64,000 nt of DNA. It comes from Nitrospira sp. Lineage in GTDB: Bacteria; Nitrospirota; Nitrospiria; Nitrospirales; Nitrospiraceae. Positions 1-64,000 of the stretch are shown piece after piece. Numbering within the stretch: position 1 is the stretch's first letter; every line of letters begins with the position of its first letter. The stretch lies in the NCBI GenBank assembly GCA_029194665.1, contig JARFXO010000004.1, positions 434,001 to 498,000 of the forward strand, read 5' to 3'. The notes below the pieces were generated by a model that was given only the letters and a program-made list of their open reading frames with translations, searched no databases and was not told the DNA's origin. The translations under genes and the position numbers were made by a program.

Positions 1-429
1 ACAAAACAGTGGTTGCTCGAAACCTTCATGCAGGAGGAACGTATCGGCTGGGACGATCCCTGGTTGGCCAGCCTGGACTTGGAGTATCACAATGTCGATC
101 CCGAGCAGGGGCTTTACCTGGGGTTGGAGGCAGAGGGGAAAGTTTGGCGGATGACGACAGACGAGGCAATTGACGAGGCGTTTCAGAACGGTCCGAGCGA
201 TACTCGTGCCGGGCTGCGTGGACTCTGCGTGCAGAAATTTTCGGATCAGATTAAGTCGATGCAGTGGGAGCGGATCCAGTTTGCGGGCGGGCTTGGCACC
301 CCTAATTTGGACATGGGGGACCTTTTTAATCCGCGGGAAGTCAGACGGTGTATGGACATCTTCCAACATGCCCATTCACCGGCTGATGCGCTGGCAACCT
401 GGAGCCGCAGAAAGGATATGGAGACATGA
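1..429 (+). CDS. dop: Dop/PafA-family protein, C-terminal part (Pup/UBact deamidase-depupylase or ligase)
   Basis: The reading frame is open from base 1, so the gene starts upstream of the window and only about 142 C-terminal residues are seen. The segment LDLEYHNVDPEQGLYLGL and the following RMTTD closely match the C-terminal part of the pafA product in this same window (LDLEYHNLNRAKGLYHGL, RMTTD), which places it in the Dop/PafA carboxylate-amine ligase-like family. In actinobacteria the copy directly upstream of pup is normally Dop, which deamidates or removes Pup, while the copy after prcA is PafA. By position this is therefore the Dop-like member. Its stop codon overlaps the start of the modifier gene (ATGA at 426-429), which implies translational coupling. 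The N-terminal catalytic half is outside the window, so Dop versus ligase cannot be decided from the sequence seen. Confidence 0.85.
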   Translation, partial: TKQWLLETFMQEERIGWDDPWLASLDLEYHNVDPEQGLYLGLEAEGKVWRMTTDEAIDEAFQNGPSDTRAGLRGLCVQKFSDQIKSMQWERIQFAGGLGTPNLDMGDLFNPREVRRCMDIFQHAHSPADALATWSRRKDMET

Positions 430-617
430 AACACAGCATGATGCCGGAACGGCGCGAGGGGCCGGTGGATCCCATGCCGAAATCTCCCAGCCCGGAAGAG
501 GGAAGTGGGCCACGCCGCCCGGACACGGGATCGCCGGACAAGGATATTCTGATGAAGCGGATGCGGAAAGTTGATCCCAAACAGGCGGAGCGGTATCGGC
601 AGAGGACAGGGGAGTAA
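426..617 (+). CDS. ubact: UBact/Pup-like small protein modifier
   Basis: A 63-residue, highly charged protein rich in Pro, Glu, Asp, Lys and Arg, with no predicted hydrophobic core, as expected for the intrinsically disordered Pup family. It ends in RQRTGE. The last residue is Glu, so its side-chain carboxylate could be joined to substrate lysines by a PafA-type ligase without prior deamidation; Pup itself ends in GGQ or GGE. It overlaps the Dop-like stop codon by ATGA and lies immediately before prcB. Pup-like modifiers with this gene order were described in Nitrospirae under the name UBact, and the length, C-terminus and context all fit. The identification rests on these features, because the protein is too short and biased for residue-by-residue certainty. 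Confidence 0.9.
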   Translation: MKHSMMPERREGPVDPMPKSPSPEEGSGPRRPDTGSPDKDILMKRMRKVDPKQAERYRQRTGE

Positions 618-705
618 CGTTAATCGTGAATCCTGAAATGTTGTAAAGACGGAACTCAATTTCCTGCGTTTGACGAATTTCGAGTAACGAATCACGGTGA
701 AAAGC

Positions 706-1479
706 ATGGGGATGCAGGGCGATTTCTATCAGCTCTTGAAAGAACAAGGATACGTGTTCGGATCGTCGGGACAGGCCGGCACAAAGCAGGAATTGACGAC
801 CGCCACAACCATCCTTGCCTTTAAGTATCGCGAAGGCGTTCTGGTCGCTGGAGATCGTCGCGCGACCGCCGGAAATATGGTGATGTACGACCGCACGGAC
901 AAGGTATTGGAGATCGACCAACATAGTGTTATGGCGATCGCCGGAGTGCCGGCGACCGCCTATGAAATGGCGCGCATCCTCGAACATTCTTTCAAGTATT
1001 ATCGGCGGACACAGCTCCAAGAGCTCAGCTTTGAGGGAAAGCTCCGGGCTCTCTCCAAATTGTTGAAGGAGAATGTCGCGGCAGCCTTAGCGGGGACCGG
1101 AGCCGTGGCCCCGATCTTTGCCGGTTACGATGCCGGGCAAGAGGCAGCGAAAATCTACTTTTACGATATTCTCGGCGCGGAGTTTGAGGGAGTGGAATTT
1201 GCGGTATCGGGGTCCGGTTCATCGACCATCCGAGGGATTCTTCATTACTTGAATACATGGGGCGATCAGCCGCTGAGTGCGATGTCGGAAGAGCAAGCAA
1301 CCGTTCAGGCGTTGCGACTGTTGACGAGTGCGGCAGAATTCGACAGCGCGACCGGCGGAGTCAACCGCGAAGCCGGTCTCTATCCGGTCATTAAGTTCAT
1401 CACCGCCGGCGATGTCAGAGTGATGCCGGATCTTCAGCTCCGATCGCTGTTTGAATCAAGGGTTGCTCGAAGCGTGTAA
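706..1479 (+). CDS. prcB: 20S proteasome beta subunit
   Basis: Catalytic subunit of the bacterial 20S proteasome core. A propeptide of about 33 residues precedes ATTILAFKYREGVLVAGDRR. By analogy with actinobacterial PrcB the mature protein starts at the first Thr of TTI, which is the N-terminal nucleophile, and the conserved VAGDRRAT segment with the Asp and basic residues of the active site follows. The C-terminal half contains YDILGAEFEG and the SGSGSS-type turn of Ntn hydrolases. ATG 706 is chosen because GGTGA lies 5-6 bases upstream; GTG 697 in the same frame is possible. It follows the modifier gene after about 80 bases and is 12 bases from prcA, so the two core subunits are probably co-translated. 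Confidence 0.95.
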   Translation: MGMQGDFYQLLKEQGYVFGSSGQAGTKQELTTATTILAFKYREGVLVAGDRRATAGNMVMYDRTDKVLEIDQHSVMAIAGVPATAYEMARILEHSFKYYRRTQLQELSFEGKLRALSKLLKENVAAALAGTGAVAPIFAGYDAGQEAAKIYFYDILGAEFEGVEFAVSGSGSSTIRGILHYLNTWGDQPLSAMSEEQATVQALRLLTSAAEFDSATGGVNREAGLYPVIKFITAGDVRVMPDLQLRSLFESRVARSV

Positions 1480-1491
1480 GGGGCATTAGTT

Positions 1492-2301
1492 ATGTATGAA
1501 GAGCCATATCGATGGGTGGAAGCAGTCGGAAATCGCCGGCAATATCTCGACAATCAGCTTAAGGAGGGGACACCCGTCGTCGGGGTCGCGTACGAGCGCG
1601 GCATTCTGCTCATGACAATGAGCAAAGGCACCTCCAAGTTATATGAGATTTACGATCGTTTAGCCCTCGGAGGTATGGGACACCCCGCCGACCTGGAGAA
1701 GCTGCGTTTCAATCTGCTGGAAATGGCTCATGTCGAAGGATTCAATCGCTCCGCTGCCGATGTGACCGGGAGCCGCCTGGTGAAGTACGGCATCGCGCCG
1801 GTCATCAAACAAGCGTTCGAAGAGGTGTTCAAAGCCCCCTTCATCGTGAAAATCCTGCTGGCAGAATTGAGCCGGAAAGCCGGGAGAGACGGTTTCTTGA
1901 CGATCAACTACGACGGGACATTTGAGGAAAAGAGCCGGTATGCGGTGCTCGCCGCAACGTCAGTGATAGAGCAGAGGATGATCGGATATGTCCGACAACA
2001 GTCCATCGTGTCACTGAAGGACGCTGTGGATGTGGCGATTCGTACGTGGGCGGTCGGTGATCGAGCGCAACGATCGGCACTGGAGGATGGCGAAGGCCAT
2101 CACGAAGCAATGGTCGCCACTGATCAGCAGGTCACTGACCCGGAGCCGCTCTATGCGCATGCGCGTCGGTGCATTGCCGAAAAGACGATCGAATGCGTCC
2201 TGCTTGATCGACAGGTGCAAGGACCATCCAAGTATCGAGCACTCGAGGCCGATGAGTTGGGAAGAGTGCTTCCAGAGCATTTGAACGCACCAATTTCGTG
2301 A
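1492..2301 (+). CDS. prcA: 20S proteasome alpha subunit
   Basis: Non-catalytic alpha-ring subunit of the proteasome core, 269 residues. The N-terminal YEEPYRWVEAVGNRRQYLDNQ helix and GTPVVGVAYERGILLMT resemble bacterial PrcA, where alpha subunits carry an N-terminal gate helix and lack the Thr nucleophile. The central SKLYEIYDRLALGGMGHPADLE matches the family segment that follows the first beta sheet. It sits directly behind prcB and four bases before pafA, the arrangement expected of a single proteasome operon. The C-terminal tail of about 60 residues, rich in charged residues, is not obviously conserved. No unfoldase (Mpa/ARC) is present in the window; it would be expected upstream of base 1. 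Confidence 0.92.
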   Translation: MYEEPYRWVEAVGNRRQYLDNQLKEGTPVVGVAYERGILLMTMSKGTSKLYEIYDRLALGGMGHPADLEKLRFNLLEMAHVEGFNRSAADVTGSRLVKYGIAPVIKQAFEEVFKAPFIVKILLAELSRKAGRDGFLTINYDGTFEEKSRYAVLAATSVIEQRMIGYVRQQSIVSLKDAVDVAIRTWAVGDRAQRSALEDGEGHHEAMVATDQQVTDPEPLYAHARRCIAEKTIECVLLDRQVQGPSKYRALEADELGRVLPEHLNAPIS

Positions 2302-2304
2302 TCC

Positions 2305-3792
2305 ATGGTAAACCGTATCTTCGGGTTGGAGACTGAATACGGGCTCTTGATTCACGAGGATCGTCCTGACCATTCACCGACCTGGTTTGCCCATAGGCTC
2401 CGCGACCAGCTGTTCCATGTCCAGCGGAGAGGTGTCCTCGACCTCCACCATCGTGGGCATGACGAGCCTCCCGGCAACGGGGGATTTCTCGTCAACGCCG
2501 GACGAATCTATTTGGACATGGGACATTTGGAGTACGCCTCGCCGGAATGTCATTCTCTCACCGATGTCGTGGCGTCCGATCGTGCGGGAGATCTCCTGCT
2601 GCAGCAAGCTCTCGAAGAGCTCGGCTTGTCAGAACAGGTGTCCTTGATCAAGAACAACATCGATCATGAAACCGACGCGACCTTCGGCTCGCATGAGAAC
2701 TATCTGGTATCTCGGCGGTTCCCTTTTTCGAGGCGAGGGCTGGCTCCGCTCGTGACGTTTCTGGTGACCCGGCAGATTTTTACCGGCTCCGGACGGGTCG
2801 GTTCCGCCGCTCCACAAGATGCCTGGATTCAGACGGATCGGTTGATCGTTCCACGTTCGGCGTTCGGTACGCACCAGGTATCGGATCTATCCTTTCAAAT
2901 CTCCCAACGTGCCGACTATATCGTGAACGATTTCTTCGAATGGGTGCAGCACAATCGGGCCATTGTGAACACGAGAGATGAACCGTTGGCCGATCCCAAT
3001 CAGTACCGTCGGATCCATCTGCTGCTGGGCGATTCCAACATGGCCGAATATGCGACGGCATTGAAGCTCGGAACGACAGGACTGGTGCTGCAGCTCATCG
3101 AAGAAGGACATGCGCCTCAGGATTTAGAGATCGACGAACCGGTGGAGGCGCTTCAAGAGATTTCTCAGGATCAAGAACGGCGCTGGTTGATTCAGTTGCA
3201 GTCTCAAAAAACGATGTCGGCTTTGGATATTCAAGAACGGTTTCTTGACTGTGCCGTTCAGCATTGCAAGGGGCAGGATGAAGAAACCGATTGGGTGCTT
3301 GCTCAATGGGCATCGGTGCTTCATGACCTGCGCGGCGATTATCAACAGCTCGTCGGGCGTGTCGACTGGGCGTCCAAACTGTGGTTGCTGGAATGCTTCC
3401 GCGAAGCGGAACATGTCGACTGGAGCGATCCCATGATGAAAAGTTTGGATTTGGAGTATCACAATTTGAATCGCGCGAAGGGGTTGTACCATGGATTATT
3501 GGAAGAGGGGCGCGCCCCTCGGATGACGACAGACCGCCTCATCCATCTTGCGATGGACACGGCCCCGAAAAACACGCGTGCCTACGGCCGCAGTGAACTG
3601 GTCAGACATCTCCTGAATGAGGGGTCTGCTTCAGCAGTGAATCGGGCTCCGTCGCCTGATGGATCGTTCCCTCCCTATGTCATCAACTGGTCGATTTTCC
3701 AAGTGCGCGGTCATGCCCCGTTTCCCATGCCGGATCCGTTCAAGACATATCTGGAAGATGTGCGGACCCACTTACAAAGCGTGATCGTGTAG
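2305..3792 (+). CDS. pafA: Pup/UBact-protein ligase (PafA family)
   Basis: ATP-dependent ligase that forms an isopeptide bond between the C-terminal Glu of the modifier and lysines of target proteins. At 495 residues it is close to the usual length. The N-terminus RIFGLETEYGLLI is the family's nucleotide/metal-binding signature, and IYLDMGHLEYASPECHS (about residue 70) contains the conserved Asp next to the glycine-rich turn, used as catalytic base in PafA/Dop. ENYLVSRR follows further on. It shares its C-terminal third with the truncated gene at base 1, so the locus encodes two paralogues flanking the modifier and core genes. The start ATG lies three bases after the prcA stop; no strong Shine-Dalgarno is visible, consistent with coupled translation. 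Confidence 0.92.
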   Translation: MVNRIFGLETEYGLLIHEDRPDHSPTWFAHRLRDQLFHVQRRGVLDLHHRGHDEPPGNGGFLVNAGRIYLDMGHLEYASPECHSLTDVVASDRAGDLLLQQALEELGLSEQVSLIKNNIDHETDATFGSHENYLVSRRFPFSRRGLAPLVTFLVTRQIFTGSGRVGSAAPQDAWIQTDRLIVPRSAFGTHQVSDLSFQISQRADYIVNDFFEWVQHNRAIVNTRDEPLADPNQYRRIHLLLGDSNMAEYATALKLGTTGLVLQLIEEGHAPQDLEIDEPVEALQEISQDQERRWLIQLQSQKTMSALDIQERFLDCAVQHCKGQDEETDWVLAQWASVLHDLRGDYQQLVGRVDWASKLWLLECFREAEHVDWSDPMMKSLDLEYHNLNRAKGLYHGLLEEGRAPRMTTDRLIHLAMDTAPKNTRAYGRSELVRHLLNEGSASAVNRAPSPDGSFPPYVINWSIFQVRGHAPFPMPDPFKTYLEDVRTHLQSVIV

Positions 3793-3836
3793 TCACTCAC
3801 TTGGTCGTGCATGAGACGAGCTTGAGGCAGGGTCTG

Positions 3837-4838
3837 TCATAGCCGCCCCAGTAAAAAGTCCACGATTCGGTTCTCCGCCCAGTACGGATCTTCTCCGTTT
3901 TGGCCTCGGTGAAAAAACCCGCAATGACCTCCGTAGCGAGGCGCCACCACACGAATGTGACGGTGTCGCCGAATCGTCGGTGCGGTGAACATCGAGTATG
4001 GAATAAACGGATCGTCTTGTGCCGTGATAATGAGCGTAGGAACTTCGATGGCATCGAGTACATGGCGTGCGCCTGCTCGATCGTAATAATCAACGCCGCT
4101 TTGATACCCTCCATCGTGAGCGGTGTAGCGATCATCAAATTCGCTGATGGTGGCGATCCGGTCGAGTTGCGACAGATCCCATTTCCCGGGTAGCAGGGCC
4201 GCCTTTCTCCGCAATCTCGATTTCAACCGCATCAGAAAGTGACGATGGTAGATGAAATTACGAGACTCCTCCAACGCACGAGCGCAAACGGTCGGGTTGA
4301 TGTTCGGACATACTGCTGCGATTCCCGCCAGCGCCGGCTCGGTCCGGCCGAACTCGCCGCCCGCCTTCAAGGTCAGATTTCCGCCCATCGAATATCCGAC
4401 AAACCATACGTGGCCGAGTCCGTCTCGATGAGCGAGCTCCTTAAGAATCGTGCGGTAGTCTCCGCTCAAGCCGCTGTTATAAAGGGTCGGGGAGAGATGT
4501 TCCGTGCCGCCGCACGTGCGCTGATTCATGCGAATGACGTTGAAGCCTGCCCGATAGGCCTTTGCAGCAATGCCGCGCATGTATCGGGATTCACTGCAGC
4601 CCTCAAGGCCGTGAACCAGCACCACTGTGGCAGACGCCCTGCGATCGGCTTGCCAATGGCAGAATCCCAGAAGCTGTGCGTGTGGCTCAACAGTAAACAA
4701 ACGCGGCTCCTGAGGCAATCCCGCCAAGGACGTGTCACGCGGCAGGTAGCGGGGGACGAGGGTCATGAGATGAGCGTTGCGGAGAGGTAACGGCGGCCGG
4801 AAGGATGAAGCGATGCCGGTGATCATGTCATCGTTCAT
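3837..4838 (-). CDS. YheT-type alpha/beta hydrolase
   Basis: About 333 residues with the features of the UPF0017/YheT subgroup of alpha/beta hydrolases: FRPPLPLRNAHLMTL near the N-terminus, the oxyanion segment VLVHGLEG, the nucleophile elbow GYSMGGN (Ser between glycines) and a late GGHCGF that supplies the histidine. DDPFIP is the typical segment before the last strand. The natural substrate of bacterial YheT proteins is unsettled; eukaryotic relatives act on lipid esters. ATG 4838 is preferred over the TTG nine bases further out. It converges on the end of the proteasome operon, with only 44 bases between stop codons and no clear terminator. It is probably a single-gene unit, unrelated to proteasome function. 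Confidence 0.85.
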   Translation of the reverse strand: MNDDMITGIASSFRPPLPLRNAHLMTLVPRYLPRDTSLAGLPQEPRLFTVEPHAQLLGFCHWQADRRASATVVLVHGLEGCSESRYMRGIAAKAYRAGFNVIRMNQRTCGGTEHLSPTLYNSGLSGDYRTILKELAHRDGLGHVWFVGYSMGGNLTLKAGGEFGRTEPALAGIAAVCPNINPTVCARALEESRNFIYHRHFLMRLKSRLRRKAALLPGKWDLSQLDRIATISEFDDRYTAHDGGYQSGVDYYDRAGARHVLDAIEVPTLIITAQDDPFIPYSMFTAPTIRRHRHIRVVAPRYGGHCGFFHRGQNGEDPYWAENRIVDFLLGRL

Positions 4839-4953
4839 GGTGTACAATAGGCACGTCTGTGATGGGACGCTTGGAGGACGGCTCCCAACGTCGACTTAAG
4901 ACGCCAATAACGAAACCATATCAGAGCTATTCTGTGTTTTAAATGGAGGAATC

Positions 4954-5601
4954 ATGCTGACGGCCATCGGCGATGTCATGAGACGTTGTTATGAGCGAGG
5001 TTGGATCACGACAAGAGACGGCAATATCAGTATGAGGAAGCGGGAAGGGAAGTATTTGTACATCACGCCCTCCAGTTGGCGCAAGACGATCGTTCATCCT
5101 GAGCATGTTGTCAGGCTGGAGATCATCACCGATCCGTTGACCGGTCGGCTGGTCCCCAACGTAAGAGATGGGCAAAAGCCGTCCGGAGAACTGTGGATGC
5201 ACTGGAATCTGCAGCGTGATTCCAAGCGGACGCGCACCGTCGTTCATGTCCACGCCACACACGTTGTGGCGGCTATCTATGCGGGGATCGACTTGCAGGC
5301 AATCAGCTCGGAGTTTCCGGAAATTGCCCGCTACACCAGAGTAGGGCCCACAGTGCCACCGCTGCCGGCTTTGTCTCGTGATCTGGCCGATGTAACGTCG
5401 GAGTGCCTAGGTCTTGGAAAAGATGGTGCACTTGAGTTCGACATTGTGGGACAGGCAAATCACGGAGTCTGTTCGGTCGCCATGGATCCCTGGGCGTCTT
5501 ACGAGCATATCGAGCGACTGGATCATGTCTGTGAGATCGTGCTGAAGAGTGGAGCGGGCGTGCGAGCGATCAATCACCGGTTGGCTTCCGTGACAGCCTA
5601 G
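4954..5601 (+). CDS. Class II aldolase/adducin domain protein
   Basis: 215 residues covering one aldolase II domain: GWITTRDGNISMR (typical substrate phosphate-binding segment GN.S.R), TPSSWRK, and HVHATHVVA with the His-x-His of the metal site, followed by a further His in QANHGVCSV. Family members include fuculose- and rhamnulose-phosphate aldolases, ribulose-5-phosphate epimerase and methylthioribulose-1-phosphate dehydratase (MtnB). The KPSGELWMHWNLQR segment agrees with a phosphate-sugar lyase, but the exact substrate cannot be assigned and no pathway neighbour helps. The start is supported by GGAGG six bases before ATG 4954. It is divergent from the hydrolase gene. Confidence 0.82.
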   Translation: MLTAIGDVMRRCYERGWITTRDGNISMRKREGKYLYITPSSWRKTIVHPEHVVRLEIITDPLTGRLVPNVRDGQKPSGELWMHWNLQRDSKRTRTVVHVHATHVVAAIYAGIDLQAISSEFPEIARYTRVGPTVPPLPALSRDLADVTSECLGLGKDGALEFDIVGQANHGVCSVAMDPWASYEHIERLDHVCEIVLKSGAGVRAINHRLASVTA

Positions 5602-5782
5602 GAAGCGGTCTAGAATGCGAAGGCTGAGACACTATCGACGATTGTCGATGGAACTATAAATACTACTCTGATCGTTCTATCTGGTGCCGGTCAAGTCGGT
5701 GCTTCCTCCTGGTTGTGTTGAGGGTTTGTGTAGGGCGAACTCCTTTCCTTTTCACAGCGTTCGTCCTGTCAGAAGCATACCC

Positions 5783-5919
5783 TAACAGGCTGCGGAAAAC
5801 CCCTCCGTTCACCCTTCGAGAGCCTCAGGACGAGTGGCGTAGTCATTAAATTTGCTGAGGTTTATCGTTCGCGCCGAGCCTTTTGAAACACACATATCGA
5901 GTTTTTCCGCAGCTTGCTA
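5783..5919. repeat. Palindromic intergenic element with TAACAGGCTGCGGAAAA-type ends
   Basis: A ~137-bp block bounded by imperfect inverted ends: TAACAGGCTGCGGAAAA at the left, and at the right the complement of TAGCAAGCTGCGGAAAAAC. It looks like a small non-autonomous (MITE- or REP-like) element. No protein is encoded, and only this copy of the family was noticed in the window. The surrounding gap from 5602 to 6060 otherwise holds no gene that can be supported; the short frames after 5914 are low-complexity and lack a ribosome-binding site. Confidence 0.6.
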
Positions 5920-6060
5920 AAGGTGAACCCAGCCACGATGTTTAACAGGGAGTGTGTAACTTGGGCCACTCAAATGTCGAATGGGCTCCCCATCAGACTT
6001 CCTCGTGGTCCACGAGATCAGCGCCGGCATGCAGGTGCCCCGCGAGCCCGTGCAAGCGAC

Positions 6061-6759
6061 CTAAAAATGCCAGCCGATGCCTCCTACGGCGATGTAGGAA
6101 CGGTATTGCGCTTGCCCTCCCCCATCGGTTGATCCTATAGGCATGCTGTCATAATTATACTTCACTTGGTTGTATTTCCATTCTCCGAACAACGCAAGGT
6201 GGTCCGTCACCATCCATCGTAGGCCAGCCTTGGCAATAAAGCCCAGGGCCCCGTTGTCGCTTGACGATGTGTTAGTCTGAGCATCGTGGGTGTTGATAAA
6301 GTAGATCCCCAATCCACCCCCCGCGTACGGTTCCAATCGACCTATCTGGTAGCGGAACATGACGCTGAAAGGTGAAAAATTAGTGACTCGGACATCTTGC
6401 CCACGGGTAAGCTCGACGGTGGTGTTTCCTCCGTCATTGATCGTTACGGCTTGTTGCTTAATATTCGGTGTCGAAGTGAACACCTCCATCTCGACACCCA
6501 GCCATTTGAACCCTGGGTCGTCAAGATAATATCCGACCTTGCCCCCATAGAGGACCGAATTCTGAAGGCCGAGTTGCGAGAAGTCCAGGCCAGCAGCGTT
6601 ACCCGTCGTCCCTGCTATGTGACCGAAGTAGCCGTTAAAGGTGGCTCCAGCCTGCCCCGCCACATACCACTCGGCCTGGGCTGGGCTGCTGAACAGCACG
6701 AAGACCAGCATCACAACCGCAAGAGAATAGCGGACAATGGTACAGCACAATCCACTCAT
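6061..6759 (-). CDS. Outer-membrane beta-barrel protein
   Basis: 232 residues with a signal peptide (hydrophobic stretch VVMLVFVLF ending in SSPAQA before EWYVAGQ) followed by alternating strands such as WYVAGQAGATFNGYFG, VMFRYQIGRLEPYAGGGLGIYF and a terminal strand YIAVGGIGWHF that ends in Phe, the usual BamA recognition residue. This is the pattern of small 8-stranded OmpW/OmpA-like barrels. The function is unknown; the family often includes surface antigens and small porin-like proteins. It is encoded alone, with the palindromic element behind it and tRNA-Asn upstream. The stretch 6760-7030 upstream contains no supportable gene. Confidence 0.8.
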   Translation of the reverse strand: MSGLCCTIVRYSLAVVMLVFVLFSSPAQAEWYVAGQAGATFNGYFGHIAGTTGNAAGLDFSQLGLQNSVLYGGKVGYYLDDPGFKWLGVEMEVFTSTPNIKQQAVTINDGGNTTVELTRGQDVRVTNFSPFSVMFRYQIGRLEPYAGGGLGIYFINTHDAQTNTSSSDNGALGFIAKAGLRWMVTDHLALFGEWKYNQVKYNYDSMPIGSTDGGGQAQYRSYIAVGGIGWHF

Positions 6760-7030
6760 GTAGCACCCTTCTTTCTCCGGCGGTTCCGCCGGTGAGGATT
6801 CTCCTACCGACTCGTGGACGTGATTCTGCCCTAATGAGGATTGGGCAAAATGGCTGCACAGTTATAGTGGAGGGCTTCCTCGAAATCAAGCCACCTAGGT
6901 AAATTGTTGCGATCGAGATCAGACCGGACTTCGGTATCCGAACGCTTGAAGCGGCTGCTGAACCACGGCAACCCAACCGTGGACAGCCTGATAAGGATAC
7001 GAAATGGAGAGCTGTTTAGAAGAAAGGCAG

Positions 7031-7106
7031 TGGCTCCCCGGGCAGGACTCGAACCTGCGACCAGCCGGTTAACAGCCGGCTGCTCTACCAACTGAGCTAC
7101 CGGGGA
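7031..7106 (-). tRNA. tRNA-Asn (GUU)
   Basis: Read on the minus strand, the 76 bases start with TCCCCGG and end with CCGGGGA-G-CCA. The D arm is GTAGCTCAGTTGGTAGAGC, the anticodon loop CTGTTAA sits between GCCGG and CCGGC, and the T arm contains GTTCGAGTCC. The anticodon is GTT (Asn), and the 3' CCA is encoded in the DNA. Confidence 0.97.
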
Positions 7107-7169
7107 ACAAGCATTTCTGTAAAAGAGTGGGGTATTCTAGCAAAACTCTTCGACGAATAGGGAGATTTT

Positions 7170-7439
7170 TTAGACGTCGAAATCTTCGGTTTCGTCTTCA
7201 TCGGAGGAGGCGTCGGTGTTGCCTTCCGCTAAGGCGGCGTAATGTTTGGCCCACGTTAGATAGAGGTTACCACTATCGCGCATGGTGTCGGCGGCCTTGA
7301 CGAGCTTCTCGACGAGCTCATGATCTTTGCCTGTGGCCTGGATGACCGCTGCCCGTCGCTCAATAGCCTTTGGGTATTCACCGATCAACGCGGCAATCTC
7401 CCCAAGCAGCTCACCGATGACGTTGTCTTCATTCTCCAT
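7170..7439 (-). CDS. Small acidic hypothetical protein
   Basis: 89 residues from ATG 7439, which has GAGGACC just upstream; the longer frame from 7487 would read through a terminator hairpin and is rejected. The sequence is helical (ENEDNVIGELLGEIAALIGEYPKAIERRAAV) and ends in a very acidic tail, SSDEDETEDFDV. I recognise no family. It lies downstream of the oxidoreductase operon, separated from it by a strong terminator, so it is expressed either from readthrough or from its own promoter, which I could not locate. Confidence 0.6.
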   Translation of the reverse strand: MENEDNVIGELLGEIAALIGEYPKAIERRAAVIQATGKDHELVEKLVKAADTMRDSGNLYLTWAKHYAALAEGNTDASSDEDETEDFDV

Positions 7440-7461
7440 AAGGTCCTCGCGGACTACCAAC

Positions 7462-7495
7462 AAAAAGCCCCATAGCGTTGGCGCCATGGGGCTTT
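7462..7495 (-). terminator. Rho-independent terminator of the ferredoxin oxidoreductase operon
   Basis: On the minus strand AAAGCCCCAT pairs perfectly with ATGGGGCTTT across a 12-base loop, and the 3' arm runs into TTTTTG. It lies 20 bases after the ferredoxin stop codon. Confidence 0.9.
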
Positions 7496-7515
7496 GTCAT
7501 TCAAACCGAATCCGG

Positions 7516-7794
7516 TCAACCCTGATAGGCTTGCCCCAAAGCTGCGGATTCCCCCTTTTTCGACATCAGCTGACCGCTGGCGCTGACAGCTTGCATCACA
7601 ATCGCCTCGTGCTTGGCGGCGTTGCAAACGACCACGCATAGCTCGCAGCCTTTGCAACGATCGATGAACACTTCCGCTACCATCTTGGTCGTATTCAAGT
7701 CCAAACAATTAGCCTCAGGACAGTACATGATGCACAGCCGGCAGCCTTTCTTGGCCGTACATTTTTCGTCGATGACTTGTGCGACATTATACAT
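7516..7794 (-). CDS. 2-oxoacid:ferredoxin oxidoreductase, ferredoxin-like (delta) subunit
   Basis: 92 residues with two [4Fe-4S] cysteine sets. The first is spaced C-x5-C-x2-C-x3-C followed by Pro (starting CTAKKGCRLC), and the second is the standard CKGCELCVVVC. It would pass electrons between the thiamine-dependent catalytic subunits and external ferredoxin. The first set has a longer first gap than the usual C-x2-C, a feature worth comparing in relatives. It is the last gene of a minus-strand operon that runs fifth subunit, alpha, beta, gamma, delta, and is closed by the terminator immediately behind it. Small separate delta subunits are normal for four- and five-subunit forms of these enzymes. 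Confidence 0.9.
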   Translation of the reverse strand: MYNVAQVIDEKCTAKKGCRLCIMYCPEANCLDLNTTKMVAEVFIDRCKGCELCVVVCNAAKHEAIVMQAVSASGQLMSKKGESAALGQAYQG

Positions 7795-7812
7795 GCAAGG
7801 TGATTCCTTTTC

Positions 7813-8523
7813 TTACGCAGCGACGGCCGGATTGCCAACCCGCAATTCGATCTTGTTCTTTTCCGCCCACTCACTAGCGATATCGTAAGCACGCTTGACG
7901 GTCGCCAAATTCTTTGCCAGAAGCATTTCCTTCTTCGCGAACTTTTTCTTGATGGCTTCGTCCAGCGAGGCGGTGCCCCCCGAGGCGACGAACTTCTTGC
8001 CGAATCGTTCCTGGAGTGCGCCATCGAGAGCTTCCATCGATACGCACTTGGTGATCCCGGCGACGGAACCGATCATGGTCATGTTCGTCGACAACTCCGT
8101 TCCGGCTATTTCGATCGCGATCTGCGTGCCTGGAATATAGAACACGGCAACGTCCAAATCTTTTAGACGTTGGATATCCTCTTCGGAAAGCAGCGGAACA
8201 TCGGAGTTGATGATGACCACACCGCCTTCTTTGATGCCTGAATAGAACGGCATGGTGTAACTTTTACCCATGGTAATGACCTGTGGATGGAATACCTGGA
8301 TCACATCCGGAAACACGAGCTCCCCTCGATCATAGATCCGCTCAATGCCGATACGACAATAACTCTCAGCTGGAGCCATGCGCTTCTCGGCACCAAAAAA
8401 CGGGTTTGAGATGGAGAACTTTCCATCCCGATTGGCGGCCATGGCCATGACGTGAGCGGCGGTGACGGCACCTTGTCCGCCTAAACCTGACATACGAATA
8501 TTAAGTCGCTTCTTGATCATCAA
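7813..8523 (-). CDS. 2-oxoacid:ferredoxin oxidoreductase gamma subunit
   Basis: 236 residues. The N-terminal IRMSGLGGQGAVTAAHVMA is the glycine-rich signature of the gamma subunit of pyruvate and 2-oxoglutarate:ferredoxin oxidoreductases, and SYGAEKR-like FFGAEKRMAPAESYCRIG follows. A second motif, INSDVP, is typical of the domain. The C-terminal region, rich in Lys and Ala, is variable. The gene begins 12 bases after the beta stop with GGGAGG upstream of ATG 8523 (an adjacent in-frame ATG also exists). It acts in the cytoplasm as part of the CO2-fixing or pyruvate-oxidising complex. Confidence 0.93.
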   Translation of the reverse strand: MMIKKRLNIRMSGLGGQGAVTAAHVMAMAANRDGKFSISNPFFGAEKRMAPAESYCRIGIERIYDRGELVFPDVIQVFHPQVITMGKSYTMPFYSGIKEGGVVIINSDVPLLSEEDIQRLKDLDVAVFYIPGTQIAIEIAGTELSTNMTMIGSVAGITKCVSMEALDGALQERFGKKFVASGGTASLDEAIKKKFAKKEMLLAKNLATVKRAYDIASEWAEKNKIELRVGNPAVAA

Positions 8524-8535
8524 TGGCCTCCCGTT

Positions 8536-9447
8536 CTAATTGGCTTGTGCCTGAGCGGCCAACTGTTTAGCGGCTGCCTTCCGTTCTTTATCCTTGGCGG
8601 CCAGCTCAGCCAAGAGTTGCTTCGCCGGATCGCTGATGTATTCCTTATACGCGAACCGCTCGGTCGGCTTTTCAGAGTCACGCATTTCTTGCAAGCCTTC
8701 CATGCTGTTCTTGCCGATTTCGAGAATGCATGGAGTGTAGAGCTGGAGATAGGTCGGGCCGATTTCTCGGGCTATATGCACGGCGTTGCGGATAACCTTC
8801 TCGACCAGTGATGGTTTGCTGACCGTGCAGTTCACTACATAGTGACAGCCCGACTCACGGGCTATCTCCGGCAAGCGCACTTTATCGAATAACTTCCCGA
8901 CCGGCGCCATCTTCGCGACAAAGCCTTTCTGCATCAGCCCGCTCTCCTGTCCGCCGGTGTTGGCATAGAGTTCGTTGTCGAAGCAGATGGTGGTGAACTT
9001 CTCTTGTCTGAACCAAGCCTGCAGCGTCATATCCAGACCGATGTCGACCGTCGCACCGTCACCGGCGAGGACGACGACGTCTTTCACACGGCCTGGGAAT
9101 CTGACGCTGAGGGCACGTTTAAGACCCGATGCGATCGCATTCTGATTTCCAAACAACGAGTGAATGTTATGGACGGCGACCATTGGAAACACCAGACTGG
9201 TACAGCCGGTCGAGCCGACCATGACCGTATCCTCTGGATTGGGAAGTGAGGCCAATATGTAGCGGAAGGCCATGGACTCGGGGCAGCCGGCGCAGAGCGA
9301 ATGTTGCTCAATCAACTCCTTCGATGTCCCAATGTCTTTCCAGCCTCGGTCATCCTTGCCGTAGGTGGCGCTCTTTACGAGATCCTGATAGTCCGACGGC
9401 ATGATGTCGTACAGAGCTTCGGAAATTTGTATGCGCTCTTTGCTCAT
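8536..9447 (-). CDS. 2-oxoacid:ferredoxin oxidoreductase beta subunit (thiamine-diphosphate binding)
   Basis: 303 residues. SLCAGCPESMAFRYIL gives a Cys pair of the cluster-binding beta subunit, and GDGATVDIGLDMTLQAWFRQ followed by FDNELYANTGGQ is the GDG...N thiamine-diphosphate/magnesium motif. The GCTSLVFPM segment is also typical of pyruvate:ferredoxin oxidoreductase beta chains. The C-terminus is extended by an Ala/Lys/Gln-rich tail. ATG 9447 is preceded by GAGGCC. In Nitrospira relatives such enzymes run in the reductive direction (acetyl-CoA or succinyl-CoA carboxylation); whether this one uses pyruvate or 2-oxoglutarate cannot be fixed from the motifs alone. Confidence 0.93.
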   Translation of the reverse strand: MSKERIQISEALYDIMPSDYQDLVKSATYGKDDRGWKDIGTSKELIEQHSLCAGCPESMAFRYILASLPNPEDTVMVGSTGCTSLVFPMVAVHNIHSLFGNQNAIASGLKRALSVRFPGRVKDVVVLAGDGATVDIGLDMTLQAWFRQEKFTTICFDNELYANTGGQESGLMQKGFVAKMAPVGKLFDKVRLPEIARESGCHYVVNCTVSKPSLVEKVIRNAVHIAREIGPTYLQLYTPCILEIGKNSMEGLQEMRDSEKPTERFAYKEYISDPAKQLLAELAAKDKERKAAAKQLAAQAQAN

Positions 9448-9503
9448 ATATAGGCCTCCTCGGTGTCGCTCGTCAGAGCGGACAGGTTCACAGTCAGTGT
9501 AGT

Positions 9504-10715
9504 TCAGCTTCCACGACCAGCCAGGGAGAAGGTCTTCATCCCAAGAGCTGTCTTAATTTCAGACACGATGATCTCCGGCGGCATCGTCATGCCTCCACAA
9601 ACGTGTGGACCGGCATGGACTCGATGGTGATTTGGGACGGTGGCCCGGATTTCTTTGGCCAGCCACCCGGTCACGTTGAACTCCGGCACAAAAATGTGTT
9701 TTGCGTTCTTGGTCGCCTCGCGAATTTCTTCTTCCGGCCAGGGGCGTAAGGTTTTCACCTTTACCAGACCGCATCGCACGCCTTCATCTTCCAACAACCG
9801 GATTGCTTCTCGACCCTGAGAAACGGCGGTGCCTGAAGCTACGATCACGATATCTGCGTCCGTGTTTTCGGTGTCGATCAAACCATTCAGCCAATGGATC
9901 GAATGTTTACGAGAGCGTTCAACAGCAGCCCAAATTTCTTGCTGCCAGCTGGCATGGGTTGCATAGCTGATGTAGTTGCTTTTCATGACAAATGGGTCGC
10001 GCATCATCCGAACAGGTGGACACTCCATATCCATACAAGGTACGGGAGACCGGTAAGGGTCATATGGTGGGAGGCACATGTCCGCTGGCGTCAGATTCAC
10101 CACGTCTTTCGTGTGGGTGACGAAGAATCCGTCGCAGCACAGTGCGAGTGGAAGATGCACCTCCGGCTCTTCCGACACCATGTAACCCTTCAGAATCCAA
10201 TCGAAGAAGTCTTGAGCAGTCTCTGCATGCCACACTAACATGCCGGTGTTCAGCAGATAGGCGATTTCAAGGGTGTCTGGTTGAATCGAGAGCGGTGAGT
10301 TGATGCCTCGACAGGTGACGATCATCTGAATCGGCAACCTGGCGCCAGCCCACATCGGGAAGTTCTCCATGGCCCGCATGGTGCCAGGTCCTGCTGTTGT
10401 TGTGAACACACGAGCTCCGCCAAATGCGGAACCGGCGCATTGCGACATGACGGCAAATTCGCTCTCGCCGCGGAAGTAGTCTCCGATATAGCCTTCAGCA
10501 AATAATTCGCCGATCAATGCAGCGGCCTCACTCTGTGGCGTGATCGGATACGCGATCATGACATCGCAACTTGCCCGACGGAGAGCTTCCTTGATGACTT
10601 CGCTGCCCGTGAAGAATGATGGTGTGCGAGGAGCCTCATTCATCATTTTCCAGGTATCAGTATAGGTCTGACCTTTTTTATTTTGCGTCCCAATGAGGGA
10701 TTTTGCTTCTGCCAT
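9504..10715 (-). CDS. 2-oxoacid:ferredoxin oxidoreductase alpha subunit
   Basis: 403 residues. After an N-terminal extension of about 35 residues come FFTGSEVIKEALRRA, YPITPQSEAAALIGEL, GESEFAVMSQCAGSAFGGARVFTTTAGPG and PIQMIVTCRG, all hallmarks of domain I of the alpha chain, which binds the 2-oxoacid. The transketolase C-terminal-like domain follows (IVIVASGTAVSQGREAIRLL, GLVKVKTLRPWPEEEI). ATG 10715 has AGGAGG eight bases upstream. It forms one transcription unit with its neighbours, with gaps of 40-56 bases. Paralogous clusters for pyruvate and 2-oxoglutarate exist in known Nitrospira genomes; this is one of them. Confidence 0.94.
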   Translation of the reverse strand: MAEAKSLIGTQNKKGQTYTDTWKMMNEAPRTPSFFTGSEVIKEALRRASCDVMIAYPITPQSEAAALIGELFAEGYIGDYFRGESEFAVMSQCAGSAFGGARVFTTTAGPGTMRAMENFPMWAGARLPIQMIVTCRGINSPLSIQPDTLEIAYLLNTGMLVWHAETAQDFFDWILKGYMVSEEPEVHLPLALCCDGFFVTHTKDVVNLTPADMCLPPYDPYRSPVPCMDMECPPVRMMRDPFVMKSNYISYATHASWQQEIWAAVERSRKHSIHWLNGLIDTENTDADIVIVASGTAVSQGREAIRLLEDEGVRCGLVKVKTLRPWPEEEIREATKNAKHIFVPEFNVTGWLAKEIRATVPNHHRVHAGPHVCGGMTMPPEIIVSEIKTALGMKTFSLAGRGS

Positions 10716-10755
10716 GGACCCAGCCTCCTTTCACATACAGACAGGTTCAAAAGGA

Positions 10756-11391
10756 TCAATCTGAGACGGCGTTCTTCACCGGCGTCACTTTTGGTTGGAC
10801 GGTCCCTTTCAAGCGTTTTATGGTGTCGGCCAATCGCATGATCTTGTCGACCGATGCATCGCGGAATGAAAGCATGGCATCTTCATGGCCAGCCTGCGCG
10901 CACATGGCGATAGTATAGCAGGATGTCCCTCCACGAATAATCTTTAGCGATAGATTGGCTTGATGACAATGGACGCCGATAAATACGCAGCAGTCGATCT
11001 TGTTGTGCCAGATCGTCAAATTCGGATGATTCGGGTTGATCTCAATTTCGGGGTTGATCTTTGGGTACTTGGGACGGTAGTCCGGCATCGGAATCAACAT
11101 CGGCTTTTGGTTCGGCTGAACACATTCCTTCAGTGTGTTAAACAGATGCCGAATGGCCGTCGCTTTCTTTGCGGCCTTTTCGTTCCATGCCCAAAGCACC
11201 AAGGGCCCGGGGAAGATGGTCGGTACTTTTGCCATTAAGAACTGACGCGCCGCTTCATCGTAGGCATTTTCTTCCGAGGTAATCACGCCATTGATATGGG
11301 CTTCTCCTGGATTCGGTAATCGAACCCCCATGCTTGCAGCAGCTGGGGGAAGGAAGTGTTCTGGCCCTGGAAGCACACGATAGTCGGTCAT
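10756..11391 (-). CDS. Fifth subunit of the 2-oxoacid:ferredoxin oxidoreductase (ForE/PorE-like; CODH-beta-like family)
   Basis: About 211 residues from ATG 11391, starting MTDYRVLPGPEHFLPP. ATG 11391 has AAGG five bases upstream; an in-frame GTG at 11466 would add 25 residues but has no ribosome-binding site. It contains IDCCVFIGVHCHQANLSLKI and SCYTIAMCAQAGHEDA, two Cys/His-bearing segments that could bind metal or a cluster. Position at the head of the operon matches the small E subunit found only in the five-subunit enzymes of Hydrogenobacter and Nitrospira; I recall it being annotated as a carbon-monoxide-dehydrogenase-beta-like family protein. Its role is not established, although oxygen tolerance or assembly have been considered for the five-subunit form. 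Confidence 0.75.
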   Translation of the reverse strand: MTDYRVLPGPEHFLPPAAASMGVRLPNPGEAHINGVITSEENAYDEAARQFLMAKVPTIFPGPLVLWAWNEKAAKKATAIRHLFNTLKECVQPNQKPMLIPMPDYRPKYPKINPEIEINPNHPNLTIWHNKIDCCVFIGVHCHQANLSLKIIRGGTSCYTIAMCAQAGHEDAMLSFRDASVDKIMRLADTIKRLKGTVQPKVTPVKNAVSD

Positions 11392-11619
11392 CACAACCTT
11401 ACACTCCGGGAAAAATTTTGTTGATGAAAGAGACGATAGCTGTTCACGTGCTTGATTCTCTGGCACACTCTACGCTGTTTTTCTACGTGCGTTCAAGACC
11501 CCAGAAGCCCCAGGGCAAGGAGCTTTCGGACCGCTATCTGACAGAGGCTTTAGGCCCGTTGCCACCATTTCTGCGTGCTGGTGGAAGCTGGTCAAATCGC
11601 CGACCCCGAGGCGCGGGAC

Positions 11620-11649
11620 ATTCTAGCTGTCCATCTTTTGGATTGTCAA
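11620..11649 (-). promoter_or_regulatory. Candidate sigma-70 promoter of the oxidoreductase operon
   Basis: On the minus strand TTGACA (11649-11644) and TAGAAT (11625-11620) are separated by 18 bases, giving a predicted start near 11613 and a leader of about 220 bases before ATG 11391. The gap 11392-11734 holds no other supportable gene. Confidence 0.6.
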
Positions 11650-11734
11650 ACCATGTGGACGGGGTCATGACAAGTGAGACGGCAGAAATTGATCGACATG
11701 ATGCACGAGGAGACGAGCGCGGGGAGAAATGTTG

Positions 11735-13000
11735 CTACGGAAGCTGTTCACAGGCAGGCGTTGCTCCGAGCATGCACGCACGTTCGAGGTCAACTTTTGC
11801 AGAGCGCCCTTGCAGTTCTTCCTGGTAAAGCGAGGCTCTCGCAAGCAAGGCCTGCCTATCAGTGGGATCGGCTTGCAGGATCACACTAAGGTCCTCGATC
11901 GCTTGGGTCGGTCGGCTCAACTTCTTGTAGATATTGCTCCTGAGTAAATAGGCCTCTTTTTGATGTGGAATCCAACTGTCAGGAGTTTTCGGGGACAAGC
12001 ACTTTTGTAAGACAGTAAGCGCAGATGACCACTGCTTCAGGGAAACCAATTTGCGAGCCTCGGTGGTACACAGATTGATGAGGCGATAACGTGCTAAATC
12101 AAAAAAAGGGTCCAATTCGAGTATTTGTTCGAATGCGTGAGCTGCCTCGACGGGTCGATGCAGCCACGTGTTGACGTCTCCTTGGCCAAGGAGAGCCCAG
12201 GTATTCTTTGGATCGATTAGATTGGCTCGATCAAAATCCATTCGAGCATTGTCGATATATTTGGAATATTCGCTCAGTCTGGATTTGTTGGAGTAAGCAG
12301 CGGATGCGAGTCGCAAATATGTTTGACCACGCACGATCAGAGGTTCCACGGACTGGGGGGCCAAAGCAGCTGCCCGTGAGATCAAATCGAATTTCTGGGG
12401 AAGGTGTTGAGAGAGAATCGCTTTCTCGACCAAGATCCGAGCCTGTTCCCGATCTTTTGTACGACTCAACGGATCTATGGTGAGAGTTTGCACGCCGGTA
12501 GGAGTCGCTCTTAGCTTACGGAGCTGGGCCTTGAGTTCTGCATTCTCGCTCTGAAGCCGACGAAAATGTTCCGCAGATCGCTCCTCGGATTGCCATCGTC
12601 GAACTGCGGCTTGAAGATTGTCGAGGTCGACGGCAGCACGGATACGGATATAGAAACTTAGTCGATCATTGTCGAAGGAACGCCGTGATTCCAAGATTTC
12701 GGTTTTTGCGATCGAGGCAGCAATAGTCCGGATCTCCAATGAACTGGACTGCACGCTCTTGTCGGAGGAGGCTTTTTCTATGTCTTGAAATGTGGACTCG
12801 ATATACAGTCCGGCCTCTTCAATCGCTCTACGCTGAGCCATCCGAAGGACTCGTTCCTCAGCCATTGCGAGAGTGTCATTATCTCCCATGACATAACGTC
12901 CCTCGGTCACTACCGTGGTTTCCGAAGCCCATGCAGGCTGATACATGATAAAAAATGAGGCGGCGGCGAGAGCAATCTGTCGTACAGGCCGAAAATTCAT
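11735..13000 (-). CDS. Exported TPR protein with FlgT_N/LPP20-like N-terminal domain
   Basis: About 421 residues from ATG 13000. That start is chosen because MNFRPVRQIALAAASFFIMYQPAWASE reads as a signal peptide; the longer frame to 13198 overlaps the neighbouring gene and is not favoured. The mature N-terminus (VTEGRYVMGDNDTLAMAEERVLRMAQRRAIEEAG) resembles the FlgT_N/LPP20 fold common in periplasmic and lipoprotein assembly factors. A heptad-like stretch (FRRLQSENAELKAQLRKLR) suggests a short coiled coil. The C-terminal half has several TPR-type repeats, including NARMDFDRANLIDPKN and AAHAFEQILELDPFF. It is probably a periplasmic scaffold; no partner is evident next to it. Confidence 0.7.
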   Translation of the reverse strand: MNFRPVRQIALAAASFFIMYQPAWASETTVVTEGRYVMGDNDTLAMAEERVLRMAQRRAIEEAGLYIESTFQDIEKASSDKSVQSSSLEIRTIAASIAKTEILESRRSFDNDRLSFYIRIRAAVDLDNLQAAVRRWQSEERSAEHFRRLQSENAELKAQLRKLRATPTGVQTLTIDPLSRTKDREQARILVEKAILSQHLPQKFDLISRAAALAPQSVEPLIVRGQTYLRLASAAYSNKSRLSEYSKYIDNARMDFDRANLIDPKNTWALLGQGDVNTWLHRPVEAAHAFEQILELDPFFDLARYRLINLCTTEARKLVSLKQWSSALTVLQKCLSPKTPDSWIPHQKEAYLLRSNIYKKLSRPTQAIEDLSVILQADPTDRQALLARASLYQEELQGRSAKVDLERACMLGATPACEQLP

Positions 13001-13079
13001 AGGAGCACTATACCGCTCGGCTGAGCATGGGACAATGCTTCGAAAGAGGAGGCCAAACTTGAAACTGAGTGAACGGAAC

Positions 13080-13361
13080 TTACGAGAGTGATGTGGGGAA
13101 AACCTGAAGAAACGGGTGAATTTCAACTCGTTCAAAGACTCCATGAACCGTATAGGGGTCATGGCTGATGAAGCTTTCAGCCTCCTCCCGCGTGTCAAAC
13201 TCCAGCACCAGCAGGCTTCCGGCTTTATCCGTAAGAGGGCCTGCGAGGACGATTCGCCCTTGCCTATCCAGTGGTTCGAGGTTCGCTAAGTGGGCGGTCC
13301 GATGGATTTTCCGTCTGGCCTCCCCCTCCGGGCTGTCGTACCCGATGATGACAAACTTCAT
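13080..13361 (-). CDS. YciI-like protein
   Basis: 93 residues from ATG 13361. MKFVIIGYDSPEG, HLANLEPLDRQGRIVLAGPL, GSLLVLEFDTREEAESFISHDPY and VHGVFERVEIHPF are the successive strands of the YCII-related (ferredoxin-like, dimeric) fold, including the conserved DP(Y/F) and the His of HL. The biochemical role of most YciI proteins is unknown; some relatives act as dehydrochlorinases or muconolactone isomerase-like enzymes. It lies just upstream of the TPR gene and 57 bases from the DUF2203 gene on the same strand, which suggests a short operon. Confidence 0.82.
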   Translation of the reverse strand: MKFVIIGYDSPEGEARRKIHRTAHLANLEPLDRQGRIVLAGPLTDKAGSLLVLEFDTREEAESFISHDPYTVHGVFERVEIHPFLQVFPTSLS

Positions 13362-13417
13362 GTCTTTATCCAGATGTGTGCCCCGGTGCCGTTTTCTGAC
13401 CCCCTCTTGAGAACTAC

Positions 13418-13834
13418 TTAGGCGGGATCTTCTTCGATAGGACAACGATCGTTGTATCCGGATGTGACTTCGTGCCACCAGCGGATTTCTTTTTCGCCGA
13501 GTTTCCAGCACAAGTAGACGACTCGACCATCACGGATATGAGGGAAGTCGCATAGCCCGAGATCGATGTCCTTTACAACGACTCCCAACTCATGGATGGC
13601 ATGGAGGTTGGCGCTGATGCCCTGGAGGCATTTCACGTAGGAAACGCCAGCTGGTGTCCCGCCTCCGAAGCATGCATTGGCCGATGCTTTGCTCACCTCT
13701 TCACGGGTTCGGATAAGGACGGTTTTACCTTCTCGGACGGTTGACAGATGCAGTTGGAGCTGAGGGATGAGCTGATTAGCTTCGAGGAGTGAAAACACGC
13801 GGTCCGGGCTGGTTTCGTTTTCGTCACGAGCCAT
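13418..13834 (-). CDS. DUF2203 family protein
   Basis: 138 residues: VFSLLEANQLIPQLQLHLSTVREGK at the N-terminus, then KCLQGISANLHAIHELGVVVKDIDLGLCDFPHIRDGRVVYLCWKLGEKEIRWWHE, which is the conserved core of DUF2203 (GlcDFP and the W-H-E ending). The family has no established function and consists of small helical proteins common in Gram-positive, Deinococcus and Nitrospira genomes. It is the first gene of the minus-strand set 13834-11735, divergent from rho across a gap of about 480 bases that carries the rho promoter and leader. Confidence 0.82.
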   Translation of the reverse strand: MARDENETSPDRVFSLLEANQLIPQLQLHLSTVREGKTVLIRTREEVSKASANACFGGGTPAGVSYVKCLQGISANLHAIHELGVVVKDIDLGLCDFPHIRDGRVVYLCWKLGEKEIRWWHEVTSGYNDRCPIEEDPA

Positions 13835-13951
13835 GTCATACTCGCCGTATCTTTAGTTGACTGTGTAACACACTTTAAATTCAGGGAACAACCCGTTAAG
13901 CAGGATAAATTATTCCTCATGAACGGACAGAACTAATATTTTAGGTGCTAG

Positions 13952-13980
13952 TTGACAACAGAACCCTGTCTGAGTATTAT
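13952..13980 (+). promoter_or_regulatory. Sigma-70 promoter upstream of rho
   Basis: A perfect TTGACA and a TATTAT are separated by exactly 17 bases. The predicted start is near 13987, leaving a leader of roughly 330 bases before rho. Confidence 0.75.
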
Positions 13981-14120
13981 CACTCTAGCATTCAGGCTAT
14001 TGATTCTCTCCAGCGAAGAATTTCAACTCCGGAACCTGTCTCGAATCAAGTCTAGCAGCATGCGAGCCAAGCGATCAGAAGGCCGACCAAAGATCTCGCG
14101 TGGGCACTGAACATCGGGGG

Positions 14121-14226
14121 ACAAAAGCCAACACTATTTCCCTACACAATTTCAGACAAAGAACTCCCACAAGTTATCCCAACCCAACAGACCAAAACCT
14201 AAGGCTCGTCGCCAAGACAAAGACAC
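14121..14226 (+). promoter_or_regulatory. C-rich, G-poor rho leader (candidate rut site)
   Basis: In 14121-14200 I count 28 C and 5 G in 80 bases, with repeated YC dinucleotides and no evident hairpin, unlike the rest of the window. Such C>G unstructured RNA is what Rho binds. Placed in the leader of rho itself, it suggests autogenous termination control, as known for E. coli rho; no homology to that leader is claimed. Confidence 0.55.
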
Positions 14227-14319
14227 GTTTCGCATGACCAATCAGTTTGAGTGTATTTCGGAGGGTATCAACACCATAGGCTCGAGAGGGGTCGTATGTC
14301 AGTAGCTAGGGGGGAAGTG

Positions 14320-15567
14320 ATGCATCTTGCAGAATTGAAACAGAAGTCAATCGCGGATCTCAACGATGTAGCCCGTGAGCTGAAGATCGAGGGGGCTGCC
14401 AATTTGAGGAAACAGGAGTTGATCTTTGCCATTCTCCAGGCTCAGACCGAAAAAAACGGCGTGGTTTTTGGAGAGGGGGTTCTGGAAACCCTTCCAGACG
14501 GATTCGGCTTCTTGCGCGCACCGGATTCTAATTACCTGCCGGGTCCTGACGACATTTACATTTCACCCTCGCAGATTCGTCGGTTCAACCTCCGCACGGG
14601 CGATATCGTATCGGGTCAGATCCGTCCGCCGAAGGAGAGCGAACGGTATTTCGCTCTTCTGAAAGTTGAGAAGGTCAACTACGAGGATCCGGAGGTTGCT
14701 CGAGACAAGATTCTTTTCGATAACCTGACGCCGCTCTACCCTGAAGAGCGGATCCAATTGGAATTTGACCGAGAAGAATACTGCACCAGGGTCATGGATC
14801 TGATCACACCGATCGGTAAAGGTCAACGTGGATTGATTGTCGCTGCTCCACGAACCGGCAAAACGATGCTCCTTCAGGCGATCGCCCGGGCCATTCTCAA
14901 GAGCCACAACGAAGTCACACTCATCGTTCTGTTGATCGACGAACGACCGGAAGAAGTCACCGATTGGCAGCGACAGGTGAAGGCCGAGGTCATCAGTTCT
15001 ACGTTTGATGAACCGGCACAGCGACATGCTCAAGTGGCGGAAATGGTGCTGGAGAAAGCGAAGCGGCTTGTCGAACACAAGAAGGACGTCGTCATCCTGC
15101 TGGACAGTATCACGCGTCTTGCACGAGCCTATAACACCATTGCGCCCCCCAGCGGCAAGGTGCTCTCCGGCGGCCTGGATTCCAACGCGCTACAGCGGCC
15201 TAAACGCTTCTTTGGAGCCGCTCGCAATATCGAGAACGGCGGAAGCCTCACCATCATGGCGACCGCGCTTGTGGACACCGGCAGCCGCATGGACGACGTG
15301 ATTTTCGAAGAATTCAAAGGAACCGGCAACATGGAGGTGCACTTGGATCGTCGTCTGGCTGACAAGCGTCTCTTTCCGGCGATCGATATCAGTCAGTCCG
15401 GGACGAGAAAAGAAGAATTGTTGGTGGACAAGGATCGGCTTAACAAGATGTGGATTCTGCGCAAGGTGCTCAGTCCCTTGGGGACCATGGAAGCAATGGA
15501 ATTCCTTATGGATAAGATCGGGGGCACCAAGAACAATCAGGAGTTCCTGCAATCGATGAATCGATAA
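14320..15567 (+). CDS. rho: Transcription termination factor Rho
   Basis: 415 residues from ATG 14320 ([23 protein letters not shown]), the usual Rho start, with GGGGGGAA upstream; ATG 14296 with GAGAGGGG is also possible. The Rho_N SAP-like helix is followed by the cold-shock-like RNA-binding domain ([37 protein letters not shown]), the Walker A segment [14 protein letters not shown], Walker [17 protein letters not shown], the Q/R loops and [12 protein letters not shown]-like [17 protein letters not shown]. It forms a hexameric RNA-dependent ATPase that releases stalled transcripts. The long C-rich leader ahead suggests self-regulation. Confidence 0.97.
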
Positions 15568-15663
15568 TGTGCTGCTTGTTTCTTATGCTCCCTTCAGATA
15601 AAGTGTTCTCCTTTGGGAATGGGCCAGAGGCGCTTGTAATTCTTCAGTAAGGAGTTCCAGGTC

Positions 15664-15870
15664 ATGCAGAAGGGCATTCATCCAGTCTATCGTGAGGCGA
15701 CCGTTCACTGCGCCTGCGGGAATTCGTTCAAGACACGTTCGACCATCGGTGACATCAGCGTCGATATCTGTTCCAATTGTCACCCGTTCTTCACCGGCAC
15801 CCAAAAAATTGTGGACACTGAAGGACGCGTCGAGCGATTTAAAAAGAAGTACGCGAAGAAAGGTAAGTAG
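15664..15870 (+). CDS. rpmE: 50S ribosomal protein L31
   Basis: 68 residues: [45 protein letters not shown] and a basic C-terminus. Cys residues in CACG and CSNCH form the zinc-binding (C+) version of L31. GGAG lies upstream of ATG 15664. The rho-rpmE-prfA-prmC order is common in bacteria. A strong terminator 20 bases after the stop closes this unit. Confidence 0.97.
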
Positions 15871-15890
15871 GGCATCACCTGGGTAGAAAA

Positions 15891-15929
15891 GAGACCCTGC
15901 TTCGTGTTTGAAGCAGGGTCTCTTTTTTT
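15891..15929 (+). terminator. Rho-independent terminator after rpmE
   Basis: GAGACCCTGCTTC pairs with GAAGCAGGGTCTC (13 bp) over a 6-base loop and is followed by seven T. Confidence 0.95.
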
Positions 15930-15968
15930 GTTGCAGTGATGTCACTGTGAAGGTCTAGGTGCGAAACG

Positions 15969-17048
15969 ATGGAAACAGCATTACGAAAAAAATGGGAAAG
16001 CCTCGCATCACGCTTTCAGGAGTTGACCGATCAACTCATGGATCCATCCGTTGCGAGCCAACCGAGCTTGTTGCGCAAACTGAGTAAGGAGCGGACCGAT
16101 CTGGAACCAGCAGCCAGGCTCTTTGGCGCATACCATGAATTCGCGAAGCAGCTGGAAGGTGCAATGGGGATTCTCGCCGACCCGTCGGCCGGTGGTGAGC
16201 TGCACAAGCTGGCGACGGAGGAAAAAGTCGAGCTGGAGCGACAGAAGGCGGAAATTGAGGGACAAGTCAGGGAATTCTTGATTCCAAGAGACCCACGGGA
16301 CGAAAAGAGTCTGGTGCTGGAAATTCGAGCTGGGACCGGTGGGGACGAGGCGGGCTTATTTGCCGGGGAGCTCTTTCGCTTGTATGTCAAGTACGCAGAA
16401 AAGAAAGGATTGAAGGTCGATACGGTCGAAACGTCTGAGACAGGCATCGGAGGCTATAAGAACGTTGTCGCATTAATCGAAGGCAAGGGAGCCTACGGCC
16501 ATTTTAGGTATGAAGCCGGCGTTCACCGGGTGCAGCGGGTTCCGGTTACCGAGGCGAGCGGTCGCATTCACACGTCGACCGTGACGGTGGCGGTCATGCC
16601 GGAAGTTGACGAACTGGATGTGCAGATTGACCCGAAGGATTTGCGGATCGATACATTTTGCTCATCCGGGGCCGGCGGACAGAGTGTGAACACCACCTAT
16701 TCGGCCGTTCGTATTACGCATCTGCCGACGGGTGTGGTCGTGACCTGCCAGGATGAGCGGTCGCAGTTGAAAAATCGGACCAAGGCCATGCGCACGTTGC
16801 GTGCCCGGATTGTCGAAGCTGAACGTGAAAAACAAGAAGCGGAGATCGCTCAGAACAGAAAGTCTCAGGTGGGGACCGGAGAGCGAAGCGAGAAAATTCG
16901 AACGTACAATTTTCCGCAGAATCGTGTCACGGATCATCGAGTCGGTGTGACGCTTCACAAGCTGGAATTGGTGATGGAAGGTGATCTCGACGAGATCATT
17001 CAAGCGCTGAAGGCACAACAGCAGCAGGCCGAAACCACCAACGTGTAA
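15969..17048 (+). CDS. prfA: Peptide chain release factor 1
   Basis: 359 residues, the normal RF1 length. It recognises UAA and UAG. The peptidyl-hydrolysis motif SSGAGGQSVNTTYSAVRITHLPTG (GGQ near residue 236) is present, as are the domain-1 coiled coil and the RAGTGGDEAGLFAGELFRLY segment. The codon-recognition region carries PVTEASGRIHTST; the PVT form of the PxT tripeptide is the RF1 type, as opposed to SPF of RF2. It is followed two bases later by prmC, which methylates the Gln of GGQ, so modifier and substrate are co-expressed. Confidence 0.97.
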   Translation: METALRKKWESLASRFQELTDQLMDPSVASQPSLLRKLSKERTDLEPAARLFGAYHEFAKQLEGAMGILADPSAGGELHKLATEEKVELERQKAEIEGQVREFLIPRDPRDEKSLVLEIRAGTGGDEAGLFAGELFRLYVKYAEKKGLKVDTVETSETGIGGYKNVVALIEGKGAYGHFRYEAGVHRVQRVPVTEASGRIHTSTVTVAVMPEVDELDVQIDPKDLRIDTFCSSGAGGQSVNTTYSAVRITHLPTGVVVTCQDERSQLKNRTKAMRTLRARIVEAEREKQEAEIAQNRKSQVGTGERSEKIRTYNFPQNRVTDHRVGVTLHKLELVMEGDLDEIIQALKAQQQQAETTNV

Positions 17049-17050
17049 CG

Positions 17051-17941
17051 ATGCTCGCCCCCATTCCTGCAGATCCGATGTCGATTGGCATGCTGATCAC
17101 GTGGGCCCAACGTGTCTTGGAGACATCTGGATCGACAAATGCGGCTCAGGAAACGCTCTGGTTATTGGCCTACGCGTTAGGAATGAAACACCACGAGTTG
17201 GTTAGCCGAAGAGACCAAGCGGTGTCGGGCGAAGATCTAACCCGTGCCGAATCGGTGGTATCGAGACGGATGGTGCACGAGCCGCTCCAGTATATCTTGG
17301 GGACACAGGAATTCTGCGGCCTCGACTTTCAGGTGAATTCGGCGGTGTTGATTCCTCGGCCTGAGACCGAACTCCTTGTCCAAGCGGTTGTCAGAGAGGG
17401 AGGATTTGCGGAAGGTGCCGTGCTGGTCGATGTGGGAACAGGTTCCGGTTGTGTGGCTGTAACCTTGGCGACCATCCTGAGCGGCATGCGGATTTTTGCT
17501 CTGGACTGCTCCCGAGACGCGTTGACTGTTGCAAGGGAGAACGCGGAGCGACACGGAGTCAGCGGCAACATAACCTGGAAGGAAGGGGATCTCTTCTCTG
17601 CCTTGCGCGAATGTAATTTGGTAGGCGCGGTGGATGCGGTTGTTTCCAATCCTCCGTACATAGCTGAAGCGGTCTGGGCCGATTTACAGCCCGAGGTCCG
17701 GGATTTTGAGCCACGGGCAGCATTGGTGGCCGGGCAGCGGGGAACGGAGTTCCATGAACGATTGCTGGACGATGCACGACCATTCCTCGTGCCCGGTGGA
17801 TTGCTCGTCATGGAGCTTGGTCAAGGCCAAGCTCCCCTTGTGCGACAGGCTGCGGAACGAGCAGGGGGCTACATCGGGCTTCAAACGGTCAAGGACGAAG
17901 CCGGCATCGAACGGGTGATGATCGCCCGGCGGGCAGGCTAG
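17051..17941 (+). CDS. prmC: Release factor glutamine methyltransferase
   Basis: 296 residues. The N-terminal helical domain (AQRVLETSGSTNAAQETLWLLAYALG) is followed by FLIPRPETE-like VLIPRPETELLV, the SAM-binding VDVGTGSGCVAVTLA and the catalytic NPPY motif (VVSNPPYIAEAV) that contacts the target amide. It methylates the GGQ glutamine of RF1/RF2. It is directly coupled to prfA upstream and ends nine bases before murA, so murA and the his genes may share its transcript. Confidence 0.95.
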   Translation: MLAPIPADPMSIGMLITWAQRVLETSGSTNAAQETLWLLAYALGMKHHELVSRRDQAVSGEDLTRAESVVSRRMVHEPLQYILGTQEFCGLDFQVNSAVLIPRPETELLVQAVVREGGFAEGAVLVDVGTGSGCVAVTLATILSGMRIFALDCSRDALTVARENAERHGVSGNITWKEGDLFSALRECNLVGAVDAVVSNPPYIAEAVWADLQPEVRDFEPRAALVAGQRGTEFHERLLDDARPFLVPGGLLVMELGQGQAPLVRQAAERAGGYIGLQTVKDEAGIERVMIARRAG

Positions 17942-17950
17942 GACCACGGT

Positions 17951-19219
17951 ATGGATGAAATTCTCATCAACGGCGGCAATAGGTTGGTCGGGGAAGTTCG
18001 CATTAGTGGTGCGAAAAACTCCGCGCTTCCGATCTTGGCTTCGACCATTTTGGGAGGCGGGGAGTGTGTCATCACGAATGTTCCGAGGGTCGTGGATGTC
18101 CTGACGATGGGAAAGCTCCTGGGGATTCTCGGGGTTAATGTGTGGCACGAGGGTAACCGAGCCGTCATTCAAGCGGATGTGATTGCATCAACAGAAGCTC
18201 CGTACGATCTGGTCAAGACCATGCGTGCCTCGGTTCTGGTGCTGGGACCGCTGGTTGCGCGCTGGGGTGAGGCTAAGGTGTCTCTCCCTGGAGGTTGCGC
18301 AATCGGTTCCAGACCGGTGAATCTTCATTTGGCGGGATTGGAAAAACTAGGGGCCAACATTTCCATCGAACATGGCTATATCACGGCCAAGGCGAAACGA
18401 TTGAGGGGTGCACGCATTTACTGTGATACACCGACGGTGACCGGTACTGAAAACCTCATGATGGCGGCATCACTTGCTGAAGGGGTCACCATGCTGGAAA
18501 ATGCGGCCAAGGAGCCGGAGATCGTGGATCTGGCCGACTTTCTCGCTAAACGTGGTGCACGAATTTATGGTGCAGGAACCGATGTGATCACGATAGAGGG
18601 AGTGCGCGAACTGCATGGTGGAGACCACGAAGTGATTCCAGATCGAATTGAGGCTGGTACGTACCTGGCTGCAGGGGCCATGACTCATGGGGATGTGACC
18701 ACGACACACTGTCGTCCCACCCACCTTGAAGCAGTCCTGATGAAACTGCGTGAGGCCGGGGCCCATGTACAGGAAGGAAAAGACTCGGTTTGTCTGACTA
18801 TGCCGGATAGACTAAGAGGAACTGACCTGAGGACCTTGCCTTTCCCAGGGTTTCCTACCGATATGCAGGCGCAGATGGTTGCATTGATGAGCCTAGCCGA
18901 AGGCACGAGTGTCATAACCGAAACTGTGTTTGAGAGTCGGTTCATGCATGTAGAAGAATTGCGGCGTATGGGAGCGGATATCCGCGTGGAAGGCAATCGA
19001 TTGGTGGTGACTGGAGGTAAGAAACTTACCGGAGCTCCTGTCATGGCATCCGACCTCCGTGCGAGTGCCAGTCTGATTGTCGCAGGGTTGGCTGCAGAGG
19101 GCGTGACCCAGGTCCAACGTGTCTATCATCTTGATCGAGGATATGAGCGAATTGAAGAGAAATTAGGAGCCTTAGGGGCCGACATACGACGCCGACAGAC
19201 CACGATGAAGGTTCTCTAG
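17951..19219 (+). CDS. murA: UDP-N-acetylglucosamine 1-carboxyvinyltransferase
   Basis: 422 residues, full length for MurA, the first committed step of peptidoglycan synthesis (enolpyruvyl transfer from PEP to UDP-GlcNAc). [11 protein letters not shown] near the N-terminus holds the PEP-binding Lys. [16 protein letters not shown] carries the active-site Cys, so the enzyme should be of the fosfomycin-sensitive Cys type and not the resistant Asp type. [12 protein letters not shown] and [18 protein letters not shown] complete the signatures. It is followed by hisG after nine bases, an arrangement also seen elsewhere in Nitrospirota and other phyla. Confidence 0.96.
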
Positions 19220-19228
19220 GGAGCTTCC

Positions 19229-19927
19229 ATGCTGACGATCGCGTTGTCAAAAGGAAAACTCATAGAGCCCGCACTGAATCTCTTCCGACGAGCCGGCTAC
19301 GAGATTGTCGGATTGTCGGGGGATAGTCGACGACTGATATTTGTTAGCCCGGAAAATGACATGACCTTCCTCATCGTTCGCCCCAGCGATGTGCCGACTT
19401 ATGTGGAGTATGGCGGAGCGGATGCCGGAATCGTCGGGAAAGACGTTTTGATGGAGCAAGAAAGTGACGTATATGAACCATTGGATTTGGGTTTCGGAGC
19501 GTGTAGAATCTCCGTCGCCGCGCTCCGGGGAGAGGGGGCGAATGATCGCCTGACATCCAAGGTTCGTGTTGCAACGAAATACCCCAGAATCACCGGGAGT
19601 TATTTCAATGCGCGCGGCATTCCGGTCGAGATCGTCAAGTTATACGGCTCTATTGAGTTGGCTCCGGTAGTAGGATTAGCGGATCGGATTGTGGATTTGG
19701 TTGAAACCGGCGGCACCCTCAAAGCACACGATCTCGTCGAACTCGAAGTCATTGCCCAATCGACGGCTCGTTTCATCGTCAACCGGGCGAGTCTTCGGCT
19801 CAAACAGGAACCGCTGATGGAGTTGATTCGTAAGCTCAGGGCGGCGGTACGAAATGAGCGTGCAGCATCCGGCAATGGTCGTCCGCCGGCTGTAGGCATG
19901 CGTAAGAAAAAAATGGTTCGCTCATGA
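19229..19927 (+). CDS. hisG: ATP phosphoribosyltransferase (possible short-form HisG)
   Basis: 232 residues. The first enzyme of histidine biosynthesis: LTIALSKGKLIEPALNLFRRAGY, DVPTYVEYGGADAGIVGKDVL and the phosphate-binding VETGGTLKAHDLVE. The length is that of the short form, which normally needs the regulatory partner HisZ; no hisZ lies in the window. An alternative is a slightly C-terminally extended short form, because the last 30 residues are basic and low-complexity. The stop overlaps the hisD start by ATGA-type coupling. Confidence 0.94.
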   Translation: MLTIALSKGKLIEPALNLFRRAGYEIVGLSGDSRRLIFVSPENDMTFLIVRPSDVPTYVEYGGADAGIVGKDVLMEQESDVYEPLDLGFGACRISVAALRGEGANDRLTSKVRVATKYPRITGSYFNARGIPVEIVKLYGSIELAPVVGLADRIVDLVETGGTLKAHDLVELEVIAQSTARFIVNRASLRLKQEPLMELIRKLRAAVRNERAASGNGRPPAVGMRKKKMVRS

Positions 19928-21207
19928 AGATTGTCACACAGGCGGATCGCAACTTTCTTCCATCCTTGAAGAAAGCTGCGCTTCGAGGGCGGGTGACCGG
20001 CGCAGCGGTTGAAAAAGCCGTACGTGCAATTTTGCAAGCTGTGGAGCGAGGCGGCGACAAAGCCGTCCTTCGCTACACCGCGCAATTCGATAGGGTGGTA
20101 CTGAAGCCGGACTCCTTACGTGTCACTTCGGAGGAGGTCAAGAACGCCTACTTCCATATCAGGAAGGACGAGGGCGATGCGCTGCGGTTAGCCGCTCAGC
20201 GGGTGACGTCGTTTCACGAACGGCAGCAGACTAAGACGTGGATGTATCAGGACGGGGATGCCACGCTGGGGCAGGTTGTCGGGCCAGTCGACGCCGTTGG
20301 AGTGTATGTGCCTGGAGGGAAAGCCGTTTATCCGTCGTCTGTACTGATGTGTGCCATTCCTGCCAAAGTGGCCGGGGTCCCACGCATTGTGATGGTCACA
20401 CCGCCTCAGAGGGACGGGATTAATCCCTATTTGCTGGTCGCTGCTGATATTGCCGGGGTCACCGAGATTTATCGCGTCGGCGGCGTTCAGGCGGTAGCGG
20501 CGCTTGCCTATGGGACGAAAACCATCGGCCGGGTCGACAAGATCGTCGGTCCCGGAAATATTTACGTGGCCACCGCGAAACGATTGCTTTACGGAACAGT
20601 TGGAATCGACATGGTCGCCGGCCCAAGTGAATTGCTGGTGGTAGCGGATGACGACGCAAAACCGGCGCATGTGGCAGCAGATTTGCTGTGTGAAGCGGAG
20701 CATGACGAGGATGCACAGGTGTTTCTTGTCACGACATCGGAGCGATTGGCCAAAGATGTGTCTAAATCGATCGAGGATCAACTCAGGGGGCTCAAGCGAG
20801 AAAAGATCGCGTCAAAGTCGATTGCGCGCCATTCGGTGGCGTTCGTCGTGTCCACCATGGACGAGGCCATCGCAGTCGCCAACGAGATCGCAGCCGAGCA
20901 TCTGACCCTCTCCGTGGATAATCCGTTCGACTATTTGGAGAAGATCCGCCATGCAGGAGCGTTGTTCTTGGGGCGCTATACGCCACCATCGGTCGCCGAT
21001 TATGTCGCGGGTCCGAATCATGTCCTGCCGACAGGAGGCACTGCGAGGTTCTTTTCCCCGCTTTCGGTCAATGACTATGTGAAAGTCAGCAACATCGTGC
21101 ACTACACAAAACAAGAATTGGCCAAGATCAAGGATCCGTTGGTTCGACTGGCGCAGATTGAAGGGTTTGATGCGCATGTCAAATCGGCGCAGAGCAGGTT
21201 TTCATGA
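19924..21207 (+). CDS. hisD: Histidinol dehydrogenase
   Basis: 427 residues. It oxidises histidinol to histidine in two NAD-dependent steps. AVGVYVPGGKAVYPSSVLM, IVGPGNIYVATAKRLLYG, IDMVAGPSELLVVAD and the zinc-binding stretch DLLCEAEHDEDAQ are conserved, as is the C-terminal EHLTLSVDNP and GPNHVLPTGGTARF. It overlaps hisG and hisB by four bases at each end, giving a tightly coupled hisGDB block. Confidence 0.97.
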   Translation: MKIVTQADRNFLPSLKKAALRGRVTGAAVEKAVRAILQAVERGGDKAVLRYTAQFDRVVLKPDSLRVTSEEVKNAYFHIRKDEGDALRLAAQRVTSFHERQQTKTWMYQDGDATLGQVVGPVDAVGVYVPGGKAVYPSSVLMCAIPAKVAGVPRIVMVTPPQRDGINPYLLVAADIAGVTEIYRVGGVQAVAALAYGTKTIGRVDKIVGPGNIYVATAKRLLYGTVGIDMVAGPSELLVVADDDAKPAHVAADLLCEAEHDEDAQVFLVTTSERLAKDVSKSIEDQLRGLKREKIASKSIARHSVAFVVSTMDEAIAVANEIAAEHLTLSVDNPFDYLEKIRHAGALFLGRYTPPSVADYVAGPNHVLPTGGTARFFSPLSVNDYVKVSNIVHYTKQELAKIKDPLVRLAQIEGFDAHVKSAQSRFS

Positions 21208-21812
21208 AGAAGAACGGGTCTGCTCCACGACAGGCGAATGTCCCACGAACGACTAAAGAAACCGACATCCGCGTTGAGTGGACCTTGGACGGGAGCGGGC
21301 AGGGTAAGATCGATACCGGCATCCGTTTTTTCGACCATATGCTGGAGCTGCTCGCCAAACATGGGTTTTTTGATCTGACCGTCCAGGCGAAGGGCGACCT
21401 CGATATCGATGAACATCATACGGTGGAGGATGTCGGGATCGTGATGGGCAAGGCTCTGCACGAGGCATTGGGAGAAAAAGCCGGCATCAAGCGATTCGGG
21501 TTTGCTTCCGCGCCGCTCGATGAAACATTGGCTCAGGTCACCGTCGATCTCAGCGGCCGCTCCTTCCTTGTCTACAACGTGGTGCTGCCGGATCGAAAGA
21601 TCAAATCGTTCGATCTCGGTCTGTTCGAAGATTTCTTCCAAGCCTTTGTCACCCACGGAGGCCTCAACCTGCATGTGAACCTACTCTATGGCCGGAACCC
21701 CCACCACATCATGGAAGCCATCTTCAAAGGATTCGCCAAGGCACTCGATCAAGCGACGATGCTGGAAGAGCGGCTGGCGGGAAAGGTCCTTTCGACGAAG
21801 GGGATGCTGTAG
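21204..21812 (+). CDS. hisB: Imidazoleglycerol-phosphate dehydratase
   Basis: 202 residues, monofunctional IGPD without the histidinol-phosphatase domain of enterobacterial HisB. The manganese-binding histidine clusters are clear: FFDHMLELLAKHG, DEHHTVEDVGI and, near the C-terminus, HGGLNLHVNLLYGRNPHHIMEAIFK. The N-terminus carries about 18 residues before the family start (TKETDIRVEWTLDG). The histidinol-phosphate phosphatase and hisC are not in the window and must lie elsewhere. The his gene string breaks after this gene for about 1.9 kb. Confidence 0.96.
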   Translation: MKKNGSAPRQANVPRTTKETDIRVEWTLDGSGQGKIDTGIRFFDHMLELLAKHGFFDLTVQAKGDLDIDEHHTVEDVGIVMGKALHEALGEKAGIKRFGFASAPLDETLAQVTVDLSGRSFLVYNVVLPDRKIKSFDLGLFEDFFQAFVTHGGLNLHVNLLYGRNPHHIMEAIFKGFAKALDQATMLEERLAGKVLSTKGML

Positions 21813-21863
21813 ACGCGGCAGGTTCTCCCTCGATCCAATTGAACCAAGCGCCTTCGTCAGGGG

Positions 21864-22130
21864 TTGACCCCAACGATTGGTCGATGCGGAGAGTTGCGTT
21901 TCTTCTTCCTTTCCCGTGAAGAATCCCGTATCCATATCCATGTGCATTGCGAGCGCGGTGAAGGAAGTTCTGATTGGAACCGGGTATCGAATTGGCAAAA
22001 ATTCCGGTCTGTATGCCAGGAAGGTCGAGTCATGCCCAGATTGATCGAGGAGCACGAAGATGAAATCCGCCGCGCTTGGCAAACGCACTTGGGACGTCGA
22101 GGTTTCGAACATTCGAAGCATGGATTTTGA
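21864..22130 (+). pseudogene. Decayed DUF4160 gene
   Basis: The N-terminal part PTIGRCGELRFFFLSREE..RIHIHVHCERGE and the C-terminal RLIEEHEDEIRRAWQTHLG match the small DUF4160 proteins. The middle does not: in this frame it reads SSDWNRVSNWQKFRS, whereas a shifted frame restores GKNSGLYARKVES. At least two compensating indels appear to have corrupted the centre. DUF4160 normally pairs with DUF2442, which follows here, also broken. The pair is suspected to be toxin-antitoxin-like, but its function is unproven. Confidence 0.6.
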
Positions 22131-22376
22131 CTGCTCCCGGGTAATGATGAGGTTTTCGTTCCCTTCAAAGGTTTCCCTTGGTTCAACGAGGCGCCATCAG
22201 CCGAAATTCTAAAGGTTGAGTGGCCGGGATCAAATCACCTCTATTGGCTTGTGGATCTTGCCGTGGAGTCCATCAAGCATCCAGAGAATTTCCCGCTGAT
22301 CTTAAGACTGTCTCGCGAATGCAGACGTCGGTGGGCCTGTTCGAATGCCTCGTTCAGTCTGGCGAGAGAGGTATGA
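22060..22376 (+). pseudogene. Decayed DUF2442 gene
   Basis: A start at ATG 22060 gives KSAALGKRTWDVEVSNIRSMDF, the usual beginning, but the frame then stops. The rest of the family sequence is in another frame (GNDEVFVPFKGFPWFNEAPSAEI, then VEWPGSNHLYWLVDLAVESIKHPENFPL), open to the TGA at 22374-22376. A frameshift near 22125-22140 therefore splits the gene. It lies directly behind the broken DUF4160 gene. Confidence 0.6.
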
Positions 22377-22377
22377 G

Positions 22378-23463
22378 ATGACCACACGTATAGCCAGTAT
22401 TGAAAGTTTCCGGGTGCTTGCCATCTTCGCAGTGATCCTTTGGCATACCGGCTTTGTCTCAGGTCTCTCTCGGCTGGCGGGTGAGAGCCTTCCCGTTGTT
22501 CTCACTGGTTATCTGGTTTGGTGGGTGGGGGTGCCGTACTTCTTTATCACGGCAGGATATTTTTTCCATCGATCTGTACTGGCACACGGAAATCCCATTG
22601 CTCAATTTCGTCGGCATGTTTTTCCTCTGGTATGGGTATTCCTCGGGTGGATGTGTATCTACATTATGGTCCCGCCAGGTTGGCCCGCCGAGGTCCTTCG
22701 AAACGGCTTATGGCAGCCGTTTTACTTGACGGCTCTGAAAAACGTAGACCTACTGGCGACCCAACATATCAGCCTCTTCCTTAAGGGGCATGTTCCCGTT
22801 TTTCACCTGTGGTTTCTCCCTGCGCTGATGTTCAGCCTTGCCGTCCTGGCTTTCGTGGCGATCTGCCGGTTGCAGAGATATTTAATCTTCTTAATTATAT
22901 GTCTATGCGTATTGGCTTTTACTGAAAAAACGGTTGGTAGATTGTTCTCCAACACCGATCTTCCCCTTGGAATGTGGTCAATAGCGATTCTCCTCACCGC
23001 CATGGGGTGGTTGGCTGCAGAACGTGAACAGCCCTCGGCGACTGTGGCCTGGAGTTTGATTGTTAGTGGGTATGCCTTCGCATTAATGGAAGGGGGGGTC
23101 ATGAATGTCGTTTTTCACATTTCACTCCAGGACCTCAAGTGGCACTATTTCCTGGGAGGGATTATCCTAGGGTTGGGGGTTTTTCTGCTCGCACTTGCGA
23201 AGCCGACGCTTGGCCAATCAACTCCCTTCCCCTTCCTAGCCCAATTCACTCTGGGCGTCTATGTATCCCATATTCTCGTGCTGTATACGCTTAGTCCACT
23301 GAGCTGGAGGGTACAAGGCCATGTTCCATTGTGGGGAGCTTTTATGGGCATCATCGTGTACGTCTTTTCCGTGTTGTTAACGATTGCCCTGGCGCGGATA
23401 CCCATGGTTAGGCACTTAGTGGTGAGGCCCGGCTGGATGAGATATCAATCAAAAGGTGCCTAG
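22378..23463 (+). CDS. Acyltransferase-3 family integral membrane protein
   Basis: About 361 residues, ATG 22378 with GAGAGAGG upstream. Roughly ten hydrophobic helices are visible. The N-terminal ASIESFRVLAIFAVILWHTGF contains the Arg and the His of the acyltransferase-3 core (typical R...H arrangement), and WFLPALMFSL resembles the WFL...L segment. Such proteins acetylate or acylate surface glycans, O-antigen or peptidoglycan. It interrupts the his operon, and parts of it (for instance around 22875-22920) are clearly more AT-rich than neighbouring genes, which suggests it was acquired. The intergenic stretch 23464-23763 after it shows no gene or recognised signal. Confidence 0.82.
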   Translation: MTTRIASIESFRVLAIFAVILWHTGFVSGLSRLAGESLPVVLTGYLVWWVGVPYFFITAGYFFHRSVLAHGNPIAQFRRHVFPLVWVFLGWMCIYIMVPPGWPAEVLRNGLWQPFYLTALKNVDLLATQHISLFLKGHVPVFHLWFLPALMFSLAVLAFVAICRLQRYLIFLIICLCVLAFTEKTVGRLFSNTDLPLGMWSIAILLTAMGWLAAEREQPSATVAWSLIVSGYAFALMEGGVMNVVFHISLQDLKWHYFLGGIILGLGVFLLALAKPTLGQSTPFPFLAQFTLGVYVSHILVLYTLSPLSWRVQGHVPLWGAFMGIIVYVFSVLLTIALARIPMVRHLVVRPGWMRYQSKGA

Positions 23464-23763
23464 GTTGGACAACTGACCAATCCTCAGAATCAAGTCAGTG
23501 GCCCACGCTTCGTAATGCTCTTGACGGTTTCACTTCGATCCTCATTCAGCCTGACAAAATCCGCATAGGGAGTACGTTCAAACCCTTGACGCGCTCCCTC
23601 TCGCCGGTGGTCAAGCCGGCACTAGTGAAGAGGACCTGTCTCCGTATGAATGTGGTTTACGTAGATCCACAAGGTCACGCCGCCGCTTGAAAGATGGAGA
23701 TCGCTAGTGGCAGGATCATCCCAGTTGCGGTATGGTTACGACTTCCTAAATCTGGAAGGATGC

Positions 23764-24372
23764 ATGATTGCTATTATCGACTACGGCATGGGAAACCTAC
23801 GTAGTGTCTCCAAGGCCTTCGAGGTGATGGGGCATCAGGCCATTGTCACACGCGATGCAGCCTCACTTCAGAATGCGAGTCATGTCGTCTTGCCGGGAGT
23901 CGGAGCGTTCGGCGACTGCATGTCGAACTTGAGGCAGTATGGGTTGATCGAGCCCATCAGAACCGCGATCCAATCGGGAAAGCCCTTCCTGGGGATTTGC
24001 TTGGGTTTTCAACTACTGTTTACCGAAAGTGAAGAGTTCGGGCGGCATCAAGGGCTCGATATCTTTCCCGGGAAAGTTCGCGCTTTCTCAAAGGATCAGC
24101 CGTTGAAGGTTCCGCACATGGGATGGAACCAGGTCCACATCCAACGGCCTTGCCCGCTGTTCGATGGGATTGCCGATGGAGCCCATTGGTATTTCGTTCA
24201 TTCTTTTTTCGTGGATCCAGGTGACAAGCAGGTGACGGCCACGACGACGACGTACGGCATTCCTTTCGCGTCGAGCATCTGGAAAGACAATGTGGTAGCG
24301 TGCCAGTTTCATCCGGAAAAAAGCCAGAGATCTGGTTTGCGATTGATGAAGAATTTCGGTAATTGGAAATGA
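23764..24372 (+). CDS. hisH: Imidazole glycerol phosphate synthase, glutaminase subunit
   Basis: 202 residues from ATG 23764 (GGAAGGA three bases upstream; the frame from 23707 is longer but lacks a site). MIAIIDYGMGNLRSVSKAFE starts the class-I glutamine amidotransferase fold, LPGVGAFGD forms the oxyanion strand, GKPFLGICLGFQLLF has the nucleophilic Cys, and CQFHPEKSQRSGLRLMKNF has the His and Glu of the triad. It supplies ammonia to HisF. It overlaps the following lipoprotein gene by ATGA. Confidence 0.96.
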   Translation: MIAIIDYGMGNLRSVSKAFEVMGHQAIVTRDAASLQNASHVVLPGVGAFGDCMSNLRQYGLIEPIRTAIQSGKPFLGICLGFQLLFTESEEFGRHQGLDIFPGKVRAFSKDQPLKVPHMGWNQVHIQRPCPLFDGIADGAHWYFVHSFFVDPGDKQVTATTTTYGIPFASSIWKDNVVACQFHPEKSQRSGLRLMKNFGNWK

Positions 24373-25121
24373 TCAGGACATCGAAGCTCTATTATTACGG
24401 ACGTGTTCCTTTACTCACTTCGATCATCGCGCTTATTGTTTTGCAGGGGTGCAGCGGCCCCAAGGTGTCGACGAAGACGTCGGCCCAGCTCGATCGGTAT
24501 ACGATTACTTCGCTCGTGGTGGTTCCTTTTACCGCTATTGAGTCGCCACAGCTCATTGAGTCGGCCGATCCATACATGGGAGTACCGGAAGGGGCCAAGA
24601 GGTCGGATATCTCGCCGACGGGCATCGCTCCTCCCAGGGGACGATTGGCGCAAACCACATCCTCCATTCCCCCTCATGTCCCGGAGCGGATCACCGAATT
24701 GGTTTGGAATCGCCTGCGCAACAAACAGGGCATCAGGGTCATCGCTCCTCGTGAAGCGATGAAAACCGCCGAAGCCTCGTCAGGCGAAAGCGAAGCGATG
24801 ACGGAGGAAACGGCTGCGTCGCGCGCGGCGAAAAGGCTGGTCGTCGATGCTGCCCTGATCGGCAGGGTGCTCGTGTATCAAGAACGAGTCGGAGGTCCTC
24901 TCGGTGCGAGTCCGCCCGCTGCGGTTGGATTTGAAGTGAAAGTCATCTCTGCCGATGGGGCGGTCCTCTGGGAAGGTGGGTATTATGAACGGCAGAGACC
25001 GATGAATGAAGATTTCATTGACGCCATACATCGACGCGGACGTTATGTCACGGCCGATGAGCTGGCTCAATTTGGCGCGGAAAAACTCGTCAAGGCGATG
25101 CCGTTTGGGACGAGCCGATAG
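24369..25121 (+). CDS. Predicted lipoprotein encoded within the his operon
   Basis: 250 residues from ATG 24369, four bases inside the hisH stop. A signal sequence ends in LQGCSGP, with Cys about residue 28 as a lipobox. The mature part starts TSAQLDRYTITSLVVVPF and has an internal VDAALIGRVLVYQERVGGPLGASPPAAVGFEVKVISADGAVLWEGGYYERQRPMNEDFID, a pattern like the small envelope-stress or secretin-associated lipoproteins that carry a beta-sandwich with a WEG/GYYE segment. I do not recognise the family for certain. Tight coupling to hisH and hisA suggests it is co-expressed, not functionally tied, to histidine synthesis. Confidence 0.78.
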   Translation: MIRTSKLYYYGRVPLLTSIIALIVLQGCSGPKVSTKTSAQLDRYTITSLVVVPFTAIESPQLIESADPYMGVPEGAKRSDISPTGIAPPRGRLAQTTSSIPPHVPERITELVWNRLRNKQGIRVIAPREAMKTAEASSGESEAMTEETAASRAAKRLVVDAALIGRVLVYQERVGGPLGASPPAAVGFEVKVISADGAVLWEGGYYERQRPMNEDFIDAIHRRGRYVTADELAQFGAEKLVKAMPFGTSR

Positions 25122-25150
25122 GTCGACAGTCAAGGGGAACTGCGGAGATC

Positions 25151-25873
25151 ATGATCATCATTCCGGCAATTGATCTGAAGGATGGGCGCTGCGTTCGGTT
25201 GCGTCAAGGCGATATGGCTGCAGAAACCGTCTATGCTTATGACGTTGCCGAGGTTGCCCGTAAGTGGCAACAGAGTGGAGCCAGTCTGATCCATGTGGTC
25301 GATCTGAACGGAGCGGTTGACGGCGAACCCAAAAACTTAGGGCAGATCCAGTCCATCATAAAATCGGTCACTGCGCTTGTTCAGGTCGGTGGCGGCATCA
25401 GAACCGTTGAGACAGTTCGGCAGTATCTGCATGCCGGTGTCTCCCGCGTGGTGCTCGGCACGGCTGCACTCACCAATCGGGCGCTCCTCGATCAAGCTTG
25501 CCGGGAATTTCCTCGGCGGATCGTGCTCGGCCTCGATGCGCGCGAGGGACGAGTTGCCGTCAAGGGCTGGACCGCGGTGTCGGATATCAAAGCGATGGAT
25601 CTGTTGAAAGAACTAGCGGGCTGTCCGATTGCTGCCGTCATCTATACGGATATCGCGCGTGATGGAATGCTGAATGGCCCCAACCTTTCCACGCTGAAAG
25701 AAATCGTTGAATTCTCCTCGTTTCCGGTGATTGCATCGGGAGGGATCACGTCTCTGGATGATCTGAAAGCTGTACGATCGATCGGCCCTAAAATCGAGGG
25801 AGCGATCATTGGCAAAGCACTCTATGACGGCAAACTGGATTACCAAGCCGCTGTGGCGGCGCTTTCTCGCTAA
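25151..25873 (+). CDS. hisA: ProFAR isomerase
   Basis: 240 residues, a (beta/alpha)8 barrel: [19 protein letters not shown] with the catalytic Asp, [34 protein letters not shown] (phosphate loop), and [18 protein letters not shown] with the second catalytic Asp. It isomerises the formimino-linked ribotide in histidine biosynthesis. It starts with a spacing of 29 bases after the lipoprotein and ends 10 bases before the hisF start. Confidence 0.97.
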
Positions 25874-25883
25874 CCAGCGCCAC

Positions 25884-26663
25884 ATGCTGACCAAGCGCAT
25901 CATTCCCTGTCTGGACGTCAAAGAGGGCCGCGTAGTCAAGGGTGTCAGTTTTGTGAATCTTCGCGATGCCGGCGATCCGGTCGAAGCGGCAGCGGGGTAT
26001 GATCATGAAGGAGCGGACGAACTCTGTTTTCTCGATATTACAGCCTCACATGAAAATCGGAAGACGATCATCGACGTCGTCGAACGCACGGCTGCGCGGG
26101 TCTTTATGCCGGTGACGGTCGGTGGGGGCGTGGGAACCCTCGACGATATTCGGGCCTTGTTGAACGCCGGAGCAGATAAGGTCAGCATCAATACCGCGGC
26201 AGTTCGACGGCCCGAGTTTGTCAGGGAAGCCGCTCAACGTTTCGGGACGCAATGCATCGTCGTTGCCATCGACGCCAAGCGTGTAGCGAGTGATCGCTGG
26301 GAGGTCTTCACGCACGGCGGTCGCCATGCGACGGGACTTGATGCGGTCGAGTGGGCAAAGCGGATGGACCAATACGGGGCTGGAGAGATCTTATTGACCA
26401 GCATGGATCAGGATGGCCGGCAAACCGGGTACGATTTGGACCTGACGGCTGCCGTGTCCGGCGCTCTGTCCATTCCTGTCATCGCATCGGGCGGAGTCGG
26501 GACGCTCGACCACCTCTACGATGGTTTTGTGAAAGGGAAAGCGGACGCAGTCCTGGCCGCTTCGATTTTTCATTTTCGGACCTATACGATCTCCCAGGCG
26601 AAAGCGTATCTACGGGAACGTGGTGTCCCCGTCCGATCAGATCATCTTCCTCGAGAGGCATGA
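25884..26663 (+). CDS. hisF: Imidazole glycerol phosphate synthase, cyclase subunit
   Basis: 259 residues from ATG 25884 ([23 protein letters not shown]); the frame opens earlier at 25809 but overlaps hisA and lacks homology there. The catalytic Asp in CLDVK and the second in [14 protein letters not shown] are present, with [17 protein letters not shown] and [15 protein letters not shown] as phosphate loops. With HisH it makes IGP and AICAR. It runs straight into hisIE. Confidence 0.97.
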
Positions 26664-26667
26664 CACG

Positions 26668-27336
26668 ATGGGGCAGGGAATGGCAGGTCAGTTCCAGTTC
26701 GACAGCGAGAGTCTTCTCCCGGCCGTCATTCAGGATTGGCTCGACGGGACAGTGCTGATGCTCGGGTACATGAACCAAGAAGCTCTCGCGAAGACGGTTG
26801 CGACCAGGAGGGTGCACTTCTGGAGTCGGTCTCGAAACAAACTCTGGGAAAAAGGCGAAACATCCGGTCATACGCTACACGTGAAAGAACTCTTTATTGA
26901 CTGCGATTGCGATACCATTTTGGTGAAGGCCCAACCAGCTGGGCCCACTTGTCATACAGGCGAGCGAGCCTGCTTCTTCTCTGGAATAGACGAACAAGGC
27001 CACGTTGTTCATCGAACGGCGCAAGATGCGCAGGGTGGAATTCTTGAAAGTGTCCTGCGGACGATACGGGAGCGCCGCGCCGCCCCTCAGACCGGTTCCT
27101 ATACCTCAAAGCTATTCGAGGGAGGGCATGACAAGATTCTGAAAAAGGTGGCGGAGGAGGCGGGCGAGGTGCTATTGGCCTCGAAAGGCGGCAAGAAAGA
27201 AGAAGTCGTCTATGAGGTGGCGGATCTGTTTTTCCATATCCTGATGGTACTGGGGTATCATGATCTGGCGCTACCAGATGTCTATCAAGAGTTAGGGAAG
27301 CGATTCGGCAAGTCCGGGTTGAGGACGGAGAAGTGA
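26668..27336 (+). CDS. hisIE: Bifunctional PR-AMP cyclohydrolase / PR-ATP pyrophosphatase
   Basis: 222 residues from ATG 26668, four bases after the hisF stop. The HisI part has LMLGYMNQEALAKT, HFWSRSRNKLWEKGETSGH and DCDCDTILVKAQPAGPTCHTG with the zinc/magnesium-binding Cys and Asp residues. The HisE part has SYTSKLFEGGHDKILKKVAEEAGEVLLAS and YEVADLFFHILMVLG, the helical pyrophosphatase core. The fusion order I-E is the common one. It is the last his gene of this string. Confidence 0.96.
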   Translation: MGQGMAGQFQFDSESLLPAVIQDWLDGTVLMLGYMNQEALAKTVATRRVHFWSRSRNKLWEKGETSGHTLHVKELFIDCDCDTILVKAQPAGPTCHTGERACFFSGIDEQGHVVHRTAQDAQGGILESVLRTIRERRAAPQTGSYTSKLFEGGHDKILKKVAEEAGEVLLASKGGKKEEVVYEVADLFFHILMVLGYHDLALPDVYQELGKRFGKSGLRTEK

Positions 27337-27346
27337 GGAACCGGCT

Positions 27347-27691
27347 ATGAGCGACTGTTTGTTCTGCAGGGTTGTGGCGAAGACCATCCCGGCCAAGGTT
27401 GTTCATGAGGACGACCAGACCCTGGCCTTTGACGACATCCATCCCCAGGCACCGGTGCATACCCTGGTGATTCCCAAACGACATGTGGCCTCTATTCAAG
27501 ACCTGGGCGAGTCAGATCAGGCGCTGCTGGCACAATTGCTGCTCGCCTGTAGGAAAGTCGCGAATGACAAAGGGTTAGCCGACTCGGGGTTCCGTCTCGT
27601 AGCGAACACCGGACGAAATGGAGGTCAAACCGTCTTCCATCTGCATTTCCACGTGATGGGCGGCCGTCATATGGCCTGGCCTCCAGGGTGA
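27347..27691 (+). CDS. HIT family nucleotide-binding hydrolase
   Basis: 114 residues: CLFCRVVAKTIPAKVVHEDDQTLAFDDIHPQAPVHTLVIPKRH and the histidine triad FHLHFHVMGG. This is the HinT/PKCI branch, which hydrolyses adenosine phosphoramidates. The CxxC pair at the N-terminus may bind zinc. It follows hisIE by 10 bases, so it is probably the last gene of the his transcript. No terminator is obvious before the dnaG promoter. Confidence 0.93.
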   Translation: MSDCLFCRVVAKTIPAKVVHEDDQTLAFDDIHPQAPVHTLVIPKRHVASIQDLGESDQALLAQLLLACRKVANDKGLADSGFRLVANTGRNGGQTVFHLHFHVMGGRHMAWPPG

Positions 27692-27705
27692 CAGAATTCT
27701 CTGAA

Positions 27706-27735
27706 TTGACAGATTTTGAGCCCGTCTGTTAATCT
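27706..27735 (+). promoter_or_regulatory. Candidate sigma-70 promoter for dnaG-rpoD
   Basis: TTGACA (27706-27711) and TAATCT (27730-27735) are 18 bases apart, starting 15 bases after the HIT stop. Transcription would begin near 27742. Confidence 0.6.
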
Positions 27736-27812
27736 GACCGGTCAATATTCCTATTACTTATCAACCGACTCGTCCGGTCGTGCACGACGGGAATGTAGGA
27801 GCTGCGACTCTG

Positions 27813-29636
27813 GTGGGCCGAGGCTTGATTGCGGACGAGATCAAGAATCGAATAAAAGATCGGGTAGATATTGCGGATGTCGTCGGGCGCCATATCTCGC
27901 TGAGGAGGGCAGGTCAGAACCTCGTGGGGTTGTGCCCGTTTCATCAGGAAAAGAGCCCCTCTTTCTCCGTTAGTCCATCCAAACAAATGTTTTACTGTTT
28001 CGGCTGCAAGGCTGGGGGAGATGTCTTTGCCTTTCTGACCAAAATTACCGGGGCAACCTTTCCGGAGGTGCTTCGGGAGCTTGGAGACAAGGTGGGCATC
28101 GTGTTGGAAGAGTCTCCTGCGGAACGAATGCAACGTGGGCAGACCCATCGCATTGAAGAAATGAACCGCGCTTCCATGACGTGGTTTCAAGACAATCTTC
28201 GCGATCCGCAAATCGGTGCCACGGCTCGTGAATACCTGAACAGACGAGGCATCCTACAATCGACCGTGGAGTCGTTCCAACTTGGAGTGTCGTCCGCAGA
28301 GTGGGACGGGTTGTTCAAGTCCCTTACTCGAAAAGGATTCTCTCACAGCGAGATCATGACGGCTGGGCTCGGAAGCCCGAGATCAAACGGTAACGGCTAT
28401 TACGACAAGTTTCATGGGCGGCTCATGTTCACAATCACCGATCTGCGCAAGCGCGTGGTGGGATTCGGCGGCCGTGTGTTGGACGACCGCACGCCCAAGT
28501 ACCTCAATTCGCCCGATACGCCGTTGTTTAAGAAGGGCCAGACCCTCTTCGCCTTCGATCAGGCGCGTGAGGCGATCGGGCGGACCAAGACGGTGATCGT
28601 CGTCGAAGGGTATTTCGACGCGATCGCGCTCCACCAGGCTGGGCTCACCCATACCGTCGCCACGCTGGGGACGGCCTTGACGGCTGAACATATTCATGCC
28701 CTGCGGCGGTTTGCCGACAAGGTTGTGTTGCTCTTTGACCCTGATGCAGCCGGTGTGCGAGCCGCCTTGAGAGGATTGGATCTTTTCGTCAACAGCGGAT
28801 TGGGCGTCAAAGTCGTCACCCTTCCGGTTGGTGAGGACCCTGATACGTTTGTGCACAAGGAAGGTGCCGGGGCGTTTACCCAGCTGGAAGCGGCAGCTCC
28901 GAGTCTCTTGGACTATGCGCTGAATCACAGAATCAAGGAGGCCGACGATGGCTCGCTGGAAAGCCGCATCCGAAGCGTCGATGAGGTGCTGCGAATTCTG
29001 CAGAAGAGCGAGCATCCGATCGAGCGGCAGGAGCGCATCAAAATCGTGTCGGAACGACTGAGGATCAGCGAGGCCCGGCTGATCGAGCGCTATCCGGCGC
29101 TGCTGGCTCAGCCCAAAGGAGGCGCGGAAGCGCCGCGCGCGCAGCCCGCACGGGGAACTCCGCACAATGCCCTATTCAAAGGGCTCCCTGAAGAGCGGGA
29201 TCTGCTCTTACTGTTGCTGCACGGAAAACTAGCGCCTGCCGATGTCCGTCGCCTGCGGCCGGAGTCCTTTACCGTCGCGCCTTGCCGCAAGCTCGTCGAG
29301 ATCGCGCTCGCCCATGTGGATCGTGACGGGCGTATTCAGGTCCAGCCGGTATTGGATGAGTCGGTGGCCGATCTCGATTGTGGTGCTCTGGCGACGGAAT
29401 TGTCGATGCGCGAAGATCATTTCGACGATGTGCCGGCGCACATTGCGGCTTGTTTTGACCGTCTGGACCGAAAGCGATCGGAGCAGGTCATGGGCGAGCT
29501 CATTGCCAGACTGAAAACGGCTGAACGCGAAGGCCGGGTTGACGAGGCGCGCCTACTGAATATGCAGATCAATGAGGTACGGATGCGGAAAGCCGGCACG
29601 CCGACCGCCGGTGTGGTTTCATTGGTGAAGGAGTAG
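27813..29636 (+). CDS. dnaG: DNA primase
   Basis: About 607 residues. GTG 27813 is favoured because AGGAG lies about 11 bases upstream; an in-frame GTG at 27780 is another candidate. The zinc-binding domain ([25 protein letters not shown]) is followed by the TOPRIM core with [15 protein letters not shown] and [13 protein letters not shown], the catalytic acidic residues. The C-terminal helicase-interaction region is long and low in conservation. It synthesises RNA primers at the replication fork. The stop is two bases from the rpoD start, so the pair forms a reduced macromolecular-synthesis operon without rpsU. Confidence 0.96.
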
Positions 29637-29638
29637 TC

Positions 29639-31453
29639 ATGTCGAAACAAGAGTTGCTCGGTGAGGTGAAGAAGCTGATCACGATGGGAAAGGAAAAGGG
29701 GTTTCTGACGTATGACGAGCTCAACAGCACCTTGCCCGCTGAAGTTGTGTCGTCTGATCAGTTCGGCAGCATAATGGCGATGTTCGGTGAAATGGATATC
29801 GAGATCATCGAGGCGGGCGATGGGGATCGGTCTCAGAAACGATCCGATGGCGAAGTGGGCGAAGATGTGGAAGATGTCGAATCGGATTCCGAGGAGGAAA
29901 ACGATAAGGCAATTGATCTGACGCCTGGCGCCCTCAGTCGCACCGACGATCCCGTGCGGCTTTATCTCAAGGAAATGGGGAGTGTGGCTCTCCTCAGCCG
30001 CGAAGGCGAGATCGAAATCGCAAAGCGGATTGAAGAGGGGAAAAACGATATTGCTTCGGTGATCTATGGCATGCCGATGACCATCGAATTCGTCTTGGCT
30101 CTTCGGGATCAGCTCAAGAACGCCAAAATCGACGTGCGCGAGATCGTGCCGGTCCAGGAGACCGAAGAGGATTTTGAGGAAGACCAGCCACCGGTGGAGC
30201 GGGATTATGAGGAATTGCGAGTCAAGACGCTGGAGTCGTTGAATGCCGTGCGGAAGGTCTCGCTTGCGCTGAAGGCGATGGCCGAAAAGAGCAAGCCTCT
30301 CGGCAATGATCCGGTCAAGCAAAAGAAGTTCAAGAAGCAGTTCGATGCGATCCGCCAGCAAGTGGTGAACAAAATCGAATCGGTCAACCTCCATGGGGTG
30401 CTCAAAGACCGAATGGTCCAGCGTGTCCGCGATCTGGCGGTACAGATCCGCGTCGCCGAACGGGAAGCGATCAGCTGCCAACGGCGGATCGGTGTGGGGG
30501 GCGAGGCCGGTGCCGAACTGCTGAGGAAGATGTGCCGGAGCCGTCAGGACTTCATGGCGGTCAGGCGGAAGACCGGAGTGTCGGAAGAAGCTCTGGTCGA
30601 GATTCGGAAGGTTTACCAAACCGCCAAGGCGAAGATACGCCAGCTGGAAACGGAAGAGGCGCTTGTTCCGGCTGAAGAAATCAAGGATGCGGTCAAGCAT
30701 CTCGATTTGGCCGAAGAGAGGGTGAAGCGTGGGAAGGCGGAGTTGGTCGAGGCGAATTTGAGGCTCGTGGTCAGCATCGCAAAGAAATACACGAACCGAG
30801 GGCTTCAGTTCCTCGATTTGATTCAGGAAGGCAATATCGGGTTGATGAAGGCGGTGGACAAGTTCGAATATAAGCGCGGGTATAAGTTCAGCACCTACGC
30901 GACTTGGTGGATTCGTCAGGCGATCACCCGAGCCATTGCGGACCAAGCACGCACGATCAGGATTCCGGTTCACATGATCGAAACAATCAATAAGCTCATT
31001 CGGACCTCCCGGCACCTCGTGCAGAAGTTGGGTCGCGAGCCTCTGCCCGAAGAGATCGCCGAGCGCATGGATCTGCCGTTGGACAAAGTCCGGAAGATCC
31101 TCAAAATCGCCCGCGAGCCCATCTCGCTCGAAACGCCGATCGGTGAGGAGGAAGACAGCCATCTGGGCGATTTCATCGAGGACAAGAAGGCCGTGTCTCC
31201 GCTGGAAGCGGCTATTCGCTACGACTTGCAACGACAGATCAACAGCGCCTTGGAAACCTTGACGCCTCGTGAGGAGAAGGTGCTGCGCAAGCGGTTCGGT
31301 ATCGGCGAAGCAACCGATCATACCTTGGAAGAAGTCGGACAGGATTTTGAAGTCACCCGTGAACGCATCAGGCAAATCGAAGCCAAGGCCTTGAGGAAAT
31401 TACGACATCCGAGCCGTAGTAAAAAGCTGAGGAGTTTTGTCGAGACTTTATAG
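29639..31453 (+). CDS. rpoD: RNA polymerase primary sigma factor (sigma-70)
   Basis: 604 residues. Region 1.1 at the N-terminus ([32 protein letters not shown]), an acidic linker, region 1.2 ([31 protein letters not shown]), a large non-conserved region, regions 2.1-2.4 ([51 protein letters not shown]), region 3 and region 4.2 ([27 protein letters not shown]). This is the housekeeping sigma factor. A 652-residue frame on the opposite strand over this gene is a shadow of its GC-rich codon usage. Confidence 0.97.
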
Positions 31454-31610
31454 GTTTCAGAGTTCAAGACGGCGTGATTTGACTCTGCTCGAAGCAGCAG
31501 CCTAGAATCCGTTTCAGGCCGAGGTTGAGGTTGAGGATGAAGCTTGAAGAAAGTCTGAGGATCCGGTTCCTAATGGTCGACCTCAGCCTGAGTTTTGAAC
31601 TTTCTGAAGG

Positions 31611-31687
31611 GGGCCCATAGCTCAGGTGGTTAGAGCGGCTGACTCATAATCAGCTGGTCCTAGGTTCAAGTCCTAGTGGGCCCACCA
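31611..31687 (+). tRNA. tRNA with CAU anticodon, probably tRNA-Ile2
   Basis: 77 bases from GGGCCCA to TGGGCCC-A-CCA. Anticodon loop CTCATAA between GCTGA and TCAGC; T arm GTTCAAGTCC; encoded CCA. CAU is shared by initiator Met, elongator Met and lysidine-modified Ile2. C at acceptor positions 4 and 5 (GGGCCCA) matches the TilS-recognised Ile2 type and not the U4-A69 of the elongator Met of E. coli, so Ile2 is favoured. It lies 157 bases after rpoD. Confidence 0.9.
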
Positions 31688-31741
31688 GTCTGGGCGGGTG
31701 CCTGACTCCTTCAGTGCCCCGGCATCGATGGAACGGATACG

Positions 31742-32515
31742 TTGAACCAAAAACTTTCCCCGCTCATTGAACTGCAAAAGCTCGATCTCCGAATCATGGA
31801 GATCGGTGAAATCCGCCGAAAAATCCCCGAACGTCTCGATGCTGCCGAGGCTCCTCTTCGAGAGGCAACGCAGGTCCTACGCGACACGAAGGTCGCCGTT
31901 GAGGCTGCCGTTAAAGAACGTCGCTCGCATGAAAAGGACCTGGAGGCGCATGAGGCGCACACAGACAAGATGAAATCGCACGCGACAAGTCTGAAGACCA
32001 ACAAGGAGTATCAGGCGCACTTGTTCGAGCTGGAGTTGGCGAGTAAGAAACGAGGAGATTTTGAAGAAAAGATCCTGTTGACGATGGAGAAGATCGACGA
32101 GTTACAGAAGACGCTCACGGAGCTTCAGGAAAAAGGAACAGCGCTTGAGCAGGTGTTCACACAGGAGAAGCAGAGACTGGACGCACAGGACAAGGAGCTT
32201 GCGACGGAATTGGCTCAACTCCAACTTCGTCATCGCGAGGCTTCAGTGCTGGTTGAGAAAGCTCTGCTCGATCGGTACAACCAGGTCAAGGCCTCGCGGA
32301 AAGACCACCCCCTTGCTGCCGTGCGTGACGGCATTTGTCTCGGGTGCCGTCTCCAGATCCCGCCGCAGCTTATCGCGCAGGTCAAACGGTCGGACGACTT
32401 GCATCTCTGCCCCTATTGCCGCCGGATCTTGTATTGGGAAGGGGAACCGATCACGGAAGGCGCTTCCGCCTTAGCAAACAAGCCCTCGGACCTCGAGGTG
32501 GGTGAATCGGCTTAG
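31742..32515 (+). CDS. Coiled-coil zinc-ribbon protein (DUF164/CdsZ type)
   Basis: 257 residues starting at TTG 31742 (MNQKLSPLIELQKLDLRIMEIGEI). A long coiled coil (LFELELASKKRGDFEEKILLTMEKIDELQKTLTELQEKG) is followed by a C-terminal zinc ribbon with C-x2-C pairs (GICLGCRLQIPPQL, then CPYCRRILYWEG). This layout matches the DUF164 / zf-RING_7 family; homologues in Chlamydia (CT398/CdsZ) contact sigma-54 and type III secretion, while others are linked to RNase HI partners. The function here is unassigned. Confidence 0.8.
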   Translation: MNQKLSPLIELQKLDLRIMEIGEIRRKIPERLDAAEAPLREATQVLRDTKVAVEAAVKERRSHEKDLEAHEAHTDKMKSHATSLKTNKEYQAHLFELELASKKRGDFEEKILLTMEKIDELQKTLTELQEKGTALEQVFTQEKQRLDAQDKELATELAQLQLRHREASVLVEKALLDRYNQVKASRKDHPLAAVRDGICLGCRLQIPPQLIAQVKRSDDLHLCPYCRRILYWEGEPITEGASALANKPSDLEVGESA

Positions 32516-32647
32516 GTCAGTCGTATCCCGCTCAGCCAGTATCCCACTCTGCACCGGGGGAAATACTCCATGAGGGTAGAATCGCCCGATCCACGTTGAA
32601 TCTAATCTAACGTGACACAAGGGTATCTTGTCCGATACGGGCAATGA

Positions 32648-32863
32648 TCGCCCTCTCACGGCAGTAGCTTCCTGACACAGCCCAAGCAGAATCGCCGCAC
32701 GCCATGGGACTGCGATCGCGCCCTGCATACGCGATGCAATGAGATCGAACGGCTGTTCCGCTGGCTCAAGGGATTTCGGCGCATCTCCTCGCGGTTTGAC
32801 AAGCTCGATGTCATGTTCGTCGCGTTCATCACGTTCGTGTTGATCGTTGATGACGTACGCTAG
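32648..32863 (+). pseudogene. IS5-family transposase remnant (C-terminus)
   Basis: In one frame ending at TAG 32861 the region reads QNRRTPWD, CNEIERLFRWLKGFRRISSRFDKLDVMF and ends ITFVLIVDDVR, the C-terminal part of IS5/IS427-group DDE transposases including the conserved Glu of NEIE. Nothing upstream restores the rest of the protein: an in-frame stop at 32645 lies just before the visible part. No terminal inverted repeats were found nearby. The stretch 32516-32977 holds no other feature. Confidence 0.8.
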
Positions 32864-32977
32864 CGTTAACAGATCCTAGAAGAGGACCACCTGCGTATCA
32901 ATTTCGATGCGGTCGTATCTGAATGGGATGCAGGAACGTAGCGGGCCGTCTGCAGGTAGTCAATCCTCAAGGAAAAT

Positions 32978-33646
32978 CTAGCTCAGCCCAGCCAGGACGG
33001 CTTGCGTAGTTTTAAAATGCAGTTTTGCCACTGATCCCAGTCGCTCCTGTCCGTGTTTCTTGATGATCATCCTGGCAGCGCGTTCGACGGCTGGAGAGGC
33101 GCCTTTGGGCAGTGTGGTTCCGACTTCGCCGGAAAGTTGTTTCAGCCGTATCAGAAACTCCGCTCGTGCTAGGACGGATGCCGCGGCGACTGCCAAATCC
33201 GATTCTGCTTTAGTCCGCTGCTCCAGCACGATCTTCCGCCCCTTTTCCTGCAGCGCATTGAGAATCAGCCGTTCGTCGCCGAACTGATCGGAGATGGCTC
33301 GCTCACAGGCCACGCCTCGCTCCAGCAGATTCTCCAACGCCTTGGCATGGCCCCAGGCGAGCAAGCGATTCAGATTTTTGATCTTGCTATAGAGTTCGTT
33401 ATACTTCTTCGGCCCGATCGCGATGATGCTGTGCGGGCAAATGGTCTTAATGTCGGGAGCGAGTTCCAAAATTCGGCCGTCGGAAATCTTCTTGCTGTCG
33501 CGGACTCCCATCAGCTTCAATTCGCCTTGCGTCGTTGCATCGACGAACACGGCTGCGATGACGAGGGGGCCAAAGTAATCGCCCTTTCCGGATTCGTCGA
33601 TGCCGATGCGTGCAATGGTGTTGCGAGGGTGTGACGCAGTCATCAT
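32978..33646 (-). CDS. rnhC: Ribonuclease HIII
   Basis: 222 residues. IGIDESGKGDYFGPLV is the RNase HIII form of the active-site start (Asp-Glu-Ser-Gly-Lys-Gly); VRDSKKISDGRI and LEQRTKAESDLAVAAASVLARAEF with the late acidic residue complete the metal site. The N-terminal TBP-like domain of classical RnhC is absent: the protein begins immediately at the catalytic domain and is thus short for the family. It removes RNA from DNA hybrids. It is encoded against the direction of its neighbours, next to the transposase remnant. Confidence 0.88.
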   Translation of the reverse strand: MMTASHPRNTIARIGIDESGKGDYFGPLVIAAVFVDATTQGELKLMGVRDSKKISDGRILELAPDIKTICPHSIIAIGPKKYNELYSKIKNLNRLLAWGHAKALENLLERGVACERAISDQFGDERLILNALQEKGRKIVLEQRTKAESDLAVAAASVLARAEFLIRLKQLSGEVGTTLPKGASPAVERAARMIIKKHGQERLGSVAKLHFKTTQAVLAGLS

Positions 33647-33757
33647 GTTCGTGTTCTAGCTAGAAATCCCATTGAGGCGACGGTAATCTATCAACCGATT
33701 CTAGAGTGGTCAATCATGGGAGGATTTGTCGACCCAGACTTTGGCTGGAGGTTGTGG

Positions 33758-34627
33758 ATGAGGATGTGTGCCCAGAAGCTCATACGCACGACGACGGTCT
33801 TCTGTCTCCTGATGGGGGGAATCGGCCTCGCAGGGTGCGAAACCAACCCCTATACAGGCCGGTCACAACTGCTGATGACGTCGGTCAGCCAAGAAATGCA
33901 AATGGGGGCTCAGGCGTACAATCAGGTTAAGAGTGATCCAAAGCTGAGACCTTCCCAGGATCCGCGAGAGGTTGAACCGGTGAAACGGGTGGCGGCTCGG
34001 ATCGTCGAGGCCGCGAAACGGTCGAAATACGCAGAGATGGCTCAACAGTTTCAGTGGGAAGTCACGGTCATCAAGGATGATAAAACGGCGAACGCCTTTG
34101 CATTGCCTGGCGGGAAAATGGCGGTCTATACAGGTATTTTCCCCATGGCCAAAACGGAAGCCGGCTTGGCGGCGGTGATGGGGCATGAAGTGGTGCATGC
34201 CTTGGCTCGCCATGGCGCGGAACGCATGAGTCAAGGGCAAGTCGCGAAGATCGGGCTTCAGGTCGTCGGTGGGGCAGTCGGGATGTACAGCAAGAATCCC
34301 GCCCTGAGCCAGGCGACGATGGCGGCGTTGGGTGCAGGAGCGCAGGTCGGCGTGCTGCTCCCTTTCAGCCGGAAACATGAATCGGAGGCAGATTACGTGG
34401 GAATCCTTTTAGCCGCGGATGCCGGGTATGATCCACGTGAATCGGTTGCACTCTGGGAACGGATGGCGCAGGTATCGGGCGGTGAAGGTCCGGCAGAATT
34501 CTTGTCGACCCATCCGAGCCACGACACTCGAATCGAGCAATTGAAAGAGTGGATGCCTGAGGCGCTGGCCATCTATCACAAAAGAAAGCCGGTTCCCGCT
34601 GCTCCCTTACCGGAGGTTGGGAGGTAA
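33758..34627 (+). CDS. M48-family metallopeptidase lipoprotein
   Basis: 289 residues from ATG 33758 (GGAGG six bases upstream; ATG 33716 is less likely). A signal peptide ends in GGIGLAGCETNP with a lipobox Cys. MGHEVVHALARHGAERM is the HExxH zinc site (HEVVH) and KHESEADYVGI the downstream Glu ligand. The catalytic segment and ETNPYTGR resemble YcaL/LoiP, the periplasmic outer-membrane quality-control proteases. It probably degrades misassembled outer-membrane proteins. It precedes the RNase P RNA gene by about 85 bases. Confidence 0.93.
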   Translation: MRMCAQKLIRTTTVFCLLMGGIGLAGCETNPYTGRSQLLMTSVSQEMQMGAQAYNQVKSDPKLRPSQDPREVEPVKRVAARIVEAAKRSKYAEMAQQFQWEVTVIKDDKTANAFALPGGKMAVYTGIFPMAKTEAGLAAVMGHEVVHALARHGAERMSQGQVAKIGLQVVGGAVGMYSKNPALSQATMAALGAGAQVGVLLPFSRKHESEADYVGILLAADAGYDPRESVALWERMAQVSGGEGPAEFLSTHPSHDTRIEQLKEWMPEALAIYHKRKPVPAAPLPEVGR

Positions 34628-34677
34628 CCGGTTTCTAAACTTCCTGGAGCGACTGCGAATTGCCCTGATGAGTCTTC

Positions 34678-34706
34678 TTGTCACGACCTTCGGTATTGCT
34701 TATACT
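34678..34706 (+). promoter_or_regulatory. Sigma-70 promoter of the RNase P RNA gene
   Basis: TTGTCA (34678-34683) and TATACT (34701-34706), 17 bases apart; predicted start near 34713 agrees with the first base pair of the RNA. Confidence 0.8.
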
Positions 34707-34711
34707 GATTC

Positions 34712-35148
34712 GGCGTGGGTGGAGGACTGGATGGTCGCTCGGTGTCTCTAAACATCGAGAGGAAAGTCCGGACTCCATGGGCAGGGCGCTGGATAACGTC
34801 CAGGCGGAGCAATCCGACACCAGCACCACAGAAATCAAACCGCCGATGGCCAAGGCGATGGGATCCCATCTGGTCGCTGCGACTCAGGCAAGGGTGAAAC
34901 GGTGGGGTAAGAGCCCACCGCGGTGGTGGCGACATCACCGGCACGGTAAGCGTCGCCCGGAGCAAGGCCAAATAGGAAGACATGGGCGGGCTCTTCATGG
35001 GGCTCGTCGCACCGACTGGCCCGGTCGAGGTCTTCGGGTAGGTCGCTTGAGGTTCGAGGCAACTCGAATCCTAGAGAAATGATCATCCAAGCAAAGGGGA
35101 AACTTCTTTGCGGGACAGAATCCGGCTTATAGGTCTTCCGTCCACGCT
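34712..35148 (+). ncRNA. rnpB: RNase P RNA (M1 RNA)
   Basis: About 437 bases. The hallmark GAGGAAAGTCCGGACTCC of the catalytic core lies near 34759, and its partner ACAGAATCCGGCTTATAGG near the 3' end. The outermost helix P1 forms from GCGTGG at 34713 and CCACGC at 35142-35147. It is the bacterial A-type catalytic RNA that processes tRNA 5' ends. Short frames inside it (for example on the plus strand at 34715) are not genes. The gap from 34628 to 35370 is otherwise explained by this RNA and the ilvB leader. Confidence 0.95.
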
Positions 35149-35218
35149 CTTTATTCATGGAAGCTCCTTGTGCGAGGCCTTCGTTCTTTCTCTCAGAGGC
35201 CCACTGAGGGCGGCTGTA

Positions 35219-35247
35219 TTGACGGTCCTTCGTGAGGATGCTAGGAT
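35219..35247 (+). promoter_or_regulatory. Candidate sigma-70 promoter of ilvB
   Basis: TTGACG (35219-35224) and TAGGAT (35242-35247) are 17 bases apart, predicting a start near 35254 and a leader of about 117 bases. Confidence 0.55.
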
Positions 35248-35257
35248 CTCAAATCTT

Positions 35258-35310
35258 ACCCCTTGATTCCAAACACATTTCTGCACGATGATGTGTGCTT
35301 CACGAGGGGT
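35258..35310 (+). promoter_or_regulatory. Structured leader hairpin upstream of ilvB
   Basis: ACCCCTTG (35258-35265) pairs with CGAGGGGT (35303-35310), and inside it ACACAT (35273-35278) pairs with ATGTGT (35291-35296). No T-box sequence and no Ile/Val/Leu-rich leader peptide are present. It could be an attenuator or protein-binding site; I do not recognise a known RNA class. Confidence 0.45.
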
Positions 35311-35370
35311 GCCGTCTTACGGTTTCACTATCGACAGTAGACCTTATGCTTGCGGTTGGAGGGGGTTGTC

Positions 35371-37146
35371 ATGAAACTCACCGGTGCTGAAATCTTCATC
35401 GAATGCCTGAAGCGGGAAGGGGTGAAGACGGTCTTTGCGCTTCCGGGCGGAGTCGTGTTGAAGATATTCGATACGCTTCACCAGCAGAGAGATATTGAAG
35501 TCATCCTGACGCGCCACGAACAGGGCGCGGGTCATATGGCGGAAGGATATGCGAAGGCGACTGGGAAGGCCGGCGTGTGTCTGGTCACCTCAGGTCCCGG
35601 CATGACCAACGTCATTACGGCGTTAGCCGATGCGTATATGGATTCTGTTCCGGTGGTCTGCTTCAGCGGCCAAGTCCCGACCAGTTTGATCGGGAACGAT
35701 GCCTTTCAGGAAGCCGACAACGTGGGTTTGAGCCGACCATGCACGAAGTACAATTTTCTCGTCAAAGACGTGAACGACTTGGCGGCAACGATCAAAGAGG
35801 CGTTCTATATCGCGACGACCGGACGCCCTGGCCCGGTCTTGGTGGATATCCCGAAAGACGTATCGATGGCCAAAGCAGAATTCATCTATCCGAATTCTGT
35901 CTCGATTCGCGGCTACAACCCCACCTACGAAGGGAACAAGTGGCAGATCAAACAGGCGGCCGAAGCGATCACGAAGGCCAAGAAGCCGATACTCTACGTC
36001 GGTGGTGGGGTGATCTTCTCCGGAGCCTCACAGGAACTGCTTGAGCTGGCCGAGATGACACAGATTCCGGTGGACATGACGTTGATGGGGCTTGGCGCGT
36101 TCCCAGGAGAGCATCCTCTGTCGCTGGGGATGCTCGGGATGCACGGCACGTATCAGGCCAACATGGCCATGCATTATTCCGATCTGGTGATCGCCATCGG
36201 CGCCCGGTTTGATGATCGAGTGACGGGAAAACCGTCTGAATTCTGTCCCTCTGCCAAAATAATTCATGTCGATATCGATCCGACCTCTATCCGGAAAAAC
36301 ATCCATGTGGATATTCCGATCGTCGGCGATTGCAGGGCGGTGCTCCGTGAGTTGAACCAGATCTTGCGCGCGACGGTCAATGGAGAGCAGAAAGACCTCC
36401 GGAAGCCCTGGTGGGATCAGATCCGAGAATGGGAACAGGCCCATCCGTTGACCTATCACCAAGAGAAAGATGGGCCGATCAAGCCGCAACAGGTGGTCAA
36501 GCGGCTGTATGAACTGACAAAGGACCGGGACCCGATCGTTTCGACGGATGTCGGGCAACACCAAATGTGGGCCGCACAGTATTTCAAGCTGACGAAGCCG
36601 AATCGATGGTTGACCTCAGGTGGACTCGGCACCATGGGGTTTGGATTTCCCGCGGCGATGGGCGCACAGGCTGCCTTTCGAGACCGACTGGTCCTGTGTA
36701 TCGCGGGAGACGGCAGCATCCAGATGAACATGCAAGAAATGGCCACGGCGGTGGTGAACAAGCTGCCGGTCAAGATCGTCATCTTGAACAACGGATTTCA
36801 CGGCATGGTGCGACAATGGCAGGACCTGTTCTACGAAGGCCGCTATGCGTCGAGCTATCTGGATACCACGCCGGATTTTGTCAAATTGGCGGATGCGTAT
36901 GGAGCGGTCGGCTTGCGAGTCAAGAAGGTCGGTGACCTTGATACCGTCCTGAAAGAAGCCTTGGTCACGGATAAACCCGTCATCGTGGATGTGCCGACCT
37001 ATCCCTATGAGAATTGCTATCCGATGATCCCGGCCGGCGGCTGTAACCATGAGATGCTTCTTGAGGATCCACCTGAGTTGAAGCAGAAACAATCCGGTGC
37101 GGCGAAGGTGGCGCCGGAAGATAAAGATACGGTGTTAACGGCATAA
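35371..37146 (+). CDS. ilvB: Acetolactate synthase large subunit
   Basis: 591 residues from ATG 35371, with GGAGGGGG upstream; the extension to 35350 is rejected. The three thiamine-diphosphate enzyme domains are visible: FALPGGVVLKIFDTL and HEQGAGHMAEGYAKATGKAGVCLVTSGPG (Glu of the cofactor site), the FAD-binding middle domain (IGARFDDRVTGK), and the C-terminal GDGSIQMNMQEMATAVVNKLPVKIVILNN thiamine/magnesium motif. It makes acetolactate and acetohydroxybutyrate in Ile/Val/Leu synthesis and needs the IlvN subunit encoded next. Confidence 0.97.
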   Translation: MKLTGAEIFIECLKREGVKTVFALPGGVVLKIFDTLHQQRDIEVILTRHEQGAGHMAEGYAKATGKAGVCLVTSGPGMTNVITALADAYMDSVPVVCFSGQVPTSLIGNDAFQEADNVGLSRPCTKYNFLVKDVNDLAATIKEAFYIATTGRPGPVLVDIPKDVSMAKAEFIYPNSVSIRGYNPTYEGNKWQIKQAAEAITKAKKPILYVGGGVIFSGASQELLELAEMTQIPVDMTLMGLGAFPGEHPLSLGMLGMHGTYQANMAMHYSDLVIAIGARFDDRVTGKPSEFCPSAKIIHVDIDPTSIRKNIHVDIPIVGDCRAVLRELNQILRATVNGEQKDLRKPWWDQIREWEQAHPLTYHQEKDGPIKPQQVVKRLYELTKDRDPIVSTDVGQHQMWAAQYFKLTKPNRWLTSGGLGTMGFGFPAAMGAQAAFRDRLVLCIAGDGSIQMNMQEMATAVVNKLPVKIVILNNGFHGMVRQWQDLFYEGRYASSYLDTTPDFVKLADAYGAVGLRVKKVGDLDTVLKEALVTDKPVIVDVPTYPYENCYPMIPAGGCNHEMLLEDPPELKQKQSGAAKVAPEDKDTVLTA

Positions 37147-37150
37147 AGGA

Positions 37151-37210
37151 AGTGCTGAGCTGCAAGTGCTCAACGCTGAGAAGTGTACTCGGTTTTCAGC
37201 ACTCAGCACT
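37151..37210. repeat. Short palindrome between ilvB and ilvN
   Basis: AGTGCTGAG at 37151-37159 and CTCAGCACT at 37202-37210 are exact complements, enclosing further CTCAAC/GCTGAG words. It could fold as a long hairpin in the ilvBN transcript. No terminator T-run follows. Confidence 0.5.
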
Positions 37211-37224
37211 CGGGACTACGAGAA

Positions 37225-37743
37225 ATGGAACACATCATCTCAGTGACTGTGGAGAATAAGTTCGGGGTGCTGTCACGGGTCGCAGGCTTATTCAGCGGCC
37301 GTGGATTTAATATCGAGAGTCTGTCGGTCGCTCCGACGCTTGATCCATCCATGTCTCAGATGACGATTGTGACATCGGGTGATGAGCGGATCATCGAGCA
37401 GATCGTGAAACAGCTGAATAAACTCATCGATGTCATCAAGGTCGTGGACTTGAACGAAACGGAGTTTGTTTCACGAGAGACGGCGATCATCAAGGTGCAT
37501 ACGAAGGATGCGGATCGAGCCGAGGCGCTCAGAATCGTGGATATCTTTCGGGCGAACGTCGTCGATTCGACGCCGAGCACCTACACCATCGAAGTCTCGG
37601 GAGATCCCAAGAAGATTGAAGCGATCATCAACTTGCTTCAGCCGCTTGGGATCAAAGAGTTGGTCCGCACCGGTCGGGTTGCCGTCGCGCGCGAACCGGT
37701 CCGTTCCGTTGCCGTCCAAGCGAAGAAAGTGGCGCGCGAGTAG
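37225..37743 (+). CDS. ilvN: Acetolactate synthase small (regulatory) subunit
   Basis: 172 residues from ATG 37225. MEHIISVTVENKFGVLSRVAGLFSGRGFNIESLSVAPT is the ACT domain that binds valine, and the C-terminal part (EVSGDPKKIEAIINLLQPLGIKELVRTGRVAVARE) is the conserved ALS-ss domain that activates IlvB. The gene is also known as ilvH. It is 59 bases from ilvC and clearly in one operon with ilvB and ilvC. Confidence 0.96.
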   Translation: MEHIISVTVENKFGVLSRVAGLFSGRGFNIESLSVAPTLDPSMSQMTIVTSGDERIIEQIVKQLNKLIDVIKVVDLNETEFVSRETAIIKVHTKDADRAEALRIVDIFRANVVDSTPSTYTIEVSGDPKKIEAIINLLQPLGIKELVRTGRVAVAREPVRSVAVQAKKVARE

Positions 37744-37787
37744 CATCCTGCTGGGACTCGAAGACTTGCTATATAAAAATAAAATGA

Positions 37788-38816
<1,029 letters not shown>

Positions 38817-38985
38817 GTCTGTTGAAGCATACGACCAGCTTTCGTTCTTGCATCGCCCAAGGGTGCAAGGTACGATGAGGATGTATGCCGCTTCCCATTT
38901 TTCACGCGCGGCGGTCTTGCCCCCGGAGAGGCGCCACCTTGGGCTAAGGTGGGCTGGTGAAAAGCGACAGCCCGTTTGAACATCA
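38817..38985 (-). repeat. Degenerate copy of the ~125-bp CAGGATG palindromic element
   Basis: GTTGAAGCATACGACCAGC followed by TTCGTTCTTGCATCGC resembles the copy at 59854 in the same orientation (GTTGAAAAAGCCCGCCAGC then TTCGTTCTCGCATGGC), and the right end AGCCCGTTTGAACATCATT is a weak match. The middle is expanded and divergent. No gene can be supported between ilvC and psd. Confidence 0.5.
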
Positions 38986-39007
38986 TTCTTAAGAGTGAGG
39001 CAATTCT

Positions 39008-39658
39008 GTGGCGGATCGAGCGGTCGGCGTCCCCTTCGCCAAAGAAGGAATTCCCTTCATCGCGGTTCCTGCCGGCGTGACCCTGTTGACGGGATTGCTG
39101 GGCTGGCCGGTCGTCGCTGGGGCCGGCGCCGTCGCGACGTTGTTTGTTGCCTGGTTTTTTCGGAATCCCGCCCGGGTTGTACCGCAAGGACAAAAGCTTG
39201 TGGTCGCTCCCGGCGATGGGAAAGTGATCGCCGTCGAGGAAGAGTTTGAGCCGCGCTACCTAAAGGAACGCTGCATCAGACTCACGATCTTTTTGAATGT
39301 CTTCGATGTCCACATCAATAGGACTCCCTGTGACGGAGTGATCGAAGATGTGCAATATCAACCGGGTCTGTTTTTGGTCGCCAGCAAGCCGGAAGCGACG
39401 TTGAGGAACGAACAGAACGCCATGATGATCAAGACGTCTGAAGGCATGAAGGTTCTCTGTGTGCAAGTGGCTGGTTTGATCGCTCGACGTATTGTGTGTT
39501 GGATCTCGCCAAGGGATCGAGCCATCCGTGGTGAACGATATGGGTTGATCCGTTTCGGATCGCGCATGGATACCTTTCTACCGATGGGCACGAAACTCCG
39601 AGTGGCCGTTGGTGAACGTGTGAAGGGTGGAGAAACCATCCTGGGAGAGTTGCCATGA
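39008..39658 (+). CDS. psd: Phosphatidylserine decarboxylase (short, archaeal-type)
   Basis: 216 residues from GTG 39008 with GAGTGAGG upstream. The N-terminal half contains two hydrophobic segments, then FFRNPARVVPQGQKLVVAPGDGKVI, MNVFDVH-like FLNVFDVHINRTPCDGVI, and the self-processing site RFGSRMD, where the Gly-Ser bond is cleaved and the Ser becomes the pyruvoyl cofactor. It makes phosphatidylethanolamine in the inner membrane. It overlaps pssA by ATGA, so both steps from CDP-diacylglycerol to PE are coupled. Confidence 0.93.
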   Translation: MADRAVGVPFAKEGIPFIAVPAGVTLLTGLLGWPVVAGAGAVATLFVAWFFRNPARVVPQGQKLVVAPGDGKVIAVEEEFEPRYLKERCIRLTIFLNVFDVHINRTPCDGVIEDVQYQPGLFLVASKPEATLRNEQNAMMIKTSEGMKVLCVQVAGLIARRIVCWISPRDRAIRGERYGLIRFGSRMDTFLPMGTKLRVAVGERVKGGETILGELP

Positions 39659-40461
39659 AAACGGCAGGATTCAGAAGTTCATTTGGGAAAGAAGGGAAGC
39701 GGCGGAAAGCCGCCATGCATCTCATCCCGAATTTGTTCACCACCGGCAATTTGTTTTGCGGTGTATTTGCGATACTGGCAGTCTTCAACGCCAACTACAT
39801 GGAAGCGGCCATTGCGATTCTTGTCGCCATGATTTTTGACGTGTTGGACGGCAAGTCTGCCAGACTGACCAATAGTACGAGTCAGTTCGGACTGGAATAT
39901 GACTCGCTGTCCGATGTCGTGTCATTCGGTGTCGCGCCAGGTTTATTGATATACTCCTGGGCGTTGAGCGGACAGGGTACGTTCGGCGTGGCCGTGATGT
40001 TCGCCTACGTGGCCATGGGAGCCGTGCGTTTGGCACGATTCAACTCTACTGTCACGCAGTCGGACGGGAAGTACTTTACCGGTCTGGCTATTCCAGCTGC
40101 TGCCGGGGTGGTGGCGTCTCTGGTGGTCTTTGATCATAACCTCCTCAAGATGGCAGGAGACGTCAGGCCGATCGTGGTATTGATCATGACGTTGGCGCTC
40201 TCGTTTTTAATGGTCAGCACGATCAAGTATCGCAGCTTTAAGGAACTGAAATTCAAGGGCCACCGGCAGATCACTTACCTGGTCTGGGGTATTCTTACCC
40301 TGATGATGGTGGCGGCCTGGCCGGCGGTGATGTTATTTGTTATCTTTGCCGGCTACGCAGTGATGGGGCCGGTCGAGAAGGTCTTTTGGTTAGCTGCTCC
40401 GGCAGCCGGGAAAAAAAGCCTTGGAAAAGTCGAGTCTCCACCGGTCGAATCCAACTCCTAA
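39655..40461 (+). CDS. pssA: CDP-diacylglycerol-serine O-phosphatidyltransferase
   Basis: 268 residues with six to eight membrane helices. The CDP-alcohol phosphatidyltransferase signature D-G-x2-A-R-x8-G-x3-D-x3-D is complete in DVLDGKSARLTNSTSQFGLEYDSLSD. HLIPNLFTTGNLFCGVFAI at the N-terminus is typical of the PssA subclass. It exchanges CMP for serine. It overlaps psd by four bases and precedes the leuA T-box leader by about 40 bases. Confidence 0.93.
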   Translation: MKTAGFRSSFGKEGKRRKAAMHLIPNLFTTGNLFCGVFAILAVFNANYMEAAIAILVAMIFDVLDGKSARLTNSTSQFGLEYDSLSDVVSFGVAPGLLIYSWALSGQGTFGVAVMFAYVAMGAVRLARFNSTVTQSDGKYFTGLAIPAAAGVVASLVVFDHNLLKMAGDVRPIVVLIMTLALSFLMVSTIKYRSFKELKFKGHRQITYLVWGILTLMMVAAWPAVMLFVIFAGYAVMGPVEKVFWLAAPAAGKKSLGKVESPPVESNS

Positions 40462-40538
40462 CGGGGAACTGCAGCGGGAGGAGCTGAAACAGTCGTGAAC
40501 GGCTAAGACGAGGAGTAGTACGCGAGTGGTCTAGAAAA

Positions 40539-40665
40539 CAGAATGTTCAAAGCGGTTATCCAGCAAGGCCGCAGCGAGTGAAAAGGCGAGGCGTACGGTT
40601 TTGAGATGTACGTTGAGCCTTTGAACGATGCGAGAACGAAGCTGGGAACCGGTTTCAACATTCTG
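40539..40665 (+). repeat. ~125-bp palindromic element inserted in Stem I of the T-box
   Basis: Begins CAGAATGTTCAAAGCGG and ends GGTTTCAACATTCTG, complementary ends. The interior (CCAGCAAGGCCGCAGCGAG, later GATGCGAGAACGAAGCTGG) is nearly identical to the copy at 44028-44152. Confidence 0.85.
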
Positions 40666-40837
40666 GAGAGAGCTGGTGGGTGGTGCAAACCAGCCTGAAC
40701 CCCGCCGAACTCGCCTCCGAGCCGAATCTCCGAACATGAAGTAGGAGATTCCGCATTGCCTCCGTAAGAGGCAGAATGAAGGGTCTGACGACCGGTCGGT
40801 CCTCAGGCCGAATCAGGGTGGTACCACGGAGTGCGTG

Positions 40838-40879
40838 AAGCCTTCGTCCCTGGGTAAGTGAGGGGTCGAAGGCTTTTGT
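40838..40879 (+). terminator. Regulated terminator of the leuA T-box
   Basis: AAGCCTTCG (40838-40846) pairs with CGAAGGCTT (40867-40875), with TCCC/GGGG extending inward, followed by TTTTGTGTTT. Its 5' flank TCCCT overlaps the antiterminator partner of the T-box. Confidence 0.85.
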
Positions 40880-40905
40880 GTTTCTAGAGGGAGAAAGGTG
40901 GCACC

Positions 40906-42453
40906 ATGACACGCATGATCAGAATTTTCGATACGACGTTGAGGGACGGCGAGCAGTCGCCCGGCGCCAGCATGAATGTGGAAGAAAAGGTCATGGTGGC
41001 CAAACAGCTGGCGCGGCTCGGCGTCGATATTATTGAAGCGGGATTTGCCTATAGTTCGCCCGGAGACTTTGAAGCGGTGCGGCGTATTGCCCAGGAGGTC
41101 GAAGGACCGACGATCTGCAGTCTGGCGCGGGCTCGACCGGAAGATATCGATCGAGCATGGGAGGCTTTGAAAGGTGCGCCGAAGGTACGCATCCATACGT
41201 TTCTTTCAACATCCGATATTCACCTGAAGCACCAGTTTCGGATGACGCGGGAACAGGCCAAGCAGCGTGCCGTGGAGATGGTCCAGCGGGCACGGACTTA
41301 TGTTGATGATGTCGAATTCTCTCCAATGGATGCGAGCCGGTCAGACCCCTCGTTCCTCCATGAGGTTATTGAGGCGGTCATCGCGGCCGGGGCCGGTACG
41401 GTGAATATACCCGACACGGTAGGGTATGCCGTCCCGCAAGAATTCGGCGCGTTGATCAAGGGGATTTGCGACAAGGTCCCCAATGCCGACCAAGCCGTGA
41501 TTTCCGTCCATTGCCACAACGATCTGGGCGTCGCGGTGGCGAACAGTTTGGCGGCAATTATGAATGGAGCCGGCCAGGTGGAATGCACGATCAACGGAAT
41601 CGGAGAGCGCGCGGGCAATACGTCCTTGGAAGAGATCGTGATGGGACTCCGCACTAGAACGGATTTTTACCGAGCGGATACTCGTATCCGAACCGAGGAA
41701 ATTGCGAAGACCAGCCGTTTGGTCAGCAAGATCACGGGGATGGTGGTGCAACCCAATAAGGCGATCGTGGGGGCGAACGCGTTTGCCCATACGTCGGGCA
41801 TTCATCAGGATGGCTTGCTCAAAGAGAAGACGACCTATGAAATTATGCGCCCGGATTCGATCGGATTGGTCGAAAGCCAGATGGTGATGGGCAAGTTGTC
41901 CGGGCGTCATGCCTTCCGGCAGCGTTTGGAAGAATTGGGTTACAAACTCGGCGAGGCAGAGATCAACCACGCCTTCGAGCGGTTCAAGAAACTTGCAGAC
42001 CAAAAGAAGGAGGTTTTCGAGGAAGACCTCGAAGTTATTGTCTCCGAAGAGTTGTCGAAGATGGCCGAGCGCATCATCTTAAAGGGACTGCAAGTATCGA
42101 GTGGAACAGATCGGGTTCCAACCGCCACGGTTGAACTGGGAATCGACGGCACACCCACCGCTCAAACCGGGACCGGCGATGGGCCGGTGGATGCCGTGTA
42201 CCGCACCATTGCCGCTATGACGCAGACGAAGAGCAAGTTGCTGATGTATGTCGTGAAGGCCATCACCGGTGGGACGGATGCACAAGGAGAAGTGTCGGTG
42301 CGCGTGCAAGAAGATGGTCGGACGGTCACAGGCCACGGCTCCGATACCGATATCATCACGGCCTCTGCTCGGGCATACATCAGCGCCCTGAATAAGCTGG
42401 CTTATCTGGCGACGAAACAGGCGCAAGGCGAGCAGAAGGTGAACTTGATTTGA
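40906..42453 (+). CDS. leuA: 2-isopropylmalate synthase
   Basis: 515 residues. [18 protein letters not shown] is the DRE-TIM metallolyase start with the metal Asp, [42 protein letters not shown] provides the His-x-His metal site and the family signature. The C-terminal LeuA dimer domain ([37 protein letters not shown]) implies leucine feedback inhibition. It commits 2-oxoisovalerate to leucine. GAGGGAGAAAGG precedes ATG 40906. Expression is expected to be controlled by the T-box leader, in addition to enzyme feedback. Confidence 0.97.
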
Positions 42454-42512
42454 CACGGATCTCCACAGTACAGTTTCACCTTCCCTGGTGGGGTCTGAGA
42501 GATTGAGGGGGC

Positions 42513-42881
42513 TTGTCCTTGTTCAAGGTGACGCCGGCGGATCGTCCCGAGTTTCTGGCGGGAGATGAGACTCGCTTGCGGGAGCTTTTTCATCCTGCCA
42601 AGCATCAGCTCAAATTGAGCTATAGTCTTGCCCACGGGACATTACCGTCCGGTCAACGCTCGAAGCGTCACGTCTTGGCCTCGGCGGAAGTCTATTACTT
42701 CATTGCAGGGCGGGGCCGCTTCACGATCGACGATCAGGTCGCGCTGATCGAAGCCGGCACGACCATCTACGTGCCGCCGGGAGGACAACAGTTTGTCGAA
42801 AATACCGGGGAGACCGACGTCGAGTTCTTGTGTCTCGTTGATCCTGCCTGGCGGATGGAAGACGAAACGATACTGGAATAG
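42513..42881 (+). CDS. Small cupin-domain protein
   Basis: 122 residues; start TTG 42513 (or TTG 42519, which has the better distance from GAGGGGG). One cupin barrel: [40 protein letters not shown] holds the first motif with His and Glu, and [26 protein letters not shown] the second, where the usual second His is replaced by Gln. The metal site may therefore be incomplete. Small cupins often act as mannose-6-phosphate isomerase-like or sensor proteins. It lies between leuA and leuB; a role in leucine synthesis is only positional. Confidence 0.85.
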
Positions 42882-42916
42882 GCCATGAGCCGATTGGATT
42901 ATCGAAAGGAGCGACA

Positions 42917-43990
42917 GTGAAGGCCAAGATTGCGGTGCTGGCCGGTGACGGAGTCGGACGCGAGATCGTTCCTGAAGCCGTGAAGGTCTTGAAGATCATT
43001 GCCGAGAAGTACGGGCACTCGTTCGAGTTTGTCGCAGCCGATATCGGGGGGCAGGCGATCGACAAGTTTGGCGTACCGCTGCCGAATGACACATTGGCTC
43101 TTGCCAAGCAAAGCAATGCTGTCTTGCTCGGCGCCGTCGGGGGACCTCGATGGGAAAGCTTGGAGTACAGCCTGCGACCGGAGCGCGCGCTGCTGGGAAT
43201 CCGCGAGGCCTTAGCGCTCTATGCCAACTTGAGGCCTGCCAAGCTCTATGCGAATCTGGTGGATGCGTCCACGTTGAAGCGCGAGGTTGTCGAGGGGATC
43301 GACATCCTCGTGATCCGCGAGCTCACCGGTGGTATCTATTTCGGCAAACCAAAGGGGATCGAAAAGTTGCCAAACGGTGAAGAGCGCGGAGTCAATACGG
43401 AAGTCTATACGACGGAAGAAGTCAGGCGGATCGCCAAGGTTGCGTTCGAGGCGGCACGAAAACGGCGCAAGAAGGTCACCTCGGTCGACAAGGCGAATGT
43501 GTTGGAATCATCCGAGCTTTGGCGCAAGGTGGTCATCGACGTCCACGCGTCCTATCCGGACGTCGAACTGGGCCATATCTACGTGGATAACGCTGCCATG
43601 CAGTTGGTGCGGAATCCGCGACAATTCGATGTCTTGCTCTGCAACAACATGTTCGGAGACATTCTCAGCGATGAAGCGGCGATGTTGACCGGTTCGATCG
43701 GGATGTTGCCGTCTGCGAGTATCGGGGCCAAGGTCGGCCTCTTTGAACCGATTCATGGAAGCGCTCCGGACATTGCAGGGAGAAATATTGCCAATCCCAT
43801 TGCCACGATCTCATCAGTCGCCATGATGCTGTCGTATGCCTTTCAACTGGAGAAGGAAGCGGAAGCTATCGAACAGGCCATCGTGAAAACGCTCGATCTT
43901 GGATATCGGACCAAAGATATTCAGAGTCCAGGAGCGAAGATCGTCGGCACTGTGGAGATGGGTGAGGCGATTGTCCGAAACCTGAATTAG
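42917..43990 (+). CDS. leuB: 3-isopropylmalate dehydrogenase
   Basis: 357 residues from GTG 42917, with AAAGGAGCGACA upstream. It oxidatively decarboxylates 3-isopropylmalate. [22 protein letters not shown] starts the fold. [13 protein letters not shown], the substrate-binding [21 protein letters not shown] and [25 protein letters not shown] (metal Asp residues) are conserved. Its neighbours leuA and the cupin precede it; leuCD are not in the window. A palindromic repeat starts 38 bases after the stop. Confidence 0.96.
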
Positions 43991-44027
43991 TAGGATATTA
44001 AAAGACTACTCCGAATGATGTTAGCTT

Positions 44028-44152
44028 GCAGGATGGTCAAAAAGGCCGTCCAGCAAGGCCGCAGCGAGCGAGGAGGTGAGGCATACATTGAGTCGTATGT
44101 TGAACCTCTGAGCGATGCGAGAACGAAGCTGGCGGACTTTTTCAGCATCCTG
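44028..44152 (+). repeat. ~125-bp CAGGATG palindromic element
   Basis: Ends GCAGGATGGTCAAAAAGGCC and GGACTTTTTCAGCATCCTG are inverted repeats of about 25 bases with few mismatches. This is the clearest plus-orientation copy in the window; its interior matches the T-box copy over CCAGCAAGGCCGCAGCGAG and GATGCGAGAACGAAGCTGG. Confidence 0.9.
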
Positions 44153-44168
44153 TCATCGGCTCTGAACT

Positions 44169-45377
44169 ATGGCAGCTACTCTTTCGACTTGGATGATCAG
44201 AACACTCGCCGGCAACGGCGAGTCCGGTTATACCGGAGATGGCGGACCTTCAATACAGGCCCGCTTGAACGAGCCGAAAGGCGTGACGATCGATTTCCAT
44301 GGCAACGTCTATGTGGCCGATTCCGAAAATCATGTCGTTCGCAAAGTCGACCGTGCGACCGGTGTCATCTCAACGGTAGCCGGCATGTCCGGGGATGACC
44401 ACATAGGCTCGGCTGTGGAACGGGACCCACCCGCCCAGCCTACGGATGAAGACCCTTTGGCCGATGGTGCCGGAGAAACCGGTTCGGCGAAATTTACTCA
44501 GCAAGCCGATTTGAGTGGAACCGTCCGGTATTGGATGAATCAACCAGCCACGTCTATCAAGCGGTATGGCGGGGACGGGAAGACCGCGGTGCATGCGCAG
44601 CTGAACTTCCCCACGGCAGTCGCGGTGGATCGCGAGGGGAATTTATATATTGCCGATACCATGAACCATCGCGTGCGGATGGTCGATTCAGAAACCGGCA
44701 TCATCACAACAGTGGCCGGAACTGGTCAAGCGCGATTCTCCGGTGATGGCGGCCCTGCGTACCAGGCTGCGCTCAATGAACCGGCAGCGCTGGTTGTGGA
44801 CGACGAAGGTCGACTCTATATCGCCGATCAGAGCAATCATCGTGTGCGGATGGTCGATCTCAAGACAGGCGTGATTCATACGGTTGCGGGAACCGGGATG
44901 GCAACGTACGACGGAGATGGCAAGCCGGCTAGCGACGCAGCCCTTGCTGGTCCGAGTGGATTGGCGCTCGCGGGCGACCACCTCTATATCGCCGATACCT
45001 TCAACGGCCGAGTCAGATGCGTCGATCTGCCATCAGGGCTGATCACCACGGTGGCCGGCGACGGTGGAGTCTATCGCTATGAGTCGTCGTCAGATGCGCC
45101 GTCACCCAGCCTTTCGCGGCCGACGGGAATCGCATTGGACCAGGAGGGACGCCTTTTCCTGACCGATTCAGACAATCACCTCATCAGACAATGGGATCGA
45201 ACATCCGGAGAGGCGTTCTGCCTGGCGGGGCAAGGAGTTCCATCCTATTCCGGCGACGACGGCCTCGCAAAAGAAGCAAGCTTATGTTACCCATTCGGTA
45301 TCGTTGCGGATCGCGATGGAATGCTGCTGGTGGCCGACACCTTTAATCATCGCATTCGTGTATTAGCATCGGAGTAG
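44169..45377 (+). CDS. NHL-repeat beta-propeller protein
   Basis: 402 residues built of about six NHL repeats, each with a VYVADSENHVVRKVD / LYIADTMNHRVRMVD-type core (positions about 40, 160, 215, 270, 335 and 390) and linked by STVAG-like turns. It forms a six-bladed beta-propeller, usually a protein- or ligand-binding scaffold. No signal peptide is convincing: MAATLSTWMIRTLAGNG has no hydrophobic core, and the start could also be ATG 44193. The palindromic repeat ends 16 bases before the first ATG, so the native 5' end may have been altered. Function unknown. Confidence 0.8.
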   Translation: MAATLSTWMIRTLAGNGESGYTGDGGPSIQARLNEPKGVTIDFHGNVYVADSENHVVRKVDRATGVISTVAGMSGDDHIGSAVERDPPAQPTDEDPLADGAGETGSAKFTQQADLSGTVRYWMNQPATSIKRYGGDGKTAVHAQLNFPTAVAVDREGNLYIADTMNHRVRMVDSETGIITTVAGTGQARFSGDGGPAYQAALNEPAALVVDDEGRLYIADQSNHRVRMVDLKTGVIHTVAGTGMATYDGDGKPASDAALAGPSGLALAGDHLYIADTFNGRVRCVDLPSGLITTVAGDGGVYRYESSSDAPSPSLSRPTGIALDQEGRLFLTDSDNHLIRQWDRTSGEAFCLAGQGVPSYSGDDGLAKEASLCYPFGIVADRDGMLLVADTFNHRIRVLASE

Positions 45378-45384
45378 GCCGTTC

Positions 45385-46407
45385 ATGATCAAGAAGAAAC
45401 CAGGGTATACGGTGGCGGTCCTTGGCGCGACCGGCGCGGTGGGCAAGGAGACTCTTGAGATCTTGGAGGAGCGCAAATTTCCGTTGATGAACCTCCGGCT
45501 CTTTGCGTCCAAACGAACGGCCGGCGAAGTGATGACATGCCAGGGCAAGGAGTGGAAAGTTGAAGAGCTGACTGAATCCTCGTCGTTCGTGGGTGTCGAT
45601 CTGGCGTTTATCTCAGCCACGGATGCCATCAGCAAAGACTACGGTCAACGACTGGGCGCCGCCGGCATTGCGGTGATCGACGATAGTGCGGTGTTCCGCA
45701 TGGATGATCAGGTTCCCTTGGTGGTTCCGGAGGTGAATGCGGCTGCCTTGAGCGCCATGCCTCGTGGAATCGTCTCCATTCCCAACTGTACGACCACGCC
45801 CTTGGTCATGGCGCTCAAGCCCCTTCATGATGCCGTGGGGGTGAAGCGTGTAGTGGTCACCACCTTTCAATCGGTTTCGGGGACCGGCGCTGCGGCCATG
45901 GATGAGCTGATGGATCAAACGAAGGATTTGCTCGCGTTTCGCGACGTCACCGCCAACGTCTATCCCTATCAGATTGCCTTCAATCTGTTGCCGCACATCG
46001 GCTCGTTCAATGAGGGGGGCGACTGCTCGGAGGAAGTCAAGATCGCGAAAGAGACTCGAAAGATACTCGGTGCGCCGAAGCTCAAGGTGACGGCCACGAC
46101 GGTGCGTGTGCCCGTGTTGCGCTGTCATTCGGAGGCGATTAATGTTGAACTAGAGCGTCCATTGAAGGCGAATGAGGCGCGTGCTGCGCTGGCGGCCATG
46201 CCCGGCGTGATTGTCTATGACGATCCAGTGAAGAAGCTGTACCCGATGCCGCTCGATGCAACCGGAAAAGATGAGGTCTATATCGGTCGTGTTCGGGAGG
46301 ATGAATCGATCGCAAACGGCCTCAATCTTTGGGTCGTCTCCGACAATCTTCGCAAGGGGGCGGCGCTGAATGCTATTCAGATCGCCGAATGTCTGGTGAA
46401 TAGCTAG
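45385..46407 (+). CDS. asd: Aspartate-semialdehyde dehydrogenase
   Basis: 340 residues. TVAVLGATGAVGKETLEILEE is the NADP-binding loop, SIPNCTTTPLVMALKPL holds the catalytic Cys, and the late TVRVPVLRCHSEAINVEL holds the catalytic His with its Arg. It reduces aspartyl phosphate in the route to lysine/DAP, threonine, methionine and isoleucine. It begins eight bases after the NHL protein stop, so the two are co-transcribed. Confidence 0.97.
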   Translation: MIKKKPGYTVAVLGATGAVGKETLEILEERKFPLMNLRLFASKRTAGEVMTCQGKEWKVEELTESSSFVGVDLAFISATDAISKDYGQRLGAAGIAVIDDSAVFRMDDQVPLVVPEVNAAALSAMPRGIVSIPNCTTTPLVMALKPLHDAVGVKRVVVTTFQSVSGTGAAAMDELMDQTKDLLAFRDVTANVYPYQIAFNLLPHIGSFNEGGDCSEEVKIAKETRKILGAPKLKVTATTVRVPVLRCHSEAINVELERPLKANEARAALAAMPGVIVYDDPVKKLYPMPLDATGKDEVYIGRVREDESIANGLNLWVVSDNLRKGAALNAIQIAECLVNS

Positions 46408-46463
46408 CGCCCGGTGTTGTATTACCAGACTGATTGGATATTCTGCTCATGGGATGAAAGTTG

Positions 46464-46718
46464 ATGCCGGAATGGAGCGCTTTCGGCAAGGTTCTTATCG
46501 GCCTGGGGCTTGGAATCGTTGCGCTTGGGGCCCTGTTGGTCGCTGTGGACCGACTTCCTGGATTAGGGAATGTCTTCAGCTGGCTCGGCAAACTTCCCGG
46601 TGATATCTCCATCAAACGTGATAACTTCAGCTTCTATTTCCCCGTCGCGACGAGCATCGTTCTCAGTGTCCTTCTGAGTCTGCTATTCTATCTCGTAGGA
46701 TGGTTCTTCCGCCGATGA
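46464..46718 (+). CDS. DUF2905 small membrane protein
   Basis: 84 residues from ATG 46464. Two membrane helices (VLIGLGLGIVALGALLVAV and VATSIVLSVLLSLLFYLVGWFF) flank the conserved GNVFSWLGKLPGDISIKRDNFSFYFP of DUF2905. The function is unknown; these proteins are commonly found beside queA and spoIID-like genes, as here. Its stop overlaps the next start. Confidence 0.85.
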   Translation: MPEWSAFGKVLIGLGLGIVALGALLVAVDRLPGLGNVFSWLGKLPGDISIKRDNFSFYFPVATSIVLSVLLSLLFYLVGWFFRR

Positions 46719-47928
46719 TGACAGCACCGTTCCGGGCTCGCGCAGCTGGATTGGGGATCTGCCTCGGCTTGATTATGATGCCGGAGGCAGAGGCGGCGCA
46801 ATCGATTCGCGTGCTGTTGGCTCCTGATGTTCAGCAGCTGGAAGTACAGACGGATCAGACCATTTGGGTGACTGACGAACATGGTCAGGCCTGGTCCTAT
46901 CGGCCTGTTCTGCGAATCAAGGTGCGTGGCCATGCGTTGATCCTCAACGGCAAACCGGTGGTGACTGATCAACTGATGTTACGGGCGGGAATTCACGACC
47001 TTAAACTCCGGCTGAATCAGAATGGTAACCGGACGGCGCTTCATACAGGTGATGAGAAGGGTGCCCTCCAAGTCAGTGGATTGATTCAGCTCGTTCGGCG
47101 AGGAAAGGGATTGCTCCTCGTCAATCATGTCGATTTGGAAGAGTATGTCAAAGGTGTCGTACCGGCAGAGGTGAACCCGGCCTGGCATCGTGAGCTGCTG
47201 AAGGTGCAGGCAGTCGCAACTCGAACCTATGCATTGTACCAGCGCATGCTCAGCTCCACTCGGGATTATGATGTGGTCGCAGGGATTCAGGATCAGGTAT
47301 ATCGCGGCCGCCAAGGCATCGACGCACGGGTGGTGGAGGCGGTGGAAGCTACAAGGGGACTTGTAGTGACCTATCAAGGCGCTCCGATCTATGCTGCCTT
47401 CTCTTCGACCGCTGCGGGAATTACGGAAGATGCCATGACTGTGTGGTCGAAGGATCTCCCTTATTTGAAGGGTGTGGAATGCCCGTTCGACATCGAGTCT
47501 CCGTACTATCAGTGGAAGGCATCCTTGAAGATCGACACCTTGGAGAAGAATTTGCGCCAGCAAGGGTATGCCGTAGGAACAATCTCGGCGATTACGCCGC
47601 TTGCTTATAGCCGCGCTGGACGAGTTGCGACATTGCAGATCGTGCACTCGAGCGGCGAGTTAACGATCCGGGGCGAAGACCTGCGTAAAGCGGTCGGGTA
47701 TACGGTGGTACCCAGCACGCAATTTACGATTGAGTCGGTCGGGGAGGACGTCGTCATCTCCGGTTACGGAGCCGGTCATGCGGTTGGTCTTTGCCAGTGG
47801 GGCGCAAAGGAGCTGGCTGACTTGGGCTACTCCTTTTCGAGCATTCTTCGCTATTACTATCCTGGGACGGAGCTTCAGGATGCGTCATTGACCCAAGCAC
47901 CTCCGGTACCGTCGCCGCCTCCCTCCTG

Positions 47929-47929
<1 letters not shown>
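46715..47929 (+). CDS. SpoIID/LytB-domain protein
   Basis: About 404 residues from ATG 46715, which overlaps the DUF2905 stop by ATGA. A signal peptide (RARAAGLGICLGLIMMPEAEAA) is followed by the SpoIID domain: NHVDLEEYVKGVVPAEVNPAWHRELLKVQAVATRTYAL and, later, CQWGAKELADLGYSFSSILRYYYPGTEL. SpoIID is a peptidoglycan lytic transglycosylase in endospore formers; in non-sporulating Gram-negatives the domain is thought to trim denuded or septal glycan. Its stop overlaps the queA start by TGATG. Confidence 0.88.
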
Positions 47930-48948
<1,019 letters not shown>

Positions 48949-49109
48949 ATTCCAATGGCGCGCGATAGGATACCGTTACTCTTCGTGAGTGGCGTCGTAT
49001 CAGTGGTAATCAGTCGTGAGTAGCGATGAGCTGTTCGTGAGCGACAGACGTCCGTTGCGATGTGACTCGTTCCTGCCCAGAAGCTCTCCACTTGTGTTTT
49101 GGGTCAGAA

Positions 49110-49643
49110 TTAGTTTTCTGTGCTTTGAGGTAAATTCTGGCAAAACAGTTCGACAGTCTTGCGGAATAGAAAGAGGGCGGTATCTTGTGGAGAGGCTGCG
49201 AGAGCTGATCGTGCGTTGATACGGATGTCCTCGGCGCTGATCCGGTGCTGTTGGGCGACAAGCAAGGCATCTTCCAAATCCACATCGGTGCCACGACGTA
49301 GTTTCGCGAGTACGAAGTCAATTGGTGCAAGGATTCGGATGCGAAGATTCGGCTGATCAATCAACATGGTCGCCCGGTCTCGGTATCCTGGAGGCATTGC
49401 GACAATCGACCAGCCTGAAAAGTTTTGCGTCAGATCCGCCGGAACCTGTGCGCTGGTCAGAAAGCCCAATAAGTTCCCAATCGGGCCTGCTACTTCAGCA
49501 TCCACATCGTGAGTGGCGCGACCTGAAATTCCATAGGCCGGTAACGCCAGCGCGCCGATGAGGAGAAGATCAAGCGTTTCTCCGGTCTCGGTGACATAGC
49601 GTGTGAGAAGGGAGACCAGCTGGTCAAGGGTGAGAGTAGGCAA
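49110..49643 (-). CDS. Nucleotidyltransferase-like protein (DUF6036 type)
   Basis: About 177 residues from TTG 49643, which overlaps the stop of the gene upstream and has GAGGCG before it; an ATG at 49715 is alternative but would overlap by 92 bases. LLLIGALALPAYGISGRATHDVDAEV contains the GxxAL...RATxDxD pattern of MNT-type nucleotidyltransferases, with two spaced Asp residues, and RILAPIDFVLAKLRRGTDVDLEDALLVAQ follows. DUF6036 proteins often pair with small helical partners in toxin-antitoxin-like modules. The upstream gene on the same strand may be that partner, but this is inference. Confidence 0.7.
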   Translation of the reverse strand: MPTLTLDQLVSLLTRYVTETGETLDLLLIGALALPAYGISGRATHDVDAEVAGPIGNLLGFLTSAQVPADLTQNFSGWSIVAMPPGYRDRATMLIDQPNLRIRILAPIDFVLAKLRRGTDVDLEDALLVAQQHRISAEDIRINARSALAASPQDTALFLFRKTVELFCQNLPQSTEN

Positions 49644-49956
49644 AGTAGAGCGCCTCGGCAAAGGTCCGGTAATCCCGAGAGTCGATTGGTCCGGAATTGG
49701 TAGGAAGGGGTGCACGGTTCAGGACGAACGTGATCAGCTGCCGATAGTGGGTGTACCACCGGCATGCAGTGAGGAATGCCGCATGCACGGCTGGTTCTGA
49801 GAGCCACGGTGTAAGGTCCAGCTGATCATTGACTAGAATTTCAAGCCAAAGAACTCGCCGGCCTCGGGCTGTGCGAATGGCTTCTTCAATGGATGATGTG
49901 CCTAGGTAAGCCGGTAACAGCAGCAGCGGCGGAGCTACAGTTCGAGGAGGAATCAT
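49624..49956 (-). CDS. Hypothetical protein preceding the nucleotidyltransferase-like gene
   Basis: 110 residues from ATG 49956, which has GAGGA-type purines upstream (TTCGAGGAGGAATC on the plus strand is the complement of weaker sequence, so the site is only moderate). VLWLEILVNDQLDLTPWLSEPAVHAAFLTACRWYTHYRQLITFVLNRA and YRTFAEALYFAYSHP suggest a small helical domain. I do not recognise the family. It overlaps the next gene by 20 bases, indicating coupled translation. Confidence 0.6.
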   Translation of the reverse strand: MIPPRTVAPPLLLLPAYLGTSSIEEAIRTARGRRVLWLEILVNDQLDLTPWLSEPAVHAAFLTACRWYTHYRQLITFVLNRAPLPTNSGPIDSRDYRTFAEALYFAYSHP

Positions 49957-50047
49957 GGACGCAGTGTAGCATAGCACGAAGATGATATGTGGCTGTCGGC
50001 CTCTACACAGCAATTGCCGTCAGCCGGCAATGGTTACCGGCTGGGTC

Positions 50048-50746
50048 TTACAGCAGTTCTCGGCGGACCGTGATCGGGAGCTTGGCTTTCATGGATTGTT
50101 GGAATGAGATCAGGGCCCGTTGCTGCTTCTGCAGGAGCATGTCATCCAGCACCCGCTGCTTGGCTTCTGCTGCCTTAGCGGGATCGGAATCCTGTGGCCT
50201 GGTCATGAGAGACTGTCCTTCGGCAATCTCAGCTGGGGTTAGGCCGACGGAGTCTCGGACGATCATGCGAGCCTTATTGGCCAGGACTTCCTGATGCTGG
50301 ATCGACTCAAACGCGGCTGGGGTGAGATGATTGGCGGCTAGGACGCGCTTGTAGAGATCGGGGTCAAAGGCGCCGTTTTTCTGAAAGACCGGCGTTTGCA
50401 TGATCAGTTCGCGCAAATCGGCATCGGAAACCCGCACGCCCATTTCTTCGGCTGCGATAATCCACACACGACTGTCGACGAGTTGCCCGACGACGAATTC
50501 TTTGAACTCTTCCTCTTTGAAATCGGTTTTGACGTTTTCTTTGTAAATGCGGTGCATGTTTTCATAGGTACGTTTGAACTCATCGAGCGACACTGATTGA
50601 TCACCGACCTTGGCGACTGGTCCACCGGCTTGTTCCCCGAAGCCCCACCAGCCCATGGTTATCACGAAGGCTATAGCTAGGATACCCATGATGGATTTGA
50701 GCAACCAAGGGTAGTTGTGGGATGCGTCGCGCATTGTCTTGATCAT
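50048..50746 (-). CDS. SurA_N/PpiD-like membrane-anchored protein lacking a PPIase domain
   Basis: 232 residues. A single N-terminal anchor (LKSIMGILAIAFVITMGWWGF) follows a short cytoplasmic start, as in PpiD. The periplasmic part, VAKVGDQSVSLDEFKRTYENMHRIYKENVKTDFKEEEFKEFVVGQLVDSRV, and the following helices match the SurA_N chaperone domain. No parvulin (peptidyl-prolyl isomerase) domain follows: the protein ends with a helical tail. It is probably a periplasmic chaperone for exported proteins. No obvious partner adjoins it. Confidence 0.85.
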   Translation of the reverse strand: MIKTMRDASHNYPWLLKSIMGILAIAFVITMGWWGFGEQAGGPVAKVGDQSVSLDEFKRTYENMHRIYKENVKTDFKEEEFKEFVVGQLVDSRVWIIAAEEMGVRVSDADLRELIMQTPVFQKNGAFDPDLYKRVLAANHLTPAAFESIQHQEVLANKARMIVRDSVGLTPAEIAEGQSLMTRPQDSDPAKAAEAKQRVLDDMLLQKQQRALISFQQSMKAKLPITVRRELL

Positions 50747-50960
50747 GTCATTCCTCTTCTTTTGTGAATCAACAGTCTACTTGTGGACCGGACGGAAGGC
50801 AAGGGTGGTTAGTGCGGGGTGGTTAGTGCGGGGCAGTACGAGGGCGGGGTGCAAACGTTGATTGTCTGAGAGACCAGCTTCCTTTGCATCTGCTTCCAGG
50901 AGGCAGAAAGCCGGTTCAGGAAGGTTTCGAAAAGAAAACCAGGGAAAGATCGGTCTTTGT

Positions 50961-50989
50961 TTGTGCAAGTTGATGCATTTTGTTATACT
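50961..50989 (+). promoter_or_regulatory. Candidate sigma-70 promoter before the RDD gene
   Basis: TTGTGC (50961-50966) and TATACT (50984-50989), 17 bases apart; the start would be just before AGAAGGAG of the RDD gene, giving a very short leader. Confidence 0.5.
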
Positions 50990-51014
50990 TTGCCACCAAT
51001 TAGAAGGAGATTCC

Positions 51015-51470
51015 TTGGCAGGGGGGCCAACCTCGACGGCGCTGGAAACGAGAGTCTATCCGAAGGCCCATGTCCTGAATCGGTTCATCGCGAAATTGAT
51101 CGATCTGTTCGTTGTCGTCGCCGCCGACGAAATTGCTCCTCCGGTCGGCTTTCTTTCCGGCTTGGCCTACATCTTGATTGCCGACGGGTTTGCGGGCGGA
51201 AAAAGTATCGGCAAACGGCTGGTGGGTCTGCAAACCATGCAATTGGATGGCCGGGATACGGCCGGTTTCCGAGAGTCGATCATCCGGAATCTTCCGCTGG
51301 GTGTCGCACAGATCGCATATGCGGTCCCATACATCGGATGGCTCGTATCTCTTGCCATTTTAGCGTTTGAGAGTTTTTTGATCATTGGGAATGAGCAGGG
51401 TCGTCGACTTGGCGATGAAGTAGCAAGGACTCAGGTATTAGATGCCGGTCAACTTGCGGTCCCAGATTAG
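51015..51470 (+). CDS. RDD family membrane protein
   Basis: 151 residues from TTG 51015, chosen because AAGGAG lies about eight bases upstream; longer frames to 50862 are not supported. RFIAKLIDLFVVVAADEI contains the R..D.D-type Arg/Asp pattern of the RDD domain (here R-x2-A-x2-I-D), with three membrane segments (including FLSGLAYILIADG and LVSLAILAFESFLII) and GKSIGKRLVGLQTM between. RDD proteins are of uncertain function, some linked to Na+/H+ exchange. It precedes the mre operon by about 70 bases. Confidence 0.8.
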   Translation: MAGGPTSTALETRVYPKAHVLNRFIAKLIDLFVVVAADEIAPPVGFLSGLAYILIADGFAGGKSIGKRLVGLQTMQLDGRDTAGFRESIIRNLPLGVAQIAYAVPYIGWLVSLAILAFESFLIIGNEQGRRLGDEVARTQVLDAGQLAVPD

Positions 51471-51474
51471 GTAA

Positions 51475-52587
<1,113 letters not shown>

Positions 52588-52600
52588 GGTGCCATCCCTC

Positions 52601-53473
52601 ATGCGGATGGTCAATTTTCGCGTACCGTACAGCGCTAGGCGTGGTGCCCTCTTCCTTGTCGTCGTTCTCGTAATCGGCTTCTTGCTTCTACCCGGTCAAC
52701 TCCAAAGTGTATTTCAGGAAGTGGGCGGTCCCTTAGGATGGATTATCAGTTGGCCTCTCCAGGCCGTGGCCGGAATCCAAGATCGAATTGCCGGTGTCTG
52801 GGGACGATATGTGGCCCTGCAAGGGGTTGAAGAAGAAAATCAACAGTTGAGGAGAGAGCTGGACCTTCTCAAGGAACAAAACGGGCAGCTGCGAGAAGCT
52901 TCGGTGGCGACGGAGCGGCTCTCGGCACTGCTGGAGTTTAAGAAACAAGTCCTTCCCACATCCGTGGCCGCCCAAGTCATCGGGCGCGATACCGGCAATT
53001 GGTACAAGACGATTATTTTGAACAAAGGGGCCTCCGACGGGCTTCAATCGGACCAGGGAGTGATCACTCCGGCAGGTGTGGTCGGTCGCGTCGTCAAGAC
53101 CACGGCCTCGACCGCCGTCGTCCTGCTCGTGACGGATCCCAATAATGCGATCGCCGGATTAATCCAGCGCACCAGAGATGAGGGAATAGTCGAAGGGACG
53201 ACGCAGGGACAAGCTCGGCTCAAGTACATTCCGTTGCTGTCCAACGCGCGGCCGGGCGACCACGTCGTCACGTCAGGATTAGTGGAGGGGTTTCCTCGCG
53301 GTATACCGATCGGCACGATCATCAGAATCGATAAGGAAGAGGAAGCGCTGTTCCAATCGGCAGAACTTTCTCCGGAGGTCGATCCGAATCGGGTCGAGGA
53401 AGTGCTGGTCATTCGGTCTCCCTCTATTCCGACCGAAGGGGAGCGGTTTGGCGTCCCGAAGCGCAAGCCATGA
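52601..53473 (+). CDS. mreC: Rod shape-determining protein MreC
   Basis: About 290 residues from ATG 52601 (AAGG ten bases upstream; GTG 52589 in frame is possible). An N-terminal anchor (ALFLVVVLVIGFLLLPG) is followed by a coiled coil (LQGVEEENQQLRRELDLLKEQNGQLRE) and the MreC beta-barrel domain (VAAQVIGRDTGNWYKTIILNKGASDGLQSDQGVI). It links MreB to the periplasmic synthesis machinery. It overlaps mreD by ATGA. Confidence 0.95.
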   Translation: MRMVNFRVPYSARRGALFLVVVLVIGFLLLPGQLQSVFQEVGGPLGWIISWPLQAVAGIQDRIAGVWGRYVALQGVEEENQQLRRELDLLKEQNGQLREASVATERLSALLEFKKQVLPTSVAAQVIGRDTGNWYKTIILNKGASDGLQSDQGVITPAGVVGRVVKTTASTAVVLLVTDPNNAIAGLIQRTRDEGIVEGTTQGQARLKYIPLLSNARPGDHVVTSGLVEGFPRGIPIGTIIRIDKEEEALFQSAELSPEVDPNRVEEVLVIRSPSIPTEGERFGVPKRKP

Positions 53474-53970
53474 AAGCCCTCATCTATTCGACCATGATCG
53501 TTGGTCTGGTGCCGATACAGTCCGTTCTTTTGCCTCACATCAGTTTCTGGGGCGTCAGGCCGGATCTTGGTTTTGTGGCAGTGTGCTTGATCGGTCTCAT
53601 AGCAGGAGAGCTTGATGGCTTGTTGATGGGGCTTGCGCTCGGATGGGCGGTGAGCCTGTTCTCGGCGCAAGATCTGATTTCCAGTGTGGTCTTGAAGGGA
53701 ACCGTGGGGTTCGTAGCAGGCCTCGCGGGCCGGCAGGTCGTCTACCTGAGTCCTGTCGTCTTGGTGGCGGGACTGCTGGTGGTCTCCTGTTTGGCTGGGC
53801 TGGTTGCTCCGTTCGCTCTACAGCTCAGCGTGCAACAGGATTGGTGGTGGGCCGTCTGGAACGTGGTGCTGCCGCAAGCCTGTCTTGATGCGGTGATCGG
53901 AGGGCTGATCTACTGGATCATGTGGAGTCGTTGGAGTATCGAGCAGTTGATGTCAGAGTCTCGAATGTAG
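53470..53970 (+). CDS. mreD: Rod shape-determining protein MreD
   Basis: 166 residues with five to six hydrophobic helices (for example LGFVAVCLIGLIAGELDGLLMGLALGWAVSLFSAQD). The GELDGLLMGLALGW segment and SSVVLKGTVGFVAGLAG correspond to the conserved loop and following helix of MreD. Sequence conservation is low in this family; the call rests mainly on topology and position between mreC and mrdA. Confidence 0.88.
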   Translation: MKALIYSTMIVGLVPIQSVLLPHISFWGVRPDLGFVAVCLIGLIAGELDGLLMGLALGWAVSLFSAQDLISSVVLKGTVGFVAGLAGRQVVYLSPVVLVAGLLVVSCLAGLVAPFALQLSVQQDWWWAVWNVVLPQACLDAVIGGLIYWIMWSRWSIEQLMSESRM

Positions 53971-53979
53971 GCGTTCAGT

Positions 53980-55851
53980 ATGGTGACGGTGCATTCTTCA
54001 GAATCAGAATTCGGCGACCTTCATCGGCGGCTCTTCATTCTCCGGGTGGGACTGTTGTTGGTGGTGGTGTTGCTCGGCCTGCGGCTCTGGCATCTTCAAA
54101 TCCGCGAAGGGCCGTATTATCGAGATTTATCGGAGAACAATCGGACCAGATTGGTCTTGCTCGAACCAGCACGTGGTCTGATCTATGACCGGCACGGTGT
54201 CCTTCTGGCGAATAACGTCCCGAGCTTCAGTCTCTACGTCACGCTTGAAGACGTGAAGGATCGCGAAGCCTTGATTCAGCAGCTGACTGATTTGCTCGGT
54301 CTCGACCCGACCATCGTGCGGAAAAAAATGACGGCCAAAGGCAGCAATTTGCTTCCGCGCAAAATCAAAGACCACATGACGCTGCGCGATGCCACGCTGG
54401 TCGAATCCCATCGTCTCGACATGCCCGGGGTCATGATTCAGGTTGAGTCGCAGCGCAACTATCCAGGCGGCGTGACGGCGGCCCATCTCCTCGGCTATGT
54501 CGGAGAAATTTCAGCAGATCAGTTGGAGAAGCCCGAATTTATCGATCTCCATCAAGGCAGCATCGTGGGGCAATATGGTGTGGAAAAGTCGTATGATCGG
54601 CACGTGCGAGGAATGGCCGGTCAGAAGAGCGTGGAAGTCGACGCACTCGGCCACGAGAAGAAAGCCTCGGTTGTCGAGAGGCCGCAGGCGGGAAACGACC
54701 TCTATCTCACCATTGATGTACGGCTCCAAAAGCTCGCCGAAGATCTGCTGGGGCAAGAACAGGGCGCCATCGTTGCGCTCGATCCGAACAGCGGCGATAT
54801 TCTGGCTATGGCCAGTCGTCCAGGGTTTGACCCGAACATGCTTTCGCGAGAACTGACCGCGAAGCAATGGGTGGAAATCGTGCAAGACGAAGGGCGTCCG
54901 TTGAACAATCGTGCCTCACAGGGGCAGTATCCTCCCGGGTCAACCTTCAAGATCCCGATGGCCGTTGCCGCGTTGGAGACAAAAACCATGTTGCCTTCCA
55001 GCACCGTGTACTGTAATGGGGGGTACCAGTTCGGGAAGCGGCTGTATCATGACTGGAAAGCCAGCGGGCATGGGTACGTCAATCTACACAATGCATTGGT
55101 CCATTCCTGTGACGTGTACTTTTATACGATCGGCCAACGGATGGGGATCGATGTGATTGCCGAGTTTGGGAAGGACTTCGGGCTTGGGAAGGTCACCGGA
55201 GTAGAATTACCGTCGGAACGATCCGGGATCATGCCATCCACTGCATGGAAGCAAAAAGCCAAGAACGAACAGTGGTTGCCCGGAGAGACCATTTCAGCCG
55301 CCATCGGACAGGGGTATGTGACCGTGACGCCGTTACAAATGGCGAGTCTCGTCGGCACAGTCGCCAACGATGGAATCAACTACCGCCCTCGTCTGGTGTT
55401 GGCGGTGATGGATCGAACTTCGGGAAACCTTCAAGAATTGCCGGCTGTTCCACGCGGAAAAATGAATGCAAAGCCGGAAACGTTCCGCATCATCAAGGAC
55501 GCCCTTGCTGACGTCGTCACGAAGGGAACGGCAACGAAAGCCAAATCCTCCATGGTGACGATCGGCGGAAAAACAGGCACGGCTCAAGTCGCGGCGCTCC
55601 GGACCGGACCGGAAGAAAGCATTCCCAAAAAGTTCCGAGACCATGCGTGGTTTGTCGCTTTTGCGCCGGTGGAATCGCCGAAGATCGCCGTTGCCGTGCT
55701 CGCCGAACATATGGGGCACGGTGGGGCCACCGCTGCTCCTCTTGCGAAAGAAATCATTGAAACGTATCTGAAGCTCACCAGCCAGGCGCCCGTCGTCACC
55801 TCGGATCTCCCCAGCGTGAATGGGCTCGGGCGCTCATCGAAAGACTCATGA
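53980..55851 (+). CDS. mrdA: Penicillin-binding protein 2
   Basis: 623 residues. Short cytoplasmic tail and one anchor (LFILRVGLLLVVVLLGLRLWHLQ), the dimer/pedestal domain (YDRHGVLLANNVPSFSLYV), and the transpeptidase domain with catalytic STFK (PGSTFKIPMAV), the SxN equivalent (SCD in HSCDVYFY) and KTGTAQ (GGKTGTAQVAA). It crosslinks peptidoglycan during elongation as the partner of RodA, whose gene overlaps its stop. Confidence 0.96.
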   Translation: MVTVHSSESEFGDLHRRLFILRVGLLLVVVLLGLRLWHLQIREGPYYRDLSENNRTRLVLLEPARGLIYDRHGVLLANNVPSFSLYVTLEDVKDREALIQQLTDLLGLDPTIVRKKMTAKGSNLLPRKIKDHMTLRDATLVESHRLDMPGVMIQVESQRNYPGGVTAAHLLGYVGEISADQLEKPEFIDLHQGSIVGQYGVEKSYDRHVRGMAGQKSVEVDALGHEKKASVVERPQAGNDLYLTIDVRLQKLAEDLLGQEQGAIVALDPNSGDILAMASRPGFDPNMLSRELTAKQWVEIVQDEGRPLNNRASQGQYPPGSTFKIPMAVAALETKTMLPSSTVYCNGGYQFGKRLYHDWKASGHGYVNLHNALVHSCDVYFYTIGQRMGIDVIAEFGKDFGLGKVTGVELPSERSGIMPSTAWKQKAKNEQWLPGETISAAIGQGYVTVTPLQMASLVGTVANDGINYRPRLVLAVMDRTSGNLQELPAVPRGKMNAKPETFRIIKDALADVVTKGTATKAKSSMVTIGGKTGTAQVAALRTGPEESIPKKFRDHAWFVAFAPVESPKIAVAVLAEHMGHGGATAAPLAKEIIETYLKLTSQAPVVTSDLPSVNGLGRSSKDS

Positions 55852-56969
55852 TCGATCGATTGACCGAGCATCGAGGCCTCGATAGTTTCGATATCCGCTA
55901 TGTCGCCTTGATCCTTGCCATCCTGGGGATCGGGGTGATGTCCATTTATAGTGTCACGCGCGGGCAGCAAGGTGGGGCGGCGCCGTATTATCTCAAACAG
56001 TTGATATGGATCGGTCTCGGTGCGGCGGCTTTCATCATCATGTGGGCATCGGACTACCATCAACTTGCGCGGTTTGCCTATCCTGCCTACGTCTTTATCT
56101 TGCTGATGCTGGTCTTTGTGTTATTCGACGGGCGAACGAGCAAAGGGGCTCAGCGGTGGATCGCATTGGGTCCATTCAGTTTCCAGCCGTCTGAATTCGC
56201 CAAGCTCATCCTCGTCTTGGTGTTGGCCCACTATTATTCAAAAGCCCCTCGTGTGGGGTGGCTGCAGCGTGTTATTATCCCAGGACTCTTGGTGCTGCCA
56301 GGCCTCCTCCTTATCTTGAAACAACCTGATTTGGGCAGTGGACTCAGCTTTGTCGCGGTGTATGCCGCCATGCTCCTCATGGTGGGCATTCGTTCGCAAG
56401 CCCTAGGGTTTATTCTGCTCTTCTCGATCATGTTGTTTCCGTTTGCGTGGGAGGGCGTGTGGGGGTCCTTGCATGATTACCAGCGACAGCGCATTATGGC
56501 GTTCGTCGACCCCGAATACGACCCGGGTGGAAAGGGCTACCATGCCCTTCAATCGAAAATCGCGATCGGGTCTGGGGAACTGTTGGGGAAAGGGCTCTAC
56601 GGCGGCACCCAGAGTCAACTGAAGTTTTTGCCTGAGGGGCATACCGATTTTGTGTTCGCTGTCTTCGCGGAAGAATGGGGATTTCTGGGCGTGGTCGTAC
56701 TTTTGACGTTGTTTGTGGCGCTGATTTGGTTGTCGTTGGAAATCGCGTCCAAAGCGAAGGATCAGCTTGGAGCGCTGCTCGCCGTGGGGATCGTGGCGAT
56801 GTTGTGTTTCTGCATCGTGGTCAATATCGGTATGACGGCGGGGATGTTTCCGATCGTCGGCATTCCTTTGCCGCTGGTGAGTTATGGCGGAAGCGCCACG
56901 ATCATGACCATGGCGGCCTTGGGCTTGCTGTTGAACGTCAAACGGAAGCGGTTAAGTCTGTTTTATTGA
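55848..56969 (+). CDS. rodA: Rod shape-determining peptidoglycan glycosyltransferase RodA
   Basis: 373 residues, ten helices, SEDS family. Conserved segments: KGAQRWIALGPFSFQPSEFAKL, KQPDLGSGLSFVAVY (with the catalytic Asp of this family), HTDFVFAVFAEEWGFLGVVV and the C-terminal GIPLPLVSYGGSATIMTMAALGLLLNV. It polymerises lipid II. It overlaps the mrdA stop by ATGA. A 160-base gap separates it from rng. Confidence 0.96.
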   Translation: MIDRLTEHRGLDSFDIRYVALILAILGIGVMSIYSVTRGQQGGAAPYYLKQLIWIGLGAAAFIIMWASDYHQLARFAYPAYVFILLMLVFVLFDGRTSKGAQRWIALGPFSFQPSEFAKLILVLVLAHYYSKAPRVGWLQRVIIPGLLVLPGLLLILKQPDLGSGLSFVAVYAAMLLMVGIRSQALGFILLFSIMLFPFAWEGVWGSLHDYQRQRIMAFVDPEYDPGGKGYHALQSKIAIGSGELLGKGLYGGTQSQLKFLPEGHTDFVFAVFAEEWGFLGVVVLLTLFVALIWLSLEIASKAKDQLGALLAVGIVAMLCFCIVVNIGMTAGMFPIVGIPLPLVSYGGSATIMTMAALGLLLNVKRKRLSLFY

Positions 56970-57129
56970 GCGATGGCCGAACAGGTGGAACGTTCGTGTT
57001 CCATCGTTCGGAGAAAAGAATACGGAAAGTCGGTGCGGCCGACGTGCGGAGTGCGTGTTGGACCTGGTCTTGGACCCGCGTCCATCCCTCTCAGCCGGCT
57101 CACCCGGCTTGTAGTTCAAAGGAGTCAAT

Positions 57130-58638
57130 ATGGGTAGTGAGATTGCGATAACCGTCGCGCGGGAGGAAACCCGTGTGGCCGTGCTTGACAGTGGAGTCGT
57201 CACCGATTTGTTCGGAGACCGCACGAAGCATAAGGATTTTGTCGGAAATATCTATAAGGGAAAGGTTGCCAAGGTGTTGCCGGGCATGCAAGCCGCGTTT
57301 GTGGACATCGGCTTGGAAAAAGCGGCGTTTATGCACGTTTCCGATCTGTTGGTGGATGCAGAGCCAGGCGATATGTTGGTTGAGGCTGAGGAAGACGAAA
57401 AAGATTCGGAGATGCTCCGGCCGAAGCGCCAGAGCGCGAAACCGATCGAACAGCTGCTGAGTGAGGGGCAGGAGTTGATGGTCCAGATTTCGAAGGGGCC
57501 GATCGGCACCAAGGGGTCGAGAGTGACGACGTATGTCTCACTTCCTGGGCGGTACCTGGTTTTTATGCCCAACGTTGACCATATCGGTGTGTCTCGGCGG
57601 ATTCCGCGGGATGAAGAACGGGCTCGACTGAAGGAGATTATGCGCCGTGTTAGGCGCCCCGGCTTCGGCTATATCGTGCGGACGGTCAGTGAAGGCGTTA
57701 AGGAAGACGAGTTAAGATCCGATGTCGACTTTCTACACGTCCTCTGGCAAGACATTTTGACCAAGCGGGAACAAATGCCCGCCCCGGCATTACTGCATTC
57801 TGATTTGAGCCTGAGCTTCCGTGTCGTGAGGGACCTGTTCGGCAAAAAGGTAGATCGACTGTGGATCGATTCGCGAGAGGAATACGAAGCCATTCGGGAC
57901 TTCGTGCAGCGATTTTCTCCTGAGCAGACCTCGCGGATTCATTTCTACGATAAGGATGAGCCCTTGTTCGATCATCTGGGGGTGGAACAGGAAATTGCAC
58001 GCGCCTTGAGCCGGAAAGTCTGGCTTAAGTCGGGGGGCTATCTCGTGATCGATCATACTGAAGCGATGACTGTGATTGACGTCAATACGGGGCGGTTCGT
58101 GGGGAAACGGGATCAGGAAGAGACCATCTTACGCAACAACCTCGAGGCCGCCAAAGAGGTCGCCTATCAGCTGAAGTTGCGTGGAATCGGCGGCATCATC
58201 ATTGTCGACTTCATCGACATGGAGCGGGAGAAGAATCGGGATAAGGTCTACCATGCGTTGGTGGAAGCCATGGCGTCGGATAAGGCGAGAACGAGGATAT
58301 CCAGGATTTCGGATCTCGGCTTGATCGAGATCTCCCGCGAACGGGTGCGGGAGGACCTGTTACGTTCGCTGTCGGAACCATGTCGCTACTGCGACGGCCG
58401 TGGATATACGAAGTCTCCCACGACCGTGGTGTACGAAATTTTCCGCGAAATCCGACGGATTGAGCCGGCTGCCGATCAGCAACGGATTATTGTGGGAGCC
58501 CATCCGACGGTGGCAGAATTGTTGCAGGACGAGGAACGCCACGGAGTGGAAGTATTGGAGCGAGACTGTTCAGCGAAAATCATCGTCACACCGGACAATC
58601 AGTTGCATCTTGAGCAGTACGATCTGGTCGTGCTCTAG
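57130..58638 (+). CDS. rng: Ribonuclease G / E family endoribonuclease
   Basis: 502 residues, close to RNase G length and without the long scaffold of RNase E. The S1-like domain (GNIYKGKVAKVLPGMQAAFVDIGLEKAAFMHVSDL), the 5' sensor/RNase H region, DNase-I-like catalytic core with IDVNTGRFVGKRDQEETILRNNLEAAKEVAYQLKLRGIGGIIIVDFIDM (the metal Asp residues) and the zinc-link Cys pair CRYCDGRGY are all visible. It processes rRNA and mRNA 5' ends. An acidic loop (EAEEDEKDSEMLRP) is inserted in the S1 region. Confidence 0.95.
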   Translation: MGSEIAITVAREETRVAVLDSGVVTDLFGDRTKHKDFVGNIYKGKVAKVLPGMQAAFVDIGLEKAAFMHVSDLLVDAEPGDMLVEAEEDEKDSEMLRPKRQSAKPIEQLLSEGQELMVQISKGPIGTKGSRVTTYVSLPGRYLVFMPNVDHIGVSRRIPRDEERARLKEIMRRVRRPGFGYIVRTVSEGVKEDELRSDVDFLHVLWQDILTKREQMPAPALLHSDLSLSFRVVRDLFGKKVDRLWIDSREEYEAIRDFVQRFSPEQTSRIHFYDKDEPLFDHLGVEQEIARALSRKVWLKSGGYLVIDHTEAMTVIDVNTGRFVGKRDQEETILRNNLEAAKEVAYQLKLRGIGGIIIVDFIDMEREKNRDKVYHALVEAMASDKARTRISRISDLGLIEISRERVREDLLRSLSEPCRYCDGRGYTKSPTTVVYEIFREIRRIEPAADQQRIIVGAHPTVAELLQDEERHGVEVLERDCSAKIIVTPDNQLHLEQYDLVVL

Positions 58639-58735
58639 TGCCGCGACGGCCGCCGCTCTTTGTCGCGAGGATGTTCTACACGCCGGATTCCCCCTATTGT
58701 TGAAACCGATTCCCTCCCGAGGATTGAGAGCGATC

Positions 58736-59854
58736 ATGGATGAATCATCCTTGACCTTTTGGCTCACGCTCCAAGCCGTTGATGGTGTCGGAGATCGCAC
58801 TCTTCTGAAGTTGATTCACGCGTTTGGAACCCCCGACGCAGTGCTTGGTGCAACGATTGACGACTTGATCACTGGCGGTTGCAGTCCTGAATTGGCCGAA
58901 TCCGTGCGGCGTGGGCCAGAGTCGAGTATCCGGCGACAGATCGATCGCCAGGTGAAGATGGTTGAACGCCTCGCGATCCAAACGGTCACCGTATTTGATC
59001 GATCCTATCCAGCTCGACTCAAAACCATTCCTGACCCGCCGCCGTTGTTGTATGTGAGCGGGAGCTTCTCGCCGAGCGATGAGGTTGCGGTGGCGATTGT
59101 GGGTGGACGACGGGCGACTTCCTCCGGAAGAGTCATTACGGAGGAGATTGCGAAGAACCTGGCTGGATGTGGAGTGACGATCGTGAGCGGTCTGGCTCGG
59201 GGAATCGATGCAGCGGCGCACCGTGGAGCGTTGATGGGTAAGGGGCGAACGATCGCGGTTCTCGGTTGCGGCATCGATCGGACCTACCCGTGGGAACATC
59301 ACACGCTCCGGCGGAACATCGAATCGCGCGGTGCCGTTATCTCGGAGCTGCCGATCGGCGCTGCTCCCCAAAGTCATCACTTCCCGCGAAGGAATCGGAT
59401 TATCAGCGGGCTTTCGTTGGGCGTGCTGGTCGGCGAAGCCGCGACCGACAGCGGCTCATTGATCACGGCAAAACTGGCGTTGGAACAAGGTCGAGAGGTA
59501 TTTGCCGTACCCGGTTCCCTCAAGGAAGAAGCCTGTCGAGGATCGAATCGCCTGATCAAGGAAGGGGCGAAACTGATCGAAGGAGCTCAAGACATTCTCG
59601 ATGAGATTCTTCCGCAGGTCGATGCTCGGCAACGTGCCACACTGCATCTTGACAGCACGTTGATAGAAGTGCGTGCACCGCTCGGGAAGGAGGAAACAGT
59701 GGTGTACGAAGCCCTGTCCTATGAAGCCCGATCCATTGATACGATAATCGGGCGCACTGGGCTGACTGCTGCGGCGGTGTCGGCGGTGTTGCTCTCATTG
59801 GAATTGAACGGACGGATTCGCCAACTGCCCGGGCAGCAATACATCCGTCTCTAG
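58736..59854 (+). CDS. dprA: DNA-processing protein DprA
   Basis: 372 residues from ATG 58736; the longer frame from 58400 lies in rng. An N-terminal SAM-like domain, the Rossmann fold SGLARGIDAAAHRGALMGKGRTIAVLGCGIDRTYP with FPRRNRIISGLSLGVLVGEAATDSGSLITAKLALEQGREVFAVPGS, and a C-terminal winged-helix domain are present. It loads RecA on incoming single-stranded DNA. The TAG stop shares its G with the first base of a palindromic repeat. Confidence 0.94.
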   Translation: MDESSLTFWLTLQAVDGVGDRTLLKLIHAFGTPDAVLGATIDDLITGGCSPELAESVRRGPESSIRRQIDRQVKMVERLAIQTVTVFDRSYPARLKTIPDPPPLLYVSGSFSPSDEVAVAIVGGRRATSSGRVITEEIAKNLAGCGVTIVSGLARGIDAAAHRGALMGKGRTIAVLGCGIDRTYPWEHHTLRRNIESRGAVISELPIGAAPQSHHFPRRNRIISGLSLGVLVGEAATDSGSLITAKLALEQGREVFAVPGSLKEEACRGSNRLIKEGAKLIEGAQDILDEILPQVDARQRATLHLDSTLIEVRAPLGKEETVVYEALSYEARSIDTIIGRTGLTAAAVSAVLLSLELNGRIRQLPGQQYIRL

Positions 59855-59984
59855 CAGGATGTTGAAAAAGCCCGCCAGCTTCGTTCTCGCATGGCTCAAG
59901 GCCTCAACGTACCACCGGGCAAGAGCTGCCAGGGGCAGCTCGGGGGTGGGTGGGTGATAACGACGGCCTTTTTGACCATCCTGC
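59854..59984 (-). repeat. ~125-bp CAGGATG palindromic element, inverted orientation
   Basis: GCAGGATGTTGAAAAAGCCC begins at the dprA stop, and GCCTTTTTGACCATCCTGC ends at 59984. The interior CCAGCTTCGTTCTCGCATGG is the complement of the CCATGCGAGAACGAAGCTGG-type core seen in the other copies. The remaining stretch to topA (59985-60162) has no supportable gene. Confidence 0.9.
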
Positions 59985-60162
59985 ACATGTGAGGAATGAG
60001 AGGTGAGGAACATCGCCAGTAAGCCTTGTCGTCGGTGTCCTTTCCTATCGTCACCTACGTTTCCTAACCTCTCGCTGACGGTTGCCGACTGCCATTCTAG
60101 TTGCACGAATCTCTGATATTTGGTACGGATGATACCATTCTGGGGAGGTAGACGGAGTCGTT

Positions 60163-62502
60163 ATGGGAAAATCGTTGATCATCGTTGAGTCGCCGACGAA
60201 GGCGAGGACCATCACCAAATATTTAGGACGTGGCTATACCGTGATGGCGTCGGTCGGCCACATCAAGGATCTGCCGACCAGCAAGTTGGGTGTCGATCTC
60301 GAGAACGATTTCGAACCGCAGTATGTCACCATCAAGGGCAAGTCGAAGGTGTTGGCCGAGATCAAGAAAAAGGCCGAGGAAGCTGACAAAGTTTTTCTGG
60401 CACCGGACCCGGATCGTGAAGGGGAAGCAATCGCCTGGCACATTGAGCAAGAACTGCTCGGCAAGTCGAAGAAGAAAAGGAAGGATGGGAAGATCTTTCG
60501 GGTGTTGTTCAATGAAATCACGGAATCAGCCATCAAGCGCGCCCTGCAATCGCCGGGCGAGATCGATATGAAGCTCGTGAATGCTCAGCAGGCTCGCCGC
60601 GTGCTGGATCGCATCGTGGGGTATCAAGGCAGTCAGTTGCTCTGGAACAAGGTCCGTCGAGGGCTCAGCATGGGGCGTGTGCAGTCGGTGGCCATGCGGC
60701 TGATTTGCGAGCGTGAAGCGGAGCGTGAAGCGTTCCGATCCGAAGAGTACTGGTCCATCACCGCACTGTTGGCGGGAACCAATCCACCGGCGTTTGAGGC
60801 CAAGCTCCACAGTATCAACGGTGAGGAGGCCTCGATTGAAAACGCTGAGCAAGCCGGCCGCATCGTCGGCGAGATTCAAGGGAAGACATTCGTCGTTCAA
60901 TCGATCGAGCGTCGTGAGAAGAAACGCAATCCGGTCGCGCCGTTCATCACGAGCCGGTTGCAGCAGGAAGCCTCACGAAAGCTGCACTTCTCGCCGAAAA
61001 AAACGATGACGCTGGCCCAGCAGTTGTACGAAGGCATCGAAATCGGCGCCGAAGGGGCGACCGGTCTGATCACCTATATGAGGACCGACTCGCCTCGCAT
61101 TTCCACCGAAGCCATGAACGACGCGCGCGAGCTGATTCAATCGCGATTCGGGGCGGACTATCTCCCGGGCACGCCGAATGTCTACAAGACCTCGAAGGCG
61201 GCGCAGGAAGCGCACGAGGCGATCAGGCCGACCTCAGCGGGACGCGACCCTGAATCGATCCGCCAGTACTTGGATCAAGACCAGTACAATCTCTACAAGC
61301 TGATTTGGAACCGATTCATTGCGTCGCAGATGGTGCCGGCGATTTTGGATGTGACACGGATCGATACGTCACCGCTCGGAACACCAGGTAGATATATCTT
61401 CCGCTCGACCGGAACGGTCGTGAAGTTCCCCGGTCATACGATTGTGTACATGGAGGGTGTCGATAAGGAGTTGCCGTCGCAGAAGCCCAAGGCTGATCAG
61501 GAGGCGGACGACGACGAGCGCCAACTGCCGGCTCTGTCCGAAGGAGAACAATTGCGGCTCGTTGAGCAGGAGGGGCAGACGGTGCCGGGTATGTTGTCAA
61601 AGCAACATTTCACCCAGCCGCCGCCACGCTATAACGAAGCGCTGTTGATCAAGGAGCTGGAGGAAAAAGGTATCGGGCGACCGTCGACCTATGCCGCCAT
61701 TATTTCTACGATCCAGGATCGTAAGTACGTGGAAAAGACCGAGGGACGCTTGGTCCCGACGGAGACCGGGAAAACGGTGAACGATTTCCTGATGAAGGGA
61801 TTCCCTGAACTCATCAACGTCGACTTCACCTCACAGCTCGAAGAACAACTGGATGAGGTGGAGGAGGGGAACAAACAGTGGGTTGCGGCGGTGCGCGATT
61901 TTTATATGCCGTTCACCAGAGAAATGGAACGGGCAAAGACGATTCCCGGTCCCAAAGACACGGTCGAACCTCCGACCAACATTCCTTGTGAGAAGTGCGG
62001 ACGGATGATGGAGATCAAGTGGGGCCGTAACGGCAAGTTTCTCGCCTGTCCTGCGTACAAGGACGATCCCCCTTGCAAGAACACCCAAAACTTTGAAAAG
62101 CTTCCGGACGGTACCATCAAGATCGTGCCCAAGCAGGAACTCACCACCGATCAGGTCTGTGACAAGTGCGGAAGCCCAATGGTAGTGAAGACCGGACGGT
62201 TCGGCAAGTTCATCGCCTGTTCAGGCTATCCCCAGTGTAAGACGACCAAGCCGATGGCTCTCGGCGTCAAATGTCCTCAACCAGATTGCGGTGGTGATCT
62301 TGTGCAGAAGCGGACGCGCAAAGGCCGGTCGTTTTTTGCCTGCAGTAATTATCCCAAGTGTGAATTTGCCCTCTGGGATCGCCCGGTACCCAAAGCTTGC
62401 CCGACCTGCCAGGCCCCGTTTTTGATTGAGAAAATCAGCAAGCAAGACGGCCGAAGCGTCCAATGCCGCAATCAGGACTGCGGCTACCGCGAAGCAGGGT
62501 GA
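60163..62502 (+). CDS. topA: DNA topoisomerase I
   Basis: 779 residues. The TOPRIM start SLIIVESPTKARTITKYLGRGY, the DxD metal site (APDPDREGEAIAWHI), the catalytic Tyr305 in GLITYMRTDSPRIS, and KLYEEG-like LYEGIEIG. The C-terminal part has four zinc ribbons (CEKCGR, CDKCGS, CPQPDCGG, CPTCQA), ending in QDGRSVQCRNQDCGYREAG. It relaxes negative supercoils. A short echo of its last codons lies at 63225. Confidence 0.97.
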   Translation: MGKSLIIVESPTKARTITKYLGRGYTVMASVGHIKDLPTSKLGVDLENDFEPQYVTIKGKSKVLAEIKKKAEEADKVFLAPDPDREGEAIAWHIEQELLGKSKKKRKDGKIFRVLFNEITESAIKRALQSPGEIDMKLVNAQQARRVLDRIVGYQGSQLLWNKVRRGLSMGRVQSVAMRLICEREAEREAFRSEEYWSITALLAGTNPPAFEAKLHSINGEEASIENAEQAGRIVGEIQGKTFVVQSIERREKKRNPVAPFITSRLQQEASRKLHFSPKKTMTLAQQLYEGIEIGAEGATGLITYMRTDSPRISTEAMNDARELIQSRFGADYLPGTPNVYKTSKAAQEAHEAIRPTSAGRDPESIRQYLDQDQYNLYKLIWNRFIASQMVPAILDVTRIDTSPLGTPGRYIFRSTGTVVKFPGHTIVYMEGVDKELPSQKPKADQEADDDERQLPALSEGEQLRLVEQEGQTVPGMLSKQHFTQPPPRYNEALLIKELEEKGIGRPSTYAAIISTIQDRKYVEKTEGRLVPTETGKTVNDFLMKGFPELINVDFTSQLEEQLDEVEEGNKQWVAAVRDFYMPFTREMERAKTIPGPKDTVEPPTNIPCEKCGRMMEIKWGRNGKFLACPAYKDDPPCKNTQNFEKLPDGTIKIVPKQELTTDQVCDKCGSPMVVKTGRFGKFIACSGYPQCKTTKPMALGVKCPQPDCGGDLVQKRTRKGRSFFACSNYPKCEFALWDRPVPKACPTCQAPFLIEKISKQDGRSVQCRNQDCGYREAG

Positions 62503-62593
62503 TGATTCGAGATAGTTTCCTTCACCTCCCTTGCAGTCCATCAATGATCAAAGTCCTTGCTTCACGTGAATTACGATTAACCTGACAAGATTG

Positions 62594-63199
62594 ATGTCCA
62601 TCCATCATCTTCGCGCAGTGCTGGTGTTGTTGTGTGCAGGTCTGATCTGGCTGCCGCCAGTTTCTGCGGAAGAACCATCCTCTAGGACGGTTGGAAAACA
62701 GACTGTCGGCGTGGTGATCGGCGGAATGCTGCCGGTTCGAGTGATGGAGGGACAGACATCTACGTTGAATGGGGTTGCCGTGCATCCCTCCTGGCAAATT
62801 GAGTTGACTGATCCGATCGGCTCCAAATGGTGGAGTGGCTCGATTGCATTGGGGGCCGAGTTGGCTGTGTTAGGGATCACGCAACCGACCGGCGCCTACG
62901 GCATTGGCTTCACGCCGAAGGTAGGCTATACGTTTGCTTCGTTCGGCCGGGTGAAGCCCTATCTCGAAGCCGGTGGCGGCCCGATCTGGACGAATTTCGA
63001 CGGCCGCATTCCCGAGCAGGGATCGAATTTCAATTTTCTGGCCTGGGGCGGTGGGGGCGTGACCTATGATTTGACGGAACGATGGGCGCTGAACGCTGGA
63101 GTCCGCTTCAGCCACATCTCCAACGCCGGTACCGCTAACCCAAACGCTGGGGTCAATTACCTGCTGCCGTTTGTCGGAGTGACCGCTAAGCTTTTCTGA
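62594..63199 (+). CDS. PagL-like lipid A 3-O-deacylase (acyloxyacyl hydrolase family)
   Basis: 201 residues from ATG 62594. A signal peptide (LRAVLVLLCAGLIWLPPVSA) precedes a beta-barrel; the late RFSHISNAGTANPNAGVNYLL contains the HxSN catalytic His-Ser pair of PagL and the GIGNPNxG-like turn. The protein would sit in the outer membrane and remove an acyl chain from lipid A, modifying its immune or permeability properties. It stands alone after topA. Confidence 0.88.
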   Translation: MSIHHLRAVLVLLCAGLIWLPPVSAEEPSSRTVGKQTVGVVIGGMLPVRVMEGQTSTLNGVAVHPSWQIELTDPIGSKWWSGSIALGAELAVLGITQPTGAYGIGFTPKVGYTFASFGRVKPYLEAGGGPIWTNFDGRIPEQGSNFNFLAWGGGGVTYDLTERWALNAGVRFSHISNAGTANPNAGVNYLLPFVGVTAKLF

Positions 63200-63224
63200 T
63201 GAAAAGTGATGGTTGGGCATGATC

Positions 63225-63290
63225 GAACAAGTCGGCAGACAAGACGGTCGGAGCGTTCAAGGCCTCAATCAGGATCGTGACTCCGGGAAT
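63225..63290 (+). other. Degenerate echo of the topA 3' end
   Basis: Translated in one frame the stretch reads GRQDGRSVQGLNQDRDSGN, against KQDGRSVQCRNQDCGYRE at the topA C-terminus. The Cys residues needed for a zinc ribbon are lost, and it lies 700 bases downstream of topA. It may be a fossil of a tandem duplication. The rest of 63200-63426 shows no other gene. Confidence 0.45.
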
Positions 63291-63426
63291 GATATGGGGT
63301 CCAAGCTCTTCAATAGGCTTCTGACGAGCAGCTCAAGGGCATCGTTCGGGAGACGTTGCACTACTTTCCGTCCGCGCAGACCCACCGAAAAACGGGTATC
63401 GGGCCGCTTCCTCTTGTCGCTGGTAC

Positions 63427-63993
63427 CTACCGTTGTCTCGGGGCGACGCCTGGTGCCTTCGGGACCGTACTGATGCCTCCGGGAGGAGCGGGCGCATAAT
63501 TGGGATTGACGTGCTCCCAGACCCCGGCATGTTTCCCCTCCACCCCCCATCCTCGCACGTACAGCAGTGCCAGCACCGGCTCGGTCTGGAATCTCGTGGT
63601 CCCGGTCACTCGTCCAGCCACTGTCATCCGCCCCCATTCGCGATAGGTCTGAGGCAGTTTATTCTGCTCCACCATCACCCAGTAGCATCCCGCTTCGGGG
63701 CCGTTCCGATCTAAGGGAAGCTGGGGCGCGTAATCCTGGTCCAGCGGCCGATTCCTCAGGCGCAGCCAGACGTACTGTTCGTTCGCTTCTTCTTCGATCA
63801 GGGTCCCACCCAGTAGCAGCACCTTCCCGTCGTACTTCTCCGGATCGGCCATAAGATCCGTGAGCGTCGCGCCGCGTTCAGACATCCATATGTACTGACG
63901 CGGAACTTTGGAACAGCCTCCCGCCGCCAGCGTGAGGCTGACGGCTAGAAGAAAGCAGAAAGACCCCCGCTGGAGTCGGCCGCAAGTGGTCAT
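63427..63993 (-). CDS. Slp-family outer-membrane lipoprotein
   Basis: 188 residues. The signal peptide ends at the lipobox LAAGGCSKVP. LMADPEKYDGKVLLLGGTLIEEEANEQYVWLRLRNRPLDQDYAP and GRFLV-like WGRMTVAGRVTGTTRF are the OB-like strands of the Slp/YeaY family, whose members are induced in starvation in E. coli. The C-terminus is Pro-rich (NYAPAPPGGISTVPKAPG). It converges with the PagL-like gene. Confidence 0.85.
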   Translation of the reverse strand: MTTCGRLQRGSFCFLLAVSLTLAAGGCSKVPRQYIWMSERGATLTDLMADPEKYDGKVLLLGGTLIEEEANEQYVWLRLRNRPLDQDYAPQLPLDRNGPEAGCYWVMVEQNKLPQTYREWGRMTVAGRVTGTTRFQTEPVLALLYVRGWGVEGKHAGVWEHVNPNYAPAPPGGISTVPKAPGVAPRQR

Positions 63994-64000
63994 CGGTTGT

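Follow-up and report, generated by a model that had tools for sequence, protein, structure and literature searches.

Conjugation-proteasome loci built around the modifier UBact are reportedly found in Gram-negative bacteria, with a published case in Nitrospira. These loci combine the same modifier family with the gene order ARC-Dop-UBact-PrcB-PrcA-PafA, and the copy described here, from a 64,000-nucleotide stretch of a Nitrospira sp. genome (the whole of which we call the window), shows no essential difference from them. The same UBact locus is present in N. moscoviensis and Ca. N. defluvii (L168, L204; L numbers denote loci, G numbers genomes, G000 being the genome of the window, and C numbers contigs). 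The actinobacterial Pup-proteasome system has homologous enzymes and shares its gene order and catalytic residues with the window locus. Two pupylation systems, L1 and L2, have been described in Leptospirillum ferrooxidans (Barandun et al. 2012, PMC3511204), and according to a 2026 review every member of the Nitrospirales has just one alpha and one beta subunit. Here, we describe the window locus together with a second, canonical Pup system in the same genome, and compare the distribution, enzymes and ATPase tails of the two.

Results

The UBact operon

The operon lies on a single strand with tight spacing, in the order ARC1-Dop1-UBact-PrcB1-PrcA1-PafA1, and begins upstream of the window on the same contig. 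Its genes are as follows.

L004 7053-8816, same contig, upstream of the window: ARC1, an Mpa/ARC-type ATPase of 587 aa with OB domains (PF17758/PF16450) and AAA
L004 8903-10429, beginning at G000:C4:432903: the full dop1 gene, 508 aa (PF03136, E 4e-167 for the full protein)
Window 1-429, plus strand: 3′ part of dop1 (Dop-type deamidase/depupylase), the 5′ part lying upstream of the window
Window 426-617, plus strand: UBact modifier, 63 aa, ending ...RQRTGE (PF20513, E 6.3e-20)
Window 697-1479, plus strand: prcB1, proteasome beta subunit (PF00227, E 7.5e-26), with a start more likely at 706 than at 697 by comparison with relatives
Window 1492-2301, plus strand: prcA1, divergent proteasome alpha subunit (PF00227, E 4.6e-5, a weak match yet above the curated cut-off)
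Window 2305-3792, plus strand: pafA1, a Dop/PafA-family gene, presumed UBact ligase (PF03136, E 8e-130)

The positions and common plus strand of the five window genes are those given in the initial annotation, as is the ATGA in which the UBact start codon overlaps the dop1 stop; the gaps that follow are 79 (UBact-prcB1), 12 (prcB1-prcA1) and 3 bases (prcA1-pafA1). The Pfam matches of these genes are far above chance. The Mpa/ARC-type ATPase that the same annotation proposed to look for upstream of base 1 is present, and its best solved matches are Mycobacterium Mpa. The operon is complete once ARC1 and the 5′ part of dop1 are counted, and the identical gene set was found in 46/46 UBact loci read. 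Further upstream (L004 about 5940-7014, on G000:C4) lies a gene for an HtrA/DegP-type trypsin-like protease with PDZ and an apparent signal peptide, which ends about 38 bases 5′ of ARC1 on the same strand and may be co-transcribed with the operon.

Whether the modifier belongs to the Pup or the UBact family had been left to a comparison of profiles, and the Pfam scan identifies it as UBact: PF20513 is its sole family match, with none to Pup (PF05639). Across the 46 loci, UBact ends in TGE in 34 and in TGQ in 12, such that about a quarter of relatives with the same operon have a Gly-Gln end (e.g., L274 and L285). A removal or deamidation activity had been expected of the locus; Dop1 is indeed present, but deamidation is unneeded here since UBact is already Glu-ended in this genome. 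The deamidase step would be required only in some species, those in which UBact ends in Gln.

A second, canonical Pup system

A search of the same genome showed that contig C7 opens with a truncated PrcA followed by a third Pup_ligase gene (PafA2), and that contig C6 opens with the gene for a second proteasomal ATPase (ARC2). We interpret these contig-start genes as opposite ends of a single locus that is interrupted by a gap in the assembly. The order of this second locus in relatives is ARC2-Dop2-PrcB2-PrcA2-PafA2. Its modifier is encoded elsewhere.

L127 6749-6946, and G000:C6:51751-51939, same strand as ARC2: canonical pup, ending GGE (PF05639, E 1e-20), between hppA and recJ-rel

This gene is the only PF05639 match in the genome and lies about 50 kb upstream of ARC2 on C6, a layout that matches that of the single-contig relative G081. 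The flanking hppA (membrane pyrophosphatase) and recJ-rel genes accompany pup, contig permitting, in all Nitrospiraceae loci checked. We considered and rejected a modifier gene within the second locus itself, as the dop2-prcB2 gap of Nitrospirales measures 10-70 bases in nine loci, too short for pup, and the 408-base gap of G102 (L048 9361-9768) holds no Pup-like frame. Outside the order Nitrospirales, pup lies between dop2 and prcB2, suggesting that it probably left the operon in an ancestor of the order. PafA2 is 97% identical to PafA2 of the congener G102, and identity between the components of the two systems is 28-45%. The initial annotation was thus correct in seeing a Pup/UBact locus with both Dop/PafA paralogues, but overlooked a second, canonical Pup system.

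The Dop and PafA enzymes

The best solved matches of Dop1 score 382 bits for Dop and 286 for PafA. Dop1 retains the Dop-loop segment RWDYAGEDPHEDARGF and is also Dop-like around the catalytic Asp. PafA1 has no Dop-loop and carries a PafA-like C-terminal DPF motif; its sequence scores 254 bits against Dop and 214 against PafA, its AlphaFold model matches the Dop fold at Z 46.8 and the PafA fold at Z 42.9, and two otherwise conserved motifs are changed, HPEY to HLEY and DEPH to DEPL. PafA1 is divergent and overall closer to Dop than to PafA. Both ligase-family paralogues are in place, as had been claimed, and the ligase role of the downstream enzyme becomes a matter of architecture and elimination because PafA1 is nearer to Dop in sequence; on those grounds it is the presumed UBact ligase. 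Loss of catalytic Asp/Glu residues in either paralogue had been named as evidence against a working system, and alignment found these residues intact, including Glu9, Glu11 and Asp71 of PafA1. E9, E11, D71, H74, E76 and R224 (pafA1 numbering) are invariant across all four Dop/PafA enzyme clades.

In the Dop/PafA tree, PafA2 groups with actinobacterial PafA (99/98) and Dop2 with actinobacterial Dop (98/92), and PafA1 is joined with Dop1 (97/92). The tree would suggest an independent origin of the UBact-system pair, but we do not adopt this, as the topology that splits Dop from PafA is not rejected (p-AU 0.25) and the tree contains long branches. We also set aside an assignment of ligase and eraser by the alpha-loop. 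The AlphaFold model of PafA1 has no helix there, nor does that of the control PafA2, which renders the test uninformative.

The 20S core and the ATPase tails

PrcB1 matches actinobacterial beta subunits (E 2e-29) and retains the catalytic residues Thr1, Asp17 and Lys33 in 46/46 loci. PrcA1 matches Mycobacterium PrcA (E 2.4e-10), and its activator-pocket Lys is likewise retained in 46/46 loci. PrcA1 and PrcA2 share 28% identity over 145 aa and differ in their N-terminal segments. An extra proteasome-family gene, apart from both systems (G000:C1:1153117-1153626), is presumably HslV.

ARC1 ends in ...NQII and has no GQYL/HbYX docking motif with its penultimate Tyr. The Ile-Ile C-terminus is found in 72/72 non-redundant Nitrospirales ARC1 sequences, in which entropy is 0 at positions -1 and -2 and positions -3 to -6 are variable, whereas ARC2 ends in GHY[L/F] in 38/38. 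The Ile-Ile tail is not universal to ARC1, being limited to the order Nitrospirales; elsewhere the tails end in IE in Leptospirillia-like genomes (their identity is a guess) and in VI and PKN in two others. What all ARC1 tails read have in common is the absence of Tyr. The UBact-system ATPase of L286 (G227) apparently ends early (...GRYAPKN), without a hydrophobic tail, and this may be a truncation or a sequencing error.

The initial annotation had counted the lack of an upstream ATPase with a C-terminal proteasome-docking motif against its own reading. Taken literally, NQII falls on that side, as the Tyr-type motif is missing. However, because Ile-Ile is strictly conserved and the alpha-pocket Lys is retained, we interpret it as an alternative kind of docking tail rather than as evidence against the locus, suggesting that ARC1 docks through a Tyr-less C-terminus. 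Neither this ATPase tail nor a Dop-like PafA1 is described in the literature searched, the coverage of which did not extend to the founding UBact paper, and both appear to be properties of the UBact family.

Distribution of the two systems

About 102/147 sampled Nitrospiraceae have at least four Pup_ligase matches. Above the family cut-off, 132 genomes have a Pup match and 115 a UBact match. Among the 109 good genomes (completeness of 90% or more, contamination of 5% or less), 104 have Pup and 91 have UBact, and hence at least 86/109 encode both. Each of the 22 genera sampled has Pup, and 12 of them have UBact. Both loci are present in the single-contig relatives G001, G012, G030, G061, G081 and G102. 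The UBact system occurs by itself in G163 (single contig) and G065, and the Pup system by itself in G203 (single contig) and G234. The UBact system of G163 comes with a 20S of its own, and its ARC tail, which ends in IE, likewise has no Tyr, from which it follows that such a system can stand alone. Two systems in Nitrospira are not described in the literature searched, which did not cover the N. defluvii genome paper, and the single alpha and single beta subunit of the 2026 review are contradicted by the sequences.

Discussion

The gene content and order of the locus, its catalytic residues, the second system, and the ATPase tails with their conservation together make it probable that a complete UBact-proteasome pathway exists beside a largely separate canonical Pup pathway in one cell. 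From the sequences we infer conjugation, the direction in which each Dop/PafA enzyme works, the docking mode and the separateness of the pathways, as follows. The terminal Glu of UBact, at its Gly-Glu end, would be joined to substrate lysines by PafA1. Dop1 would act as the remover of UBact and, in relatives with a Gln-ended UBact, as its activator as well. The ARC1 ring would capture UBact-tagged proteins, unfold them and feed them to the PrcA1/PrcB1 20S core, with docking probably achieved when the Ile-Ile carboxylate meets the alpha-pocket lysine, and not by a Tyr-containing tail of the GQYL/HbYX type such as ARC2 retains. This pathway would run parallel to that of Pup, Dop2, PafA2, ARC2 and PrcA2/PrcB2, and the two would most likely exchange few components. 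Biochemical evidence for UBact conjugation was not found in the literature searched. On the broader proposal, that most Nitrospiraceae contain, in the same cytoplasm, two separate tag-unfoldase-proteasome machines, both equipped with a ligase, eraser, ATPase and 20S core of their own and kept apart partly by the new Tyr-less Ile-Ile tail, our judgment is evenly poised.

The separateness of the two pathways would be lost if the modifiers, ligases and ATPases of both all fed a shared or hybrid 20S, such that the UBact locus supplied mere tag and subunit variants of one mixed system. The two systems do co-occur in most genomes, both modifiers end in Glu here and would be compatible in the chemistry of their tips, and the pocket lysine is retained in both alpha subunits. 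However, all components diverge in parallel, PrcA1 and PrcA2 have little identity and unlike N-terminal segments, the ATPase tails differ absolutely between the systems, and each system has been found without the other; we therefore consider mixing unlikely. It is somewhat less likely still that UBact serves mainly as a reversible modification, with ARC1 unfolding or extracting tagged proteins without delivering them to a 20S, as has been proposed for ARC in proteasome-less corynebacteria. The Tyr docking motif is missing in every ARC1 copy read, and among actinobacteria the species devoid of proteasome genes have ATPases that lack this motif (PMC3511204), a precedent by which ARC1 might not dock. 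That inference is weakened because prcA1 and prcB1 always accompany ARC1 in the operon, with the catalytic residues, including Thr1, intact, unlike the situation in corynebacteria; moreover, the two C-terminal residues of ARC1 are invariant in Nitrospirales, as a working tail should be, and PrcA1 retains the alpha-pocket Lys. That the second system stems from contamination or a collapsed assembly, leaving UBact alone in the organism, might be imagined from a locus broken at two contig ends and a contamination estimate of 2.09% for the assembly, but this has next to no probability and is rejected in view of the complete single-contig relatives with both loci and by the shared gene order, in line with the near identity of PafA2 to that of G102 and the match of the C6 layout (pup, ARC2 and the hppA/recJ flanks) to G081.

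We thus favor two largely separate pathways, and Nitrospira with both systems would make it possible to test directly how the specificities of tag, ligase and proteasome stay apart. The UBact ATPase would, in addition, be a natural test of 20S opening without the HbYX tyrosine. Relative to described systems, the window locus is a further copy of one already known; what surprises is that the system is duplicated and that the ATPase tail has no Tyr, neither of which is described in the literature searched. This genome's second system falls with the actinobacterial Pup-proteasome, whereas the window locus differs from the latter in having UBact rather than Pup as its modifier, an ARC1 without GQYL, and strongly divergent PrcA1 and PafA1. 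The L1 and L2 systems of L. ferrooxidans are, like the Nitrospira pair, two whole systems alike in gene order and very different in sequence, and the L2 Pup lacks the terminal GGE, as does UBact (PMC3511204). The Nitrospira pair departs from that of L. ferrooxidans in the position of the canonical pup, which lies outside its operon in Nitrospirales and, in Nitrospiraceae, between hppA and recJ.
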